In this document: one piece after another, positions 1-64,000 of the stretch
Layout of the letters: each line of letters opens with the position of its first letter
How positions within the stretch are numbered: position 1 is the stretch's first letter
DNA from: an uncultured Planctomycetaceae bacterium
GTDB taxonomy: Bacteria; Planctomycetota; Planctomycetia; Planctomycetales; Planctomycetaceae
DNA: 64,000 bases
Direction of reading: 5' to 3'
NCBI GenBank assembly: GCA_903871805.1
Contig: CAIQIE010000001.1
Coordinates: 1 to 64,000, forward strand
The notes under the pieces: model-generated
What the model saw: only the letters and a program-made list of their open reading frames with translations
What the model was told of the DNA's origin: nothing
The model's database searches: none
Translations under genes and position numbers: made by a program

Positions 1-1
1 C

Positions 2-865
2 AGTTCCTGCTTCGATGCCAACGGGGGATTGTTCGAAACGCTGCTGGGTGAACAGGATGCTGTGATTTCGGATCAGTTGAATCACGCCAGCATTATTGAC
101 GGAGTTCGTCTCTGCAAGGCTCAGCGATTTCGCTATCGCAATAATGACATGGCCGATCTTGAGCAACAGTTGCAGGCTGCAAAGGAGTGTCGCAATCGAG
201 TGATTGCCACGGACGGCGTGTTTTCGATGGACGGTTATCTGGCAAAGCTGCCGGACATTTGTGAGCTCGCAGACCGTTACAATGCGTCGATCTTCGTTGA
301 TGATTCGCATGCCGTGGGCTTTATTGGTCCGGGCGGTCGGGGGACGCCGGAGCATTTTGGTGTGTCTGAGCGAATTGACATCATCACCGGGACGCTGGGT
401 AAAGCGCTGGGGGGTGCCAGTGGCGGTTACACCAGTGGTCGCAGGCCACTGATTGATCTTTTGCGTCAGCGTTCAAGGCCGTATCTGTTTTCCAATTCCC
501 TGGCACCGCCGATTGCTGCGGCTTCGCTGACAGCGATCGATCTGATTTCCGCGTCCGGTGAATTACGGGATCAGTTGCGAGAGAACACGCGATTCTTTCG
601 TGAGGAGATGCTGCGGGCTGGCTTTCGCATTTTGCCGGGCGATCATCCGATTGCTCCTGTGATGATCGGCGATGCTGCGCTGGCAACTGAAATGGCCAAT
701 GCGCTGCTGGCACTGGGCATTTACGTAGTTGGTTTTTCCTTCCCGGTTGTTCCGCGAGGCGAGGCGCGGATCAGAACTCAGATGTCGGCTGCACATACAC
801 GACCGCAACTGGAAAAAGCCGTAGCTGCGTTTACGCAGGTGGGGCGTGAGTTGGGCATCATCTGA
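2..865 (+). CDS. kbl: 2-amino-3-ketobutyrate CoA ligase (glycine C-acetyltransferase), 5' end outside window
   Basis: PLP-dependent alpha-oxoamine synthase that cleaves 2-amino-3-ketobutyrate with CoA to glycine and acetyl-CoA, the second step of threonine degradation, in the cytoplasm. The frame is open from the window's first bases ([12 protein letters not shown]...), so the N-terminal third is missing; a TTG at 29 is internal, not the start. Visible family motifs are [23 protein letters not shown] and the PLP-lysine segment [15 protein letters not shown], ending in [12 protein letters not shown]. Similarity to E. coli Kbl as I remember it is very high along the whole visible part. Threonine dehydrogenase (tdh), the usual partner, is not seen and may lie upstream. 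The stop abuts the stop of the convergent next gene with no gap. Confidence 0.95.
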
Positions 866-1846
866 TCAGCGCGATACTGGTGCTGCATCGCTGGCCTTCT
901 GTGTTGCAGCGTCAGATCGTTTGCGGGCCTGTTGAAGAATTTTCGACCGAGCCTGCATGAGTCGTTCCGGCCAAACGAATTTGGGGGCTGTCTGCGGGTC
1001 GAATCCTGCCATGTGTCCGGACAGTCGAGTTTCCGGTCGTGTGTATCGCAATTCTGTTTCTCGAAAGACTTCGCGACACAAATCTGCCAGGGCGGGGTCG
1101 TAGTTCAGAAGTTCTTCGCGAGTGTTGACGTGATTGTGATCATGGTCATCTTCCCGGTTGTTGTCGAACCAGGACTGCACGCCTTCCGCGAAGTACTCGT
1201 GATGGTTCACGGAAGCATACTTGCCCTTCCAAAGTCCCTGAGACATGGCATTCTGCCATGCCAGTTTTACGCGATCGTCGAATGTCGGGTCGACTGAGAT
1301 CATGCCACGCAGGTGGATATTATGGGCAAATTCGTGGATCAGAATGCACTCTGCCTGATAGGGATCACCTGCATAACCGAGCAGGTTTTCTTCACCGCAC
1401 GAGCAGAAGGGATCTGTCTCTGAACCGCCCATTCCGCGAGCGCGGGCATCCCAGAAATCTCTGGCAGTGACGCCTTCTGCCTGGCCATTATCGCCGGAAG
1501 GATCTGCCATCCATTTCCATTCCGGAAGGTCTGTCGTGTACTCGTTGTGTCCAATCAGACACATCCGTGATCCGCTGCGAATCATGGCATCACGCACGTC
1601 TGGTCGTTGTGCCAGCATCATGCTGACGAGCCATGCGGCTTCTTTGAGGGCGTAGTCATTCACGGCAGCCGAGGCGAGGATGGGGTATCCGTCGGCGGAG
1701 ATATACTTGCTGTAAAAGTCCGGAGCTTTCAGTGTGGCGGGCGGGGAGGTGACAATAAACTGCGGCGATGTTAGCTCGTCAGCAGACAAAGAACCGGGCA
1801 TCAGGATTGCGATGGTCACAAGAACACGGAAAACGGCCTTGAGCAT
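866..1846 (-). CDS. Secreted zincin-like putative metallopeptidase
   Basis: A 326-residue exported protein with a signal peptide (hydrophobic stretch about residues 4-20, likely cut near SADE). Residues 171-175 are HEFAH, an HExxH zinc motif, and about 42 residues later comes EYFAE (217-221), the arrangement that supplies the third zinc ligand (Glu) in gluzincin-like families. A Cys pair (CSC, 148-150) lies just before the motif. Substrate unknown. The start is supported by AGGA about 9 nt upstream of the ATG. It lies 60 bp downstream of the ferredoxin-like gene on the same strand, so co-transcription is possible, but no functional link is evident. The peptidase assignment is an inference from the motif pair; an inactive or non-peptidase relative cannot be excluded. 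Confidence 0.7.
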   Translation of the reverse strand: MLKAVFRVLVTIAILMPGSLSADELTSPQFIVTSPPATLKAPDFYSKYISADGYPILASAAVNDYALKEAAWLVSMMLAQRPDVRDAMIRSGSRMCLIGHNEYTTDLPEWKWMADPSGDNGQAEGVTARDFWDARARGMGGSETDPFCSCGEENLLGYAGDPYQAECILIHEFAHNIHLRGMISVDPTFDDRVKLAWQNAMSQGLWKGKYASVNHHEYFAEGVQSWFDNNREDDHDHNHVNTREELLNYDPALADLCREVFRETELRYTRPETRLSGHMAGFDPQTAPKFVWPERLMQARSKILQQARKRSDAATQKASDAAPVSR

Positions 1847-1906
1847 CGGGGGATTCCTGAAGGAGCTGATCGGACAAACAGCAGTTGGCGTGACTCCTGG
1901 AACGGC

Positions 1907-2527
1907 TTAGTCCATGAAGATTCGCTTCCAGCCGCGGTACATACAGTCCAGAAGTTCACGTCCTTCTTCCGTCGCACGGAAACACACGAATCCATTACCT
2001 TCCTGCACGTCCTGGCTGACAATTCGCACATTGTCCGCTTCGCTGTACATCCAGGCTTCTTCCTGAAAAAGATGGAAGATGCGATGGAGATCTTTTTCTG
2101 AGGCGGGCAGAAAGACTTCGCCGTCCAGAAAAAGCTGGTATCCATATTCTTCCAGCTTTGGCCATGGAAGTGCCTGTGAGGTCCCGCGGTAGTATGGAGA
2201 CAGAGCCGATTCTTCGTCTGGCTTCACGTTGGGGTTGTGAAGCATGTCGATGGCGTTCCATGGACAGATCGTCAGTTGATAGAATTCGTTGCTGTCGTTT
2301 GGGGAACGGTAACACATCTGGCAGCCGATGCACCGGCTTGTGTCGATCTGATGGTAGCTTTGAGAGGGGATGTTGCTGACTACTTCGTAGATGCAATCCA
2401 CGGGGCAGACTGTCGCGCAGGAGTTGCAGGACGTGCAATTATCCTTATTGATCACATTGATGTAGCGAGTTTCCTTCTTCCGGTCGGATTTTCGAGTCAG
2501 GAAGTAGTCGGTCATGGAAATCGTCAT
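1907..2527 (-). CDS. Ferredoxin-type protein, two 4Fe-4S motifs plus C-terminal domain
   Basis: A 206-residue soluble iron-sulfur protein. The first cluster motif is canonical (CTSCNSCATVCP, then VDC, about residues 32-46). The second starts canonically (CIGCQMC) but 15 residues (YRSPNDSNEFYQLTI) separate its third cysteine from the final CP, instead of the usual three. That suggests either a modified second cluster or a looped-out ligand. The last ~100 residues have no cysteine pattern I recognise and look like a small alpha/beta domain. No signal peptide, so cytoplasmic electron transfer is likely. ATGs at 2527 and 2515 are both possible; neither has a clear ribosome site. It sits between a DUF1501 gene upstream and a secreted zincin downstream, so the redox partner is unknown. 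Confidence 0.8.
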   Translation of the reverse strand: MTISMTDYFLTRKSDRKKETRYINVINKDNCTSCNSCATVCPVDCIYEVVSNIPSQSYHQIDTSRCIGCQMCYRSPNDSNEFYQLTICPWNAIDMLHNPNVKPDEESALSPYYRGTSQALPWPKLEEYGYQLFLDGEVFLPASEKDLHRIFHLFQEEAWMYSEADNVRIVSQDVQEGNGFVCFRATEEGRELLDCMYRGWKRIFMD

Positions 2528-2901
2528 CGAACTGCCACCTTCTGTGCAAGCAGCCAGAATTACGGGAATACCACGGCGTTCCGATTCTGCAGGCGAATGA
2601 ATCGGGAGCCTTTGTCAAAGATGCTACCGCCGAGCGAAACTCACGGCAGTCTTGATCGGCCAAAATGGTGTTTCCCTGTCAGAATTTCCTGCCTGTGGGA
2701 AGACTCTGTCAATAAAACATTCACTTTTTCGGGGTCTGGAATTCGTGTCGATGTGCTCAACGCGGACTGAGGCTGAACCCGACATCAGCGAATTTCCAGA
2801 GCCCACCGCAGCGTTGGTGGTCAATTGTTCAGTTTTCCTGTGTGATGTTGCTGCTGTTTTTTAAGGGGTTGCTGGGTTGGATTGAGGAGCCATCGAGAGC
2901 G
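2528..2901. other. Intergenic stretch, no gene seen
   Basis: About 370 bp between the end of the DUF1501 gene and the start of the ferredoxin gene, both on the minus strand. Short ORFs here lack a plausible start site or family resemblance. It should hold the ferredoxin promoter, but no clear -35/-10 pair was found. Confidence 0.5.
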
Positions 2902-4281
2902 TTATCGGACGAATTGCAGTGGATGGCCGGTGTTTGCGGGGAGCGTGAAGCCATCGGGGCTGAGGCGCGTGGCGGGATCGATTCCGAGAGCGGTCAGGAC
3001 GGTGGCGTTGAAGTCTTCCGGGCTGACGGGTCTTTCGCGAACCCACATGGCCGTTTCGTCGGACGCGCCGTAGACGAGTCCGCCAGGTATGCCAGCTCCG
3101 GCCAGCATGGCGGAGTAGCAGTTTGGCCAGTGATCTCTTCCGATGGCTGAGGCCCCGCGGCTGATTTTCGGAGTTCTTCCGAATTCGCCGACGAGAACCA
3201 CCAGTGTGGACTCGAGAAGGCCTCGATCTTCAAGATCCTGAATGAGAGCGGCCACAGAAGCATCGGCACGTGGCAGAGCCCAGCCGAGACCATTCCATCC
3301 GTTGTCGAAGATACCGATGCCGGCGTTTCCATGCATATCCCAGGTTTCGACGCTGACAAACTTGTCATTGGGCGCGAGTCCCATCCAGGCGACGACATTG
3401 ACGAGTCTGACGCCGGATTCGATGAGTCTTCGGGCCATCAGGAGATTCTGTCCGAAGGGATGTCGCCCGTAGTGATCTCGCATTTGCGGAGTTTCTTCTT
3501 CGACATTGAATGCGATTTTTGCGTCATTGCTGTGCAGCAGCGTGTAGGCCTTTTCCTGCAGTGTGGTCAGAGCCTGGAGTTTTGTGTTGGTGTCGTTCTG
3601 CTGAAGTTTCTGCAGGAGATTCCAGCGGGATTCCATGCGTGTGGGTGTTATGTCAGCAGCGGATTCGAAAGCCCGCACCTGAAATCCGGGAGTTCCGGGG
3701 TTATCGTCGTGTCGTTCGCCGATGAGTAGAGGAGCGTGATTGATACCGAGGTGTCCACCGCTGAGATACGCGGACTCTGCCGGAGCAGCACCGCCACCGA
3801 ACTTCTGCAGCCAGACATGGGAAGGCATGTTGGTTTCAGATGGTCGGAGTCGGGTCACGATGGAGCCGAGGGACGGTGAGTTTTTTGCGGGGGCTGACGA
3901 TCCGGCGAGGAGCATTTCGTTGGCGACATTATGCACTGGAACACTGTGGCTCATTGAGCGAATGACGCAGAGTTTGTCGGAGATACTGGCCAGATTTGGC
4001 ATCAGTTCGCCGACCTGAAATCCGGGTGTTTTTGTGGAAATGGGTTTGTAGGGTCCGCGGATTTCTGCCGGAGCCTGTGGTTTGGGATCCCACGAATCCA
4101 GTTGGCTGAGTCCGCCGTACTGAAAAATGAAGATACACGAGCGAGCGGACTGGCCGGTAGTGGAGTTGGCTGAGAGCAGTTGCGGCAGGTTGAGCAGTGA
4201 TCCGGTGAGGCTTCCGGCGAGACCGAGGGTACCGCATTGCAGGACTTGTCGGCGGCGGGTTTTGGTGACGTCGAGTTTCAC
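2902..4281 (-). CDS. DUF1501 protein, Tat-exported
   Basis: A member of the large planctomycete DUF1501 family, distantly related to the alkaline phosphatase/sulfatase fold. The N-terminus carries a twin-arginine signal (TKTRRRQVLQCGTLGLAGS), implying export of a folded protein. Family landmarks include FIFQYGGLSQLDSWDPKP, HNVANEML, VNVVAWMG, NWHGN-type WDMHGN, LVVLVGEFGRTPKI and GRDHWPNCYSAMLAG. I chose the GTG at 4281 (459 residues) because AAAGG lies about 9 nt upstream; the frame extends to a TTG at 4305. DUF1501 genes usually sit beside a DUF1549/DUF1553 cytochrome-like gene; none is present here, so this is an orphan copy. Biochemical function of the family is not established. Confidence 0.9.
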   Translation of the reverse strand: MKLDVTKTRRRQVLQCGTLGLAGSLTGSLLNLPQLLSANSTTGQSARSCIFIFQYGGLSQLDSWDPKPQAPAEIRGPYKPISTKTPGFQVGELMPNLASISDKLCVIRSMSHSVPVHNVANEMLLAGSSAPAKNSPSLGSIVTRLRPSETNMPSHVWLQKFGGGAAPAESAYLSGGHLGINHAPLLIGERHDDNPGTPGFQVRAFESAADITPTRMESRWNLLQKLQQNDTNTKLQALTTLQEKAYTLLHSNDAKIAFNVEEETPQMRDHYGRHPFGQNLLMARRLIESGVRLVNVVAWMGLAPNDKFVSVETWDMHGNAGIGIFDNGWNGLGWALPRADASVAALIQDLEDRGLLESTLVVLVGEFGRTPKISRGASAIGRDHWPNCYSAMLAGAGIPGGLVYGASDETAMWVRERPVSPEDFNATVLTALGIDPATRLSPDGFTLPANTGHPLQFVR

Positions 4282-4452
4282 TGGCACGGCCCTTTGCAGG
4301 AACAAAAAGTGGGTCGCCGGGCCACTGATGGGCCAAATCTGTCGAAAATCCTGCAGGGTTCAGCCGTTTTATGCAAGTGGATTCGTGAATTCCCCAGTGA
4401 AATTCCTCTCGCTTTTCGCCGGCAGACGGCCACAATACGTCTGGGGCATGGT

Positions 4453-4486
4453 GGAAAGCGATCCCTGCGAGCAGGGAATCGCTTCC
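4453..4486. repeat. Long imperfect hairpin upstream of hflX and DUF1501
   Basis: The arms GGAAAGCGATCCCTGC and GCAGGGAATCGCTTCC pair across a 2-nt GA spacer, with single-base bulges. It lies in the 374-bp divergent region between the DUF1501 start (4281) and hflX (4656), which otherwise shows no gene. There is no T-run on either side, so it does not look like a standard terminator. It could be a protein-binding dyad or a small dispersed palindrome. Confidence 0.55.
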
Positions 4487-4655
4487 GAGTGAACATGTTT
4501 GCCAGAAAGTAGCTTTGAAGACAGCGGTACCGTCTTAAAGGGGTCGGCCGTTGTCGAGAATTGTTATACAGGCATCACTGATGGTGGTTTCATTGTGTCG
4601 AAATGCCATTCAGAGAGTCGCTTACTGAGAACCTTTAGAACAAGGACCTGAACTC

Positions 4656-5966
4656 TTGGGTGATCCGAAGCGTGATTCGTTAAACGTCGCAAGTCAGCGT
4701 GCTGTACTGGCAGGGGTCTTTCATCCTGACGACGGGTTTGCTCGCACCAACGCCCTTGATGAGCTTAAGGGGCTGGTGAAGACAGCTGGCGTGGAAGTTG
4801 TCGGGGAGTTGGTACAGTTTCGGGAGACTCCGACGCCCTCGACGTGTCTTGGCAGCGGCAAGGTGGAAGAGCTGAAGCAGTTGATGGAAGCGACGGATGC
4901 CCAAATGGTCATCTTCGACAACAATCTGACACCGTCTCAGGGGCGATCACTGGAGCAGGAGCTGCAGAAGCCGATTCTGGACCGCAGCGAAGTGATCCTC
5001 GACATCTTTGCGACTCATGCAAGAACTCATGAGGCCATGCTGCAGGTCGAGCTGGCGCAGCTGATGTACTACCGGACGCGTCTGAAGCGTATGTGGACGC
5101 ATCTGGAGCGTATTGGCGGTGGTGGTACAGGGGGCTTGGGGGCTGGCCGTGGTCCTGGTGAAAAGCAGCTGGAAACCGACCGTCGTCTGATTGACAAGCG
5201 AATTGCAGAACTCAAGGCGCGACTTCGAGAAGTGGAAGAGCGTCGAGTGCGAACTGTGGGGCTTCGTCGGGAGCAGCCGACAGTTTCCCTGGTTGGCTAT
5301 ACCAATGCCGGCAAGAGCACACTGATGCGTGCGCTAACGGGTGCAGATGTTCTGGTGGAGGACAAGCTCTTTGCGACACTGGATACCAGAACACGTCGCT
5401 GGCACGTCAACGCTTTTGGCGATGTGTTGCTCAGCGACACGGTGGGTTTTGTACGCAACCTTCCGCATCATCTGGTCGCATCCTTCCGGTCGACACTGGA
5501 AGAGGCTCGTCATGCTGATTTGCTGCTGCACGTGGTCGACGCCAGCAATCTGGAGGCGGAGCGTCAGATCAGTACGGTTTACGAGGTGCTGAAAGAGCTT
5601 GGCATCGAACCGAAAAATGTGTTGCTGGTTTTGAATAAAGTGGATCGGGTCAGCGACCAGTCGTTTGTTGACGTGCTGAGGCGTCGGTATGAGGACACGG
5701 TAACCATCAGTGCCGCAGAAGGTCTTGGTTTGGATCGGCTGAATGCAGTGGTGGCGGAACGCCTGTCGGGCGGGTTTGTTGAGGCGGAAATTGAGACGGG
5801 AGTCGGCAACGGACGTCTGTTTGCATGGCTGAATCAGCATGCGGAAGAGCACAGTCGAATCTATCCGGATGATGCGTCTTCCAGGGTTCGCATTTCCTGT
5901 CGCCTTCCTCGCCAGGCCGTTGGCAGCATTCCCAGGGAAGACACGGTCGTGAACCTTCATAACTGA
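4656..5966 (+). CDS. hflX: Ribosome-associated GTPase HflX
   Basis: GTPase that binds the 50S subunit and splits stalled ribosomes, mainly in stress. The N-terminal HflX domain is followed by the glycine-rich linker and GPGEKQLETDRR (residues 166-177), then the G domain: G1 GYTNAGKST (214-222), G3 DTVGF (261-265), G4 NKVD (327-330), and an SA motif as G5. The 436-residue length fits the family. The apparent start is TTG at 4656 with AAGGA (4642-4646) 9 nt upstream; no in-frame ATG gives a complete N-terminus, so I accept the rare TTG start. The usual hfq partner is absent and the gene stands alone. Confidence 0.95.
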   Translation: MGDPKRDSLNVASQRAVLAGVFHPDDGFARTNALDELKGLVKTAGVEVVGELVQFRETPTPSTCLGSGKVEELKQLMEATDAQMVIFDNNLTPSQGRSLEQELQKPILDRSEVILDIFATHARTHEAMLQVELAQLMYYRTRLKRMWTHLERIGGGGTGGLGAGRGPGEKQLETDRRLIDKRIAELKARLREVEERRVRTVGLRREQPTVSLVGYTNAGKSTLMRALTGADVLVEDKLFATLDTRTRRWHVNAFGDVLLSDTVGFVRNLPHHLVASFRSTLEEARHADLLLHVVDASNLEAERQISTVYEVLKELGIEPKNVLLVLNKVDRVSDQSFVDVLRRRYEDTVTISAAEGLGLDRLNAVVAERLSGGFVEAEIETGVGNGRLFAWLNQHAEEHSRIYPDDASSRVRISCRLPRQAVGSIPREDTVVNLHN

Positions 5967-6042
5967 TCTGTTCCTGATAACTCGTGCCTGAATCAGGGTA
6001 CGGGCGGCCGTTCCGGGAAGATTGAGGGGCCTTTTTCCATAA

Positions 6043-6067
6043 AAAACGGCATCGTGAGATCCGTTTT
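6043..6067 (+). terminator. Weak hairpin downstream of hflX
   Basis: AAAACGG (6043-6049) pairs with CCGTTTT (6061-6067) across 11 nt; the 3' arm ends in a short T-run. It is 77 bp beyond the hflX stop and is the only terminator-like structure in the 314-bp gap before the adaptor gene. The rest of that gap shows nothing I can assign. Confidence 0.35.
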
Positions 6068-6280
6068 CTGACGATTTCTCGTTCGGAATTGCGAAAGGCA
6101 GTCATTGGTCAGAAACAGTCTGGCGGGCATCCTGTCCGTTCGGTAACGTAAATCGTCGGAATCGTGTGATCATGGCTGGGAACGGCTGTTGAGGAATCAA
6201 AACTACGCCCGTGGGTTGAGATTCTGATCAATCTGATGTATCGAGCGAAGAGCTGAAAACTGTCGCGAAGAACGCACTCT

Positions 6281-7738
6281 ATGAAGACTTTTGTTAAGCT
6301 GATGATTATTGCCGCGGTGGTTGGCACCCTGCTGTACTTTGGTGGACTCAAGGCTTCTGCGTGGCTGGCAGAACGCAATAAGCCGCGGTATCGAACCGCC
6401 AGACTGGAAACCGGTGATCTGAGGATCTCTGTGAATGCGTCTGGTGAAGTGAATCCGGTATTAAAGGTGAAGGTCGGCAGCTTTGTTTCCGGTCCCATTG
6501 AAAAGCTGCATGTGGATTACAACAGTGAAGTGAAGGAAGGTCAGCTTCTGGCGGAAATTGATCCTCGCATTTACAACGCCAGCGTTTCCAGGGATCAGGC
6601 CGCGTTGAAAACTCGCCTTGCAGATGTTGATCGTGTCAAAGCAGAACTGCAGCGGGCCATCAATGATGAAAAACGTTCGCTGGCTTTAAAGCAGGAGAAC
6701 AACGACTTTATTTCTCAGGCCGAGCTGGATCAGTACCGTTTTGCCCGTATTGCCCTTGAGGCCCAGCTGGAGGTTGCTGAAGCTGGTGTCAGCCAGGCTG
6801 AGGCCAATCTGGAAAACTCGACTGCCAATGTGGGATATACAAAGATTACATCGCCCGTGGATGGCGTGGTGATTGATCGACTGATCGACCCTGGTCAGAC
6901 ACTGGCTGCACAGTTTCAAACTCCTGAACTGTTTGTGATTGCTCCGCAAATGCGAGAGAAGATGCATATTCTTGCTGCTGTCGACGAAGCGGACATCGGA
7001 TTGATCCGGAATGCGCGGGAATTAAAGCAGCCCATCTTTTTTTCTGTGGACGCTTATCCGGATGTTGTCTTCAGAGATGCGGCGATTGACCAGATTCGAA
7101 TTTCGCCGACTGTCAGCCAGAATGTCGTGACGTACCCTGTGATTGTGGCGACGCCCAATCCGGATCTGAAGCTGCTGCCTGGGATGACAGCGAATCTGAC
7201 TTTTCAGGTGTCTGAGCTGAAGAGCATTCTGAAGATTCCCAACGAAGCTCTGCGATTTAACCCTGAGAAAGGGATGGTACGCGAAGCTGATCAGAAGTAT
7301 CTGGAGCTCTTTATTGCTCAGGATGACAAGGATAATTCGGCGACGTCTTCCATTTCTGCCCCGGTTGATGAAAGTGTTGCTGCCGCAAAAGCTGCGACTC
7401 GACGGATCGTCTGGGTTCGTGAAACAGAACTGGAATCTGCCGAGGCAGCCAGTCTGAAGCAGTCAGCGGGGACGGCGGAGAGTGCAGCCGGCATCAGCAG
7501 TACGACAGTGGTGGTGTCGCCTGCGCCGGTGACGACGGCCAGTGTGACAGGCGGGGCCCCTGAAGCATCTCTTTCGCCGGCTGCGGTCGGTGCTGGCGAG
7601 ATGAGGTATTCCGGAAAGCTGCGGGCGGTTGAGGTGATGATTGGCGACAGTGATTATCAGTTTACGCACGTCACCGGTGGCGGTCTGCAAAGTGGTGATG
7701 AAGTGGTGACAGGGATCAAGCCTGCGGAGGCTCCATGA
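6281..7738 (+). CDS. Periplasmic adaptor (HlyD/MacA-type) subunit of a tripartite ABC exporter
   Basis: Membrane-fusion protein, 485 residues, anchored by one N-terminal segment (about 5-25). It has the MacA order: barrel-sandwich half (VNPVLKVKVGSFVSGPIEKL), a helical hairpin (about 100-180, heptad-rich), the returning lipoyl half (YTKITSPVDGVVIDR) and a beta-barrel with GMTANLTFQ. Residues ~350-445 are an Ala/Ser/Thr-rich segment that MacA proteins normally lack; a membrane-proximal domain follows. It would link an inner-membrane ABC permease to an outer-membrane channel. The stop overlaps the start of the permease (ATGA), so the two are translationally coupled. No outer-membrane TolC-like gene or ATPase gene lies beside it. 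Confidence 0.87.
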   Translation: MKTFVKLMIIAAVVGTLLYFGGLKASAWLAERNKPRYRTARLETGDLRISVNASGEVNPVLKVKVGSFVSGPIEKLHVDYNSEVKEGQLLAEIDPRIYNASVSRDQAALKTRLADVDRVKAELQRAINDEKRSLALKQENNDFISQAELDQYRFARIALEAQLEVAEAGVSQAEANLENSTANVGYTKITSPVDGVVIDRLIDPGQTLAAQFQTPELFVIAPQMREKMHILAAVDEADIGLIRNARELKQPIFFSVDAYPDVVFRDAAIDQIRISPTVSQNVVTYPVIVATPNPDLKLLPGMTANLTFQVSELKSILKIPNEALRFNPEKGMVREADQKYLELFIAQDDKDNSATSSISAPVDESVAAAKAATRRIVWVRETELESAEAASLKQSAGTAESAAGISSTTVVVSPAPVTTASVTGGAPEASLSPAAVGAGEMRYSGKLRAVEVMIGDSDYQFTHVTGGGLQSGDEVVTGIKPAEAP

Positions 7739-8976
7739 GCATCTTTCTGACGATTTCCGTGGCGGTCCGAGCCCTGTTTCGAAACAAGCTCCGAGCGTCG
7801 TTGACGGTTCTTGGGATTGTCATTGGTATTGCGGCCGTCACGACAATGGTTTCGATTGGCAGCAGCGCTGGGCAGCTTCTTCAGAACCAGCTGCAGTCCA
7901 TTGGATCCAACTTTATTGTGGTGCAGCCACGATTTGAACGACGACGTGGGGTTCAGTCCGGCAATGTCAATACACTGACCGATGATGATGCGGCGGCGAT
8001 AGGTCGTGAATGTGACGCGGTGCTGGCATTTTCTCCGCTGGTATTTGGTGCAAAGCCGGTAGTTCGCGGCAATTCCAATATGCAGCCAAAGGAGATGTGG
8101 GGCGTCGGTGTTGATTATCTTCGAGTTCGCAGCTGGGACATTGATGCCGGTGGTTTTTTCACGGATCGAGACGAGCGTGCCGGTAATTGTGTGTGTGTCG
8201 TGGGGCACACAATTGTGCGGGAGTTATTTCCGGCAGATAATCCTGTTGGTCAGCAATTGCGAATCGGCAACATTCCATTCACGGTTGTGGGAGTGCTTGG
8301 AAAAAAAGGAGCCTCGCTGACGGGAGATGATCAGGACAACATCGTGTTGATGCCATACACGACGGTGAAGCGTCGGCTGCAGGGATCCTCGTTCAACGAT
8401 GTTGCCGCCATTCTTGTGGGCGCTCGAGCACCTGAGCTGATTGAAACTGCGAAAGGTGAAATCCTGCAGCTGCTGAAAGATCGTCACCACATAGCGTTCG
8501 GTCAGAAACCAGATTTTGAAGTGGTCACCAGTGCTCAGCTATCGGAGCTTTTTGGCACCATTACAGGAGCGATGACGGCATTGCTTGCGTCCATTGCCGG
8601 GATCTCGCTGCTTGTTGGCGGCGTGGGAATCATGAATATCATGTTGGTCTCTGTCACAGAACGTACGCGAGAGATTGGGATTCGCATGGCTGTCGGGGCG
8701 CGGGGCCGCGACATCCTGTTTCAGTTCCTCATAGAGTCTGTTGTGCTGAGTTGCTTTGGAGGTATCATCGGACTGACACTGGGCATCAGTGCTTCCGTTG
8801 GTATTACCAAACTGATTAATTCGATCAGCCCGGGGGCCGACTGGCCTGTGGTTGTGTCTATTCCCGCTGGAATCATTGCTATGGTCTTCGCCGCGACCGT
8901 CGGGTTGGTTTTTGGCATGTATCCTGCGTGGCGGGCGAGCTGCCTTGATCCGATTGATGCGTTGCGGTACGAATAG
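7735..8976 (+). CDS. MacB-like ABC transporter permease (FtsX domain)
   Basis: Inner-membrane permease, 413 residues. It has one N-terminal transmembrane helix (about 16-40), a large periplasmic MacB core domain, and three C-terminal helices containing the family sequence GGVGIMNIMLVSVTERTREI and IGIRMAVGARGRDI. A strong GGAGG ribosome site (about 7725-7729) sits inside the end of the adaptor gene. Unlike E. coli MacB (about 648 residues) it lacks the N-terminal ATPase domain, and no LolD-type ATPase gene follows: the next gene is convergent. The ATPase must come from elsewhere in the genome. Substrate unknown. Confidence 0.9.
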   Translation: MSIFLTISVAVRALFRNKLRASLTVLGIVIGIAAVTTMVSIGSSAGQLLQNQLQSIGSNFIVVQPRFERRRGVQSGNVNTLTDDDAAAIGRECDAVLAFSPLVFGAKPVVRGNSNMQPKEMWGVGVDYLRVRSWDIDAGGFFTDRDERAGNCVCVVGHTIVRELFPADNPVGQQLRIGNIPFTVVGVLGKKGASLTGDDQDNIVLMPYTTVKRRLQGSSFNDVAAILVGARAPELIETAKGEILQLLKDRHHIAFGQKPDFEVVTSAQLSELFGTITGAMTALLASIAGISLLVGGVGIMNIMLVSVTERTREIGIRMAVGARGRDILFQFLIESVVLSCFGGIIGLTLGISASVGITKLINSISPGADWPVVVSIPAGIIAMVFAATVGLVFGMYPAWRASCLDPIDALRYE

Positions 8977-9003
8977 GCCAGTCTTGCCTGTGGACGTCGC
9001 AGA

Positions 9004-9036
9004 GCCTGTCGCACCGCGAAGAACGGTTCGACAGGC
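9004..9036. terminator. Bidirectional hairpin between convergent genes
   Basis: GCCTGTCG (9004-9011) and CGACAGGC (9029-9036) form a perfect 8-bp stem, with a nested ACCG/CGGT pairing inside the loop. It occupies the 74-bp space between the permease stop (8976) and the stop of the convergent PHP-domain gene (9051), where a shared terminator is expected. Neither side has a long T-run. Confidence 0.5.
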
Positions 9037-9050
9037 CAGACGCGGACCTG

Positions 9051-11678
9051 TTATTTTTCGGCCGCAAATTTGACGGGGAGAGGTATTCCCAAATTGTCCT
9101 TGCTGGGCTGAAATCCGTCTCCATCCACATCGACGAAAACCGGATTACTCAATGCGGCAGGATGTTGTTTTCCCCAGTCCGGGCCAGTGACGGGTCCGAG
9201 GACCTGAGTGCTGTGTCCGGTGAGGACGATCAGATGCGCGTCTTCGGGCAGTTCCATGTCGATTGTTTTTTCAAATCGAACGGTATCTCGGCTGAAAAGC
9301 TCCGGGTTCTTTTCCCGTGTGAACGTCCGCTGTTCATCGGGACGACCGTTGACAAGAAGCATCACGGTGTCCACATCCAGCCAGTTCGCGCACTGAACGC
9401 GAATTGTGGCGGATACTTTTCCCGAAGGGGCATTCAGATCCTGGCCGGAGATTGCTGGCGCGGAATTGTTGCCGGTTTCCCTGAAGGTGGCTTCCAGAAA
9501 GGGGCCATTTGACATCACAATATTTCCGTTCCGGGCAGCATCGCGCATCGAGTCCGACTGAATCTTTTCCGGTTCATCGGTGTCGGACTTGATCCAGATT
9601 CTCAGCCCACCGGATCCGTGAAAATTGTAGTGTGCATCGGTGTTCACAACACCATAAATTCGAAATCCCTGATTCAGCAGCTGCATCCAATTGAATGCCG
9701 TATGATTTTCGACAGGTTTGCCCCCTCGGATGTCAAAGCGATTGGGGCTAAGAAGCTTATCGATCGGGTGGATTTCCATCACATTCATCAGCCCAAACGA
9801 ACGAAAATATCCTTCGTCAGGAACCTGATCGCCGTTACGGTCATAAAACAGCCAGCCAATATCCGGGTGATTTTGCTGGATCAGTTTGACGCTGTTGTTG
9901 TCCCACGCCGCGGCGCGTTCGATTTGCGTTTCCGGACTGAGATCTGCGGTCGGACCGCCGCCATCCTGCGTTCGGGGCCTGTAAATCATTGGGAACATGT
10001 TCTGATGATTCAGTGGCAGTGGCTGCCCGGTGAGTTCCATTCCGGAGACTGTGGCAAAGACACCTGCCAGGTTCCATGTCTGCAGATGTTCATCGTAACT
10101 GCTGACTCTGTTATGTTCGGTGCACGGGGCAAACTCGACATGCTCAGCGACCAGGTTCAGGACTCGCCCCAATTGGCTTGCGGTGTTATCGCCGGACGGA
10201 GTGCTGTGGCTGTGGAAATCAGCACTGATCCAGCCCTTTGTGGAGACAAGGCGAGGAAGCTTAGTAGTTAATTCTGTAGTCCTTCCAGGTTCAATCTTCA
10301 GAGTCATGAACTCGGCGTGGTACTCCGGGCCATGACTGACAGTCACGTCATAATTCCCGGAAGCCAGATCGACACGAACAGCTCGACCGGCAGTGTAGGC
10401 AAGATTGCGAACGAAGAACTCAGCCGTTTCCGGTCCCCAGTTGGGTGTTGGTGTCTTGTCCTGTCCGGTGAATTCAATCTTTGCAGCAATCGGGTGACCA
10501 TCACCGTCGACAACATTTAGCAGTGCCGTTCCGGGTGTGTACTCTGTCAGATTAATTGACAGTTGACCGTCAGCCAGAGTGACCATTTGGGGAGCGAATT
10601 GCTGACCGGCCACGGTAACGTGAGCGACACACGACTGACCGGGAATGCGTACCTTTGCGGTGCCCTCTGCCCCGGTCAAAACAGTTCCGCGTTCCTGATC
10701 CGCGCAGATCAGGCGTACTTGTGCCCCTGCGACAGGACGTTCGCCTGTGACAACTTTGAGGACGGCTTCCTGAAGCGTCGACGTCTTCCCGGTACTGGAT
10801 TCAAAGTCTGCCCTAACACCGGGAAGGTGGGAGTTTACAAAGAGATGACGTGTCAGTGAAAAGGATTCGCCGGGTTTGATCACGATCGGTGTTTTGTCTG
10901 GTCGCTCATAGGTCAGAATGGATTCGCGGGAGTTTGCTCGGAGCTGAATCTGGTATCCCGGGGCATGAATTCCATAAGCCTGCTGCCAGAAAAGGTCATG
11001 AAACCAGAACAGTTCGTGAGTTCCATTTTCTGATTTGGTGAAATCTTCTTTGCTGCCGTCGGTACGAAGATCGTCTTCCGGAGACAGTGTTATTTCAGCG
11101 GCTGTGGTGTTTGTCCATGTGGATGTGGCGGTCAGGAATCGGTCGTTTGGTCCGAGTGACCACTGCACAGAATAGGCTGGTTGTGCGTCAGTTCCTTTTG
11201 CTTTGACAAGGGCCGTGGCGGTTGTGGAGGCTGATGTGTCTCCTTTGGCTCCGGTTAATGTCGCGGCCTGTGACGCAACGGAGATTTCAGAAAATGTGAA
11301 AGCTCGTCGTCCGGGAAAGAAGGCTCCCAACTGATCAGATTCGTGTTCGCGTGTTGTGAGATCGATGAGGCAACCGCCGACGTTGCGGATTGTCATATTG
11401 GCATTTCGTGACGATACGGGTTTTGCGATGACTGCCCGGATGAATTGGTTCTGCAGGACCGTATCCCCATAAATCGCATCAACTTCCTTTCCTTTGGGGA
11501 CAAGTTGATCCCATGTGCCTTCGCTGAGTTCCTGAACAATGACGGAGTTGTCATCGGAGGCCTTCACCAGTGCCGGGAAAGTGCAGCATGCAACCAATGT
11601 TGAAAACTGCATGAGGCAGAGGATGGTGGACGCGGGGGGCGAAGTGGCAACCGCAATGTCTGCAGGAAAACGTGGCAT
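9051..11678 (-). CDS. Secreted CehA/McbA-type PHP-domain metallohydrolase
   Basis: Exported protein of 875 residues. After the signal peptide come a beta-rich N-terminal half, two carboxypeptidase-regulatory-like beta domains (about 300-480: GAQVRLICAD, GHPIAAKIEF), and a PHP metallohydrolase domain opening with GWISADFHSHSTPSGD (HSHS about 489-492) and continuing with FAPCTEHNR and YGVVNTDAHYNFHG, the metal-binding histidines of the family. Some relatives hydrolyse carbamate or amide esters, but most are uncharacterised. The start is set at 11678 because AGGAGT lies 7 nt upstream; a longer frame to 11744 has no such support. It stands alone, convergent with the MacB-like permease. Confidence 0.85.
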   Translation of the reverse strand: MPRFPADIAVATSPPASTILCLMQFSTLVACCTFPALVKASDDNSVIVQELSEGTWDQLVPKGKEVDAIYGDTVLQNQFIRAVIAKPVSSRNANMTIRNVGGCLIDLTTREHESDQLGAFFPGRRAFTFSEISVASQAATLTGAKGDTSASTTATALVKAKGTDAQPAYSVQWSLGPNDRFLTATSTWTNTTAAEITLSPEDDLRTDGSKEDFTKSENGTHELFWFHDLFWQQAYGIHAPGYQIQLRANSRESILTYERPDKTPIVIKPGESFSLTRHLFVNSHLPGVRADFESSTGKTSTLQEAVLKVVTGERPVAGAQVRLICADQERGTVLTGAEGTAKVRIPGQSCVAHVTVAGQQFAPQMVTLADGQLSINLTEYTPGTALLNVVDGDGHPIAAKIEFTGQDKTPTPNWGPETAEFFVRNLAYTAGRAVRVDLASGNYDVTVSHGPEYHAEFMTLKIEPGRTTELTTKLPRLVSTKGWISADFHSHSTPSGDNTASQLGRVLNLVAEHVEFAPCTEHNRVSSYDEHLQTWNLAGVFATVSGMELTGQPLPLNHQNMFPMIYRPRTQDGGGPTADLSPETQIERAAAWDNNSVKLIQQNHPDIGWLFYDRNGDQVPDEGYFRSFGLMNVMEIHPIDKLLSPNRFDIRGGKPVENHTAFNWMQLLNQGFRIYGVVNTDAHYNFHGSGGLRIWIKSDTDEPEKIQSDSMRDAARNGNIVMSNGPFLEATFRETGNNSAPAISGQDLNAPSGKVSATIRVQCANWLDVDTVMLLVNGRPDEQRTFTREKNPELFSRDTVRFEKTIDMELPEDAHLIVLTGHSTQVLGPVTGPDWGKQHPAALSNPVFVDVDGDGFQPSKDNLGIPLPVKFAAEK

Positions 11679-12162
11679 CAAAGATACTCCTGTGTGTAGA
11701 GCGACAGATGGCTGGGAACGAAGTCGCAGAGGATCGTGGGTCACGGGGAATCAAATCGCAAGCGAATAAAGACCTGCGCCAGCATGCGAGTGTTGGCATT
11801 TGGTGGGTTCAGATGTTGCATTCTGCTGTGAAAATTCTGTGAAGAATTGCGAGGGATCAGGTTCGTAGTCTTCGATTCTGGGAGCCGTCGCTTTTGTATC
11901 AGCGTCACAGGAGAGTAACGGGCCTGAGACGTTTGTACAGACGAGGGGCATGACTGTTGCGAGTCTTGTTGTTTAGCCGTGGGCTGGCAGGATTTGGAGG
12001 CCTCGTGCCTTTACTGAACGAGAGTGGCTGCAGTTTGGGATTTTTTTGGCGGGCGCTAGGCTGCTTTTCAGGACGGTACCCCAGCGAAATACGGGGTTTG
12101 GGGGTATCCGTCTGATTGGTTGTCGCCGCGAGCATTTGGGAGCGAAGTTTTTGCCTGAGAGC
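11679..12162. other. Intergenic stretch without a convincing gene
   Basis: About 480 bp between two minus-strand genes. ORFs of 65-80 codons here have no recognisable features. On the left side of 12163 there are nested C-run/G-run pairings (around 12076-12112) that could form a hairpin downstream of the PQQ-propeller gene, without a T-run. The promoter of the PHP gene must lie here but is not obvious. Confidence 0.45.
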
Positions 12163-13515
12163 TCACTTGCCGATTGCATATAGAAACCGGTCAGACCGAA
12201 TCAGAAGTCGCGAGCCGTCGACAGCGAGGCTGCCATTGAACAGGCTTCCGTCGTTCAGTTCATTGACTGCCACTTCTTCGAATTCCGGTTTTGCGGCAAC
12301 GACAAAGCACTTGCCTTCTCTCGTCAGGTAATAAATGTGTCCGTCTGCCAGCAGAGCGGACGCGTAGACCTGTCCGGATCGATTCATACGTTTTTCGTAG
12401 ACAACTTCGCCGGTTTCCACTTTTGCACAGTAAGCGATTCCCTGGTTATCATTCATCCAGTAGATGTGTGCGTTGTGAAGGACTGGAGACGTTACGTTGG
12501 AGCCTTTAAAGGATGTCCAAAGGCGATGTGTTTTTGTGACGTCACCTGAGCCGCCGGTTTTTACTGCCAGTGACGCGATTCCGGAGCGGCCACCGAGGCA
12601 GTAAACGATACCTTTGTCCCCGATTATACTGGGAACCATGTACCAGCCGATATCGGTAGCGCAGGTCCAAAGTTGCCGACCGGTTTCGGGATCGAAGGCC
12701 TGGATACTGCCCTGAGTTGCGATCACAAGTTCTGGTTTGCCGTTGATGTTTTTCAAAACGACAGGTGTATTCCATGCTTCCTTGATATTCTGTGCGCGCC
12801 ATCGTTCATTGCCTGTTGTGCGATCCAGCGCGACGAGGGCTTCGCTTTCAACACTGGCATTAATGAAAACCAGGTCTCGGTACAGCACCGGTGAAGCAGA
12901 TGTGCCCCAGCCATGCGTTTTGTCACCCACGTCGGCCTGCCAGAGTTGTTTGCCTGCATGATCAAATGCGAAGACGCCGGTTTTCCCGAAGAAACAGTAG
13001 ACACGTTCTGAGTCGGCAGCGGGCGTGTTTGCTGCGAAGCCGTGGTCACGGATCCGCTCCTCTTCGGGAAGTTTTGCCGCGACATCGTTTTTCCAGATGA
13101 CGTCGCCATTGGTTCTGTTCAGGCAAAGCAAATGACGTTTCAGGTCACCCTGGGTCCCCCCGGGTTGTCCGGGAACAAAGAAGCCGGAATAGGACGTGAG
13201 ATAAATATGGTTACCGAAAGTGATAGGGCTGGAGGCGCCGGGACCGGGCAGTTCGAGCTTCCATGCAATGTTGTCGGTACTGCTCCACTGCAGTGGAATT
13301 TTTCCGTTGGCACTGATCCCCTGCCCATCGGGCCCTCGAAACTGTGCCCAGTCGTTTTGGGCTGCCTTTTCTGATTTCAGGACGGTTTCCTGAGCAGAAA
13401 CAGTGGCGGGATGATGGGTGAACAGTGCCAGCGTGATCACGCTCAGCAACCCAGTCTGTAACGAGGAATAGTACCGAATGGGACCACCAGAATTCAGTCG
13501 GGGGCAGATGTTCAT
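12163..13515 (-). CDS. Secreted PQQ-like beta-propeller protein
   Basis: A 450-residue exported protein. A hydrophobic segment (about 20-40) ends in a likely signal-peptidase site near VSAQE. The mature part is built of PQQ/BamB-type blades: recurring LLCLNRTNGDVIWKNDV, VYCFFGKTGVFAFD, LVALDRTTGNERWR, IQAFDPETGRQLW and VYCLGGRSG. The opening WAQFRGPDGQGIS is typical of the very many secreted PQQ-propeller proteins of planctomycetes, which are thought to act as scaffolds or dehydrogenase-like proteins. No quinone-binding catalytic residues can be assigned, so the role is unknown. It is monocistronic. Confidence 0.88.
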   Translation of the reverse strand: MNICPRLNSGGPIRYYSSLQTGLLSVITLALFTHHPATVSAQETVLKSEKAAQNDWAQFRGPDGQGISANGKIPLQWSSTDNIAWKLELPGPGASSPITFGNHIYLTSYSGFFVPGQPGGTQGDLKRHLLCLNRTNGDVIWKNDVAAKLPEEERIRDHGFAANTPAADSERVYCFFGKTGVFAFDHAGKQLWQADVGDKTHGWGTSASPVLYRDLVFINASVESEALVALDRTTGNERWRAQNIKEAWNTPVVLKNINGKPELVIATQGSIQAFDPETGRQLWTCATDIGWYMVPSIIGDKGIVYCLGGRSGIASLAVKTGGSGDVTKTHRLWTSFKGSNVTSPVLHNAHIYWMNDNQGIAYCAKVETGEVVYEKRMNRSGQVYASALLADGHIYYLTREGKCFVVAAKPEFEEVAVNELNDGSLFNGSLAVDGSRLLIRSDRFLYAIGK

Positions 13516-13739
13516 CGCAGTGACTTTCGCTTGTCGTTAGTGCCGAGGGCGTGAAATGCAGTTCTGCTGCAGCCAGAAGTCTATCACGATTTGATCTGGC
13601 ATCGAACGAGGGGCCGCGAAAAGCAGAGCGGAGTGACCGTTTTCCAGGAGGGTATTTTGGTCTGTGTCAGTGATTTCAGTGAAGCGGTAATGGCGCAGCG
13701 ATTAGCACGCGAATGGGAGTTGCTCAGCTTTGACCTGTG

Positions 13740-14033
13740 TCAGCGCGGGACCGTTGATAACCCAAGTTGTGTTCGGAGTTGCTGTTCAAGTTCGGCGAGC
13801 TGGCTGAGGCTTTGTTGATGGAGCAGTTCGATGGTATCAGGTTGCATGCCCAGGATCTCCTGGTAGGCTCGGATGCTGCCGATACGTTGTCCCATGGAGA
13901 GCCCTTCAAGCCTGCCCTCCAGTTTCCCTTCAATTCTACCCTCAAGCTTTCCTTCAAGCCTGCCCTCAAGTTTGCCTGCGAGTAATCCCCCCGCTCTTCC
14001 TTCCTCGATCCACTGCTCCGCGATTGTCGGCAT
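13740..14033 (-). CDS. Free-standing copy of the Rpn C-terminal domain (RpnS-like small protein)
   Basis: A 97-residue ORF from ATG at 14033 that repeats the C-terminal third of the Rpn protein encoded just upstream (MPTIAEQWIEEG... to ...STVPR) with only a few substitutions, but with six EG(K/R)(L/I)-type repeats instead of four. A strong ribosome site, AAGGGGAA, lies 5-6 nt before the ATG and is better than that of the matching internal ATG in the parent. The frame continues upstream to 14147, but that part is out of frame with its parent, so the duplicate cannot make a full nuclease. In E. coli Rpn proteins the separately translated C-terminal domain is reported to neutralise the nuclease; a similar antitoxin role is my inference. 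It may instead be a decaying fragment. Confidence 0.6.
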   Translation of the reverse strand: MPTIAEQWIEEGRAGGLLAGKLEGRLEGKLEGRIEGKLEGRLEGLSMGQRIGSIRAYQEILGMQPDTIELLHQQSLSQLAELEQQLRTQLGLSTVPR

Positions 14034-14116
14034 AATCGCTTCCCCTTTATTCGACCTTGTAAATCCGGAACTCCTGCGGCAGGACCGTTCCGGAGACTCG
14101 ATCAGAACCACTGACA
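13743..14116. repeat. Tandem duplicate A of the 3' end of the Rpn gene
   Basis: About 374 bp that match 14196-14546 at most positions, from the sequence around GCGCGGGAC...GTTG to GACTCGATCAGAACCACTGACA. The two copies lie in direct orientation, separated by about 80 bp. Copy A carries one extra 24-bp unit in its repeat array and small indels near 14045-14090 that shift the frame of the copied 5' part. Divergence indicates the duplication is not recent. Confidence 0.85.
13904..13975. repeat. 24-bp repeat array in copy A (three units)
   Basis: Three imperfect 24-bp units (each two 12-bp halves, like CTTCAAGCCTGCCCTCAAG on the plus strand) encode alternating EGKL/EGRL-type four-residue repeats. 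The corresponding array in copy B has two units, so unit number has changed since duplication. Confidence 0.85.
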
Positions 14117-14194
14117 GTGATGGCCATTGGAAGAGTTCTTCGAACAAATGATTTGCCGGGAACTCAAATTGAATACGGCATTAAGTTTTGTGTT

Positions 14195-14464
14195 TCAGCG
14201 CGGGACTGTTGAGACCCCGAGTTGTGTTCGGAGTTGCTGTTCAGTTTCGGCGAGCTGGCTGAGGCTTTGTTGATTGAGCAGTTCAATGGTATCAGGTTGC
14301 ATGCCCAGGATCTCCTGGTAGGCTCGGATGCTGCCGATAAGTTGTCCCATGGAGAGCCCTTCAAGCCTACCCTCCAGTTTGCCTTCAAGCCTGCCCTCAA
14401 GTTTGCCAGCAAGTAATCCCTCCGCTCTTCCTTCCTCAATCCACTGCTCCGCGATTGTCGGCAT
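14195..14464 (-). CDS. Candidate internally initiated small Rpn C-terminal protein (RpnS-like)
   Basis: Inside the Rpn gene an in-frame ATG at 14464 (MPTIAEQWIEEG) is preceded by AGGGAA with a 6-nt spacer, enough for independent initiation. The product would be 89 residues: a short helix, four four-residue EG(K/R)L repeats and the C-terminal helical tail. This copies the gene-within-gene layout described for E. coli Rpn proteins, in which the small form blocks the nuclease. The internal start is predicted, not shown. Confidence 0.5.
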   Translation of the reverse strand: MPTIAEQWIEEGRAEGLLAGKLEGRLEGKLEGRLEGLSMGQLIGSIRAYQEILGMQPDTIELLNQQSLSQLAETEQQLRTQLGVSTVPR

Positions 14465-15199
14465 AATCGATTCCCTGTTATTTGACAGCCCCTTCCGGAT
14501 CTCCTGCAGCAGGATCTCGCTCGGGACTCGATCAGAACCACTGACAAGGTAATTGAGTATCAGTCTGACAGAATCCGTAAGTTGCAGTTCGCCGGTGGTT
14601 CTGAGGATTTTGAAAATCTCAAACAGTTTCTCAATGATCTCAGGCCGCATTATATATTTGAAGACCAAAATTGTGGCCCGAAAAATTGGGTCCCCCTGAA
14701 AGACTGTGTCCTGAATCTGCCCAAGATCCATGATTTGCAGAGAAAAATCCGGAATAAAGGGGGCAAGCGCGTCCGGAACCGGAATCAACTGTCTCAACGA
14801 AGTTGGTGCATTCCAGGGGTTCTGTCCGTGGTAGACCACCAGCGGAATAATGCAGCACAGATCAAGTTGGTCTCTCAATCGTTGTTCGTTGATTTTCAGA
14901 ATGTACCTGAGCATTTGAAAGACGGTCATTGGATCTGCCGCACTTTTGTGCTCAAAGAGCAGATACACTGCCGCATCACTGCCGTCTGCGAGTTGTGTTC
15001 TGAAAAGCAGGTCTGAATGAGCCTGCCTGAGGTTCTCGTCGACGAAAGATGCCGGTGATGGTTCGAGAACGCTGAGATTCAGACACTGCGCGATATCCGT
15101 GGGAAGAGTTGACAGCAGGAAACTGCGAGCGTAATCCTGCTGCCCAAACGCCTGTTTGAAAAAGCTGTCGTGCGAGTTTGATGCGGGTAATATTGGCAT
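14195..15199 (-). CDS. Rpn family recombination-promoting nuclease / putative transposase (PD-(D/E)XK)
   Basis: A 334-residue protein of the Rpn/YhgA (Transposase_31) family, DNA endonucleases now linked to toxin-antitoxin and antiphage activity. The N-terminal domain has the expected HDSFFKQAF opening (Asp11), SDLLF (Asp63) and FEHKS (Glu83, Lys85), matching a PD-(D/E)XK active site; MLRYILKI and PLVVYHG follow, as in relatives. The C-terminal ~90 residues hold four EG(K/R)L four-residue repeats (LEGKLEGRLEG...), then a helical tail. An internal ATG at 14464 could give a separate small protein. The nuclease residues look intact. The 3' third is duplicated downstream. Acts alone in the cytoplasm on DNA; biological role here is inferred. 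Confidence 0.85.
   Translation of the reverse strand: MPILPASNSHDSFFKQAFGQQDYARSFLLSTLPTDIAQCLNLSVLEPSPASFVDENLRQAHSDLLFRTQLADGSDAAVYLLFEHKSAADPMTVFQMLRYILKINEQRLRDQLDLCCIIPLVVYHGQNPWNAPTSLRQLIPVPDALAPFIPDFSLQIMDLGQIQDTVFQGDPIFRATILVFKYIMRPEIIEKLFEIFKILRTTGELQLTDSVRLILNYLVSGSDRVPSEILLQEIRKGLSNNRESIMPTIAEQWIEEGRAEGLLAGKLEGRLEGKLEGRLEGLSMGQLIGSIRAYQEILGMQPDTIELLNQQSLSQLAETEQQLRTQLGVSTVPR
14359..14406. repeat. 24-bp repeat array in the Rpn gene (two units)
   Basis: Two 24-bp units encoding four EG(K/R)L repeats at the start of the C-terminal domain. Compare three units in the downstream duplicate. Such arrays change length by slippage or recombination. Confidence 0.8.
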
Positions 15200-15296
15200 A
15201 TGTCCATAGTGACTGAATGCATATGTCTTTTAGGAATTAATTTGGGCGAAAACCCTGAAATCTGTGTTGCCGAAAATCAACGTCGCGAAAAATTCG

Positions 15297-15623
15297 TTAC
15301 GCATCCGAGCGGATTTCCCGAGGCAGGATTCCTTCGTCATCTCTGCAAAGTCGGCAGAGGTCACTGCTTCGTTCAAAGTCCCGACAGGCCTGAGGACGCA
15401 GATCGTAATGACGGCATTTCAGTGTGCCCATATCCAGCCAGACACAGGGAAGCAAATCAAAATGCTGGTCGAGGTGGATTCGCTCCCAAATCGGCTGCAT
15501 CAGCGAATCCGGCACATTCCAGTGCGCTTCTTCCCCGGGCTGGAACGGTGGGATTGGTGTTCGTCGGCAGCAGGCTGCGCAGTCATCGCAGGATTCAATC
15601 AGGGGAAGGCTTTCGAATGTCAT
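15297..15623 (-). CDS. YkgJ family cysteine-cluster protein
   Basis: A 108-residue protein with the YkgJ-type cysteine cluster, a putative metal (Zn or Fe-S) binding domain: CDDCAACCRR near the N-terminus, then CVWLD, LKCRHYDLRPQACRDF and CRLCRDD. The pattern CxxCxxCC ... C ... C(x)n RP..CR is characteristic. Function in the family is unknown; metal binding or maturation has been proposed. Its ATG overlaps the cutC stop (TCAT on the plus strand), so it is translationally coupled to cutC, which suggests a shared metal-related role. Stop is TAA. Confidence 0.85.
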   Translation of the reverse strand: MTFESLPLIESCDDCAACCRRTPIPPFQPGEEAHWNVPDSLMQPIWERIHLDQHFDLLPCVWLDMGTLKCRHYDLRPQACRDFERSSDLCRLCRDDEGILPREIRSDA

Positions 15624-16531
15624 CCGCTATGCACCTCAGTGTCCTGTGAACCAAAAACAGACTTTCGGGGGTCAGCGGAGTTCAAATTCTTCAGTAAGTC
15701 CGTCTGATAAGCACTTTCCGGAAGTGGCGGTCCGTTCTCCGGGGCGGAGGATCTTTCCTTCGGACTGCGCCTCATGGCTAAGTTGTCGATTAGCTCCTGC
15801 AATTGAATCTCCGATGCGACTCCGTAACTTTCCGGGCCTTCACCTGGTATTCCAAAGTGCAATGCGGACGCATTGACTGAGTGCTGATTGTTACGGATTT
15901 CACGTACCGCGGAATGGACCTGCATGCAGCCTGACTGATTCAGCACACTGAGGACATTGGCCGCGCGAATTCCGCCGCCCGGAAGAATCTCTATATAAGA
16001 CCGCGCGTGGCGCTGCAGTTGTCGAAGTACGGAAGCACCTTCGGCTGCCGTTTTTCGACCGCCACTTGTCAGGATTCTGGTGAATCCACAGTCGATCAAC
16101 TGCCCGAGTGATGTGAACAGATCCGGGGTGCAGTCGAAGGCTTTGTGAAAAACCAGTTCCGCGTCCGGCAGAATCTTCCTGAGTTGCAGGCACCTCGCCG
16201 TATCAACAGTATCTTCGTTCGTCAGAAAACCGATGGCGATTCCATTCACACCGTGTTCCATCAGTTGTTCTGCTTCCATGAGCATCAGCAGAAACTCTGC
16301 CTGCGAATAGGTGAAGCCACCTTCGCGGGGTCTGACCATGGTAATGATGGGACCACTGAACAGGGACCTCGCCTGAATCGTCAGGGCCTGAGAAGGCGTC
16401 AGTCCCCCGGCCACCATGCCCGAGTTGAGCTCGATGCGATCGACCTTGAGTCTGGCCCCCAGCTCTACATCACAGATACCGCCGGCGCAGAGTTCCAGTT
16501 GCACAAACTTCGAAATGTTTCCTTGTGTCAT
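15620..16531 (-). CDS. cutC: CutC family protein (copper homeostasis)
   Basis: TIM-barrel protein of the CutC family, historically tied to copper tolerance, although its enzymatic role is unclear. The N-terminal strand LELCAGGICDVELGARL, RIELNSGMVAGGLTPS, ITMVRPREGGF(T)Y, GIAIGFLTNEDTVD, LVFHKAFD, ILTSGG and ILPGGGI are all family signatures. About 250 residues is normal; here ~50 extra residues follow the barrel (…ELIDNLAMRRSPKER…), a low-complexity tail. I place the start at 16531 (303 residues) because two AGGG sites lie just upstream; the frame runs on to 16564. It heads a two-gene operon with the YkgJ-type gene. Confidence 0.9.
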   Translation of the reverse strand: MTQGNISKFVQLELCAGGICDVELGARLKVDRIELNSGMVAGGLTPSQALTIQARSLFSGPIITMVRPREGGFTYSQAEFLLMLMEAEQLMEHGVNGIAIGFLTNEDTVDTARCLQLRKILPDAELVFHKAFDCTPDLFTSLGQLIDCGFTRILTSGGRKTAAEGASVLRQLQRHARSYIEILPGGGIRAANVLSVLNQSGCMQVHSAVREIRNNQHSVNASALHFGIPGEGPESYGVASEIQLQELIDNLAMRRSPKERSSAPENGPPLPESAYQTDLLKNLNSADPRKSVFGSQDTEVHSG

Positions 16532-16666
16532 CTGCCCTGCCCTGCTGACCAGAATGTTCTGCACAGAGTTTCGTCGTGCAGTTGCCGGGGCGATAGAATA
16601 TCATCTTCTGCGAAGTCTTTCGATGTCCTCACTACCCACGTACAGATTCCTCCGGGAGTTTTCGTC

Positions 16667-18883
16667 ATGTTCCGACAATTTCTACTTCAGTTGCTGACCT
16701 TGACGACGAGTGTCTGTGGTCTGATGAGCTCACTTCCGGCGGAGGACGGGGCTACCGTAGTACATCCTGTCCCATATCAGGTGATTCAGCGGGTGGGGTT
16801 TCATCCGACACCGGCAGCGGAAGTGTCTGCGAATCGTGGCTATGCCACAATCCCCGTCCGTCTGAGATTATCGGGCGATCAGGCCAGTGGAAACACGGCA
16901 CCATACCAGTCTGAGTATCGCATTCTGGAGACAACAGACACTGGGTCGGAGGTCAGGTGGTCGCCGCTTGATCTGGAACACGATCAGCGACAGCATGTGT
17001 GGTCCGGAAGTTGCGTGGCTATGGCCGGAGGCTGGTACCGACTGGAGGTTCGTCTTCGAAAGACTGCCGATGTACCATGGATTGAAACAACAGTGGAGCC
17101 GATCGGGGTCGGTGAAGTGTTTCTGGTGGCGGGTCAATCCTACGCGACCAATACGAATGACGAACGCCTGCGTGTTGAAGACGAACGCCTGCGTGTAGCG
17201 GCTTATGATGTCATGTCTGACCGATGGCAAACGGCTCACGACCCACAGCCCGCGCCGGACAAAACGGATGGGGGTTCTATCTGGCCGCCGCTGGGAGATC
17301 TGCTGGCTGCTGAGTATTCAGTACCGATTGGATTTATGAATGTGGCGGTGGGAGGGACGTCGTCAGAACAGTGGCAGCCGGCTGGGGAGCTCTTTCCACG
17401 ACTGGTTCAGGCCGGAAAATCGACTGGACGATTTCGAGCTGTCTTATGGCAACAGGGGGAATCGGATGTCATCAACGGAACGTCCCGGGAACAGTACGTG
17501 CACAATATACAGACGATTCGTACAGCGGCGGTCCGAGCGTGGGGATTTGAGCCTGTGTGGTTGTGTGCCAAATCGACACATCATCCAACCGTTTACGACA
17601 AACCCGAGGATGAGCAGCGGATTCGGGATGCGATCGATGATCTTTCCGCGATGCCTGGGTTCGGTGCCGGGCCTGATACTGATCTGCTGCGGGGTGAAAA
17701 TCGTGGTGGCCTGGGTTCGCGACGCCATTTCAGTGGACTCGGGCAGCGACGCGCTGCGGCGATGTGGGGTGAGTTGCTGACGAGTCGGCTGGATCGTGTT
17801 CCATCCGGAGTGGACGCGGCGTCCTTCCTGCTGCGCGATCTGCACCTGCTGGAGCCTGCCTGGGAATCCAACATCGTCCATCGGGAAAGTACCGTTCTCA
17901 GAATTCATGACTCCTCAGATGTGGCTCGTGCGAGGCTGGCATTTCCGGCCGCTGAGATTCTGGAAATCGCGACTGCGAATGGTGCGACACGGATTTCCCG
18001 GGAGCAGTGGGAACTGTCCGCAGATGGGGTCACTGTGAAGTTTTCCGGAGAACTGCCTGTGGAAGCGATATCCGATGACGCGATGTATCTGCCGCAGGAC
18101 GCGCCGAACAGTTATCGACACCGCCGGGACCATCCGGAACAGAATCTGATGTATCGTCCCGGACGCTGGTTTCATGATCGAAATCTGGAAATTACCTATC
18201 GACTCAGCAGGACCGCTGATGTGGAAACACAGCCTTCGGTCGTTGCTGGTAGTCTTCCGGCAACTCTGGAACGACTGCGTACCGGGCAGTCCGTGAAAAT
18301 TGGCATCAGCGGGGACAGCATTTCTACCGGACTCGACGCCTCACTGACCACCGGGACTGCTCCTTTTCAGCCGGGTTATCCGGAGCTTGTTGTGGCACAG
18401 TTGAGAGTGTTATCGGACAGTGATGTGACGTATGTAAATCGTGCAGTTGCGGGCTGGAGTGTCGCGAACGGACTGCAGGATCTCGATGCCCTGCTATCGG
18501 CCAAACCAGAATTGATTGTGATCGCCTATGGAATGAATGACGTAGGGCGAAAAGATCCGAAGTGGTTTCGCGAACAGAATGAAGCCATGATTCGGCACAT
18601 TCGTGAGGTTCTGCCACAGTCTGAAATTCTGCTGGTCTGTACTATGCTGGGCAATCGTGAGTGGATTCATACCCCGCGGGAAATGTTTGCAGAGTATCGG
18701 AATGTTCTGATGTCATGTGCATCATCTGGAACAGCAATTGCCGATCTCACCGAGGTCTGGGGGCGATTGCTGAAGTCAAAAGAAGACCTGGACCTGACTG
18801 GAAATGGTCTGAATCATCCGAATGACTTTGGCCATCGGCTGTATGCTCAGGCGATTCTGAAGCTGCTGGCTCCGGCTCGTTGA
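16667..18883 (+). CDS. Secreted two-domain esterase: sialate O-acetylesterase-type plus SGNH/GDSL hydrolase
   Basis: A 738-residue exported protein (signal peptide about 1-25). Domain 1 is SASA-type: AGQS with nucleophile Ser158, WQQGESD (261-267) and a His in RHFSGLG (354). Domain 2 (from ~540) is a separate SGNH hydrolase: GDS (549-551), the Asn block GMND (622-625) and LNHPND (His717). Both triads look complete, so the protein could remove acetyl or other acyl groups from complex glycans at two sites. ATG 16667 has GGGAG about 7 nt upstream. The frame is open back to 16145 but that part is antisense to cutC and is not used. A 21-bp tandem duplication lies next to Ser158. Confidence 0.85.
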   Translation: MFRQFLLQLLTLTTSVCGLMSSLPAEDGATVVHPVPYQVIQRVGFHPTPAAEVSANRGYATIPVRLRLSGDQASGNTAPYQSEYRILETTDTGSEVRWSPLDLEHDQRQHVWSGSCVAMAGGWYRLEVRLRKTADVPWIETTVEPIGVGEVFLVAGQSYATNTNDERLRVEDERLRVAAYDVMSDRWQTAHDPQPAPDKTDGGSIWPPLGDLLAAEYSVPIGFMNVAVGGTSSEQWQPAGELFPRLVQAGKSTGRFRAVLWQQGESDVINGTSREQYVHNIQTIRTAAVRAWGFEPVWLCAKSTHHPTVYDKPEDEQRIRDAIDDLSAMPGFGAGPDTDLLRGENRGGLGSRRHFSGLGQRRAAAMWGELLTSRLDRVPSGVDAASFLLRDLHLLEPAWESNIVHRESTVLRIHDSSDVARARLAFPAAEILEIATANGATRISREQWELSADGVTVKFSGELPVEAISDDAMYLPQDAPNSYRHRRDHPEQNLMYRPGRWFHDRNLEITYRLSRTADVETQPSVVAGSLPATLERLRTGQSVKIGISGDSISTGLDASLTTGTAPFQPGYPELVVAQLRVLSDSDVTYVNRAVAGWSVANGLQDLDALLSAKPELIVIAYGMNDVGRKDPKWFREQNEAMIRHIREVLPQSEILLVCTMLGNREWIHTPREMFAEYRNVLMSCASSGTAIADLTEVWGRLLKSKEDLDLTGNGLNHPNDFGHRLYAQAILKLLAPAR
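17159..17200. repeat. 21-bp tandem duplication inside the esterase gene
   Basis: Two adjacent 21-bp units (17159-17179 and 17180-17200), identical except near their 3' ends, encode DERLRVE then DERLRVA right after the first active-site Ser (residue 158). Length is a multiple of three, so the frame is kept. Confidence 0.8.
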
Positions 18884-18945
18884 GGCATTGGTGTTCGGTG
18901 CCGGTGTCCGGTCTCTGCGAGCGGGAATGAGACTGCGAGGCTCCA

Positions 18946-21738
18946 GTGGATCAATCGGACGTTGTTGTCGAGGCTGCGTCTGCGCCCGGTGGTACCGTTA
19001 TGGTCCCGGAGTGGCACAGTTTGAGTGCAAATCAGGTAATTCAACGGCTTGAAAGCGATCGTGAGCAGGGACTGCCGGCGTCTGAAGTACAGCGGCGGAC
19101 AGAGCAGTACGGTACCAATGTGCTGCGTGAGGCGCCGCCAGTGCCAGCTTGGCGAAGAATGGCTCGGCAGTACCAGGAGCTGGTGATTCAAATACTGCTT
19201 GTGGCATCAATCCTCGCTGCGATCATGGGGGAATTTCTGAATGCCATTGCGATTCTCTGCATTGTAATTCTGAATGGTATGCTTGGTTTTTTTCAGGAAG
19301 AAAGTGCTGAGAGAGCATTGCTGGCCCTGAAAAAACTTTCTCTGCCGATGGCTCGGGTTTATCGTGAGGGGAAGCTGCAGTCGTTACCCTCCGCCACGCT
19401 GGTTCCCGGGGACCTGTTGGAGATTGAGGCGGGCGAAAACATTCCGGCAGATTGCAGGTTGCTGCAGTCGTGGAGTTTGATGGTCCAGGAGTCCGCATTC
19501 ACGGGCGAAGCAGCAGCCGTGGAAAAGAATGCGGATGCGGTACTGGTGCCGGGTGTGCTGTTATCTGACCGGGTGACGATGGTCTATATGGGGACGATCG
19601 TTGTATCGGGACGAGCCCGAGCGCTGGTGGTCGCCACGGCAATGCAGACCGAGCTGGGTCGTATTGCGGGTATGCTTCAGGCGTCGGCTTGTGAGTCGAC
19701 ACCGCTGCAGAAACAATTGGCCGTCTTTGGACGTGTCCTGTCGTTGTCATGTCTGGTGCCGGTGTTTCTGATTTTCCTGATTCGGATGCTTCGTGGTGGT
19801 GACCTGCTGCAGACACTCATGCTGGCAGTAAGCATTGCGGTGGCGGCAATACCGGAAGGTTTACCTGCGGTGGTGACCTTAACGCTGGCTCTGGGTGTAC
19901 GGCGAATGGTGGCACGCCATGTTCTGGTGCGAAAGCTTCCGAGTGTGGAGACACTGGGCGCGGTTACGGTTATTTGTTCAGACAAGACGGGCACACTCAC
20001 AAGGAATGAGATGACTGTTCGGCAGTTGATCACCGGGGATGCTCGATTCACACTGACTGGGGTTGGCTATTTTCCCCAGGGCGACATACTGAAGCATGGT
20101 TCAGTGCAGGGACCGGCTGCCGATCAGATGATGCGGGTGAATCCGGAACAGGAGCCTGATCTGCGCATGCTGCTTTTGACGGGTGTGTACTGCAGCAATG
20201 CAACTCTCGGGCCCACGGACGATTTCGGGCAGGCATGGCAGGTCATGGGAGATCCAACCGAGGGAGCACTTCTGGTCGCCGCAATGAAGGCTGGACTTCC
20301 GCTGCGGAATTCCGTGGATCGAAGGCTATTTGAAATTCCCTTCGACAGCGAGCGGAAGATTATGTCCGTCGTGATACGAGATTCCGCCGGGGATATCGCC
20401 ATGTACACAAAGGGGGCCCCCGAAATTGTTCTTGAACGTAGTTCACATGAGGCGTTTGCCGGGCAGATTTGTGAGCTGACTGAGCAGCGTCGGAACGAAA
20501 TTCTGGAACAGAACAGCCAGCTTGCAGCAGGGGCTTACCGAGTTCTTGCGTTTGCCTTTCGGAATATACCGCCCATGTCGACGGATGTGGATTCCCGGGA
20601 TGCCAGTGAGTCCGGGTTGGTGTTTCTGGGATTGGTCGGAATGATCGATCCCCCTCGCGAAGAAGCGGCGGCATCGGTTCGGAAGTGTCATGAGGCCGGG
20701 ATTCGGGTGATTATCATCACCGGCGATCATCCTCAGACGGCGCTTGCTGTCGCCAGGGAACTGGCGATTGCAGACGATGTCTCAGAAGTTATTACGGGCC
20801 GCCAAATGGAAATAATGTCGGATGACAAGCTGGCGGAAAAAGCTCGACGATGCACGGTGTTTGCCCGAGTTTCGGCCGAACACAAACTTAGAATTGTCGG
20901 GGCCCTGCGAGCCCGCGGTGAGATCGTCGCGATGACGGGGGATGGAGTCAATGATGCACCGGCATTAAAAGCGGCGGACATCGGTGTCGCCATGGGGCTG
21001 AAGGGAACGGACGTAGCGCGAGAGGCTGCGGATATGGTTTTGATGGACGACAATTTTGCATCCATTGTGTGTGCCGTGGAAGAGGGGCGAGGAATCTTTG
21101 ACAACATCCGAAAATTTGTGCACTTCCTGCTTGCCGGGAATAGTTCAGAATTATTGCTGATGCTGTTTGCTGCGTTTGTTGGTTGGCCGGCACCGCTGGC
21201 GGCCCTGCAGATTCTCTGGATTAATCTGGTAACTGATGGACTGCCAGCGGTAGCTCTGGGGATGGACACTCCTGAAGGGGATGTGATGCGATGGAATCCG
21301 AGACGACCGGACGAAAGGGTACTGGATCTTCGCCGCGGGATGATGGTCCTGCTGCAGGGGCTGCTGCTGGCTATGGTGACAGCACTCGGGTTTTGGTTTG
21401 TTTATCGTGGGAATCCAGCGAAACTGCCGGCAGCGCAGACTGTTGCATTTGCGGTGTGTTCCTTTTCGCAGTTACTGATGGCAATGTCCGTTCGCAGTCT
21501 GAGTACCGGGATCTTTTCTCACCGATTTTTCAGCAATATGTGGCTGTTGACCTCAATCATTGTTTCCGCCTCATTGCAAATTTGCCTGATGCACTGGTCG
21601 GTGAGCATGAGCATCATGCAGCTGCAGTGGATCACGAGTCGTGAATGGCTGATGATTGGAGTTCTTTCGCTGGTCCCGGTGACGCTTGCTGAACTGCAGA
21701 AAGTTCTCAGGGGCCGGAAGGCCAGTTGTCGGGTGTAA
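18946..21738 (+). CDS. Cation-transporting P-type ATPase (P2A, Ca2+-type)
   Basis: A 930-residue inner-membrane pump resembling SERCA/PMR1-like bacterial calcium ATPases. Landmarks: TGEA in the actuator domain (186-189), PEGLP in M4 (303-307, a Ca-site motif), the phosphorylation site DKTGTL (Asp346), KGAPE in the nucleotide domain, and TGDGVNDAPALKAADIGVAMG in the hinge. Membrane helices fall at about 80-115, 260-310 and six at the C-terminus. VAAIPEGLP and LPSVETLG support type P2A rather than a heavy-metal pump; N-terminal metal-binding domains are absent. Start GTG 18946; ATG at 19000 is an alternative. Likely expels Ca2+ (or Mn2+). Monocistronic. Confidence 0.92.
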   Translation: MDQSDVVVEAASAPGGTVMVPEWHSLSANQVIQRLESDREQGLPASEVQRRTEQYGTNVLREAPPVPAWRRMARQYQELVIQILLVASILAAIMGEFLNAIAILCIVILNGMLGFFQEESAERALLALKKLSLPMARVYREGKLQSLPSATLVPGDLLEIEAGENIPADCRLLQSWSLMVQESAFTGEAAAVEKNADAVLVPGVLLSDRVTMVYMGTIVVSGRARALVVATAMQTELGRIAGMLQASACESTPLQKQLAVFGRVLSLSCLVPVFLIFLIRMLRGGDLLQTLMLAVSIAVAAIPEGLPAVVTLTLALGVRRMVARHVLVRKLPSVETLGAVTVICSDKTGTLTRNEMTVRQLITGDARFTLTGVGYFPQGDILKHGSVQGPAADQMMRVNPEQEPDLRMLLLTGVYCSNATLGPTDDFGQAWQVMGDPTEGALLVAAMKAGLPLRNSVDRRLFEIPFDSERKIMSVVIRDSAGDIAMYTKGAPEIVLERSSHEAFAGQICELTEQRRNEILEQNSQLAAGAYRVLAFAFRNIPPMSTDVDSRDASESGLVFLGLVGMIDPPREEAAASVRKCHEAGIRVIIITGDHPQTALAVARELAIADDVSEVITGRQMEIMSDDKLAEKARRCTVFARVSAEHKLRIVGALRARGEIVAMTGDGVNDAPALKAADIGVAMGLKGTDVAREAADMVLMDDNFASIVCAVEEGRGIFDNIRKFVHFLLAGNSSELLLMLFAAFVGWPAPLAALQILWINLVTDGLPAVALGMDTPEGDVMRWNPRRPDERVLDLRRGMMVLLQGLLLAMVTALGFWFVYRGNPAKLPAAQTVAFAVCSFSQLLMAMSVRSLSTGIFSHRFFSNMWLLTSIIVSASLQICLMHWSVSMSIMQLQWITSREWLMIGVLSLVPVTLAELQKVLRGRKASCRV

Positions 21739-22290
21739 TCGGATTGCAGGGAACCGGCGAATCATGACCGGTGAATAGATGTCCGATGTGCGATAATTTT
21801 TTCGGGGAGGCGTCTTTGGCCCTGCAACAGGCGATTCTGCTTCATGGTCGTGTTTCAAAATCGGCAGAAACTGCTGGTTGAGCGTGGGCCCACGTTGCTG
21901 GAAACGATTGCACCGCGCGGGTTAGGTGAATGTCGCTGGCCTGCGGCTTCGGCATTTCTATGCACAGGCCTGAAGTGCCGAAAATGAGGAAGGACGGCAG
22001 AGGGGTGGCGGATCGGTCATCACCAGAATCAGGGTCAGGGCGTGGTGGTCAAGCCCGAAGGCCTCCGATGAAAATAATGTTGGGTACGGGAATGTCCGGA
22101 TTGTCAGCGATCTGCTGAACGGACAGAAGAGAAAAAGTGAGTTTTGCCTCGTGCGGGGCATTCGACTTGAAAGTGTGTCGTCTCTGCAGCGTGGTGGACT
22201 GGCTGCGGAATTGCAACACCCTGGAGCAGACTTATTACAGCCAGCGATTCACAATCAGAAAGCGACTATTCGCCCCGGCGGTTGTCGTCG
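21739..22290. other. Intergenic stretch, no convincing gene
   Basis: About 550 bp. ORFs of roughly 60 codons exist on both strands without family resemblance or ribosome sites. A minus-strand stretch ending near 22063 is open for about 60 codons but lacks a start codon. It could be a remnant of a lost gene. Confidence 0.4.
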
Positions 22291-25200
22291 ATGTCATTTG
22301 CGGGTTACCTGCTGATGACGCTGTTGACTTCTGTAAACGACAGTCTGTTTCGGTGGTTGTTGGTTCCGGTGGCCCGACTTGAGATTAGTCAGCGGCGTCC
22401 GGACTGGACGCTTGAGGATCTGGAGTCATTTGTTCTGGCGATGGGATTGGGGATATTTACGCTTCCGTTTGTGCTGTTTGCACCGTGGGCTGGCTGGGTG
22501 GCAGATCGTTTCAGCAAGCGCACCTCTCTTCTGCTGCTGAAACTGGCAGAAATTTTGCTGGTTTCGCTGGGAGTCTGGGCGATTCAGGTTTCGAATGTCT
22601 TCCTGATGTTTTTTGCGTTGTTTCTGATTGGTTTTCAGGCAGCACTGATTGGAACCGCCAAGCTGGGAATCATTCCTGAAATTGTGCGGAGGTCCGACAT
22701 TTCGGCGGCCAACGGCTGGTCTGGGCTTGCCACACTGGTCGGTGTGATAGTTGGAACTGTTGTAGGCTACGGATTGGGCGCCAGGATTCAGCTTGACCGA
22801 GTGGAGGGGCTGTCCATGTCAGCTCTGGCCCTGATTGGTACTGCGATTCTCGGAACAGTCGGGGCGCTGATGACTCAGCGTGTTCCGGTTGCCAGTCCGA
22901 AGGTCCGCTTTCAGTGGAATCTTGTCGCGGATTCATTGCGCGACATTCGTCTGATTTTTGCAGACCGGGCGATCGTGAAAGTCACAATGGGGATTGTCTT
23001 TTACTGGGGCCTTGCCGCGATGGCACAAATGTCGATTGACGGTTTTGTGCGACAGGAACTGGCCGATAATCTGACGGGAACTGACCCGAGCCCGTTCATG
23101 GCGATGCTGGTGATTGGTGTGGGAATTGGCAGTCTGCTGGCCGGTTGGTGGTCCTGTGGTCGGGTAGAGCTTGGCATGGTGCCGTTTGGGACACTGCTGA
23201 TGGGCGTGGCCTGTATTTTTCTGTACTTCACCAGTGACTCGCCGTTAATGTCAGGTGCCATGCTGGCCGTAATCGGCCTGGGAGGCGGGTTGTTTAATGT
23301 TCCACTGCAGGCATGGCTGCAGGAACGCAGTCCCCATGATAAACTGGGGGCAATTCTGGCAGCGGGTCAGCAACTGACAGCGCTGGGCATGCTGTTTGTT
23401 TCCGGCTTATTCTGGTTCCTGCGAGGTCCGCTGGCACTGGATGCTTCGCAGGTCTTTCTGATTTCGGGATTGAGTATCATTCCGATTGTGGTCTACGTGG
23501 TTTGTCTGCTTCCGCAGGCAACGATTCGGTTTTTTGTCTGGCTGTTAAGTCGATTTGTTTATCGGGTACGAACGTACGGCATAGAGAACGTCCCGGAGCA
23601 GGGAGCGGCACTGCTGGTGGCCAATCATGTTTCGTGGATTGACGGTGTTCTGATCCTGCTGGCCAGTTCGCGACCAATTCGCATGGTGGCCTACGCGGAT
23701 TATTTTCAGGGCAGACTGCTGGGCTGGCTTTCAAAGTTGTTTGGAATCATCCCGATCCGAAGTGGAGATGGTCCAAGGGCTCTGATACATTCGCTGGGCA
23801 TCGCCAGCAATGCTTTGCGAAATGGCGAACTTGTCTGTATTTTTGCTGAGGGTGCGATTACACGCACCGGTCAGCTGATGAAGTTTGAAAAAGGATTACT
23901 CAGGATCCTGAAGGATACGGATGCCCCTGTTGTGCCAGTTTGCCTGGACGAGCTCTGGGGGAGTATTTTCAGTTACGATCAGGGGAGGTTTCTGTGGAAG
24001 AAACCACGCTACTGGCCTTATCCAGTGTCGATATCGTTTGGTCAGCCGATTGCAAAAGTTGAAGACGTGGAGACGGTACGGTCGGCCGTATTGGAGCTGA
24101 ATGCTCAGTCGATGCTTCTTCGAAAGGAACGCAGCATGATTCCTGCTCTACGATTTATCCGGCAGTGTCGCCTTGCATGGAAACGTCGGAAGGTCGCGGA
24201 TTCTTCAGGAGTGGTTCTCAGTGGTGGTCAGCTGCTGATCGGAGCACTGGCTTTTCGGCGAGTGCTGGCTGGACGCGTCCTCGATTCGTCGGCCAGTCAT
24301 GTGGGAATTCTGATTCCGCCATCGGTCGGTGGAGTGCTGGCGAACACCGCGCTGGCACTGGCCGGAAAGATCTCTGTCAACCTGAATTATACGCTTAGTG
24401 ACGAGCTGATGAATTTCTGTATTCGTGAAGCCGGCATCCGTCAGGTGATCACCAGTCGCTCGTTCATCGAAAAAAAACCGGTGAAGCTGAATGCAGAGCT
24501 GATCTTTCTGGAAGATCTGAAAGGTCAGCTTTCCGTTGCAGACAAGGGAATCGCGGCGGTCACGGCCCGGTTGGTGCCTCTGCGGCTTTTAAGCAAGTTT
24601 CTGGGGCTGCACAGACTTCGCGCAGATGATCCTCTGACTGTAATTTTCACGTCGGGATCAACGGGGGAACCCAAAGGGGTTGTGCTGTCTCAAAATAATA
24701 TTGGATCGAATATTGATGCTGTGAACCAGTTGCTGCGACTGCACTCGGGCGATGTGCTGCTGGGAGTGCTTCCGTTCTTTCATTCGTTTGGCTACACGGT
24801 CACGATGTGGTTGCCGCTGTGTGCGGAGCCGGGCGCAGTTTATCACTTCAATCCTCTGGATGCCCGCACTGTCGGGGCTCTGACCGAAAAACATGGCTGT
24901 ACAATTATCGCTGCGACGCCAACGTTTCTCCGCAGCTATCTGAAACGCTGCACGGTGGAAGAGATGAAAACCATGAACCTGGTGATCGTGGGCGCTGAAA
25001 AGATGCCTGACGAACTCAGGGATGCGTTCAAGGAAAAATTCGGATTCGAACCAATCGAGGGCTATGGTACCACAGAGATGTCTCCGGTGGCTTCCTTCAA
25101 CATCCCGGAAACTCGTATGGGAGCTGAAGCCAACACTGGTTCGGGAACGCGTCACGGTACGGTGGGCCGGGCGATTCCCGGAGTTGCAGCGGCGATATTC

Positions 25201-25734
25201 GATCCTGAAACTGGTGCGCGTCTGGGGGCCAATCGTGAGGGAATTCTGAAAATCAAAGGACCCAACATCATGCTGGGTTACCTGAATCAGCCTGCAAAGA
25301 CGGCCGAGTTGATTACTGATGGCTGGTACAACAGCGGCGACATGGCGGTGATCGATGATGACGGGTTTATTCGTATCACAGGCCGCATGAGTCGCTTTTC
25401 AAAAATCGGCGGCGAGATGGTACCTCACGTGCTGGTGGAACAGGAGCTCGCAAAGATTCTGGATGAGGATGCTGTGGAAGAGTCGTCGATTATGTGCGCG
25501 GTTACCTCGGTTTCCGACCCGAAGAAGGGTGAACGATTGATCGTGCTGCACAAGCCCATGAAAAAGTCGATCAGAGAAATCACGGATCGTCTTCAGGCTG
25601 CAGGGTTGCCGAATCTGTTCATTCCCTCCGCAGATGGATTTATTGAAGTGGAACAAATTCCTCTGCTGGGAACCGGCAAACTGGATCTGCGTGGAATGAA
25701 GCAACTGGCGCTGGAGAAAACCGCCGGAAAGTGA
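22291..25734 (+). CDS. Three-domain fusion: LplT-like MFS flippase, PlsC acyltransferase, acyl-ACP synthetase (Aas)
   Basis: A 1147-residue membrane protein. Residues ~1-410 are an MFS transporter of the lysophospholipid-flippase type (12 hydrophobic segments; AGWVADRFSKRTSLLLLKL). Residues ~430-610 are a PlsC acyltransferase with NHVSWIDG (His, Asp catalytic pair) and FAEGAITRTGQ. The rest is an AMP-forming ligase: IFTSGSTGEPKGVVLSQNN, GYGTTEMSPV, YNSGDMAVIDDDGFI and the catalytic lysine in GTGKLDLRG. Together they would import lyso-phosphatidylethanolamine and re-acylate it from free fatty acid, as E. coli LplT and Aas do from separate proteins. I start at ATG 22291; TTG 22282 also fits. 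Ribosome site is weak. Confidence 0.9.
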   Translation: MSFAGYLLMTLLTSVNDSLFRWLLVPVARLEISQRRPDWTLEDLESFVLAMGLGIFTLPFVLFAPWAGWVADRFSKRTSLLLLKLAEILLVSLGVWAIQVSNVFLMFFALFLIGFQAALIGTAKLGIIPEIVRRSDISAANGWSGLATLVGVIVGTVVGYGLGARIQLDRVEGLSMSALALIGTAILGTVGALMTQRVPVASPKVRFQWNLVADSLRDIRLIFADRAIVKVTMGIVFYWGLAAMAQMSIDGFVRQELADNLTGTDPSPFMAMLVIGVGIGSLLAGWWSCGRVELGMVPFGTLLMGVACIFLYFTSDSPLMSGAMLAVIGLGGGLFNVPLQAWLQERSPHDKLGAILAAGQQLTALGMLFVSGLFWFLRGPLALDASQVFLISGLSIIPIVVYVVCLLPQATIRFFVWLLSRFVYRVRTYGIENVPEQGAALLVANHVSWIDGVLILLASSRPIRMVAYADYFQGRLLGWLSKLFGIIPIRSGDGPRALIHSLGIASNALRNGELVCIFAEGAITRTGQLMKFEKGLLRILKDTDAPVVPVCLDELWGSIFSYDQGRFLWKKPRYWPYPVSISFGQPIAKVEDVETVRSAVLELNAQSMLLRKERSMIPALRFIRQCRLAWKRRKVADSSGVVLSGGQLLIGALAFRRVLAGRVLDSSASHVGILIPPSVGGVLANTALALAGKISVNLNYTLSDELMNFCIREAGIRQVITSRSFIEKKPVKLNAELIFLEDLKGQLSVADKGIAAVTARLVPLRLLSKFLGLHRLRADDPLTVIFTSGSTGEPKGVVLSQNNIGSNIDAVNQLLRLHSGDVLLGVLPFFHSFGYTVTMWLPLCAEPGAVYHFNPLDARTVGALTEKHGCTIIAATPTFLRSYLKRCTVEEMKTMNLVIVGAEKMPDELRDAFKEKFGFEPIEGYGTTEMSPVASFNIPETRMGAEANTGSGTRHGTVGRAIPGVAAAIFDPETGARLGANREGILKIKGPNIMLGYLNQPAKTAELITDGWYNSGDMAVIDDDGFIRITGRMSRFSKIGGEMVPHVLVEQELAKILDEDAVEESSIMCAVTSVSDPKKGERLIVLHKPMKKSIREITDRLQAAGLPNLFIPSADGFIEVEQIPLLGTGKLDLRGMKQLALEKTAGK

Positions 25735-25808
25735 ACGGGCATGATGCTCGACACAGCGGACTGTCGATATTCCGGCCCGCAGAAAACAAACGGTCGACTG
25801 ACGTGGCT

Positions 25809-25858
25809 CCTTTACCCTGCCCGATTTGGGGTGTTAGAGCTACACGGCAGGGTAAAGG
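25809..25858. repeat. 13-bp perfect inverted repeat (structured RNA or dyad)
   Basis: CCTTTACCCTGCC (25809-25821) and GGCAGGGTAAAGG (25846-25858) pair perfectly across 24 nt; inside the loop GTGT and ACAC can pair again. It lies 75 bp after the fusion gene and 83 bp before the phosphoglycerate mutase gene. No T-run follows on either strand, so a plain terminator is doubtful; a leader element for the downstream gene or a protein-binding dyad is possible. Confidence 0.7.
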
Positions 25859-25940
25859 TGGAAACAAACGAGCCCGGCCCCGAATCCGTTTAACTTTCCT
25901 TCGGCCCCGTTCGCATTAAAGAATTTAAACGAGAATACTC

Positions 25941-27152
25941 ATGAAATTTGCTCTTGTAATCCCCGACGGCGTCGCGGATGAACCGCAGCCATCACTCGGT
26001 GGCAAAACGCCACTCCAGGCGGCTCACATTCCGAATATGGACGAAGTCGCTTCGATGGGACGGGTTGGTCGCACGAATAACGTCCCGGATTCACTGCCGT
26101 CAGGCAGTGATGTGGGGACAATGAGTCTGTTTGGTTACAGCCCTCTGCAGTATCACACAGGGCGCGCTCCGCTGGAGGCTGCGGCCCAGGGGATTGAATT
26201 GCATTCCGGTGACTGGGCGATTCGCTGCAATCTCGTGAATGTCACAGGTGGCCGCATGCAAAGCTTCACGGCTGGTCAGTACCCCAGTGATCTGGCGAAA
26301 GACCTGCTTCTGCTGCTTCAGCAGACTCAGTGCGGCGACAGCCACTGGAAATTTCATGCCGGAGTTAGCTATCGGAACCTGTTGATTTACAGGTCGAGGG
26401 GCATCGTTGCGCCCTTTTCAAGGGAGACGATTACGACACCGCCGCACGACATTACCGACCAGCCGGTTGAGCCATTTTTGCCATCAGGGCCGGGATCGCA
26501 TGAGTTGCAGGCGTTAATGGATCGGAGTCAGGAGTTATTTGCGACTGCAGCCGCGAATCAGTTGAGGTCAGCCCAAGGTCAGCTTCCCGCCACTCAGATC
26601 TGGTTGTGGGGCCAGGGACAACGACCAGTCTTCCCGACGTTTGAGGAGCGTTTCAGGCTGCGAGGGGCCGTAATCACAGCAGTTGATCTGCTGCGAGGCA
26701 TTGGACGATTGCTCGGGTGGAATATCATTGAGGTTCCCGGGGCCACCGGATATCTCGATACAGACTACGCGGCCAAAGGTCGAGCGGCGATAGAGACCCT
26801 GTCAAAACCCGATGTGGACTTTGTTGTGGTTCACGTGGAAGCGACAGATGAAGCCTCTCATGAAGGCAGTGTGGAGGAAAAGGTGAAGGCCGTGGAACAG
26901 ATCGATAGACACATTGTCGGGCCGCTGCACACCTGGTTAAGAAGCCAGGGAGAATACCGATTACTGATTTGTCCGGACCATCCGACCTTCCTGAGAACCA
27001 GGACACACAGTCATGGCGATTGTCCGTTTGCCATGTGCGGAACGGGCATTTCTCCATCGAGAGCCCTGGAATACAGTGAAATTACTGGTGCAGGTTCGTT
27101 GATCGCATTTCCGGAAGGTTGGGAGCTGATGGGGGATTTTTTGAACATCTGA
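25941..27152 (+). CDS. apgM: Cofactor-independent phosphoglycerate mutase, archaeal ApgM type
   Basis: Interconverts 3- and 2-phosphoglycerate in glycolysis and gluconeogenesis without 2,3-bisphosphoglycerate. The 403-residue length and the opening MKFALVIPDGVADEP (first metal ligand Asp9) fit the ApgM branch of the alkaline-phosphatase superfamily. GSDVGTMSLFGYSP holds the nucleophile Ser, ARCNLV-type IRCNLVNV and GRMQSFTAG are family motifs, and DFVVVHVEATDEASHEG plus CPDHPTFLRTRTHS supply the second metal set. ApgM-family proteins are also found as homoserine-kinase-like ThrH paralogues, so that alternative remains. The gene stands alone, preceded by a strong inverted repeat. Confidence 0.9.
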   Translation: MKFALVIPDGVADEPQPSLGGKTPLQAAHIPNMDEVASMGRVGRTNNVPDSLPSGSDVGTMSLFGYSPLQYHTGRAPLEAAAQGIELHSGDWAIRCNLVNVTGGRMQSFTAGQYPSDLAKDLLLLLQQTQCGDSHWKFHAGVSYRNLLIYRSRGIVAPFSRETITTPPHDITDQPVEPFLPSGPGSHELQALMDRSQELFATAAANQLRSAQGQLPATQIWLWGQGQRPVFPTFEERFRLRGAVITAVDLLRGIGRLLGWNIIEVPGATGYLDTDYAAKGRAAIETLSKPDVDFVVVHVEATDEASHEGSVEEKVKAVEQIDRHIVGPLHTWLRSQGEYRLLICPDHPTFLRTRTHSHGDCPFAMCGTGISPSRALEYSEITGAGSLIAFPEGWELMGDFLNI

Positions 27153-27534
27153 TCGATGTTGCAGAAAAGTTGGCTTTTCCTTAGTGAATTTTGGGTGTTT
27201 TCGATGGGTGGGGGTCTTTGCGGGGGCTGATGAGCGTTCGGACTGTCTGGAAGGATCAGCGCTCCCTTTTGTTATTTCCATGCCAAAACTGTTGATTTGT
27301 GACTGTTCTGGTGGTCTGATTCTGGACGAGAATCCTTCGACCTGTCATGTTTAGCAGAATTTGAAGGAATTTCGGGTAAGGGTTTCACCTTCCCGTGGTT
27401 CTAAAAATGCGACACCTCTGACGTGCCGCTGGTTTTGTCCACATGGATCACCTTTCGGACGCGGATGGTGCTACTGTGTACAGGATCTGACAGAACACAA
27501 GATCCACTGACGTGTCCCTGCTCTGGTGAGTCCT
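27153..27534. other. Intergenic stretch, nothing assigned
   Basis: About 380 bp between two plus-strand genes. No gene, no terminator hairpin and no clear promoter recognised. Confidence 0.45.
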
Positions 27535-28941
27535 ATGCCTGTCGTTGTCCGCAACACTACGAAATTCAGAGGCATCACTGTTAGCCGCTGGTTTCGAACT
27601 GCTGTTTTCTGCTGCGTTAGCTCGCTAAGCGCGGACGGTTTTGGTCAGGAGTCTCCTGCCCAACCCCCGGCCGCTGCTGAACAGCCCGCGTCTGCTCCTG
27701 AGGAACCGGCCAGGCAGCCGACTGGATCACAGGAAAGTGTGTCCGCGTCCTGCCTTCAGCAGGTGTTGGCAGAGCAGCAACTGACTCGAACGCTGCGTGA
27801 ATTGCGCGAGCCGCTGCCGTATCCTGACAAAAACGAAGCCTCACGGCTGCGGCGGGACTACACAAAGCTGTTATCGGATGGGTTCTCTAACGCGGCAGAC
27901 ACCAAAAAGGTGCAGGATTATCTGGCCTGGCTGCTACTGCGAGTCACGGAATCCGACTTCATCGAGAATCCCGGTAACATTCAGCAAATGCTGAAGGATG
28001 TTGAAGCGGACGTACAGCGTGCGGGCGGGAACATCGGCAATCCCGCAAATCAGCTGACCGCCCGAAAGAAGTTTTGTGCGGAAGTGCTGACGCTCTGCAA
28101 AAAACTGCTCACAAATAATTTCGATTCCCGGGTTTCCGGTGTTTCTATCATCAAGGTGCTTTACGAAGTACGGCCTGTTCCTGGTGGTGCCGCGGCAAAG
28201 TTGTATCCTGACGCGCTCGCCGCATTGCTGGATGTCCTTGGGGCAAAGGAACAGCCTGATTCTGTAAAAGTCTTTGCGGCCAGTGCCCTTCGCAACGTTC
28301 TGCGAAACTGTGATGTGATCGAAACCGAACAATTTAGGATTTGCGATGCGATTGCGGTCGAACTCGACCGCAACTGTACTCAGAGTGCCTATCAGCAGAC
28401 TCTGCTTGAAACACTGTTTGACATCCGAAAGGCTCGTAAAACTGTTGGTGGGGCCGAGCCGACTGCGATGAAATCCTTCGCTGCTGTGCTGAATGATCGT
28501 AGTCGTCCCATCGAAGTGCGTTGTCTGGCCGCAATGGGGGTCGGACGCGGAGCTTTCGATAATCAGATGCAACTGGATCCTCTGGCGTGGAAGATTTCCC
28601 AGCTTGCTGGTGATGCGGCGGTCGAGTTCAATCGATCTCCGGGAGATCCCAAATGGCCTGCCTGCGGAGCGTCCCTGATTTTTGCGTATCGTCATGTGAC
28701 GAACGAAGAAGCAACGGCTTCCCTCGCCGACCGGAAAGGTCTTCTAAATCGATCTGGGGCCTCCGCCCCCTCAAAATTAATCGCGGAATCTGCCCCACTG
28801 GTCAAAGTTGTCGGACTGAAGTTGATACAGAACAGCGAGCAGTTTGCCTCTGATGATGTACGACCGCTGGCGGAATGGATTCAGGCTAACAAGCCAGAAA
28901 ATCTGAAGTGGGATGACAAAGCGGCTGAATTATCGCCCTAG
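27535..28941 (+). CDS. Exported alpha-helical (HEAT-like) protein of unknown function
   Basis: A 468-residue protein with an N-terminal hydrophobic segment (about 15-35) followed by a Pro/Ala/Glu/Gln-rich linker (about 38-65), then a wholly helical region with repeats spaced like HEAT or armadillo units (for example AASALRNVLRNCD, VRCLAAMGVGRGAF). No catalytic motif is seen; such proteins usually serve protein-protein contacts. I start at ATG 27535; GTG 27526 is in frame. The TAG stop (28939-28941) lies inside the left terminal repeat of a MITE-like element, so the original C-terminus may have been longer. Confidence 0.7.
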   Translation: MPVVVRNTTKFRGITVSRWFRTAVFCCVSSLSADGFGQESPAQPPAAAEQPASAPEEPARQPTGSQESVSASCLQQVLAEQQLTRTLRELREPLPYPDKNEASRLRRDYTKLLSDGFSNAADTKKVQDYLAWLLLRVTESDFIENPGNIQQMLKDVEADVQRAGGNIGNPANQLTARKKFCAEVLTLCKKLLTNNFDSRVSGVSIIKVLYEVRPVPGGAAAKLYPDALAALLDVLGAKEQPDSVKVFAASALRNVLRNCDVIETEQFRICDAIAVELDRNCTQSAYQQTLLETLFDIRKARKTVGGAEPTAMKSFAAVLNDRSRPIEVRCLAAMGVGRGAFDNQMQLDPLAWKISQLAGDAAVEFNRSPGDPKWPACGASLIFAYRHVTNEEATASLADRKGLLNRSGASAPSKLIAESAPLVKVVGLKLIQNSEQFASDDVRPLAEWIQANKPENLKWDDKAAELSP

Positions 28942-29090
28942 TGCTTTGTCAAAGCCCGAAATTGGGGTTCACCGACTTGAATTGGGGTTCACCGTAATTC
29001 CCGCGCAGGCGGGAATCCAGATCGCGGCACTGGTTTCCCGCCTGCGCGGGAATGACGTAACCCAAAAACTAAGATTTGACAAAGCACTAG
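28938..29090. mobile_element. MITE-like element with 16-bp terminal inverted repeats
   Basis: A 153-bp element bounded by CTAGTGCTTTGTCAAA (28938-28953) and its exact reverse complement (29075-29090). Inside are a direct repeat of AATTGGGGTTCACCG and a 19-bp inverted repeat, ATTCCCGCGCAGGCGGGAA (28997-29015) against 29035-29053; each arm is itself a hairpin. The inner palindrome resembles a short dispersed repeat I know from many bacterial genomes, whose spurious translation reads VIPAQAGIQ...RLRGNDV. No transposase is encoded, so it would need to be moved in trans. Confidence 0.75.
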
Positions 29091-29245
29091 TCCAATAGTC
29101 CCGGTCCGGGACGCTGTCTGACGCGGCGTGCAGAGAGCAACGCACGAACTGTATGTCGGTGTCCGACATTTTCGTGGAGGACCAGATGTGGGGAATCCGG
29201 GGGCAGGCCGGTTCCCTTCTGTCCTTCATTGCGAATCACCAACGA

Positions 29246-29277
29246 AAAATGCCATCCCTGATTCGGGATGGCATTTT
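29246..29277 (-). terminator. Rho-independent terminator of the coiled-coil gene
   Basis: AAAATGCCATCCC (29246-29258) and GGGATGGCATTTT (29265-29277) form a perfect 13-bp stem with a 6-nt loop; read on the minus strand, the hairpin ends in a T5 run. It lies 49 bp past the stop of the coiled-coil gene. The A/T flanks would also let it work for plus-strand transcripts. Confidence 0.85.
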
Positions 29278-29325
29278 GTGTTTTGCGGAGCGGTGACGCC
29301 CATGGTAACGAAATTTTGCCGGACT

Positions 29326-30102
29326 TCAGTTTCCGGAAGGCGCTGGTTCGGTGGCGGGCTGTTCGCCTTCGACTTTGGGTTGCTCTTCCACTTTGCCGTC
29401 GCCCGGAGTTTCTGCGGACGGTTTTTCGATCTTTTTGCCTTCTTCCACGGCCTTTTTCAGTTGTTCCAGTTCTTCCTGGGCCATTTTCGCAGCCGCTTCG
29501 GCGGCAGCCTGAGCCTTCTGAACATCGTTCACCTGGATCTTGAGAGCATCACGTTCCTGAGCGGCTGCAGCCAGATCCTTCAGAGTCTGAGCCTGAGTTT
29601 CTTCGCTCTTTACAGCAGTCTCTCTTAGTGTCGCCAGTTGGCCAACTGCACTCTTATGGGCCGCTTCAGCTTTGTCCGCACGATCCTTCTGACTGGCTAC
29701 AGATTGTGTTTCTGCAGCGAGTTGCTTCTTGAGTTCTGCGACCTGCGCTTCCATGGCAGCCTTAAACTTGGCCATTTCAGCCTGAGTGCTTTCCAGTTCC
29801 TGACGAGTCGCGGCCAGCTCAGCACTGGTTTTTTCGGCGGTGGCCTTGGCGGTTGACAGCTCCTCCTCAGTCTTCCGCAGGGCAATTTCCATATCATCCG
29901 CGTCTTCTGCGCGACTAAGAGCCTTGGCGTAAGGCATCATTTCGCGGTAGGTCCCGTCCTTGGCCTTGTACCACTGAGTTGTTGTGGTGGTTGTGCACTT
30001 CTTTTTGGGAAAAAGAAAGCATCCGTGATCGCCCGCTTCAACACCGGGGGCAAGGATAGCGAGTGTAAGTGACGCAAGGAGTTTTTTCATGAGAGCGCTC
30101 AT
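29326..30102 (-). CDS. Secreted coiled-coil protein
   Basis: A 258-residue exported protein. A signal peptide (about 5-24, ending near VEAG) is followed by a Cys-containing patch with a Thr run (KKKCTTTTTTQW) and then an uninterrupted coiled coil (about 65-225) rich in Ala, Glu, Lys and Gln with clear heptads. The tail (about 228-258) is disordered, Glu/Pro-rich. No enzyme motif. It probably has a structural or scaffolding role in the periplasm or cell envelope. Starts at 30102 or 30090 (MKKLL) are both possible; neither has a good ribosome site. It is monocistronic, with a strong terminator 49 bp downstream. Confidence 0.75.
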   Translation of the reverse strand: MSALMKKLLASLTLAILAPGVEAGDHGCFLFPKKKCTTTTTTQWYKAKDGTYREMMPYAKALSRAEDADDMEIALRKTEEELSTAKATAEKTSAELAATRQELESTQAEMAKFKAAMEAQVAELKKQLAAETQSVASQKDRADKAEAAHKSAVGQLATLRETAVKSEETQAQTLKDLAAAAQERDALKIQVNDVQKAQAAAEAAAKMAQEELEQLKKAVEEGKKIEKPSAETPGDGKVEEQPKVEGEQPATEPAPSGN

Positions 30103-30652
30103 TCAGAATGCAGGGGAATCGCCAACAAAGGCAGACTGAGACATCGGGAGTATAGAGTAGAAAACAGGGAGGCAGGAATCGGGAACTTTGCCTGATATGG
30201 GGAAATGAGGAAAAACAGCGGCTTAGGCAAAGAATAGGTAAAAAAGCATTTCCGCCGATTATCTGTATTGTGAAAGCTGGGAAAAGTGATTATTCGGCAA
30301 TAAAAATCTCTCTCAGTTCTGGAAAATCAGCGTTCCTGCGGGTTTTGTTGAATCACCCGACAATCCCCAAAGTCGTCTGTTTGTCTCTGAGTGTTATCAG
30401 ATGGCGGTATCGAAGAGTTCGCCCCAACGGGCTGAGCAAAACAGCAGGTAAGCAACGCCCTGCAAGGCGGACATCGGACATGGATATCCCAAACAGGTCC
30501 CGGAAACGCAGCAATTTTTCGGTATTTCGTGCAGTTAAGTAGTTCCCTACTGGTGGCAGAATGGAATTTTGGGATAATCCGCTGCACAGGTTGGTCATGG
30601 AGCAGCGGTGGTGTCGGCAGGTGTTCCTGTCGGGTGATTCAACTTTTGTGTA
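30103..30652. other. Intergenic stretch between divergent genes
   Basis: About 550 bp. A 90-codon ORF (30270-30542, plus) has no start signal or recognisable family, and its Arg/Ser-rich composition looks non-coding. The region must carry the promoters of two divergent genes. I see no repeat or RNA gene. Confidence 0.4.
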
Positions 30653-31828
30653 TTGTTAAAAAGCGTCACTTCCGTGGATGGTGTTTCTGAAAATAGCACG
30701 GATTCCGATGTTCGCATGAAGGAACTTCAGAATCGCTACTCGGGATTGCTGATGAAGCCAGGCATTCGCTGGACCTCAGAGCGATCGTTTCTCAAACGCC
30801 TTGGAACTGGAGGACAGGGCAGCGTTATGCTGGCAGAGCGTCGCGGCGCCGCCTTGTTTAGTATCCCTGTTGCATTGAAGTTTTTTTCTCCGGCAGCCTT
30901 TGATTCCCACGAAGCCTACGACATCGAAATGCATCGTCTGGCCGAGGTTTCTGCCATCGTGGCCAGAATTCAGGTGGATCACCTTGTGTCAGTCCATTCG
31001 TTCCAGCTGGACGATGGCATTTATGTCCTGGAGATGGAATGGATTGATGGGTTTGATCTTTTACACATCCTGCGCAGGGACAGTCTGGAAATTGTTCAGG
31101 ATGCTGTCACTGAACGTCGCTTTGCCAGCATCAATGAGCGGGTGATTACGGCGGGTGAGGTGGATTGCAGGTTGAAACCGGGGATGGCGGTGGCCATTCT
31201 TCGTGAGTGTCTGGAGGGGATTGCTGCGCTCCACCGGGGCGGTATTATTCATTGCGATCTGAAACCATCCAATGTGATGGTCAAACGAACGGGGCAGGTG
31301 AAGATTATCGATATCGGATCGGCGTTTTGGGTGGGAAGACCGCCGGACCGCCAGCCGTGCACTCTGGAATATGCCGCGCCAGAGGTTCTAATCGGCCACC
31401 GTGCAACGCCGCAGTCTGACCTGGCCAGTCTGGGTTACATGCTGATTGAAATGCTCTCAGGGTCCCGTCCGTTTTCCGGGTTGTCCTTCGATCAGATCAT
31501 TCAGGCAAAAACGAACATCCTGGAAAAGCTTCCCGGACTGCTGCCGATGGAAGAGTTTCAGTTCAGTGAGGCCTTGATCAGGCTGTTACGGGGTCTTGTG
31601 CATCCCGACCCAGGCAAACGTTTCAGTACGGCCGAACAGGCAGAATTGTCCGATTACGGCGCAGCGGGATTTCTTCGGGATCTGGTTAAGAGCGACATGG
31701 CGGAAGCCTATGGAATGGAACTCCGCCGCTGGATTGAAGAGTTGGAAAGCAACGTCAACCGTCGCTTGTACTCTGAGAGCCCTGTGATCCCCAACGGAAC
31801 AACGCGGATTGTTGTCAGGGATCCCTGA
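30653..31828 (+). CDS. Serine/threonine protein kinase, cytoplasmic
   Basis: A 391-residue Hanks-type kinase without transmembrane helices. Visible: Gly-rich loop GTGGQGSV (51-58), ATP-binding Lys76 (VALKFF), catalytic loop HCDLKPSN (200-207, Asp202), metal-binding DIG (220-222), CTLEYAAPE (activation end, with APE) and SDLASLGYML. Two departures from the consensus: HCD for HRD and DIG for DFG. The catalytic Asp, Lys and metal Asp all remain, so it is probably active. No sensor domain; the tail is a short helical segment. Start TTG 30653 is uncertain; ATG 30716 would give 370 residues. It is next to no obvious substrate or phosphatase. Confidence 0.88.
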   Translation: MLKSVTSVDGVSENSTDSDVRMKELQNRYSGLLMKPGIRWTSERSFLKRLGTGGQGSVMLAERRGAALFSIPVALKFFSPAAFDSHEAYDIEMHRLAEVSAIVARIQVDHLVSVHSFQLDDGIYVLEMEWIDGFDLLHILRRDSLEIVQDAVTERRFASINERVITAGEVDCRLKPGMAVAILRECLEGIAALHRGGIIHCDLKPSNVMVKRTGQVKIIDIGSAFWVGRPPDRQPCTLEYAAPEVLIGHRATPQSDLASLGYMLIEMLSGSRPFSGLSFDQIIQAKTNILEKLPGLLPMEEFQFSEALIRLLRGLVHPDPGKRFSTAEQAELSDYGAAGFLRDLVKSDMAEAYGMELRRWIEELESNVNRRLYSESPVIPNGTTRIVVRDP

Positions 31829-32010
31829 TTCCGCATTTTGCCGACGTCATTCAGAATCTAGATAACGGCCTGTCCTACCGCTGTGGCGGCTTGTTTTTCC
31901 AGCGGACGCCACTGCGAAGCCCCTGCGATGGAACCTGAACATAGCTGGCTGGACGGATTTCCGACACAGGCAGTCGGATCAATTCTCTGCATGTTGTCGA
32001 AGTGCGGGGA

Positions 32011-32940
32011 CTACTGAACCAGGCCCTTCGTCAGTTGCAGGAAGGCGGTTTCCAGATTGACTTCTTCTTCGCGAAAGAGGGTGATGGCGGTTCCGCCCTG
32101 AATCAGTGCCGTGGGAAGATCGCTGTAGTCTTCCACATCTGGTTTCAGGGTTACTTCAATCAACTGCTCTTTCCCGATTGAGACTTTTTCCACACTGTCC
32201 AGTTGTTCCAGCAGCGACGCCGCGAAATCGGTACGGTCTTTCACGCGAATATGCAGCAGAATTCTCTGCCGCGCCTTGCGCATGACTTCGGCCACGTTGC
32301 CATCCACGATCATGTGGCCTTTTTCAATCATGCCAACGCGAGTACAGACATCGGCGAGTTCCGGCAGGATATGACTGCTGACGATGACTGTTTTTTTCAT
32401 TTCGCCAAGTCGACGCAGCAGATTGCGAATCTCGATCCGGGCTCGCGGGTCAAGACCGCTGGCCGGCTCGTCCAGCAGAAGTACCTGCGGATCGTGCAGC
32501 AGGGTCCGTGCCAATCCGATGCGCTGAGTCTGTCCGCGGGACAGTTCATTGACCATGGCATCCCGTTTGAAGGCCATATCCACCAGTTCCAGCTTTTCCT
32601 CGACCACCTTTCTGCGGCGACTGCCATCAATACGGTATGTCGCCGCAAAGAACTCCAGGTATTCGATCACTGTCATGTCATCGTAAACACCGAAGAAGTC
32701 CGGCATAAAGCCCACAAGGCGGCGGATTTCTTCCTGATCGGTGTAGATGGATTTGCCGCAGACGTAGGCTTCGCCGTGGTCTGGAGCAAGCAGCGTAGCG
32801 ATCATCCGCATGGTGGTGGTTTTTCCCGACCCGTTGGGACCGATAAAACCGAAGACATCACCCTGATCCAGTTTCAGGTTAATGTCATTAGCGGCGATCA
32901 GGTTGCCGTATCGTTTTGTCAGGTTTCGTGTTTCGATCAT
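32011..32940 (-). CDS. ABC transporter ATP-binding protein (ABC-2 exporter type), orphan
   Basis: A 309-residue ATPase subunit. Walker A GPNGSGKTT (34-42), Q-loop region, signature LSRGQ (about 137-141), Walker B LLLDEPASGLDP and H-loop SSHIL are all intact. The C-terminal ~90 residues form the extra domain seen in DrrA/GldA-like ATPases that pair with ABC-2 permeases. No permease gene is adjacent: downstream is the convergent kinase gene, upstream a 570-bp gap. Its partner must be encoded elsewhere. It is not a good match for the FtsX-type permease at 7735, which normally uses LolD/MacB-type ATPases. Confidence 0.9.
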   Translation of the reverse strand: MIETRNLTKRYGNLIAANDINLKLDQGDVFGFIGPNGSGKTTTMRMIATLLAPDHGEAYVCGKSIYTDQEEIRRLVGFMPDFFGVYDDMTVIEYLEFFAATYRIDGSRRRKVVEEKLELVDMAFKRDAMVNELSRGQTQRIGLARTLLHDPQVLLLDEPASGLDPRARIEIRNLLRRLGEMKKTVIVSSHILPELADVCTRVGMIEKGHMIVDGNVAEVMRKARQRILLHIRVKDRTDFAASLLEQLDSVEKVSIGKEQLIEVTLKPDVEDYSDLPTALIQGGTAITLFREEEVNLETAFLQLTKGLVQ

Positions 32941-33513
32941 CAGCCAGGTCCGCCATCCGAATCCGGAATTGCCGGTTTTTTTCGTTCAGAGAATTCTCGG
33001 TTAACAGAAGACAAGTACGCAGAGATCTGCGGGGTGTTGGCCGAATTCCTGAGATCCCCCGGACTTTCAACCCATTTGTCCAGCCCCGGATCCGATTTTT
33101 TGTGTGTGTGCTGGTATGCCGCGTTCGGCCAGTGTCTACAGGAATCCTGCCGGATCGTTTGATTACCCGGCTCATATCTGCCCTAATCAGCATGCGACGG
33201 CATTGGGCCCGGGAGATTGATTCGGGGTTTGATCCAAGAATCTCGGGAAGCCGTCCGATGGCTATTTTCGGTAAAACCGTGACGTTCCGCCAGTTCCGTT
33301 GATCGTACGGCAGGCAATCCGTGCGACTACGCTTCCATTTCCTGTGGCCATCATCATATTCCGGATGTACGAAGCCTCTTTTGCAATCGGATTTCTCCGA
33401 AAGTGACGGAAAGAACGGTTTTTGGGGGTTGATAATCGCCACTGGTCCCTGCGGCCGGTTTTTTGTTCTCGATTCAAGACCTGCGACCTGACCCGCGGGA
33501 AAAGGAAACTGAT
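32941..33513. other. Intergenic stretch between divergent genes
   Basis: About 570 bp between the ABC ATPase and the aminotransferase. ORFs on both strands here are short or lack starts and show no family features. AAAGGAAA at 33501 is the ribosome site of the aminotransferase. Confidence 0.4.
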
Positions 33514-34773
33514 ATGTCGGCACAGTTGAGTGAATTCGCTCGATCTTTGAATGTGGAAACGGCCTTCACTGTCCTCGCCGCCGCAAAGAAACTGAAGGCG
33601 ACGGGCAAAGATGTTGTTGAACTGGAAATCGGCGACAGTCCGTTTAACAGCACGGCCTCGGCGATTCAGTCCGGACTGCAGGCCATTCGCGACAACCAGT
33701 CCCATTACTGCCCATCCCCGGGCATTCCTGAGTTTCGGGATGCAGCGGCACGATTTCTAAGTCGTGAATTTTCGATTCCGGTCGTGAGTGAAAACATTGC
33801 CGTGGGCCCTGGGGCCAAAGTGTTTGAGCAATTCTTCTGCGAAGCATTTCTGAATCCCGGTGACGGCTGTCTGGTCTTTAGTCCGCACTTCCCCACCTAC
33901 ATTCCGAACATTCAGCGGCGTGGGGCAAGGGCAGTACTGAAGCCTTTGCGTCAGGAAACCGAATTTCGCCCGCAGGTGTCTGACATTGAAGACTTCCTGA
34001 ACACCGACCCGTCGCCTCGTGGTATCTTCCTGAATTCACCGCACAATCCGACGGGCGGTATTACCACAGAACAGGATTTGCGCGACATTGCCGATCTCGT
34101 TCGCGGTCGCAACGTTGCCGTCTTCAGTGACGAACCGTACTGCCACATGATCTGGAAGGGACGGCACCATTCGCTGCTGGCCCAGCCGGGGATGCTGGAT
34201 CAGTGTGTTGCCGCTTATACCTTCAGCAAGTCGTATTCCATGAGTGGCTGGCGACTTGGCTTCTGCGCATCATCACGTGAAATCACAGAAGCGATCGGCA
34301 AGATGATCAACACGACACTTTCCTGTACGCCACCGATTGTGCAGTTGGCGGGCCGCGCTGCTCTGGATCAGGATTCCACAGAGCGGGATGCCACGATGCT
34401 GAAGTTTCGCGAGAAGGTCGTGCTGCTGACCGAAGGACTGAATCGGATCGATGGCTTCAGCACACTCGATCCGACGGCGACATTTTATGTCTTCCCGTCC
34501 GTCAAACCGGTCTGTAACCGTCTGGGAATCACCAGCCATGGTTTGGCCCTGTACTTCCTGGAAGCGGCTGACGACAACTTCGGTGTGGCCTGTCTGGGGG
34601 GCGAATGCTTTGGTGAAGCGGGCGGCGGCTTTCTGCGGTTCAGCTGTGCAGAGCCCAATGATCGCCTTCAGCAGGCACTCGACTTCATCCCTGTGGCTTT
34701 GTCGCGCCAAGATCGAATTGCGAAGTGGCTGGAAGATCGACCCCACTTCCGCCTGAAATCGCAGTATGTCTGA
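33514..34773 (+). CDS. Class I/II PLP-dependent aminotransferase (aspartate aminotransferase family)
   Basis: Cytoplasmic fold-type I aminotransferase, 419 residues. Features are GDSPFNS near the N-terminus, YCPSPGIPEFR, NSPHNPTGG (PLP-ring Asn), SDEPYCHM (Asp/Tyr contacting PLP) and FSKSYSMSGWRLG, which contains the Schiff-base Lys and the downstream Arg of the family. The substrate cannot be read from sequence: aspartate, aromatic or alanine-type activities are all possible. I start at ATG 33514, preceded by AAAGGAAA; an upstream frame to 33463 has no start support. It lies 140 bp before the DUF485/symporter pair but is probably a separate unit. Confidence 0.88.
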   Translation: MSAQLSEFARSLNVETAFTVLAAAKKLKATGKDVVELEIGDSPFNSTASAIQSGLQAIRDNQSHYCPSPGIPEFRDAAARFLSREFSIPVVSENIAVGPGAKVFEQFFCEAFLNPGDGCLVFSPHFPTYIPNIQRRGARAVLKPLRQETEFRPQVSDIEDFLNTDPSPRGIFLNSPHNPTGGITTEQDLRDIADLVRGRNVAVFSDEPYCHMIWKGRHHSLLAQPGMLDQCVAAYTFSKSYSMSGWRLGFCASSREITEAIGKMINTTLSCTPPIVQLAGRAALDQDSTERDATMLKFREKVVLLTEGLNRIDGFSTLDPTATFYVFPSVKPVCNRLGITSHGLALYFLEAADDNFGVACLGGECFGEAGGGFLRFSCAEPNDRLQQALDFIPVALSRQDRIAKWLEDRPHFRLKSQYV

Positions 34774-34912
34774 GAACTGCCGGGCCGCTGGACCGGTTCT
34801 TCGATGATGTGGCCTGGCCCGGTCAACGGTTTCTGGCTTATTGACCAGTCCTGCGGGGCAGCGACTGTTAGATGACTGATACCATCGCGATGTTTTCGCA
34901 GGGGTTGTGGCT

Positions 34913-35158
34913 ATGGCGTCCGGAAGTTCCCGTTACGGTTTGATTCTTTTTACCGTTTACCTGCTGTTTTACGGCGGGTTTGTGGTCATCAACGCCTTTG
35001 CTCCGGACAGCATGGAGAAAACCCTGCTTTCCGGACTGAATGTGGCGATTGTGTACGGCTTTGCACTGATTATCGGAGCTGTTGTTTTGTCCGCCATTTA
35101 TGGGGTGCTCTGCGGCGACGTATCGCGGACCTCCGGCGATAAGGAGTCTCAGCCGTGA
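34913..35158 (+). CDS. DUF485 small membrane protein
   Basis: An 81-residue protein with two transmembrane helices (about 8-30 and 43-68), the standard DUF485 layout (LFTVYLLFYGGFVVINAF). DUF485 proteins are encoded just before acetate-type sodium symporters and probably act as their small partner or stabiliser. ATG 34913 has AGGGG 8 nt upstream. The TGA overlaps the GTG of the symporter gene, so translation is coupled. Confidence 0.85.
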   Translation: MASGSSRYGLILFTVYLLFYGGFVVINAFAPDSMEKTLLSGLNVAIVYGFALIIGAVVLSAIYGVLCGDVSRTSGDKESQP

Positions 35159-37122
35159 TCTACGAATCATCCTGGCAGGCGGTCGCGATCTTCTTCCTGT
35201 TCGTCGGATTTACTCTGGGCTTCAGCTTCTGGCTGGGTCGCAAAGCAAAATCCTCCGAGGGCTATTTTGCAGCCCATGGTCAGATTCCATGGTTTGTAAA
35301 TGGAATTGCGTTTGCCGGTGACTACCTCTCCGCAGCCTCGTTTCTCGGGATCTGCGGCATGATCGCCTTCTATGGCTACGATGGATTTCTCTATTCCATC
35401 GGTTACCTCGCAGGCTGGATTGTGGCGTTGTTTGTGGTTGCCGAACCTATGAAAAGGCTGGGCAAATTCACCTTCGCCGATGCCCTGGATTCTCAGTTCA
35501 ATTCCCGTGGCATCAAACTGGCGGCAGGGATCAGTACCCTTGTCGTCAGTATCTTCTATCTGATTCCTCAGATGGTTGGCGCGGGAGCGCTGGTAACGCC
35601 GCTGCTGGGGTTTGAGCAGTGGGTGGGCGTGGTCATGGTAGGAACCGTTGTGATCATGATTGTGGTAACGGCCGGGATGGTGTCCACCACATGGGTGCAG
35701 TTTCTAAAGGGTGGTCTGCTGGTCGTGTTCAGTGCCATTCTGACGTGGATGATTCTGGATCGTGGGCTGGAAGTGGCTGATGGCGGCGCTGATGGTCATC
35801 GGTTTGTCAGCCTGACCGTCGCCAATTCTGACTTTACCAATGACGATGGCATCATCGGCACGCTGCAGAAGACCGAAGTGTTGCCGGCGGAAGGTGGCTG
35901 GGAAAAGGCTAAGGAATCATTCGTCCGGCTGAAGAATTCTGATACGTCAGCCGTGAGCGTCTGGCTGGCACGACGTGCCTCGGATCAGCCGGATGCCGAC
36001 TGGCTGCTGTCCGAAGCGCAAACTCTGACGAAGACCAGTGACGGCAAAAAACTGGTCAACGGCCAGGTCAAGGGAACAAAAAAGGGAGAACCTGAATTGC
36101 ATCCTGTGGGCTATCTGACGGAACTGCCAGGTGGCCTGCAGAAAACCGGCCCGTTGTCTGCGATTGATTTCTTTCGCACTCTGCAGCAGAGCAAGGTGGT
36201 GCTGTGGCGCAACGAAAAGCTGACTCATCCGGATGGCAGTGAAACGACAGTTTATTTCCCGAAGGTGACTCCGGGGGGCCAGGTGCTGCGTCCGGGCGAG
36301 CATCCGACATTCCGTGGGATTCGCAGCGAGAAGTTCACGGACAAGATTAACTTTCTGTCTCTGATGCTGGCTTTGTTCTGCGGAACCGCTTCGCTGCCGC
36401 ACATTCTGATTCGCTATTACACAGTCAAGGACGCCGGCAGTGCCCGAAAAAGCACGATTGTCGGGATCGCCAGTATTGGCTTCTTTTATGTGCTGACGTT
36501 GTATCTTGGGTTGGGAGCAATGACCAGCGGCGAACTGGACGTGAGTGACGAAAACATGTCAGCGCCGCTGCTGGCGAAAGGCATGAATACCTGGCTCTTC
36601 GCCGCGATTTCGGCCATTGCATTCACCACGGTTCTGGGAACCGTCAGTGGCTTGATTCTCGCGGCCGCCGGGGCCGTCACACACGACCTGTTGAGCAGCG
36701 TGTTGAAATGGAAGATGTCAGACACCGAGAAAGTGCGGGTCGCCAAAATCTCCTCGGTGTTTGTAGGAGCGATCGCCATCGTGCTGGGGATTCTGTTTCA
36801 AAAGATGAATCCCACGTTCCTGGTGGGTTGGGCCTTCAGTGTGGCTGCGTCGGCAAATCTGCCGTCTCTGGTCATGATCCTGTTCTGGCCTCGCGTGACA
36901 AAGCAGGGCATTGTTGCCGCGATCGTGGTCGGAATGGTTTCTTCGCTGACCTGGGTCCTGCTCAGCGGCGAATCGTATTCCAGGGTGTATGGTCTTGACG
37001 CCGCCGATGCCATCGTGCCCTTCAGCCAGCCCGGAATTCTGACCATTCCCCTCGGCTTTTTGACGCTGGTGATTGTTTCGCTTCTGACGCCGCCGGCTGG
37101 AAAAAAAACACCACAGGAGTAA
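35155..37122 (+). CDS. Sodium:solute symporter, ActP/VC_2705-like, with enlarged loop
   Basis: A 655-residue inner-membrane symporter of the SSS family, most like cation/acetate symporter ActP: FLFVGFTLGFSFWLGRKAKS, GYFAAHGQIPWFVNG, AGDYLSAASFLGI, GWIVALFVVAEPMKR and LFCGTASLPHILIRYYTV. About 13 hydrophobic segments. Between roughly 203 and 375 sits a hydrophilic stretch of about 170 residues where E. coli ActP has about 40, explaining the extra length. Likely carries acetate or another short carboxylate with sodium. The GTG start overlaps the stop of the DUF485 gene, the usual arrangement for acetate transporters. Confidence 0.9.
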   Translation: MIYESSWQAVAIFFLFVGFTLGFSFWLGRKAKSSEGYFAAHGQIPWFVNGIAFAGDYLSAASFLGICGMIAFYGYDGFLYSIGYLAGWIVALFVVAEPMKRLGKFTFADALDSQFNSRGIKLAAGISTLVVSIFYLIPQMVGAGALVTPLLGFEQWVGVVMVGTVVIMIVVTAGMVSTTWVQFLKGGLLVVFSAILTWMILDRGLEVADGGADGHRFVSLTVANSDFTNDDGIIGTLQKTEVLPAEGGWEKAKESFVRLKNSDTSAVSVWLARRASDQPDADWLLSEAQTLTKTSDGKKLVNGQVKGTKKGEPELHPVGYLTELPGGLQKTGPLSAIDFFRTLQQSKVVLWRNEKLTHPDGSETTVYFPKVTPGGQVLRPGEHPTFRGIRSEKFTDKINFLSLMLALFCGTASLPHILIRYYTVKDAGSARKSTIVGIASIGFFYVLTLYLGLGAMTSGELDVSDENMSAPLLAKGMNTWLFAAISAIAFTTVLGTVSGLILAAAGAVTHDLLSSVLKWKMSDTEKVRVAKISSVFVGAIAIVLGILFQKMNPTFLVGWAFSVAASANLPSLVMILFWPRVTKQGIVAAIVVGMVSSLTWVLLSGESYSRVYGLDAADAIVPFSQPGILTIPLGFLTLVIVSLLTPPAGKKTPQE

Positions 37123-37307
37123 ATTCGGAAGCAGAAATTCCGCTCATGGGGCTACGAAGTCAAACCGCGGCATGTTTCAGTTCTCCGTCGGATCGACCTC
37201 CGAACCCCAACACGCAGGCAGACGTCTTCGGGGCTCGATTAATGCCGGGAACGGTGGAAGTTGTGCAGCGCCTGGATGATGCGACTGCGAGATGGTGGCG
37301 AAGGCTG

Positions 37308-38798
37308 TTATGGGGTTGCGTTTTCGCTGAGTTTTTCCGCCTGCAGAAATTCCGCAAGGCGGCTGAGACGCTGACTGAACTGACGACTTTCCAGCCACAA
37401 CGTTGACGGGTCCTTCCCGGAGGTCCTGTTCACCGTTCGTCCTTTGTCGTCGGTGACCCAGAGTCCGGATTCGTTGCGTTCCGACAGAATCCGTTGCACG
37501 TCTTTGGTCAGCGTCTTCAGGCTACGACGGCGAGGTTCTATTTTTCGGCCTTCGAGAAGTTCTGTGTAACGCATTTCAATCTCCTTCACGCGTGACTGAG
37601 ACTTGAAGGAGGAATGTGTGGGCAAGTTTGAGTCGCTGTAGGTCAGTTCGTAGGAGTCTTTGGTCAGATACAGCGGGGTGTTGGTCCGCAATTCATAAAA
37701 GCGGGCAATTTTTCCATCGGAAAGTTCTGATCTGTTCAGCCACTCCAGAGCCGCTGGAATCGGTTTCAGAAATCGCCGCTCGCCCAAAACGTCAGCAAGG
37801 AACAGCAGTGTTTCCAGCACATCTTCTGTTTCGCGGCCCGCAATGGCCGGTGGTTCAAATTTTCTCGCCCACATCGGCTGCAGCTGGCCGTTATACTGCT
37901 GAGCCCATGCCGGCTGTGGGGCTGGCAGCTGGGCAAGGATCAGAAAATCGCCAAAACGGAGGAGTGCGTCGCGGTAGCGTGGATCCTGATAGGTTGTCCA
38001 TGCGAGATGCAGCGTTGCGGTTACGGTGCCTGCCAGTCCGTCGTTCAGTGTTGGATATTCGTAATACTCTTTAATCCGTCCTTCGGTGCGCCAGTCGTAG
38101 TCAGGAAACGAGGCCTTGATGACGACTCCCGGTGTCACTGGCTGCTGCCAGCCCTGGGGAAATCCGCCGTTGGCAAATTGAGCCTGCAGCAGGCGGTCGA
38201 AGGCGAACTGAACCGCCTCGTGAAGTTCGGCGTTCTGAAACTTCAGTGTCTGGTCCAGACGGATCAGGAATCGCAGTGCGGACTGCGTTTTGTCGTCGTC
38301 CAGTGTCGAATACCTGCGTCCTTTCGATTTTCCGCGTCCGTTGCGGTAGCGACCGGTGTTTTTTCCAGCGGGATCGAAATCCACGCGGTCGGACCACCCA
38401 CCGGATTCCATCTGCCCGAAAATCAATGCGTCGGCACACGCACTTGCGGCCTCAAGGAACTGATTGTCACCAGTGGCGTCCCATGCATCAAGAAACGCTC
38501 CGCCCACTTCCGGAGTGCCTGGTGGCTGGACCCAGATCTCTGTTGCCGTGGCATTGCCTTCACCCTTGCGGTATTTCAGATCCAGAGAGATTTTGTAGAC
38601 ATAACCACCGTGAACTGCGACACAGGATGTCATGAAGTCTGTGGACGTTTTCATAGCCTGCAGAACATTCGACCGGAGGTTCTTGTCACCGTCGTTCTGC
38701 GTCGCAAACGTCGCCTGATGGTGCATGATGACCATGACCAGTGCTGAAATCAGGGGAAGCGGGCTGCTCACGAACAAACGCAAAATCAGACTTGTCAT
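37308..38798 (-). CDS. Secreted pectate lyase, PL10-like
   Basis: A 496-residue exported polysaccharide lyase, resembling pectate lyases of the PL10/PelA group, which cleave polygalacturonate by beta-elimination. A signal peptide covers about 1-34. Sequence landmarks are TDDDKTQSALRFLIRL-type DDDKTQSALRFL, NGGFPQGWQQP, an ASFPDYDWR segment, and YPTLNDGLAGT. ATG 38798 is preceded by AGGA at about 10 nt; the frame extends to 39038 without support. The extra C-terminal ~100 residues (KEIEMRYTELLEGRK…) are of unknown role. It is convergent with the symporter and has no neighbouring pectin genes, so how its products enter the cell is unclear. Confidence 0.8.
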   Translation of the reverse strand: MTSLILRLFVSSPLPLISALVMVIMHHQATFATQNDGDKNLRSNVLQAMKTSTDFMTSCVAVHGGYVYKISLDLKYRKGEGNATATEIWVQPPGTPEVGGAFLDAWDATGDNQFLEAASACADALIFGQMESGGWSDRVDFDPAGKNTGRYRNGRGKSKGRRYSTLDDDKTQSALRFLIRLDQTLKFQNAELHEAVQFAFDRLLQAQFANGGFPQGWQQPVTPGVVIKASFPDYDWRTEGRIKEYYEYPTLNDGLAGTVTATLHLAWTTYQDPRYRDALLRFGDFLILAQLPAPQPAWAQQYNGQLQPMWARKFEPPAIAGRETEDVLETLLFLADVLGERRFLKPIPAALEWLNRSELSDGKIARFYELRTNTPLYLTKDSYELTYSDSNLPTHSSFKSQSRVKEIEMRYTELLEGRKIEPRRRSLKTLTKDVQRILSERNESGLWVTDDKGRTVNRTSGKDPSTLWLESRQFSQRLSRLAEFLQAEKLSENATP

Positions 38799-39122
38799 TG
38801 GAGAGGTCCTGAAGCAGGGGGGAACGGTAATGAGTCCTGCGTGGAGTGTTCCTTGTGCAGCTGTGCGAGCTTCCTGAGACGGCTGAACAGGAACGAAATC
38901 GAAGACCATGATTGGGGATGTTTCAGGATCCTGGGACGCATTAGTCCAGTCTGGTTTTATCGCAGCGGCACGAGGTTTTGTACTGAAGACGTCGTTCGAA
39001 GTTTCTGACGGGCTGGGTGTTTTTCGACGAAACTGCACGGAGTCTGATTCTGGGGAATTCCTTTTGGTCAGTGGTGGTAGATAGACTGTGAGGGGATATT
39101 CTTTCTGAAGGAATCAGCTTCG
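38799..39122. other. Divergent intergenic region
   Basis: About 320 bp between the divergent lyase and dicarboxylate symporter genes. It presumably holds both promoters; no gene or clear regulatory palindrome recognised. Confidence 0.4.
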
Positions 39123-40445
39123 ATGAATGAAGAACGCAGGACAGCGGGCCCGGCTTCGGGCGGTCATTTCCGTATTCTGGCTGGATTAGCCATCGGGATT
39201 CTGCTGGGCCTTGTGGCGCATGCTGTGCAAAGCAGCGGAGACAGCGGAAAAGAGCTGGTCACGGCAGTGATTGGGTTTACAGAACCCGTGGGCAAATTGT
39301 TTCTGCGGATGATGCAGATGGTTGTGCTTCCGCTGGTGTTCTCGGCATTGTTTCTGGCGGTGGTTGACGTAGGAGATCTTCGGAGGCTCGGCCGCATCGG
39401 CCTGACGACTCTGTTCTTCACTGGAATTCTTTCGTTGTCTGCAGTGATGATCGGCGTGACGCTGGTGAATTTCTGGCAACCTGGCAGGGCGCTTTCGGCG
39501 GAAACTCGCGAAGTCCTGACAGTGAAGTATTCCGAGAAGGCGGGAGAAAGCGTGAACAAGGCGAATTCCGCAAAGTCACTGGGTCAGACGCTTGTGGACC
39601 TGCTCCCGGAAAACCCTGTGCAGGAGATGACGGGAGCGGTGGATGGGTCTTCGAAGGGCAACGGAATGCTGGCCGTGATGTTTTTTGCTCTGCTGGCCGG
39701 GATTGCGGCAACGATGCAGTCGGAAGAGACCGCAGTCCTGTCCGGTACGATGCGCGGCATGTATTCGATCTCAATGACGATCATTGGCTGGGCACTGAAA
39801 CTGGCACCGTTGGGAGCCGGATGTCTGGTATTTGGTGTCACCGCGCAGATGGGGACTGATATTCTGCTGGCTCTTTCAGTTTTCGTGATGGTTGTGCTGG
39901 GCGGTCTGCTGATTCATCTGATTGTGGTGTATTCCGTGGTACTGAAAATGTTTGCAGGCATGTCTCCGGTGACATTTTTCCGCAAAGTCTCAGATGCCAT
40001 GTTTGTGGCCTTCAGTACATCGTCGTCCAGTGCAACGCTGTCGACCTCATTAAAAGTCGCGCATGACGAATTAAAGCTGGCACCTGAAACGGCCAATTTT
40101 GTGCTGACCGTGGGGGCCACCGGGAATCAGAACGGAACCGCGCTGTTTGAAGGAGTCGTCGTTCTGTTTCTTGCGCAGGTGTTCAGCGTGGAGCTGTCAC
40201 TCAGTCAGCAGATTACGGTTGTGCTGATGTCCGTACTGGCGGGTGTTGGAACGGCGGGTGTGCCTGGCGGTTCCATTCCACTGATCATTGTCGTGCTGAA
40301 GTCCGTGGGTGTACCAGCGGATGGCATCGCGATCGTTTTGGGTGTTGATCGAGTTCTGGATATGTCGCGGACACTGGTAAATGTCGTCGGCGATCTCGTG
40401 GTTGCCGCCTGCGTGGATGCTCGCATGAATAAGTCTGCAGGCTGA
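39123..40445 (+). CDS. Dicarboxylate/amino acid:cation symporter (DAACS family)
   Basis: A 440-residue inner-membrane carrier of the glutamate/aspartate/C4-dicarboxylate family (GltP, DctA, GltPh). Eight helices plus two re-entrant hairpins fit: GKLFLRMMQMVVLPLVFSALF, the Ser-rich hairpin FSTSSSSATLSTS, and GATGNQNGTALFEG in TM7, where most relatives have NMDGTA; here NQN replaces NMD at a sodium/substrate site. PGGSIPLIIVVL forms the second hairpin and VDRVLDMSRTLVNVVGD the last helix. Moves glutamate, aspartate or C4-dicarboxylates with Na+ or H+. The longer TM3-4 loop (about 120-170) is mildly unusual. Monocistronic. Confidence 0.92.
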   Translation: MNEERRTAGPASGGHFRILAGLAIGILLGLVAHAVQSSGDSGKELVTAVIGFTEPVGKLFLRMMQMVVLPLVFSALFLAVVDVGDLRRLGRIGLTTLFFTGILSLSAVMIGVTLVNFWQPGRALSAETREVLTVKYSEKAGESVNKANSAKSLGQTLVDLLPENPVQEMTGAVDGSSKGNGMLAVMFFALLAGIAATMQSEETAVLSGTMRGMYSISMTIIGWALKLAPLGAGCLVFGVTAQMGTDILLALSVFVMVVLGGLLIHLIVVYSVVLKMFAGMSPVTFFRKVSDAMFVAFSTSSSSATLSTSLKVAHDELKLAPETANFVLTVGATGNQNGTALFEGVVVLFLAQVFSVELSLSQQITVVLMSVLAGVGTAGVPGGSIPLIIVVLKSVGVPADGIAIVLGVDRVLDMSRTLVNVVGDLVVAACVDARMNKSAG

Positions 40446-40510
40446 GCCATTGTCTGCAGGATATTCGCTGGATTGGTTCGGCTGGTGACTGTGGTGGCCC
40501 TCTGTCATCG

Positions 40511-41701
40511 CTATTCCAGAACCAGTGGAACTGAGACCACCTGTCCGTCCCGGACAACTTCGATGGTGATTCTGTCTCCGGGGCGGTGGCTTTCCACCTC
40601 TGACAGGAACTCATCCGGTTTAAGAGTTTTCATGCCGTTGACGCCGACGATCAGATCAGCGCTTGAAATTTCCCGGGACTCAAAGGTAAAGATGCCTCGA
40701 CGACTTCTGCGAATTTCCGGACCACGCAGTCCGGCCTTTTCAGCTGGACCATTCGGAACCATAGTGATGACACGCAGCCCGTCCTCTGTTTTTGTCACCT
40801 CTTCAATGCCGAACTCCGGACGAATGAATCGGCCGTGCTGAATAAGTTCCGGCACAATACGAGCAACGAGGTTGGAGGGAATGGCGAACCCAATTCCGGA
40901 ATTCTGCCCGGTGCGACTGGCAATCGCCGTGTTGATACCGATGACCTCTCCGTGGGAGTTCAGCAGCGGGCCTCCGGAGTTACCAGGGTTGATGGCTGCA
41001 TCGATCTGAATGACAGACTTGATTGACCGAGCGCGTGTGACGGGAAGTGTTCGATCCAGACTGGAAATGATCCCGGTGGTCATGGTGCGTTCCAGGCCAA
41101 AGGGATTGCCAATGGCAAAGACTCGCATGCCCACTTTCAGCTCGGATGAATCCGCAAATCGCACTGGGACCAGCTTTTTCTGAGGAGCGTTGATGCGTAC
41201 CACAGCCATGTCATTAATGGGTTCACGACCGACCAGTTCCGCATCGAATTCCTCACCATCATGCATGGTGACCAGAATTCGCTGAGCACTTTCGATCACA
41301 TGATTATTGGTCAGGATATGACCGCGGTGGTCAAGGATAAAACCGGAGCCGGAATCTGCTGTCGGGTTCTCTCCCAAAATGCCGCGTGCCGCGCCGATTC
41401 TGGTTGCAATGTTGACAACGCTGCGATCGTTGGCTTCGTAAACATATGCGGCAACAGCTTCGTCCGGGGCGAGCCCAGCGCTGTTGTAGACGCGCGGAGC
41501 CACCATGTCGCTCAATGCATCTTCCAGCACAACTCGGTCACTTTCCTGTGACGCAGTGGCCGCCTGCGAGCGATGGGAGACCTGCTGACGCTTGCCCTGC
41601 TGCGCAAGAACCTGCGCGGAGAACCATGGAAGCTGGGGGACGTAAAGCACCGTTCCAGCTGCCAGGATTGCAGAAAGAAAACAAAGTGCAGCGGTCTTCA
41701 T
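40511..41701 (-). CDS. HtrA/DegP-like serine protease with PDZ domain
   Basis: A 396-residue exported protease of family S1C, acting in the periplasm on misfolded proteins. After the N-terminal signal (about 1-25) and a linker come the trypsin-like domain, with catalytic His in TNNHVIE, Asp in NDMAVVRI and Ser in NPGNSGGPLL, then one PDZ domain (from ~300, GPAEKAGLRGPEI, LIVGVNGMKTLKPDEF). One PDZ rather than two resembles DegS or plant-type HtrA. GGAGG lies 8 nt before ATG 41701, which fixes the start; the upstream frame to 41740 is not used. Confidence 0.92.
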   Translation of the reverse strand: MKTAALCFLSAILAAGTVLYVPQLPWFSAQVLAQQGKRQQVSHRSQAATASQESDRVVLEDALSDMVAPRVYNSAGLAPDEAVAAYVYEANDRSVVNIATRIGAARGILGENPTADSGSGFILDHRGHILTNNHVIESAQRILVTMHDGEEFDAELVGREPINDMAVVRINAPQKKLVPVRFADSSELKVGMRVFAIGNPFGLERTMTTGIISSLDRTLPVTRARSIKSVIQIDAAINPGNSGGPLLNSHGEVIGINTAIASRTGQNSGIGFAIPSNLVARIVPELIQHGRFIRPEFGIEEVTKTEDGLRVITMVPNGPAEKAGLRGPEIRRSRRGIFTFESREISSADLIVGVNGMKTLKPDEFLSEVESHRPGDRITIEVVRDGQVVSVPLVLE

Positions 41702-42232
41702 CGCTGCTTCCTCCATGAAACAGAAAGCAGAAACAGCCAACAGGGGTGACGGTGATCAGTGATATTCCCGGGGTTGCGAAATCGTCGTTGTGCGACAGAA
41801 AAGGTGAAACGGAGAAGTCCGAAAAGTCCTGTCTGAAACACTGGCGGAGAGATCATAACACGTTCCGACGTATGCCTGAACATGTGTTTTGTCGGGATGT
41901 TGATTTAAGGTGGTCCGCGATCAGGGGGGCCGCTGAAGGCATGGGGTGAGACAGAAAAATTCCGGGAAGCAGGTGCTTGAACAGAAACGGAGTATTCGTT
42001 TACCGGTCAGCCAGCAAACACACATCGGCAGATTCCGCCGATGTGACGGTTTTGCAAGGCGGTTACAAAGCACATCGGCATTTCCCGGGGCACATAATCA
42101 GAAAAATAAAAAAAGTTTACCTAATCGTTAAAGTCGGGCGGGTATGTGCGTCGACACAGCAGATACGAGACCTTCCGTAACTCGAAAGCGTGCGTTTTTC
42201 AACGGCAAGGTCGCCTGTCTGGAAGTAAATCA
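41702..42232. other. Divergent intergenic region with repeated ACATCGGC motif
   Basis: About 530 bp between htrA-like and lipoprotein genes; no convincing gene. CACATCGGC (42021-42029) and GCCGATGTG (42037-42045) form a perfect 9-bp palindrome with a 7-nt loop, and a third half-site, CACATCGGC, occurs near 42070. This could be an operator for the lipoprotein gene or an RNA hairpin. A short A-rich stretch (around 42100-42120) follows. Confidence 0.55.
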
Positions 42233-43075
42233 ATGCGTTGCCTCAACCTTCTGCTGCTCGGCATTGTGACATTCGCCTCTACCGGTTGCTGCGTGAGTAT
42301 GTCCGGCGGTCGTCACCCCTCCTGCCTCTCCTCCCTGTCGTCATCAAAGAAACATCCCGGAACATGTCAGTGTGCTGCCTCCAGAAACGGCAAATCGCCA
42401 TTATTTGGGCGTAGCCAATCGGCCCACGGCTTCAGGCCAACGCCGTTGTTTCCGGGTGATACCTGGCCCTCAAATCCGGGCTACCAGGGTCAGTTCATAA
42501 GCGATGGCTGCGGCGAAGTCTGGAATAGCTGTGGCGAGTGTACCGAGTGCGGCATGGCACCAGCGACCTGTTCAGCTCCTTCAGGTATGGTCAGTCCGAG
42601 CTGTGAAGCCCCTTCCTGTGTGCAGCCCATTTACAGTGCTCAACCGGACTGTCATGCTCCAGCAGAAGTCTTTGGTGCAAGTTCCGACTGTGGTTCAGGT
42701 CCTGTTTACAGCACCATGATGCCTCATTCTCCAGACTGCACTGCTCCGCATGGTCCTGTGTTCGGCGGACATCCCCCGGTAATGTCACAGCCACAGTCCC
42801 ACATGCAACCACCTATGCATCCGCAACCACAAATGCATCCACAGGTGCACATCCAGCCCAACCCGGCTCCTCCGGCCCACTTCTCCGCTCCAGGTGAAGT
42901 GCCTCAGCCTCAGGAACGCCATTTTGCGTCTCCGGCAAATCCAACCCCGCCAACAGCCGCACCAGTAGATTCGCCAGTGCCGGTGCCTGCACCTTCCGCA
43001 GGAGAAGTCCCTGCACCGGCAACACCGGTGGACCCTGTCAGCTGGGAAGTGCCAGCATTCCCGCCGCTCCGATGA
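42233..43075 (+). CDS. Secreted lipoprotein, Cys/Pro/His/Met-rich
   Basis: A 280-residue lipoprotein: a hydrophobic leader ends in the lipobox FASTGC, so the mature protein would start at Cys22 (there is a second Cys right after it). The first part has many cysteines (CGECTECGMAPATC); the middle has Met/His/Pro/Gln repeats such as MQPPMHPQPQMHPQVHIQP that could bind metal ions; the end is Pro/Ala/Val-rich. No enzyme domain, typical of planctomycete surface or matrix proteins. Start ATG 42233 has GGAAG about 10 nt upstream. A hairpin 40 bp downstream probably ends the transcript. Confidence 0.75.
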   Translation: MRCLNLLLLGIVTFASTGCCVSMSGGRHPSCLSSLSSSKKHPGTCQCAASRNGKSPLFGRSQSAHGFRPTPLFPGDTWPSNPGYQGQFISDGCGEVWNSCGECTECGMAPATCSAPSGMVSPSCEAPSCVQPIYSAQPDCHAPAEVFGASSDCGSGPVYSTMMPHSPDCTAPHGPVFGGHPPVMSQPQSHMQPPMHPQPQMHPQVHIQPNPAPPAHFSAPGEVPQPQERHFASPANPTPPTAAPVDSPVPVPAPSAGEVPAPATPVDPVSWEVPAFPPLR

Positions 43076-43115
43076 TCATGCTGCAGAACATTTATATTTG
43101 AAGCACAATGCCTCG

Positions 43116-43145
43116 GGCTATCAGAGTCAATCGACTCTGATAGCC
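43116..43145 (+). terminator. Terminator hairpin after the lipoprotein gene
   Basis: GGCTATCAGAGTC (43116-43128) and GACTCTGATAGCC (43133-43145) are perfect complements with a 4-nt AATC loop. It starts 41 bp beyond the lipoprotein stop. The following sequence (TGTTGCGTTTT) is only moderately T-rich, but stem stability is high. Confidence 0.75.
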
Positions 43146-43301
43146 TGTTGCGTTTTGGATCTGCACAAAGAATCGCAACAGAAGAGACTTGCGGAACCGC
43201 TTCTGTTCGGGGCGTGCTGCGCTTCGGGTTTTGCAATCGGACAAGTGATCATCGCATTCGCGAGCAGGTCTTTACTGTACCTGCAGACCATGAGCCGATC
43301 T

Positions 43302-43778
43302 TCAGCGAGCGTCGATTGACCCGGATTCTTTGCTTCCGGGCGTTTCAAAATACTCGGCACCCGTCCGGGAACTGGACAACTGTTCTCTACGCCGGTGAAT
43401 ATCCGTCACAACAGATTGTCGTGTCAGGCTATGCTGTCGCAGTTTTTTTCCAAGGTGCAGGCGACTGGCAAGTGCGTCACTGATCCCCAGCAGAATCAGC
43501 CAAATCGCCAGAAACAGCATGAATATCACGTACAGGGCAGCTGCGGACGGTGAGCGAGTGATCAGGGAGAGAAAATCGCTGAGCACAATCAATAGTCCAA
43601 GGGATGCCACAACTCCACCCGTCTGGGCACGTCGCTGGAATTGTTTCTGAAGAAACTCTCGTTCTGCCGCCGGTGCTAATACGTTCCGATGACGCCGCTG
43701 GAACTGCCATACCAGCATCAAGGCGCCGCAGGTGAAGACCGCTATTCCTGCGGCTGCTGAAACGTAATCGATCTTCAT
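43302..43778 (-). CDS. Small membrane protein of unknown function
   Basis: A 158-residue protein with three hydrophobic segments (about 5-24, 53-72 and 80-100), the last very leucine/isoleucine-rich (LYVIFMLFLAIWLILLG). A basic, charged stretch (QRRHRN...REFLQKQFQRR) lies between helices 1 and 2, and the C-terminal ~50 residues are soluble and positively charged. No family recognised. It is divergent from rnpA and sits opposite the lipoprotein gene. Codon usage and composition look coding, and a long antisense ORF is unlikely. Confidence 0.65.
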   Translation of the reverse strand: MKIDYVSAAAGIAVFTCGALMLVWQFQRRHRNVLAPAAEREFLQKQFQRRAQTGGVVASLGLLIVLSDFLSLITRSPSAAALYVIFMLFLAIWLILLGISDALASRLHLGKKLRQHSLTRQSVVTDIHRRREQLSSSRTGAEYFETPGSKESGSIDAR

Positions 43779-44044
43779 GAGCCGAAACCTGTTAAGAAGT
43801 CGAAGTTCAGAATTCTGCGGGGGAATGACTGAGTCGAATCGCCAGAATAATGTTTGAGAACGCGATTCGCGGTGGTTTCAGGAGAATTCTGGAAAAAAAT
43901 CTGGTTCCGACCGTCGCCGGATGTGAAGAGTCGGGAGAATAGCGGCGGAGTTGAATGACCGGGGTCGTCAGAAATTTGCGTTTCCGGATACAGCCAGGAT
44001 CATTTGCGGCACGGCTTCTTTTTCTGACGTCAGGTGGTCTTGCG

Positions 44045-44425
44045 ATGGATCAGCACACTTTCCAGCTCACAACTGCGATGCGATTGAGACGTTCGCAGGA
44101 CTTTGAACGGACGTATGCAGACGGACTTCGTGCTGGAGACGGGCATCTTCTGGTATTTGCGGCGCCAAATGAACAACCACTGACGCGTGCCGGGCTGAGC
44201 GTTTCTCGGAAGCATGGTTCTGCGGTGATTCGCAATCGAAAGCGCAGGCTGTTGCGCGAGGCGTTTCGCTTAAACCAGCAGCGACTTCCAGCGGGGCTGG
44301 ATCTGATCCTGATCCCCCGTTTTCGAGCCGATTCCACGCTTCACGATTATGCTCGATCGCTGGTACTGCTGACCCGACAACTGCATTCCCAGATCAGCCG
44401 AAAAAGTGAGCCACCACCCTTCTGA
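44045..44425 (+). CDS. rnpA: Ribonuclease P protein component
   Basis: The 126-residue protein subunit of RNase P, which with the RNA rnpB trims the 5' leader of tRNAs. The family signature is AGLSVSRKHGSAVIRNRKRRLLREAFR, shown here as GLSVSRKHGSAVIRN and RKRRLLREAFR; the N-terminal part MRLRRSQDFERTYADG also fits. ATG 44045 has AGGTGG about 8 nt upstream; the frame is open to 43955. In most bacteria rnpA follows rpmH (L34) and precedes yidD/yidC. Neither neighbour is visible here: upstream is a divergent membrane protein gene, downstream a creatininase-like gene. Confidence 0.92.
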   Translation: MDQHTFQLTTAMRLRRSQDFERTYADGLRAGDGHLLVFAAPNEQPLTRAGLSVSRKHGSAVIRNRKRRLLREAFRLNQQRLPAGLDLILIPRFRADSTLHDYARSLVLLTRQLHSQISRKSEPPPF

Positions 44426-44559
44426 GCTGGTGATCTCTGTTTGTTTACGGGCATGAATTCAAACGGTATTCACTGTCCGTCATTCATACCACAAACTACA
44501 CTTCGGAACTGGAATTTGAAATCACAAATCCTACTCCCTTCGATGACAGGTGTGCAGCG

Positions 44560-45318
44560 ATGAACTGGACTGATCTGACATGGCCGGAAATTCAGGCGCT
44601 GGCTCCGGATACTCCCGTCGTGTTTCCGGTCGCAGCGATTGAACAGCACGGACACCATCTGCCAGTCGCGACGGACAGCATGCTGCTCGGAGAAGTCGTT
44701 CGAAGGCTCAGCATTAGCCTGAATCAGCAGATTCTGTTTGCCCCTTTGCAGTGGCTTGGAAATTCTGATCATCACATGGATTTTTCCGGAACAATTTCTG
44801 CCCGACCGCGAAGCTATCTGGATCTTCTGAACGAGCAGATTGATACGGCGCTGACGCACGGATTTCGCAGGATTGTTTTCCTGAATGGTCATGGTGGAAA
44901 TATTGTTCCCGGAAAGCAGGCTGTATTTGAAGCCCGTCAGCGGTTTCGGCAACGCGCGGATCTGCTGCTGCTGTTTGCAACCTATTGGGACTTTGCTCGC
45001 CCCTGGGAAACTCGCAGTGATCTCGTGCAACACTCGATGGGGCATGCGTGCGAGTGGGAAACGTCGATGATTCTCAAAATCGCTCCGCAGTTAGTGAAAG
45101 AGACACGAAACCTCGAAACAGTGCCAGTAGATTTTGGATTTGAACCAGCCTATCGCGGCTGGACAACAAAAGACAGGACGCGCCCCGGCCATATGGGGTC
45201 TCCGCAGTTTGCATCTGCGGAAAAGGGAGAACACCTGTTTGCAGAATTTACGAAGGGTGCCGAAGAGTTTCTAAAGGGAGTTGCTGCGTGGGACGGCGGC
45301 TTCCTGTCGCAGACCTGA
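44560..45318 (+). CDS. Creatininase family amidohydrolase
   Basis: A 252-residue cytoplasmic metal-dependent hydrolase. Metal-ligand motifs of the family appear in order: IEQHGHHLPVATD (Glu, His, Asp), HMDFSGTIS, FLNGHGGN (His) and the late Glu in HACEWETSM. Creatininase itself hydrolyses creatinine to creatine; other members act on formamides or in flavin and mycofactocin pathways. The specific substrate here is not predictable. The gene starts 134 bp after rnpA, and its stop is closely followed by a UUCG hairpin. Confidence 0.88.
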   Translation: MNWTDLTWPEIQALAPDTPVVFPVAAIEQHGHHLPVATDSMLLGEVVRRLSISLNQQILFAPLQWLGNSDHHMDFSGTISARPRSYLDLLNEQIDTALTHGFRRIVFLNGHGGNIVPGKQAVFEARQRFRQRADLLLLFATYWDFARPWETRSDLVQHSMGHACEWETSMILKIAPQLVKETRNLETVPVDFGFEPAYRGWTTKDRTRPGHMGSPQFASAEKGEHLFAEFTKGAEEFLKGVAAWDGGFLSQT

Positions 45319-45350
45319 ACAGATAATCTCGCGTGTTCGCACGCATCTGT
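45319..45350. terminator. UUCG-tetraloop hairpin between convergent genes
   Basis: GCGTG-TTCG-CACGC (45331-45344) forms a stem with the very stable UUCG loop, extended by ACAGAT/ATCTGT (45319-45324 and 45345-45350). It starts right after the creatininase stop, within the 92-bp space between two convergent genes, and TCTTCATT follows. Likely terminator for the plus strand. Confidence 0.6.
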
Positions 45351-45410
45351 TCTTCATTAGGGCACACTGTCCTGACACATTCCTGCGTTAATTCCGCACG
45401 CAGCGCCTTG

Positions 45411-45935
45411 TTACGGCAACAATCGGTGTAGCCCCTTTTCTGCACGATGGGCATTCACCAAAGTCAGGGCATCCGGGACTCGTGCAAGAAATCGCACCAG
45501 CTGCGAAGTCGAGCAGCCCAATGCTGCAGCCGCCCGCCGCACGTCGTAATCTTTCGCGTCGATGGCGTCGATGGCTTCTGCAAGTAGTGTGGGAAAGTCG
45601 GGGTGGCGCTCGTTACAGGCAATTTTTTGCTGTCGACATCGTGTCTGCCAGAGTACTGATGGGGTTACTTCAGATGAATGAACGGTGCGAATGCCGATAG
45701 CCAGCAGAATTCTCAGCCGGAAAATGGCTTCACGGCGATTCGCGTCCTGGCTTCTGCGTTCCGCCGCGAATGCCGTCAGACCGCTCGGCTTATGCACCAG
45801 TTCTATGGCAGTCGCCACCTTATTGCGGTGCTGTCCTCCCGGCCCACTATGCCGTGTCTGTCTCATCAGACACACCTCCATCAGCGCATCTTCGTTCCAT
45901 CCCGAGGGATGAAGAATTTCGTTGGGGGAAGGCAT
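45411..45935 (-). CDS. Peptide chain release factor-like protein (RF-1 domain, ArfB/RF-H-like)
   Basis: A roughly 174-residue protein built around a class I release-factor domain. The key motif RHSGPGGQHRNKVATAIEL holds the GGQ that catalyses peptidyl-tRNA hydrolysis on the ribosome; VHKPSGLTAFA and SQDANRREAIFRLR are typical of the RF-1 domain. The length and lack of a codon-recognition domain place it with ArfB or RF-H-like proteins, which rescue stalled ribosomes. The C-terminal ~60 residues form a helical extension (DYDVRRAAAALGCSTSQLVRFLARV) that looks like a helix-turn-helix. Start uncertain: ATG 45935 or 45995, neither with a good ribosome site. Confidence 0.8.
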   Translation of the reverse strand: MPSPNEILHPSGWNEDALMEVCLMRQTRHSGPGGQHRNKVATAIELVHKPSGLTAFAAERRSQDANRREAIFRLRILLAIGIRTVHSSEVTPSVLWQTRCRQQKIACNERHPDFPTLLAEAIDAIDAKDYDVRRAAAALGCSTSQLVRFLARVPDALTLVNAHRAEKGLHRLLP

Positions 45936-46211
45936 CTTTTCTGGCGTCCGCTCAGTCAAAGGGTTCTGTTTTTTTTCTGTTCGAAGCCGAGCCATTAGGG
46001 GCAATCGGCGAAGAACGTTGAGCCGTCTCCTGTCTCCTGCGCGAATTCGATCAGAGCACAATGTTCTACAGGCCAGGATATCTCTGTGGAAGCCCGAAAA
46101 TGTCGGGCCTGCTGTCGGCGTTGTTGGTCTGACCTGAGCACAATAGCGGCATAGCAGGGCAGGGCCAGGTGAGCAGCGTTCCGTCGTGATCGCGGCCTCG
46201 CTTTCTCAGAT

Positions 46212-46256
46212 TAAGAGGCCATAGGTGCCTAAGAGGCCATAGGTGCCAAGCACCTA
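46212..46256. repeat. REP-like repeats left of the transposase gene
   Basis: TAAGAGGCCATAGGTGCC occurs twice in perfect tandem (46212-46229, 46230-46247), and the second copy runs into the palindrome TAGGTGC-CAA-GCACCTA (46240-46256). The palindrome core AGGTGC/GCACCT also appears to the right of the gene (47420-47434 and 47533-47545). Confidence 0.75.
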
Positions 46257-46302
46257 ATTTCGTAAGTAAAACATAGGAAGAGACTTGTGATGAATCAAAT
46301 GC

Positions 46303-47349
46303 TCAACTTTTGTAGCCTGCCGTCCGGCAGTTCCGCCGCAGCGTACTGACGCCCGCAAGAGCCTCTGGACGCCCTGCTTCCGTGCGGAATCGCCGACGGA
46401 AGTTCCGCACGAGGTCCAGCCAGGATTCTACCGTGCAATCCAGTCGCTCCATGATTGGCTTCAGATCGCCGGAAATTGTTCCCGGCTTGTCCCGTCGCAA
46501 TTGACGCCCCGTCCAGTCCAGCAACTGCAGGTACTGATCCAGTGACATGAAGAGACAGCCCCTGTTGCTGGCTCGCCGTGTGGTCTGCTTTTCGCGAGCC
46601 TTCTTTTGCTTTGGCGCCAGCTCTACAGGAGTCAGCCAACCGGCGCGCGGGCCGTGTTCCGTATTCTCCGCCTGAACCTCAGCTGTGCGATTGGATTGTG
46701 CCTCCTGGCGATCCTGGATACGCGCCTGAGCACCAGTAAAATCACTGGTTTCAGGAGCCTCCGCGATTCCGGCTCGAATGGGATTCAGGTCCACGTACGC
46801 CATGCAGGCCGCAATGGCCATTTCATCCAGCAACGGTTGAGCCTTGTAGCGGGATTCCCAGAAGTGACCCCGTACTTTGTCTTCCCGGTTTGCGTCCTTT
46901 GCAATTGGTTCACACAGACACTTCATGAACCACGACAAATTCGACAATCGACGACGCTTTTCCTTCATCCCGTTGGTGCTGTTGTTGATCCTTTCCAACT
47001 CCTCTTTGGTAGGTTCCGCTGGCGACTTGTCCTTGTTTTTTCGCTTGGGAAACAGATTCCACCACCGGCGAGCCACATCTTCGTCGGACCAGGGAGTCAC
47101 AACATCCGGCCGGGTTCTGACCACCACGTGCAGATGATTGCTCATCACCGCAAAGCCCAGAATATCCACCGCGAACACGCCTGCCAGGAATTCCAGCCGC
47201 TGGCGAATCCATTCTCTGCGATGCGAGTAATCTTTTTTCGACTGCCGATCCTTCCCACACAAATGCGTCCTGCGGACACAGCGATTGACGACATGGAACA
47301 CCTGAATTTCCCCATCCGCAATGATCTCTCGCCGATTGACCCGTGGCAT
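46303..47349 (-). CDS. Y1 (HUH) transposase, REP-associated (RAYT-like)
   Basis: A 348-residue single-strand-specific Tyr transposase of the IS200/Y1 superfamily. The HUH metal motif is seen in MSNHLHVVVRTRP (HLH), and the catalytic Tyr and helix in MAYVDLNPIRAG. VFHVVNRCVRRTHL and GHFWESRYKAQPL are typical of the REP-associated branch. The C-terminal ~130 residues are an extra domain. I start at ATG 47349 (MPRVNRRE); the frame extends to 47451. Short GGTGC palindromes flank it on both sides, which fits a RAYT acting on nearby REP-like sequences rather than a complete insertion sequence. Confidence 0.85.
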   Translation of the reverse strand: MPRVNRREIIADGEIQVFHVVNRCVRRTHLCGKDRQSKKDYSHRREWIRQRLEFLAGVFAVDILGFAVMSNHLHVVVRTRPDVVTPWSDEDVARRWWNLFPKRKNKDKSPAEPTKEELERINNSTNGMKEKRRRLSNLSWFMKCLCEPIAKDANREDKVRGHFWESRYKAQPLLDEMAIAACMAYVDLNPIRAGIAEAPETSDFTGAQARIQDRQEAQSNRTAEVQAENTEHGPRAGWLTPVELAPKQKKAREKQTTRRASNRGCLFMSLDQYLQLLDWTGRQLRRDKPGTISGDLKPIMERLDCTVESWLDLVRNFRRRFRTEAGRPEALAGVSTLRRNCRTAGYKS

Positions 47350-47419
47350 ACCCGTCGCTCCGCAAAATGCCAGTGGAAGACCCTGCCCATAACAATAAAA
47401 AGACTCATTCATTCTGTCA

Positions 47420-47545
47420 AGGTGCATGGCACCTATTTGTGCTTTCGGCACCTAACTGTGCATTGTATGGATCGATACACAACGTAACGGGCAGCCATTT
47501 GGTTGCCCGTTTTGGCTTCACACCTCCACCGTGGTGCCAGGCACC
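47420..47545. repeat. REP-like palindromes right of the transposase gene
   Basis: AGGTGC-ATG-GCACCT (47420-47434), a half-site GGCACCT (47447-47453) and GGTGCC-A-GGCACC (47533-47545) repeat the core seen left of the gene. Further right (47545-47582) is a degenerate tandem of a ~23-bp unit, CCTGAGGTTGTAG, ending shortly before the next gene. Confidence 0.65.
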
Positions 47546-47600
47546 TGAGGTTGTAGTTTGAGGTCGCCTGAGGTCGTAGTTGCACACGAACGTTAGGACG

Positions 47601-48863
47601 CTACTTTTGTGCCGCGGGTTCGTCCAGACGGACCATGAGCCACTGCTGAGTCTGTCCATCAGCAAAATGTACCAGTGCTGGCGTCGAGTCCTGAGTCAGA
47701 CTTGAGATTCCGACTTCCATAATTGGACGGGTTTGACCAGCAACGGTCCACGCACATCTTTGCGAAGTCTTGTCCGCCATGCCTTCGATCTTCTGCGTCT
47801 GGCCGGTCGCCGAGTTATTCAGGGTACCGCTAATGATTCCTTCTTTGCTGATGGCCAGTTGCAGAAACAGGGATGGGCTTGGGCCTGTTGACTGACCGTC
47901 CTGTGTCAACGCAAAAACGCCCAGTGGCATCCACTCTGCGTCGGCTGGAGGCGCCTCCGGAGCACTGGCAGCAATCGCCTCAGCCTGCTGAGTGTACTCT
48001 TCGGCGGATGCCACAGGCTGCTCGCCCTGATAGACGGTGTCGCCTTGATAATAGATGGAGTCACCGTAACCGTAGGATATCGGTTCGCTCCAGCCATATC
48101 CGACCCAGCCTGTAATTACGCCCCACGTAGCCCAGCGATAAGGACGCGTGATCCGCATGGCGCCCCAGCCTGGGTGGTCGGACCAGAAGTCCAGCCGCGG
48201 ATGATTATCCTGAATCTGATTGCGAACTTCGTCCCGGCGCTGCACGCGATTGTCCTGCCACTGCTGGCGATTCTCGATCCGTTGCGGCTGATTGCCGGTG
48301 CGAGCACTACGCAGGTCTGTGCGCCCGCCTGCCAGATCAGTCCGATTTTGTCCGCGTATCCCCACTCCTGGAGATACTCCAGCGATCGGACGCCCAGCTG
48401 CGCCACCCATTCCAAGAAACTCGGCAGCCGCACTACCTGCCCCTGCATATCCCGGTCCGAGACTACCCGGCCGTACCCCTATTCCACCAGCAGACCCACT
48501 GGATGGTTTGAAGTCCATAAAGTTTCGTGCAGTGCCCTGATACGGACGATTGCCCGCGACAGCTCGATTCCCGGTCACTGGACGGCCTCCAGCTCCTTGC
48601 ACACCAGCACCAGGTCGAACACCTCCAGCCTCATGTCCCACACTACGTCCAACCCCCGGCGGAGTTGCTGATCGGGCCATTGAAGGAGATCGGCCCATCG
48701 ACGGACTCGGTCTCATTCCCCCCATTCCGCCGCGGCCGCCCATGCCACCGCCGCCACGTCCTCCCCCTCCACCGCCGCCACGACCACCGCGAGCCCATGC
48801 TTCGCTGACGGTCATTGATAGTGCAAGCAGGACAACCACAGCGATCCGTATCGTTATTTTCAT
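47601..48863 (-). CDS. Secreted Gly-rich protein of planctomycete mu-protocadherin-like type
   Basis: A 420-residue exported protein. The signal peptide (about 1-24) is followed by a very Gly/Arg/Met-rich segment (RGGRGGGGGGGRGGGGMGG to ~50), a long Gly/Ala/Pro low-complexity region (to ~190), an Arg/Gln/Asn-rich helix (IENRQQWQDNRVQRRDEVRN), a WSDHPGWGAMRITRPYRWATW segment rich in Trp/Tyr, and a C-terminal folded domain (about 310-420, PLGVFALTQDGQ...). I recall similar proteins in planctomycete genomes annotated as putative cell-surface or mu-protocadherin-like, function unknown. GAGGGAG lies 9 nt before ATG 48863. It is the second gene of a probable pair with the SnoaL-like gene 39 bp upstream. 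Confidence 0.75.
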   Translation of the reverse strand: MKITIRIAVVVLLALSMTVSEAWARGGRGGGGGGGRGGGGMGGRGGMGGMRPSPSMGRSPSMARSATPPGVGRSVGHEAGGVRPGAGVQGAGGRPVTGNRAVAGNRPYQGTARNFMDFKPSSGSAGGIGVRPGSLGPGYAGAGSAAAEFLGMGGAAGRPIAGVSPGVGIRGQNRTDLAGGRTDLRSARTGNQPQRIENRQQWQDNRVQRRDEVRNQIQDNHPRLDFWSDHPGWGAMRITRPYRWATWGVITGWVGYGWSEPISYGYGDSIYYQGDTVYQGEQPVASAEEYTQQAEAIAASAPEAPPADAEWMPLGVFALTQDGQSTGPSPSLFLQLAISKEGIISGTLNNSATGQTQKIEGMADKTSQRCAWTVAGQTRPIMEVGISSLTQDSTPALVHFADGQTQQWLMVRLDEPAAQK

Positions 48864-48902
48864 ATTTATACTCCCTCGAATTTTTGAGATGTGTACGTGC
48901 AC

Positions 48903-49799
48903 TCAGTCTTTAACGATCCGGACTTCAGCAATATCGGGCAACAGCTCGTCATCAACGGTGCGGCTGACCGACTGAATCATGCAGGTCTTCTCATCCACAA
49001 ACCGAATAATATTCACTGATGCGGACTTCTGGCCGTCAGGCAAAATACCGTTCTGCTGGATAAACCATTTGTCTTCTTTTTTCTTCCACGTAGCCTGACC
49101 GAAACCACCGTCTGAATCGAAGACCCATGAACGAATCTGTTTTGCCGCGGGATCCCAGCCGATGATCTGCATCCCGGACATATTGATTCTGTCGTTCACG
49201 TGGACCAGAAATGATCGGACCAAAAAGTTATTATTTCGTGTCCAGTTGCATTCCGTTACCACCGTCGCCTTATCATCCTGATCGACCCAGCGCCCCACCA
49301 TCCACTCCAGTTCCCTGAGTTGCTCATAATTTGAGGTTACAACGGGAACGACTTCCTCAGTGACACGATCCAGCAGCCACTGCCCGTCACGCTTCACATA
49401 GACTGCCGAATACTGTGACTCTTCCGATGTCTTATCTGGACGAATCACCCTGGCAATTCCCTGCTCAACAGCTACATTGGGTGACACGAACCCGATGGAA
49501 AGAGTTGTTGATTCCAGCTGGACACCCTTTGCTTCTGCGAAGATGGAAGCAAACTGACCCTCGATTGCCTCGCGTCCAACGACCTCCTCATCCGTGAGCG
49601 GATTTGTATAAACCGCCTCCTGTGCCCACATCGCCGCCAGCGACTTTGCATCCGCCTTGTTGAACGCAGCAACATAGGCATCTATAGCCTTGCGAATCGC
49701 CACCTCATCGGCCGCCTCGCGATCTTCATCAGCACCGGCGACCGAAGCAAGACTCGCGGCCATAAATACGGCAATCGATATCACTCGACGACAAAGCAT
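48903..49799 (-). CDS. Exported SnoaL/SgcJ-like protein with extra C-terminal domain
   Basis: A 299-residue exported protein (signal peptide about 1-22). Residues ~30-155 form a SnoaL-like fold as in SgcJ/EcaC or ketosteroid-isomerase-type proteins: IRKAIDAYVAAFNKADAKSLAAMWAQEAVY and VGREAIEGQFASIF are the usual helices, here quoted as AIDAYVAAFNKADAKSL and GREAIEGQF. The second half (~160-299) is a lipocalin- or DUF1579-like beta domain (WMVGRWVDQ, GWDPAAKQIRSWVFDSDGGFG). No activity can be assigned. AGGAGA precedes ATG 49799. It lies 39 bp upstream of the Gly-rich protein gene and is probably co-transcribed with it. Confidence 0.78.
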   Translation of the reverse strand: MLCRRVISIAVFMAASLASVAGADEDREAADEVAIRKAIDAYVAAFNKADAKSLAAMWAQEAVYTNPLTDEEVVGREAIEGQFASIFAEAKGVQLESTTLSIGFVSPNVAVEQGIARVIRPDKTSEESQYSAVYVKRDGQWLLDRVTEEVVPVVTSNYEQLRELEWMVGRWVDQDDKATVVTECNWTRNNNFLVRSFLVHVNDRINMSGMQIIGWDPAAKQIRSWVFDSDGGFGQATWKKKEDKWFIQQNGILPDGQKSASVNIIRFVDEKTCMIQSVSRTVDDELLPDIAEVRIVKD

Positions 49800-50180
49800 A
49801 GCCTGATCTCCTGTTTGGCGGTCCAAAACTTCGGTTGTATGAATCCGATTCATTTTCCTGCTCAATCGCCCGAAGGCAATGGCGGCGTTCACGGCATAGT
49901 GCTCCCCGGTATTTGCTCGTCACCATCTCCCAGGCAAGAGGCATCATTAAAGGGTTATAACCTCTTGAATGTCGATCCTGAGTTCGTTCATGCAGAATTC
50001 GTTGAGTCCCGGACTGCGTCTACTTACCCCCAAAATATCAGCTTCGACAAGCAGGAAAACGACCTGTGGGAGAACAACCACTGGGGACACAGCGACAATC
50101 TCTGCGTGCCGATTCTCTGGCTGAATTCAGTTGCGTGGTTTCCTCATGCGTTGGTCTCCCGTTGTTATTGCGGTTCGTTC

Positions 50181-50198
50181 ATCCCGCGTTGGCGGGAT
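50181..50198. repeat. ATCCCGC/GCGGGAT hairpin
   Basis: A 7-bp perfect stem with a GTTG loop, very like the TTCCCGC-GCAG-GCGGGAA hairpin inside the MITE-like element at 28997. It may be another member of the same dispersed repeat class. Confidence 0.6.
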
Positions 50199-51158
50199 TC
50201 CGACGCCACGAACGAGGTCCACGCTTGCATGGGTGTCGGACCCCCTTGAGTTTTTCGGGAACATTGCAAGCTGATAGAAACCTCAGGAATTCTCACACCT
50301 CTGTTTCTGTTACCAGCCGCACAGAGAATCCGGCGAAAACATATCCCTTCGAGTCGTCCGGTTGATGACCGAAGTCTCTGCTATGGAATCAATGGGAAAT
50401 TAGGGGGAATGTTTCTTCTGAGGCACGTTAAATCAAGAGTTGAAAGTGCCTAATCGTTGCCCTTGCCCCTATCAGACCTCGCGAGTGTGCAACCGTGGCT
50501 GTTGCGAAAAGTGAACGTTTGATCTGAGAGGCTCCCGGCTCCATTGCTTCACAGAATAGTCGCATCATTAATGATATCCCAGGTCTGCCGGGTGCAATCC
50601 AACTCTCCAGAATAAAGCCGTGGGGAAGTGTCGCCAGATTGGGGGAATTGTGTGTGTCCCCGAGTTCGATTCCGAGTTCGATTCACATCCCCGGGAGCGA
50701 TTCAAAAGATGCGATTTTGCATCACGCGATCTGGTGTTAAAGCACGGTCGGTAACCTTTCACCGATTCCTGGCCGACGGCCAGAAGTTTTGGCTCATGCC
50801 GGCCTTTAAAGTAAGGTCACCACCGCTTTGCGGATGAACAAGGCGGAGTCCAGCCCCATGATCCATTGGAAGGAGTGATCCTTGCCCGCATTCAATGACA
50901 AGACCGCCGCCAGTGGAAGTCGGACACTGGAATCGTGATGGTCTGGGGATCTGGCGGCCACTGAGTTGAAAGGAGCCTGGTTTTTCTCCGGGCTGCACAA
51001 TTGGGCCTCAGGCAATCGACAGCCGGAGGCCACGAGCAACCGGCAGGAGTTGTCCGTGTTGTCGCGGCGGAGTTCAGCCGCAGGCCGCGAACCCAGGCTC
51101 TACAAATTTCTGCAGTTGCGCTGCAGGCGTGAACGGGAACGGGAAGAACCATTCGAGG

Positions 51159-51184
51159 CGGGTTCCCGCACGTGCGGGAACCCG
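51159..51184. repeat. 26-bp perfect palindrome
   Basis: CGGGTTCCCGCAC and GTGCGGGAACCCG are adjacent, giving a perfect palindrome with no spacer. It starts 52 bp downstream of the SDR stop (minus strand). As RNA it can fold to a strong hairpin, but no T-run follows, so it may be a terminator of an unusual type or a dispersed palindrome. Confidence 0.75.
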
Positions 51185-51235
51185 TCGGCGAGTCGGGGCT
51201 GTAACGCAGGCGCGATGCGCGTCCTGCATTTTTTA

Positions 51236-52048
51236 TCACGCCGGCCAGATTTGCGAGCCACCGTCGACGCGAAGGACCTGTCCGGTGACGAATGCGCCGA
51301 GGGGACCTGCGAAGAATTCCACCACGCGAGTGACTTCATCGACCTGGCCGACGCGGTCGAGTGTTCCATCGGTGACCAGGCGGGAGTCTTCCACCTTTCG
51401 GGTACCGAGAAAACGTCCGGTGCGGGTGTCGCCCGGAGCCAGCGTGTTCACATTGATATTGAAGCTTCGCAGTTGTTCGGCGAGGCATCGGGTGTATTCG
51501 ACGACGCCAGCTTTGGCCGTGGCATAGATGGAACTGTTGGGAATGCCGCGGAAGGCCGAGATGGAACTAAGGGTGAGGATGCGTCCCGACTTGCGGGGCA
51601 TCATGATTTTTGCGGTTTCCTGGCAGACCAGGATGGTGCTGAGGAGATTGCGATCGAGCACCGCGCGGACGTCTTCCAGTTTGATGCCGACGCAGTCGTT
51701 GGGATTGGGTTTCCCGCCAGCCGCTGCGATGTCACCGCCGGCATTGTGAACGAGGATATCGATGGGACCCAGTTGAGCACAGACTTCCGCAACGACTCGT
51801 TGTACATGTTCGGCATTTGTCAGATCGCCGAGTACGCGGCAGGTTTGGGTGCCATAGGTGGATGCGATGTCAGCAGCGGTTTGTGTCAGGGTGGTGCCTT
51901 CGCCGTATTCGGCGGGGCCATTTTCCCGCATCCCATGAATGCCGACTTTACACCCCAGCGCTGCCAGATGTTCCGCAAAACCTCGCCCAAGTCCACGTCC
52001 GGCACCTGTTACCAGAGCCACTTTGCCTTCCAGCAATCGTGCTGACAT
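51236..52048 (-). CDS. SDR-family NAD(P)-dependent oxidoreductase
   Basis: A 270-residue classical short-chain dehydrogenase/reductase. The cofactor motif is VTGAGRGLGRG (TGxxxGxG), followed by the NAG motif LVHNAGG, Ser in LSSISAF and the YxxxK pair YATAKAG; NTLAPGDTRT is the late family motif. FabG-like in overall form; the substrate is unknown. AGGAGT lies 7-8 nt before ATG 52048, which fixes the start; the longer frame to 52102 is not needed. It is monocistronic with a perfect palindrome beyond the stop. Confidence 0.9.
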   Translation of the reverse strand: MSARLLEGKVALVTGAGRGLGRGFAEHLAALGCKVGIHGMRENGPAEYGEGTTLTQTAADIASTYGTQTCRVLGDLTNAEHVQRVVAEVCAQLGPIDILVHNAGGDIAAAGGKPNPNDCVGIKLEDVRAVLDRNLLSTILVCQETAKIMMPRKSGRILTLSSISAFRGIPNSSIYATAKAGVVEYTRCLAEQLRSFNINVNTLAPGDTRTGRFLGTRKVEDSRLVTDGTLDRVGQVDEVTRVVEFFAGPLGAFVTGQVLRVDGGSQIWPA

Positions 52049-52700
52049 TCTGAGTACTCCTGATAAAATCTGAAAATCTGCATCCGTATTCTGCAAACGC
52101 ACAGTTTGTTGCAGGCAAGGACGGCTCTCACCGTTCCGACCTTCGACAGATCCGCCATGGTGGTTAGACGGCCTGAGAAATCCGGATAGCTGAATAAAAG
52201 GTATAGAGAGTTTTCGCGCCGCGCTTCAGACAGGGTGTCTGCACAGACTTGTTGCACGGCATGCGGAACAATTGGCAAAAGAGTGTAGGGGAAACGTGTG
52301 TCGGCCGTCAGGATAGCGGGGAGGAATCTTTGGAGTTCGGAAACAGAAAATCGGAGTGACGGGGAAAGGGTATGTCGGTACCCAGGAGGACGATTGCGGA
52401 AAGATTGGCGAGAAACGCCAATTTTTCGTGGGAATTGTGCGGGAAATTCCTGCCCCAGTTCCGCGAACTTGCACAGATCCCAGGAAACCGCGGGCAAACC
52501 GATGTTTCGTAGCGTGGCTTCTTTTAGAATTCTGACCAGAGCCAGGCAGACCAGACCTCCAGCGGCCGAGGAAGTGGCTGGGGCATCGGCGATGTTTGGG
52601 GTACTGATCTGCTGCAGAGACAGATCATAGCGGGGTATGCGGTTCGTCGACTTTGTTGATCGTTTTCAGCATCATTAACAGGAATGTTTGCGAGTATCTC
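52049..52700. other. Divergent intergenic region
   Basis: About 650 bp between the SDR gene and folE. ORFs here are antisense-like or short without features. No clear promoter, riboswitch or repeat recognised. Confidence 0.4.
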
Positions 52701-53315
52701 ATGACCGACATGAATTCGATTCTGGCGGGTGGAGCTGTACCTCCGGAATTCCGGACGGTTGATCAGCTTCGGATTCAGCGTGCGGTGCGTGAAATCCTGC
52801 TGGCCGTGGGTGAAGACCCTGACCGGGATGGATTGCAGGAGACACCAGCCCGTGTCGGCCGCATGTATGCAGAGATCTTTGGTGGTCTGCATGTGGATCC
52901 GGGTCGTCATTTGCAGAAAGTCTTTGAAGAGCAGTATGACGAGTTGGTGCTGGTGCGGGACATTTCGTTTAACAGTATGTGTGAGCACCATTTGCTGCCG
53001 TTTATTGGCAAAGCGCATATTGGGTACATTCCCCGAGGCAAAGTCACCGGGCTCAGCAAACTGGCCCGCGTTGTGGATGAAGTGGCCAGGCGTCCGCAGG
53101 TGCAGGAACGTATGACTCACAGCATCGCCGATCTGATTGAAACTGAGCTATCGGCCCTGGGCGTCATTGTGGTGATTGAAGCGGAGCACACCTGCATGAC
53201 AATTCGCGGCGTCAAAAAACCCGGGGCACTGACAGTGACCAGCGCGGTTCGTGGGCAGTTGCGTAATAACCTCGCAAGCCGTGCCGAGGCCATGGCGCTG
53301 ATAAACGGTAAGTAG
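52701..53315 (+). CDS. folE: GTP cyclohydrolase I
   Basis: Converts GTP to 7,8-dihydroneopterin triphosphate, the first step of tetrahydrofolate (and biopterin) synthesis. A homodecameric cytoplasmic enzyme. The 204-residue sequence has [15 protein letters not shown], the zinc ligand Cys and catalytic His in [19 protein letters not shown] (quoted as CEHHLLPF), the second zinc Cys in EAEHTCM, and [20 protein letters not shown]. Start ATG 52701 (MTDMN); 52710 is an alternative. A membrane-protein gene starts 4 bp after the stop, suggesting co-transcription. Confidence 0.96.
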
Positions 53316-53319
53316 TCAA

Positions 53320-54141
53320 ATGGTTGCCTTATTCGTCATGAAGCTTCTGGCAGGAATCACACTGATGTGGCTGGTGATGCCGCGTCGTGATGTGGCTGAC
53401 GGTTTCTTCAGGATTCAGATGCTGGTTGCTCTGGGATTAAGTGTGCTGCTGGTGCTGTTGTTCCAGTCATCTGCGTTCAGAACAGGGGCTGCTTCTGCCG
53501 TGCGGGACCTGACAGGTGCGGCTGCCAGCGACCTGGAATTCCAGAACGCAACAAAGGCTGTCGCATGGCTGCAGAAGCTGGCGTTTGCCGCGGCGGTTAC
53601 GGCCTATCCTGGCCATATTTTCTGGAAGCTTGGACGCCGTGGCCCCGGGACATTGTGCATCTGGCTCCTTGGTCTTTTCAGCCTTGGGGCACTGCTATTT
53701 CAATCTTCGCAGGTAATGCGAAAAGTACCGGTGTGGCATCAGATGCTGGCCGACATCTCTTCTGCGGCAGTGCTGGGCGCGACGCTGACCGGCATGCTGC
53801 TGGGGCATTGGTATTTGACGACTCCGACAATGTCGCTGCGTCCCCTGAAGTGGTTTTGTCCTGTGTTGGGGATTGCTGCGGTCGCTCGTTGTCTGGTTAC
53901 GTGTCTGAGTCTGTCTGTCGCGGGCTGGGAATCGGTGGATCTTGTAAGAGGTCTCTGGCTGGGGCTTCGCCTTTTTGGGGGAATACTTGTTCCTGCGGCG
54001 ACGGCGATTCTGGTCCACCGGATTCTACTGTATCGAAATACTCAGTCGGCAACGGGCGTTCTTTTTGCGGCACTCATACTGGTGTTCATGGGCGAAATGG
54101 CGGCCTCGCTGCTGGAACAGGATCTGGCTGTGCCTTTTTAG
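53320..54141 (+). CDS. Multi-pass membrane protein of unknown function
   Basis: A 273-residue protein with about eight predicted transmembrane segments spread across its length (for example MLVALGLSVLLVLLF, LCIWLLGLFSLGALLF, AAVLGATLTGMLLGHW, TAILVHRILLY). The fourth region holds GHWYLTTPTMSLRPLK, where a His and Trp before a conserved-looking loop could bind cofactor, reminiscent of cytochrome-type membrane proteins, but I cannot place it in a family. It begins 4 bp after folE, so it is probably translated from the same transcript; a functional link to folate is not evident. Confidence 0.75.
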   Translation: MVALFVMKLLAGITLMWLVMPRRDVADGFFRIQMLVALGLSVLLVLLFQSSAFRTGAASAVRDLTGAAASDLEFQNATKAVAWLQKLAFAAAVTAYPGHIFWKLGRRGPGTLCIWLLGLFSLGALLFQSSQVMRKVPVWHQMLADISSAAVLGATLTGMLLGHWYLTTPTMSLRPLKWFCPVLGIAAVARCLVTCLSLSVAGWESVDLVRGLWLGLRLFGGILVPAATAILVHRILLYRNTQSATGVLFAALILVFMGEMAASLLEQDLAVPF

Positions 54142-54536
54142 GGGTTGGCCTGTGTTGTCAGCAGAATTTCCGATTCTGGACAAACAGACCGGGTGTGAAA
54201 GGTCCCAGGCTGGCGATCTGGTGGTGTTTTCGGCACGCCTTGCAGGACAGCGGTTTTCGATTTGAACAGCGATACCTCCGATTTTACTGGTGAAACCCCG
54301 AACTTCTCACCCGCATCTCCCTTTTTTTTCAGACAAAGACTCTGGAAAAATCTTTGCAACGGGGACCTGCGGGATTACGGACAATCACTGTCTGTGGTTA
54401 GACTGAGTGACACGGGGGCATTAGGTCTCGGTCGGGTTTTTTGTGGCCTCTGTCGGGATGCCATATCGGGGCAGCAATCCCAACAGCCCGGTCCTGTGTA
54501 AGAAATGGCGTCAAGAATCTGAAAGAGTGAAACACC
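54142..54536. other. Intergenic stretch with weak terminator
   Basis: About 395 bp. GACTGAG (54401-54407) and CTCGGTC (54427-54433) can pair with one G-U, followed by GGG and a T6 run (54437-54442): a weak candidate terminator far (260 bp) from the preceding stop. No gene recognised. Confidence 0.4.
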
Positions 54537-55007
54537 ATGGCTGGCCATATCATCTTTCAGTGTCCAGCGTGTCAGACGCGTCAGGTTAGTTCACCTCAAC
54601 CGCCAGATGCGGCAGTCAGATGCAGTGGCTGTCAGTGGACGCGTGACGAAGGCATTGCGGACTACTCTGAAGGCTATCTGAATCGCTGTAGAATCTGTGG
54701 CTGTCAGGACCTTTGGCGACAGAAAGATTTTCCACCGGCCCTTGGGTTGGTAATTGTGGCCACCGCAGCCACCATTAGTTGTGTGGCCTGGGCATATTAC
54801 AGGCCCGTTCTGGCGATTGGCTCCCTGATGGCAGCGGCGCTGATTGACATGGTGCTTTATACATTCATGGGAGACATGCTTGTGTGCTATCGCTGTGCCG
54901 CGAGGCACAGGAAGTCTGCCATGGATGAGCGGCATCCGCGTTATGATCTGGAGACGGCAGAGCGATATCGGCAGCAGGAACTGCGGAAGCGGCAGGCAGG
55001 GGTTTGA
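54537..55007 (+). CDS. Zinc-ribbon protein with two membrane helices
   Basis: A 156-residue protein. The N-terminus contains paired CxxC motifs (CPAC, CSGC, CRICGC) suited to one or two zinc ribbons; then two hydrophobic segments (about 68-88 and 92-112) anchor it in the membrane, and a last CYRCAARH follows. The C-terminal stretch is charged and helical (LETAERYRQQELRKR). No family recognised; zinc-ribbon/TM proteins of this kind are common in planctomycetes with unknown role. The ATG at 54537 is the only sensible start. Downstream comes the FAD/Fe-S gene, 170 bp away. Confidence 0.75.
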   Translation: MAGHIIFQCPACQTRQVSSPQPPDAAVRCSGCQWTRDEGIADYSEGYLNRCRICGCQDLWRQKDFPPALGLVIVATAATISCVAWAYYRPVLAIGSLMAAALIDMVLYTFMGDMLVCYRCAARHRKSAMDERHPRYDLETAERYRQQELRKRQAGV

Positions 55008-55178
55008 CTTCGGTGAGCCTGCGTGCTCTGTGTCAGGTGGGATGTTAAGAAGGCGGGAAGTTCTGATCGGAACGACTGACTGATAGAATTGAGGAGGGCG
55101 CCATCTTCAGCGGGGAAGTTTAAGGAGAGCTGCGGTCCCTGAAACGGGAACAGCAAGAACCTCGATCAATCAGGAACG

Positions 55179-58100
55179 GTGTTTGTGGAAGAGCTGCGAC
55201 GAAGAATTTCAGAAGATCTGACCGATGCGATCCAGGGAGAAATCCGTGTGGATCGCACTGCGGTGGCTCTGTATTCCTCGGACGCCAGCCTGTATGAAAT
55301 TGAACCGGTGGCCGTGGCCTATCCGCGATGCAGTTCTGATGTGGAAAAGCTGGCTGCGTATTCGGTGGAGCAAAGTATTCCGTTGATTGCTCGCGGCTCG
55401 GGTTCTGGCCTTGCCGGGGGGGCGATCGGACGGGGTATCGTGATCGATTTTTCCCGCCACATGAATCAGGTGCTTTCGATTTCCGGGGATCGTGTGCGGG
55501 TTCAGCCGGGCGTGATTCGGGAGCAGTTAAATCGCCGCCTTCGAAGCGAGGGCCGGTACTTTGCCCCGGATCCATCCAACAGCCGGATCACCACGATAGG
55601 TGGAATGCTGGGCGTTGATGCAGCGGGGGCGCATGCCGTGCGTATCGGTTCCACGCGAGATCACGTGCACAGTCTGGAATGTGTGTTGTCCGGTGGTCAG
55701 CGTTTCGAAGTGGGGCAGGAGTCATCTGAAGGCGCCCGAGTCGTCCGCCCGGGGGATGCCGACGGTGGTCTTTTGGCAAATTATGACGACCTGCCACTGA
55801 CAACACAGACGGCGGCCACGCGTCGGGCTGAGATTATTGAACAGCTGGGCAACCTGCTTCATGCTCAGGAAGCACTCATTCGAAAGCATCAGCCACCGTT
55901 GCTTCGCAATTGTTCGGGATACATGCTACGCAGTATTCTTCAGGATGGCTGTCTGAATCTGCCCCGCATGCTGGTGGGTTCTGAAGGTACGCTGGCTTTG
56001 TTCACGGAAGCCACCCTGTTTACGATGCCGTTACCTGAACACAGGTCTGTCGCCTTGCTGATGTTTGGGTCCCTGGAGCAGGCTGTGCAGGCGACTCAGG
56101 TGATTCTTCCTATGGATCCCAGTGCCTGCGACCTGCTTGACCGCCGCCTGCTGAGTCTTGGCCGGGGGGCAGATATTCGATTCCGGGACATGATTCTTCC
56201 GGAAGCGGAAGCCGGGCTGATTGTGGAATTCACCAGTGGCAGTGCCGTGGAAGTCCGCCAGCGTATAGATGATATGCAGAGACTTGTTCGGGAGAGCGGG
56301 ATCGACTTTCGTCTGACTCGTATCGCCATGACCTTTGAAGAGGTGGAATTGCTCTGGTCGCTGCCATCACGGGTGGTTGCCCTTTTGGCTGGACTGAAAG
56401 GTGACTCGAGGCCATTGCCATTTGTCGAAGACATTGCGGTACCTCCGGACAGACTTGCGGAGTTTCTGATCTCTGCACAGAAGATCTTTCAGAAACATGA
56501 AGTCACCGCGACACTGTATTCCCATGCGGCCTCGGGACAGCTGCATTTTCGCCCGATACTGCCTGTGCCCAGTCGCAGCGAAGGTTCTCGACTGGAAGAG
56601 ATTGCCAGAGATCTTTATCGGCAGGTGATTCAGGTGGGTGGTACGATCAGCGGCGAGCACGGCGATGGACTGTCTCGAACGTCCTTCATTCGCACGCAGT
56701 ATGGTCCGTTATACCGGGTCTTTCAGCAGGTGAAGGAAATCTTTGATCCACTCAAGCTGCTCAACCCGGACAAGATCGTCAGCAACGATCCGCAACTGAC
56801 CGTGCGTCATCTGCGTGAGACGCGGCCGGTCTCAAGACTGCAGGAATCCACGTCGGTACCTTTGCTTCCCATAATGCAGCTTCAGTGGACGGCAGCCGAG
56901 GCTGCTGAGGCAGCTGTTCGCTGCAACGGATGCGGTTCATGTCGAGTCAATGAGCTGCCGGAGAGAATGTGTCCATTTGTGGAGGAGGGTAACAACGAGG
57001 AGATCAGTCCGCGGGCCAAGGCAACCCTGCTGCGAAGAGCACTTTGTGCTGATTCTCCGGTGGATCTGTTGCAGAGTGAATCTGTGCGCACGGTGATCGA
57101 GAGCTGTTTCAACTGCAAACAGTGCCAACTGGATTGTCCATCGGAAGTTGACATTCCGCACATTGTCCTTGAAGCCCGGGCTCAGTTCGTACGTGCCCAT
57201 GGCCTGACGCGAACCAGCTGGCTGATGTCGCGCGTGCATACGTATGCACGAGTGGCATCAAGGTTTGCTTTCCTTTTGAACCCGTTGCTGCGGAATGTTC
57301 TTTTCAGACGTTCCCTGGAGAAATTTATCGGACTGGCGGCCGGACGCAGATTGCCAGGCTACGCCGGGACACCGTTTCTGGAATCTCAGCGAGTCCGAAG
57401 GATTGATAACACCGGGACGCCAGGCAGTCCCCGGCCAACGGTGGTGTATTTTGTGGACTACTTTGCCAACCACCACGACCCGGAACTGGCAGAAGCCTTT
57501 GTGCGTGTGCTGGAACATAATGGATTTCGAGTCTTTATTCCCAGGGGACAGACCGTTTCGGGGATGAGCATGGTTTCGGTAGCTGACGTCGTGGCTGCGT
57601 CTGATGTTGCTGAGCAGAACCTGCGGGAACTTGCCGAGCCAGCGCGGGAGGGCTACCCGATTCTGTGTACAGAACCATCTGCAACCCTTTGCCTGACGCG
57701 CGAATACCCATTGCTGCTGGCGACCGAAGACGCAAAAATCGTCGCGCAGCAGACGCAGGATGCGGGCAGATTTCTGCTGGACCTGCACCGCCGCGGAAAA
57801 CTGAAGAAAGACTTTGCTCCACTCAAACTTCGCCTGGCATGGCACACCCCCTGTCACATTCGGGCAATTCACCGTGAAGCTGCAATGCCGGAGCTTCTGC
57901 GACTGATTCCGGGGGTCGAGATTGTGCCTGTGGAAAAAGGATGCACAGGAATGGCCGGCACCTTTGGGGCAGCGGCTGAACATTTTCAGAAATCGCTGCA
58001 GATCGGGGCTGAGTTGATCCAGACCATGCAGACTGTGGACGCCGTAGCTGGTGTCACCGACTGCAGCAGTTGTCGCATGCAGATGGAACAGGCCGCAGCC

Positions 58101-58205
58101 ATCCCGACCATCCACCCCATTAAACTGCTCGCACTTTCCTATGGACTGATGCCAAGGCTGGAGCAGCGACTGAAAGCCCGTCCGTCCGGACTGAGTATGT
58201 CCTGA
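55179..58205 (+). CDS. FAD-linked oxidase with Fe-S and CCG domains (YdiJ/D-lactate dehydrogenase-like)
   Basis: A 1008-residue cytoplasmic or peripheral-membrane oxidoreductase, close in size and domain order to YdiJ. Residues ~40-200 bind FAD (PLIARGSGSGLAGGAIG), ~230-545 form the FAD-oxidase C-terminal domain (SGEHGDGLSRT), ~590-680 hold two 4Fe-4S motifs (CNGCGSCRV...CPF and CFNCKQCQLDCPSE), and ~740-990 two CCG repeats (HTPCHIRAI, GCTGMAGTFG, DCSSCRMQ). Such enzymes oxidise D-2-hydroxy acids such as D-lactate or D-2-hydroxyglutarate, passing electrons to the chain. Starts GTG 55179 and GTG 55185 are both possible; the AGGA at 55172 favours the second. Confidence 0.9.
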   Translation: MFVEELRRRISEDLTDAIQGEIRVDRTAVALYSSDASLYEIEPVAVAYPRCSSDVEKLAAYSVEQSIPLIARGSGSGLAGGAIGRGIVIDFSRHMNQVLSISGDRVRVQPGVIREQLNRRLRSEGRYFAPDPSNSRITTIGGMLGVDAAGAHAVRIGSTRDHVHSLECVLSGGQRFEVGQESSEGARVVRPGDADGGLLANYDDLPLTTQTAATRRAEIIEQLGNLLHAQEALIRKHQPPLLRNCSGYMLRSILQDGCLNLPRMLVGSEGTLALFTEATLFTMPLPEHRSVALLMFGSLEQAVQATQVILPMDPSACDLLDRRLLSLGRGADIRFRDMILPEAEAGLIVEFTSGSAVEVRQRIDDMQRLVRESGIDFRLTRIAMTFEEVELLWSLPSRVVALLAGLKGDSRPLPFVEDIAVPPDRLAEFLISAQKIFQKHEVTATLYSHAASGQLHFRPILPVPSRSEGSRLEEIARDLYRQVIQVGGTISGEHGDGLSRTSFIRTQYGPLYRVFQQVKEIFDPLKLLNPDKIVSNDPQLTVRHLRETRPVSRLQESTSVPLLPIMQLQWTAAEAAEAAVRCNGCGSCRVNELPERMCPFVEEGNNEEISPRAKATLLRRALCADSPVDLLQSESVRTVIESCFNCKQCQLDCPSEVDIPHIVLEARAQFVRAHGLTRTSWLMSRVHTYARVASRFAFLLNPLLRNVLFRRSLEKFIGLAAGRRLPGYAGTPFLESQRVRRIDNTGTPGSPRPTVVYFVDYFANHHDPELAEAFVRVLEHNGFRVFIPRGQTVSGMSMVSVADVVAASDVAEQNLRELAEPAREGYPILCTEPSATLCLTREYPLLLATEDAKIVAQQTQDAGRFLLDLHRRGKLKKDFAPLKLRLAWHTPCHIRAIHREAAMPELLRLIPGVEIVPVEKGCTGMAGTFGAAAEHFQKSLQIGAELIQTMQTVDAVAGVTDCSSCRMQMEQAAAIPTIHPIKLLALSYGLMPRLEQRLKARPSGLSMS

Positions 58206-58249
58206 TGTGCTTTAAAGCAGGTTGCCTGACAGCACCTGGCCGACAGCCG

Positions 58250-59659
58250 TTAGGCTTCAGGCTGGGGTGACACGCAGTCTTCTGCATCCATCAGCGACAA
58301 CTGGACTTCGATGATTTCCCGGGAACAGGCAAAAAAAGCATCGACGATCGTCGGATCAAACAGAACTCCGCGGCCTTCCTTCAGAATTTCAAAACATTTT
58401 TGACGAGGATAGGGGTCCTTATAGGGGCGGCGACTGGAAAGTGCATCGAACACATCCGCCACTGCAACAATTCGACCTTCCAGAGGAATGTCTTCGCCAG
58501 CCAGACCGAGCGGATAACCAGAGCCATCCCACCGCTCATGGTGGCTCTGGGCAATTCTGGCAGCCAGTATCAGCAATGGTGATGTGCGAACAGGCAGTAT
58601 TGCACTGTCGGGTCTGACATAAGACTTCAGAGCATCCCAGTCCCGCTCAGAAACCGGCTCGATGATTTGTCGCCCCAGCGCGCAGTGCTTCTTCATCAGT
58701 TCGTATTCGTCCTTTGCAAGCCTTGCCGGTTTGAAAAGGATCGAATCCGGGATTCCGATTTTTCCAACATCATGCAGCTGCGCTGCCTGCTCCAGCATTT
58801 CCAGATGCTTCTCCGGATATCCCATCTGACGGGCAATGATGGCCGTGTAACGACCAACACGAATGACATGATTCCCCGTTTCGCTGTCCCGATGTTCTGC
58901 TGCTCTGGCCAGACACAGGATCAACTGGTTCCGCGTAAATTCCATTTCGCGACTGCGAACCTGAAACTCTGCCTGCAGACGAAACGCCTGCTCAACTTCC
59001 AGCCGGTAGTGCTTCCGAACCACCAGCGAGTTTCGAACTCTGGCCAGCAGTTCATCCGGATCCACAGGTTTCCCCAGAAAATCACTGGCCCCCAGTTCCA
59101 GCGCGTGACGCCTAATGGCGGCTGATTTGTCGTCGGAAAGCAGCAGCACCGGAATATGCTGTAATGCCGAATCCAGCCCCGCGACTCGAAGAATGTCGAG
59201 TCCGGTGATTTCAGGCATATTCAGGTCCAGCAACAGCACATCCGGGGATTCAGAACGAAGCATCGGAAGAACCTGACGCGAGTTCGAAGTCACCGAAACG
59301 TGGTTGTAACCCACGGAATACAGAGTTCTGCGAATCTGTTTCAGACATCCTGGATCGGCGGCAACGACAAGGATGCGTGCTGAGGGATCCACATTGCGCC
59401 AGCAGACCGCTGGAGTTGGCGTCATCCCCTGGTCGCATGCTGGCGCGAAATCACAACTGGCCTGCGGTGCGCCGGTTGTGGATGTCGCGACGGATTCCCG
59501 CTGCAATTCCGACACCAACGCAAAGGCGTCCTGTTGATCGCGGAAAAAACTCAACGGCCTCTCCGCTTCCATCGCCACTATCTGCGTTTTCTGGCTGGAA
59601 CGATGCTGCGGAGGAATGTCCTGTAGCAAACGGTTGGGATTTTTATCTTGTTCTGACAC
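58250..59659 (-). CDS. Response regulator with HD-GYP phosphodiesterase domain
   Basis: A 469-residue cytoplasmic regulator that likely degrades cyclic di-GMP. After a disordered N-terminus (~1-90) comes a receiver domain (~93-210; phosphoacceptor Asp in LLLDLNMPE, Lys in GKPVDPDE), a linker helix, and an HD-GYP domain (~245-445) with HDVGKIGIPD, HHERWDGSGYP and a nearby ADVFDAL. The phosphorylation and metal residues all look intact. Its sensor kinase is not encoded nearby. The N-terminal ~90-residue extension is longer than usual. The gene is convergent with the FAD/Fe-S oxidoreductase. Confidence 0.92.
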   Translation of the reverse strand: MSEQDKNPNRLLQDIPPQHRSSQKTQIVAMEAERPLSFFRDQQDAFALVSELQRESVATSTTGAPQASCDFAPACDQGMTPTPAVCWRNVDPSARILVVAADPGCLKQIRRTLYSVGYNHVSVTSNSRQVLPMLRSESPDVLLLDLNMPEITGLDILRVAGLDSALQHIPVLLLSDDKSAAIRRHALELGASDFLGKPVDPDELLARVRNSLVVRKHYRLEVEQAFRLQAEFQVRSREMEFTRNQLILCLARAAEHRDSETGNHVIRVGRYTAIIARQMGYPEKHLEMLEQAAQLHDVGKIGIPDSILFKPARLAKDEYELMKKHCALGRQIIEPVSERDWDALKSYVRPDSAILPVRTSPLLILAARIAQSHHERWDGSGYPLGLAGEDIPLEGRIVAVADVFDALSSRRPYKDPYPRQKCFEILKEGRGVLFDPTIVDAFFACSREIIEVQLSLMDAEDCVSPQPEA

Positions 59660-60351
59660 GATGGGTGGCCCCGAGTCTCAACCCAGTATTCCGCGAAATG
59701 CAAAATAAAGTCTTTCAAATTGCCGCCTTTGGTTTACACCATCGACAACTTAGGTCATCCAGCAGCCGCAGAAAACAAGTGAGAGCGGAATCACTACCCT
59801 TGTCCCTGGATTCGCCTCAGCTGTGCCGAATTTTCCGGGTTGTTGCTGTTTCTGAACATGGGCACTCACATAAAGAACCCGCAATAAATTGAATATTGGA
59901 TACAGGGCCAGCGACCCGGGCTGCATTTTTCGACGGTCGGGAATCCGCAGTTCCCCGGAAATGCAATGGCGCAGAACAATCAGGGAGATTCATAACGTCT
60001 CGACAATTATGGCGTTCCGGGACGATCGCCGAATCGAAAATCCGACGGACAGTGGGTGACTGAAGGCCGAATGACACGAGGGTCTGGCGTGGTTCATACG
60101 GCCGGGAATTTCGCTCCCTGCAGGATTTTTCTGATGGAAAACAAAAAAGGCGATTCAGGTCAAATGGGAGGAATCGCTTGAGCCGGGCAGGATCGGGAAC
60201 CTAGAATAGCCAAAAGTGTCGACGGGAACATTGTGTATTTCCCGGTGCGAGTGTGTGATGCCCCGGGGACTTGCTGCGGAACTATTCCTTCGTCTGCTTT
60301 GCGGCGGACATCGCGGGCTGTGGTCACGCGTGCGATTCTGCTGTGTAAAGG
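59660..60351. other. Divergent intergenic region, ~690 bp
   Basis: Between the HD-GYP gene and the membrane protein gene at 60352. No gene or repeat recognised apart from a candidate promoter at 60178. Size suggests regulatory sites for two divergent genes or unrecognised short RNA. Confidence 0.4.
60178..60207 (+). promoter_or_regulatory. Candidate sigma70-type promoter
   Basis: TTGAGC (60178-60183) and TAGAAT (60202-60207) are separated by 18 bp, close to the vegetative consensus, and lie 145 bp before the ATG at 60352. Chance occurrence is quite possible in a planctomycete. Confidence 0.35.
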
Positions 60352-61458
60352 ATGACAGTTGTGCGATTTCGTTCCAGAGGTCAGACCCGTGATGAAAAGC
60401 TCCTGCGGAGTGCTCGTCGTGCCACATTTCTGATCGCTGGTGGTGCCGTGCTGCTGCTGCTCTGGAAGCTTTCCGGCTCCGGAAGCTCGTTGAATGAGGC
60501 ACTCATCCAGACCGGGGCTGCCAAAGGTTCTGTGGGAACCGTCCGGCGTGACCCGAGCAGATTGCTGGCTGATGAAGTGCAGGTCGTAACCAACAATCCG
60601 GGAGCGTCTGCCATTAATCCGGCGGCGATTATTGATAAAGCCGGCGCTGCAGCCATGGAAGCCCGGACAGAGACTCCTGAGGGACTGGACGATGTTCCTG
60701 ATTCACTCATACGCATTGTTCGTGACGACGTTCTGGGAGTCCTTTCGGACGAGAATGACGCGATGCTTGGTACGTTGCGACTGTCCGAAAAGGTGCTTAG
60801 GGATCGGCTGCACGAAATGCCCGAAGCCAGATATGCAGTGATGATGGATTCGCCGGAAGCGTGTCGTGGTAAGCCTTTTACCGTGCACGGTCGTCTGCGT
60901 CGTCTGACGCGTGCGCAACTTCCCCGAAGTGCAAACCGCTACGGAATCAAGTCTGCATGGGAAGCATGGATTTCTACTGCGGATTCGGGAAATCAGTTGA
61001 TCCACGTGCTTGCACTTTCGGCAGATCCGAGATTGCCCGTTGTAGACTCTACGGGAAAAAATGCGCCGGAAGTGGAGCTTGCAGGTTATTTTTTCAAGCG
61101 AGAAGGTTACGCCGCAAAGGGCCGCGATGGGACAGGAGCTCTGGCCCTGGCTCCACTGATTATTGCTGACCGAATCCAGCGAACAGTTCCACGCATCGTC
61201 ACGACTCGCGCAGACGAACTGAACCCGTGGCTGACGTGGATTGCCGCCACCATTTGCCTTGCAGTGGTGGCTTTGATCTGGAGATTTCAGCAGGCTGATC
61301 ACCAGTTTCGCGGAACAAGAACTCACCAGTTCACCCAGCCGCCAGTTCGGCCCTCCTTCGAAGGTGTCAGCTCGATCTCGGTCAAAGAAGTATTGCACGA
61401 GATGGAACAGCAGGCGCGAAACGGCGTCCCGGACACTTCTTTAACGCTCCCCCAATAA
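60352..61458 (+). CDS. Membrane-anchored protein, two transmembrane helices, unknown function
   Basis: A 368-residue protein with an N-terminal anchor (about 24-41, FLIAGGAVLLLLWKL) and a second helix near 295-315 (WLTWIAATICLAVVALIW), enclosing a ~250-residue extracytoplasmic domain. That domain contains a beta-rich part (CRGKPFTVHGRLRRLTR, ELAGYFFKREGYAAKG) with an OB-fold-like feel, but I cannot assign a family. The cytoplasmic tail is short and helical. It ends 3 bp before the stop of the convergent isochorismatase-like gene. Confidence 0.7.
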   Translation: MTVVRFRSRGQTRDEKLLRSARRATFLIAGGAVLLLLWKLSGSGSSLNEALIQTGAAKGSVGTVRRDPSRLLADEVQVVTNNPGASAINPAAIIDKAGAAAMEARTETPEGLDDVPDSLIRIVRDDVLGVLSDENDAMLGTLRLSEKVLRDRLHEMPEARYAVMMDSPEACRGKPFTVHGRLRRLTRAQLPRSANRYGIKSAWEAWISTADSGNQLIHVLALSADPRLPVVDSTGKNAPEVELAGYFFKREGYAAKGRDGTGALALAPLIIADRIQRTVPRIVTTRADELNPWLTWIAATICLAVVALIWRFQQADHQFRGTRTHQFTQPPVRPSFEGVSSISVKEVLHEMEQQARNGVPDTSLTLPQ

Positions 61459-61461
61459 AGC

Positions 61462-62049
61462 TTATCTTCGGCGAGAACGCACTAACTGGCTCAGTGTTCT
61501 GAAATTTGGATGCTCGGCACTTTCGCACCACTCGAAGACAATCGATTCTGCAGTCGTCACGGTCACGCCGCCAGCGGCCAGACGTTTTAGTGCGAAGTCA
61601 TGGTCACAGGTGTCACGACTGCCGGTCGCGTCAGCAGCGACAAAAACCTGGTACCCGCGATGCGCAAGATCGAGTGCTGTCTGAAGGAGGCAGATATGGG
61701 CTTCAATTCCGACGAGTACGATACAGGCGGGCTCGCCTCGCCCGTTCGGAGAATCCTCGGCAACCTGCCTTTCAATCACATCCGCAGCGCTGAATCGCAG
61801 CTTTTGTCGGCAGGATAGCCCGGTCAGTCCCTCGGTCAGTTCCGGAACGGTGTGTCCCAACCCCGGCGGATACTGCTCTGTCAAAAAGGTCGGAACCTGC
61901 ATCAATTGTGCGGCTTCCATCAGAAAGCGGCAGCTGCGAATGACCGAATCCGCGCCGGAAATCACTGGAATCAGTTTCTCCTGAACGTCAATGACTGCCA
62001 GACAGCAGGATTCCGCTGACAGTAATGCGCTACTTTTTCCTTGAGTCAT
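61462..62049 (-). CDS. Isochorismatase-family cysteine hydrolase
   Basis: A 195-residue cytoplasmic hydrolase of the isochorismatase/nicotinamidase superfamily. The catalytic triad shows as Asp in LAVIDVQEKL, Lys in RQKLRFSA, and nucleophile Cys in VLVGIEAHICLLQTALDL. Members hydrolyse amides or vinyl ethers (nicotinamide, isochorismate, carbamates); substrate here unknown. The late segment ATGSRDTCDHDFAL is typical of family members of the YcaC-like group. ATG 62049 follows AGGATC; the frame also has TTG 62052. It ends 3 bp from the convergent membrane protein stop. Confidence 0.88.
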   Translation of the reverse strand: MTQGKSSALLSAESCCLAVIDVQEKLIPVISGADSVIRSCRFLMEAAQLMQVPTFLTEQYPPGLGHTVPELTEGLTGLSCRQKLRFSAADVIERQVAEDSPNGRGEPACIVLVGIEAHICLLQTALDLAHRGYQVFVAADATGSRDTCDHDFALKRLAAGGVTVTTAESIVFEWCESAEHPNFRTLSQLVRSRRR

Positions 62050-62278
62050 CAATGGGGATCCTGAAGGGACTGATGGTCGCGGGAGATGCGCCCGAGGAAA
62101 TTCAACGCAGCAATCTTTGAAATGCGGATATTCCGGCCAGCTCGACAGTGTCTGGTTTAAAAATCAGGATCGGATTCCGGACACGATCCGGACAGTTCAG
62201 AGCAGTATTCGGATTCCAGCAGACTCTGCAGATGCGTACACGGGTTCCATCGGCGGTGATTGATGCAGCAGTTCCTCG

Positions 62279-63037
62279 TCAGGCAGCTCTGTGAACTGTC
62301 CTGCCAGACTGGACTTTCAAAAATGGAAAATACGTGGGGTCATCACTTCGATCGATAAGCTTTTGAGCGACCACGTCCCCCTGCAGAATGCGTTCTGCCA
62401 CTTCATCCAGGCGACTCATTTCCCGTGTCAGGGCCTCACCACACACTGCCATCTGATCGCGTTCCAGATCCTCTGACAGCAGCACAGGAGTGCCGGCAAT
62501 CATGACGATTGTTGAAAACGGCTTCGGAACGGTCAGGTCTGTCCAACTGCCCTTAATGGCCCAGGCATTCGAAGTCGCCATACCGCATGGCACCAGCGGG
62601 CGCCGTGAGCGGGACGCGATGAAGATCACTCCTTCCTTCATCTGGCGACGTGGACCACGGGGACCATCAGGTGTCATTGCAAGGTGCAGATCAGGAAGGC
62701 TGAGAATTTCTCGAACCGCTTCCATACCGCCCCGACTCGTGCTGCCTCGAACAGGGTGAATCCCGGCGATTTGAACCGAATCCGCAAGGTAACCGCCATC
62801 GCGATGCTGACTGATCAGACCTGCAAGGTTGAATGTTCGGTTTGAGAACACAGCCATCACGATCTGATCGTGCCACATCGCAAACGTATACCGCTGCACG
62901 CCGCGTGGTTTGACGTAAGGACTGCCTTCCGAATCCACATGATGATGTCTCACGCGAACTGTCAGAAACAGCAGTCGCAGCAACACCGACGCCGTCCAGG
63001 AAAGCAACAAATTCACTGCTCTTGATCGAATCTTCAT
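62279..63037 (-). CDS. DUF374 lysophospholipid acyltransferase-family protein
   Basis: A 252-residue membrane-associated acyltransferase of the DUF374 family, related to LpxL/PlsC folds. The family hallmarks FAMWHDQIVMAVF (with an H-D pair) and AMTPDGPRGPRRQMKEG are clear, along with the hydrophobic N-terminus (about 8-26). DUF374 proteins are thought to acylate lipid A-like or glycolipid precursors in the inner membrane, an inference from the fold. I start at ATG 63037 with GGAAG about 6 nt upstream; the frame is open to 63175 (another possible ATG at 63127). It stands alone. Confidence 0.88.
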   Translation of the reverse strand: MKIRSRAVNLLLSWTASVLLRLLFLTVRVRHHHVDSEGSPYVKPRGVQRYTFAMWHDQIVMAVFSNRTFNLAGLISQHRDGGYLADSVQIAGIHPVRGSTSRGGMEAVREILSLPDLHLAMTPDGPRGPRRQMKEGVIFIASRSRRPLVPCGMATSNAWAIKGSWTDLTVPKPFSTIVMIAGTPVLLSEDLERDQMAVCGEALTREMSRLDEVAERILQGDVVAQKLIDRSDDPTYFPFLKVQSGRTVHRAA

Positions 63038-63546
63038 GGCTTCCGTGCCTGTCAGGGAAATCCGGGACTGTGAATTCCGAAGGTCAGCAGCAAAGACTCG
63101 GCTGGACACCTCCTGCGACCGGGCCATTGCAGCCAATCCCCTCTCAGTCCAAAACGAACCGAAAGTGTAGCTCAAAGACGGCTGCCTGTTGAGGGGAATT
63201 ACAAGTCTTTATTTCAAAGCACTTTACGACAGATGTTCACATTCGAGGCCAGCTCTGTTCTGGGACTTTTTCCCGGAAATCACCGTGTGAATCTCGGAAT
63301 TCGTCCGGAAGCATCCTGGCCCGGCATTGGTGAACACTGTTGAGTCCCGGGCTGCAGTCGTTGAATCCCGGACGGCAGACCCCTCAGGCTGGCATTTTGA
63401 CGACTTCCTTTCCCGATTCTGCTTGCAAAGTCTGAATCCTCCGTTTCAAATCACAATGCAACAGGCAATCAGCATTTAAGTTCAACCCCGTTGACGTCTC
63501 CGAACTACGGCACGAATTCCTCCCTGCGCACAGAGGCTCCAGCGTA
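63038..63546. other. Divergent intergenic region with a short direct repeat
   Basis: About 510 bp. An imperfect direct repeat of ~21 bp, TTGAGTCCCGGGCTGCAG and TTGAATCCCGGACGGCAG (63340-63380), is the only structure noted. No gene recognised. Confidence 0.45.
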
Positions 63547-64000
63547 ATGCTCTATTCGCCTTTCCCTGGACTGACATCCCGCCGGGAAATCCTTCGAAAC
63601 GGTGGCGGAGGGTTTGGTATGCTGGCGTTGGCCGGACTTTTTGCGTCCGAAAGTCAGGCTAACGAAACAGTGCGTGTTGAACGTCACGAGTTTCCGCATC
63701 ACCCGGCCAAAGTCAAACGGGTGATTCAGTTGTTCATGAACGGCGGGGCCAGCCCCATGGACACCTTTGACTACAAACCGGAGCTGGAACGTCTGCACGG
63801 ACAGATGCTGGGGCCAAAAGAGAAGCCTGAAGGATTTACGGCTCCGGCTGGCGCCGTCATGAAAAGTCCATTTACCTTTGCCCGGTACGGAGAAACCGGT
63901 CGCTGGGTCAGTTCCGTGTTTCCGCATCAGGCGAAGATTATTGATGAGCCCGCCTTTTTGATGGCCATGACTACGAAAACTAATGTGCATGGCCCCGCCA
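63547..64000 (+). CDS. DUF1501 protein, Tat-exported, 3' end outside window
   Basis: The first 151 residues of a second DUF1501 protein. A twin-arginine signal (TSRREILRNGGGGFGMLALAG) is followed by FPHHPAKVKRVIQLFMNGGASPMDTFDYKPEL, the standard family N-terminus, quoted here in part as FMNGGASPMDTFDYKPEL. The long unbroken frame runs to the window edge, while a minus-strand ORF over the same bases is merely its shadow. Start ATG 63547 is typical but has no clear ribosome site. A DUF1549/DUF1553 partner would normally lie just upstream; it is absent here. Family biochemistry is unknown. Confidence 0.92.
   Translation, partial: MLYSPFPGLTSRREILRNGGGGFGMLALAGLFASESQANETVRVERHEFPHHPAKVKRVIQLFMNGGASPMDTFDYKPELERLHGQMLGPKEKPEGFTAPAGAVMKSPFTFARYGETGRWVSSVFPHQAKIIDEPAFLMAMTTKTNVHGPA

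Follow-up and report, generated by a model that had tools for sequence, protein, structure and literature searches.

Comparison of the two copies shows that the 3′ end of an Rpn nuclease gene (rpnL) has been duplicated in tandem in the window, by which we mean the whole 64,000-nucleotide stretch of DNA that was analysed; the part of the duplicate 5′ of the internal start has decayed, and the small open reading frame (ORF) has stayed open. Rpn nuclease genes are bacterial anti-phage toxins with an antitoxin encoded inside them. Our preferred reading, to which we assign a probability of roughly 0.45, is that the locus consists of an Rpn gene and an RpnS-type duplicate whose six repeats are mismatched to its four-repeat neighbour, and that this duplicate acts as a second specificity type and as a recombination partner.

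Rpn systems are found widely, and why many of them come with a spare antitoxin is the broader question here. At the window locus, in its relatives and in the E. coli parallel, the spare copy usually belongs to another repeat class and recombines with the toxin gene. This combination turns the matter into a testable question, namely whether the copy is an antitoxin for its neighbour, an antitoxin for another version of the toxin, or a store of specificity parts.

The rpnL gene and its internal start

RpnL exceeds both family cut-offs, with 169 bits for PF04754 (Transposase_31/YhgA-like) against a curated Pfam cut-off of 21 and 66 bits for the NCBIfam model TIGR01784 against a cut-off of 52.1, and is thus a member of the Rpn family as defined by PF04754, TIGR01784 and COG5464. 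Its PD-(D/E)XK residues D63, E83 and K85 are invariant in an alignment of 33 sequences. The internal ATG at 14464 corresponds to codon 246, where the C-terminal domain starts. This methionine occupies the exact position in 28 of the 33 aligned sequences and is off by one residue in the remaining five. The Shine-Dalgarno (SD) sequence in front of it is moderate, its anti-SD energy falling within the best 11.7% of the window ATGs; the start of RpnL itself has an ordinary energy (48% among all window ATGs). Both the full nuclease gene with intact catalytic residues and the internal start with a ribosome site, which an earlier note on this DNA had described, are therefore upheld. An internal start with a ribosome site and variable four-residue repeats are the marks of the RpnL/RpnS type that can be seen in sequence, and they support the reading of the window rpnL as an Rpn gene-within-a-gene and a putative toxin-antitoxin.

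Table 1. Features of the window locus, and loci elsewhere with comparable tandem copies
Feature	Position	Strand	Remarks
rpnL, full Rpn/YhgA-like PD-(D/E)XK nuclease, 334 aa	14195..15199	-	PF04754, E = 1.3e-49; TIGR01784
Internal RpnS-type ORF, 89 aa, four EG(K/R)L repeats	14195..14464	-	ATG at codon 246, SD AGGGA
Free-standing RpnS-type copy, 97 aa, six repeats	13740..14033	-	94% nucleotide identity to rpnL C-terminal domain; SD AAGGGGAA
Degenerate remnant, duplicated 3′ part of the nuclease domain	14034..14120	-	75% identity to rpnL codons about 219-245
Loci with tandem C-terminal-only copies: L032, L031, L042, L051, L053, L057, L072, L080, L084, L088, L119, L149, L166			Planctomycetota, Chloroflexota, Desulfobacterota

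The surroundings of the locus gave no defence-gene context, the neighbours being a PQQ propeller, a CxxCxxCC protein, CutC, a GDSL/SASA esterase and a cation ATPase. Neither RpnL nor the free copy matched a defence model in PADLOC 2.0.0, and a promoter and terminator scan returned nothing exceeding chance. An 897-aa ORF at 9051-11744 on the minus strand has no Pfam match at 1e-5. Just past the window on the same contig (L006, G000:C1:66055-69312) lies a nuclease-like gene of 346 aa that carries EGREEGREEG repeats and seems to belong to a different family. This locus, at 67555, has similar low-complexity repeats, with 33% identity confined to the repeat region, and was rejected as a relative of the free copy.

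The free-standing copy and its upstream remnant

The free copy follows rpnL in tandem on the same strand, and its small ORF is identical to the rpnL C-terminal end at 255 of 270 nucleotides. Chance cannot account for such a match, which is seen again at the syntenic loci of relatives. The SD sequence before its ATG at 14033 is strong, with an anti-SD energy in the best 1.9% of all window ATGs compared with the 11.7% of the internal ATG. RpnL carries the repeats KLEG RLEG KLEG RLEG, and the free copy KLEG RLEG KLEG RIEG KLEG RLEG; the difference is a single 24-bp in-frame insertion in the free copy. The downstream duplicate, its stronger ribosome site and its six rather than four repeats had all been claimed in the earlier note, and each of them is borne out.

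Upstream of the free-copy ATG, the homology continues for about 85 bp with 62 of 83 positions identical, and 1-bp and 6-bp indels break the frame. Identity thus differs significantly between the two sides of the ATG (p=2e-6). Lying downstream on the same strand, and having a start codon and ribosome site to itself, this duplicate of the RpnL C-terminal domain corresponds to the ypaA type of E. coli discussed below.

The AlphaFold model of the free-copy protein contains a long helix (residues 4-60) and two short helices, with a mean pLDDT of 70.8. Foldseek gave no match below E=0.001 for the model of RpnL or of the small protein, so that a likeness to the solved RpnAS structure (7TH0) is not confirmed by fold search, and sequence searches of the PDB returned no meaningful relative.

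Syntenic loci in two relatives

The window genome (G000) was compared with two genomes of the same genus, G003 and G016. Locus A, beside CutC and the esterase, is syntenic in the window, G003:C306 and G016:C215; locus B, next to a gene that we read from its sequence as mfd, is syntenic in G000:C319, G003:C489 and G016:C226+C260. At locus A of G003, RpnL has four repeats and the free copy seven, and the upstream remnant contains two stops and two frame-breaking indels, of which the free ORF has none. At locus A of G016, a nuclease domain 99% identical to that of G003 is joined directly to the C-terminal tail and 3′ flank of the spare copy; judged by this junction, recombination between the copies has removed the DNA that lay between them. 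The dS between RpnL and the free copy is 0.45 at locus A of G003 and 0.30 at locus B, compared with 0.05-0.07 between G003 and G016. Since the locus A value lies far above that between the species, the duplication predates the G003/G016 split and the collapse in G016 is the derived state. Between the window species and G003, synonymous sites are saturated (dS about 1.7), which leaves dS uninformative about a common origin of their locus A duplications.

At locus B of G003, RpnL and the free copy have equal repeat numbers (4 and 4), and G016 carries the same free copy. Locus B of the window genome, which is its second Rpn locus, has no C-terminal-only copy. Trees of the nuclease domain (G000:C1, G000:C319 (L065), G003:C306, G003:C489) group both Rpn loci within each genome, despite the synteny that indicates orthology across genomes; loci A and B have apparently exchanged sequence. 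A separate observation concerns L061, on a 10-kb contig of the metagenome-assembled genome (MAG) G003 (G003:C283), whose proteins are 100% identical to those of G000:C319; one of the bins has probably taken in a contig from the other species.

Repeat mismatch and sequence exchange across phyla

A wider survey took in 113 distinct RpnL loci, each followed by 300 bp or more of downstream sequence. A downstream C-terminal-only copy was found at about 14 of these loci in several phyla (Table 1), a fraction that describes a query-similar sample rather than a population; since an open frame was what identified a copy, badly broken ones may have been missed. As in the window, the copy lies downstream and usually differs in length by whole repeats, and the spacer length and the extent of the upstream remnant vary between loci. 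Two of them, L088 and L166, have two successive C-terminal-only copies after one RpnL gene.

Repeat number was unequal in 11 of the 13 scorable tandem pairs, always by multiples of 12 bp, that is, by whole four-residue units. Nearly all of the 14 copies have only in-frame indels within their ORFs. Six frame-breaking indels fall in upstream remnants and none in the small ORFs, save for L088, where a 17+7 pair adds up to 24; the p-value of this placement ranges from 0.0005 to 0.08 depending on the counting, 0.08 being the most conservative. Three pairs contain tracts of identity flanked by diverged sequence (135 bp in L032, 113 bp in L072 and 92 bp in L042; permutation p<=0.0005), and these tracts lie around the internal start. 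Such long tracts amid diverged sequence indicate sequence exchange between RpnL and the free copy. The identity run of the window pair (54 bp, p=0.06) is not significant. Downstream copies across phyla, a general repeat mismatch, and recombination between the toxin gene and the spare copy are what these comparisons add.

Selection on the free copy

For the window pair, dS is 0.145 and dN is 0.033. The resulting ratio of 0.23 (P=0.04-0.11 under neutrality of the copy alone) is only mild evidence for constraint on the free copy. The locus A pair G003A_S-G016A has a dN/dS of 0.18. At locus B, the orthologous free copies G003B_S-G016B_S differ by nine nonsynonymous and three synonymous changes (dN/dS about 0.94), and the tail of the free copy evolves faster than the matching RpnL tail (7/47 versus 1/49 residues, p=0.03). 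Taken together, the evidence of dN/dS for purifying selection on the free copy is mixed. The earlier note had called for a survey of Rpn loci for copies under purifying selection, and had named a dN/dS near one with stops in the downstream copy as speaking against its model. The survey did reveal downstream copies whose ORFs are intact and whose upstream remnants have decayed; at locus B the ratio came close to one, which is half of the adverse outcome that the note had named, but no stops lie inside the ORF.

These values bear most directly on the leading rival to our preferred reading, a decaying, non-functional partial tandem duplicate whose ORF would be open only owing to a recent duplication or last conversion. 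We consider it rather unlikely. It would account for the locus B ratio and for the already broken upstream part; moreover, about 15 substitutions in the window copy are too few to demand stops, and conversion would renew the ORF for free. Against it stand the lower ratio of the window pair, the in-frame indels in nearly all of the surveyed copies, and the G003 duplications at loci A and B, which are older than the G003/G016 split and still have intact ORFs. In addition, the protein of the E. coli counterpart, YpaA, has been detected by tagging (PMC10327210).

Possible roles of the free copy

In the E. coli RpnC system, adding one four-residue repeat to RpnCS meant that it no longer counteracted RpnCLS, and adding the repeat to both proteins restored neutralisation (PMC10327210). 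Given this effect of a single repeat, the window copy, which differs by two, is probably no antitoxin for the neighbouring RpnL. This argument applies a repeat-matching rule drawn from one published construct.

According to our preferred reading, the small protein would be translated from its own ribosome site and would form a long-helix, RpnS-like dimer, which, being mismatched, would fail to silence the four-repeat RpnL efficiently. Most likely, it would then serve both as a second specificity type and as a partner in recombination: a conversion or deletion involving the two copies would swap the C-terminal domain and the repeat number of the toxin at a stroke, and the toxin version arising from such an exchange could be neutralised by the copy. 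The non-significant identity run in the window and the locus B ratio count against this reading. Furthermore, repeat number mutates quickly, so that a mismatch is expected even without a function.

More speculatively, and in our view unlikely, free RpnS copies could be switch cassettes that, through conversion or deletion with the internal copy, give RpnL a new tail and repeat number in a single event and that, being already expressed, neutralise the new toxin variant. If this is true, the locus can change its specificity without self-poisoning, and the repeat mismatch across phyla is a feature rather than drift.

The mismatch also makes it doubtful that the window holds two antitoxins extending or tuning neutralisation, as the earlier note had proposed. 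A second working antitoxin for the adjacent RpnL, raising or tuning the dosage of RpnS, would fit the strong ribosome site, the 94% identity, the adjacency and the other residues, nearly all of which are the same, as well as the equal repeats at locus B of G003. However, the six versus four repeats, set against the effect of a single extra repeat in RpnC, and the prevalence of mismatch among other tandem pairs make this model improbable. A further idea is an anti-antitoxin role, in which the mismatched copy would titrate the internal RpnS by pairing with it and so make RpnL easier to activate. RpnS does dimerise through its repeat helix (PMC10327210), and both small proteins share the start and end of this helix, but the same mismatch should also weaken RpnS-RpnS pairing, and we regard this role as very improbable. 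Finally, an assembly artefact of the MAG can practically be dismissed: the genome is fragmented (446 contigs) and tandem repeats do misassemble, yet the copies differ by 15 substitutions, the 24-bp indel, their 3′ flanks and a diverged spacer, and the same arrangement occurs at the syntenic locus of another MAG.

Comparison with the E. coli Rpn systems

The tandem stand-alone RpnS arrangement is already known from rpnE-ypaA. Stand-alone downstream copies have been described in E. coli, namely ypaA after rpnE and another after rpnC (Zhong et al. 2023, PMC10327210), which refutes the earlier statement that no such case was described; our literature search on RpnS found nothing beyond this paper. 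In RefSeq, ypaA of K-12 (L066, 4905-6002) is a pseudogene, although its protein was detected (PMC10327210), and its homologues in other strains are likewise flagged as incomplete.

We compared ten rpnE loci with ypaA, picked down the similarity ranking rather than at random, and found unequal repeat numbers in all ten (+1, +1, -2, five times -4 and twice -5). The N-terminal halves of the paired proteins are near-identical, and their C-terminal tails are fixed and distinct. At three E. coli loci without ypaA, RpnE ends with the YpaA tail.

E. coli RpnA, RpnB, RpnC and RpnP2 share with the window RpnL the PF04754 nuclease domain, an internal start at the C-terminal domain and four-residue repeats in its first helix. 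Their sequence similarity to RpnL is low, and RpnL falls under the RpnA equivalog cut-off. As in the window, rpnE-ypaA consists of a full Rpn gene followed by a tandem C-terminal-only copy with its own ribosome site. The two differ in that RpnE of K-12 is annotated as inactive in RefSeq, with Gln at the Lys position of E-x-K, whereas the window RpnL retains D/E/K, and in that the duplicated unit of K-12 begins at the ribosome site, whereas that of the window includes the decayed sequence upstream. The E. coli and planctomycete loci are nevertheless alike in architecture, mosaic pattern, repeat mismatch and collapse.
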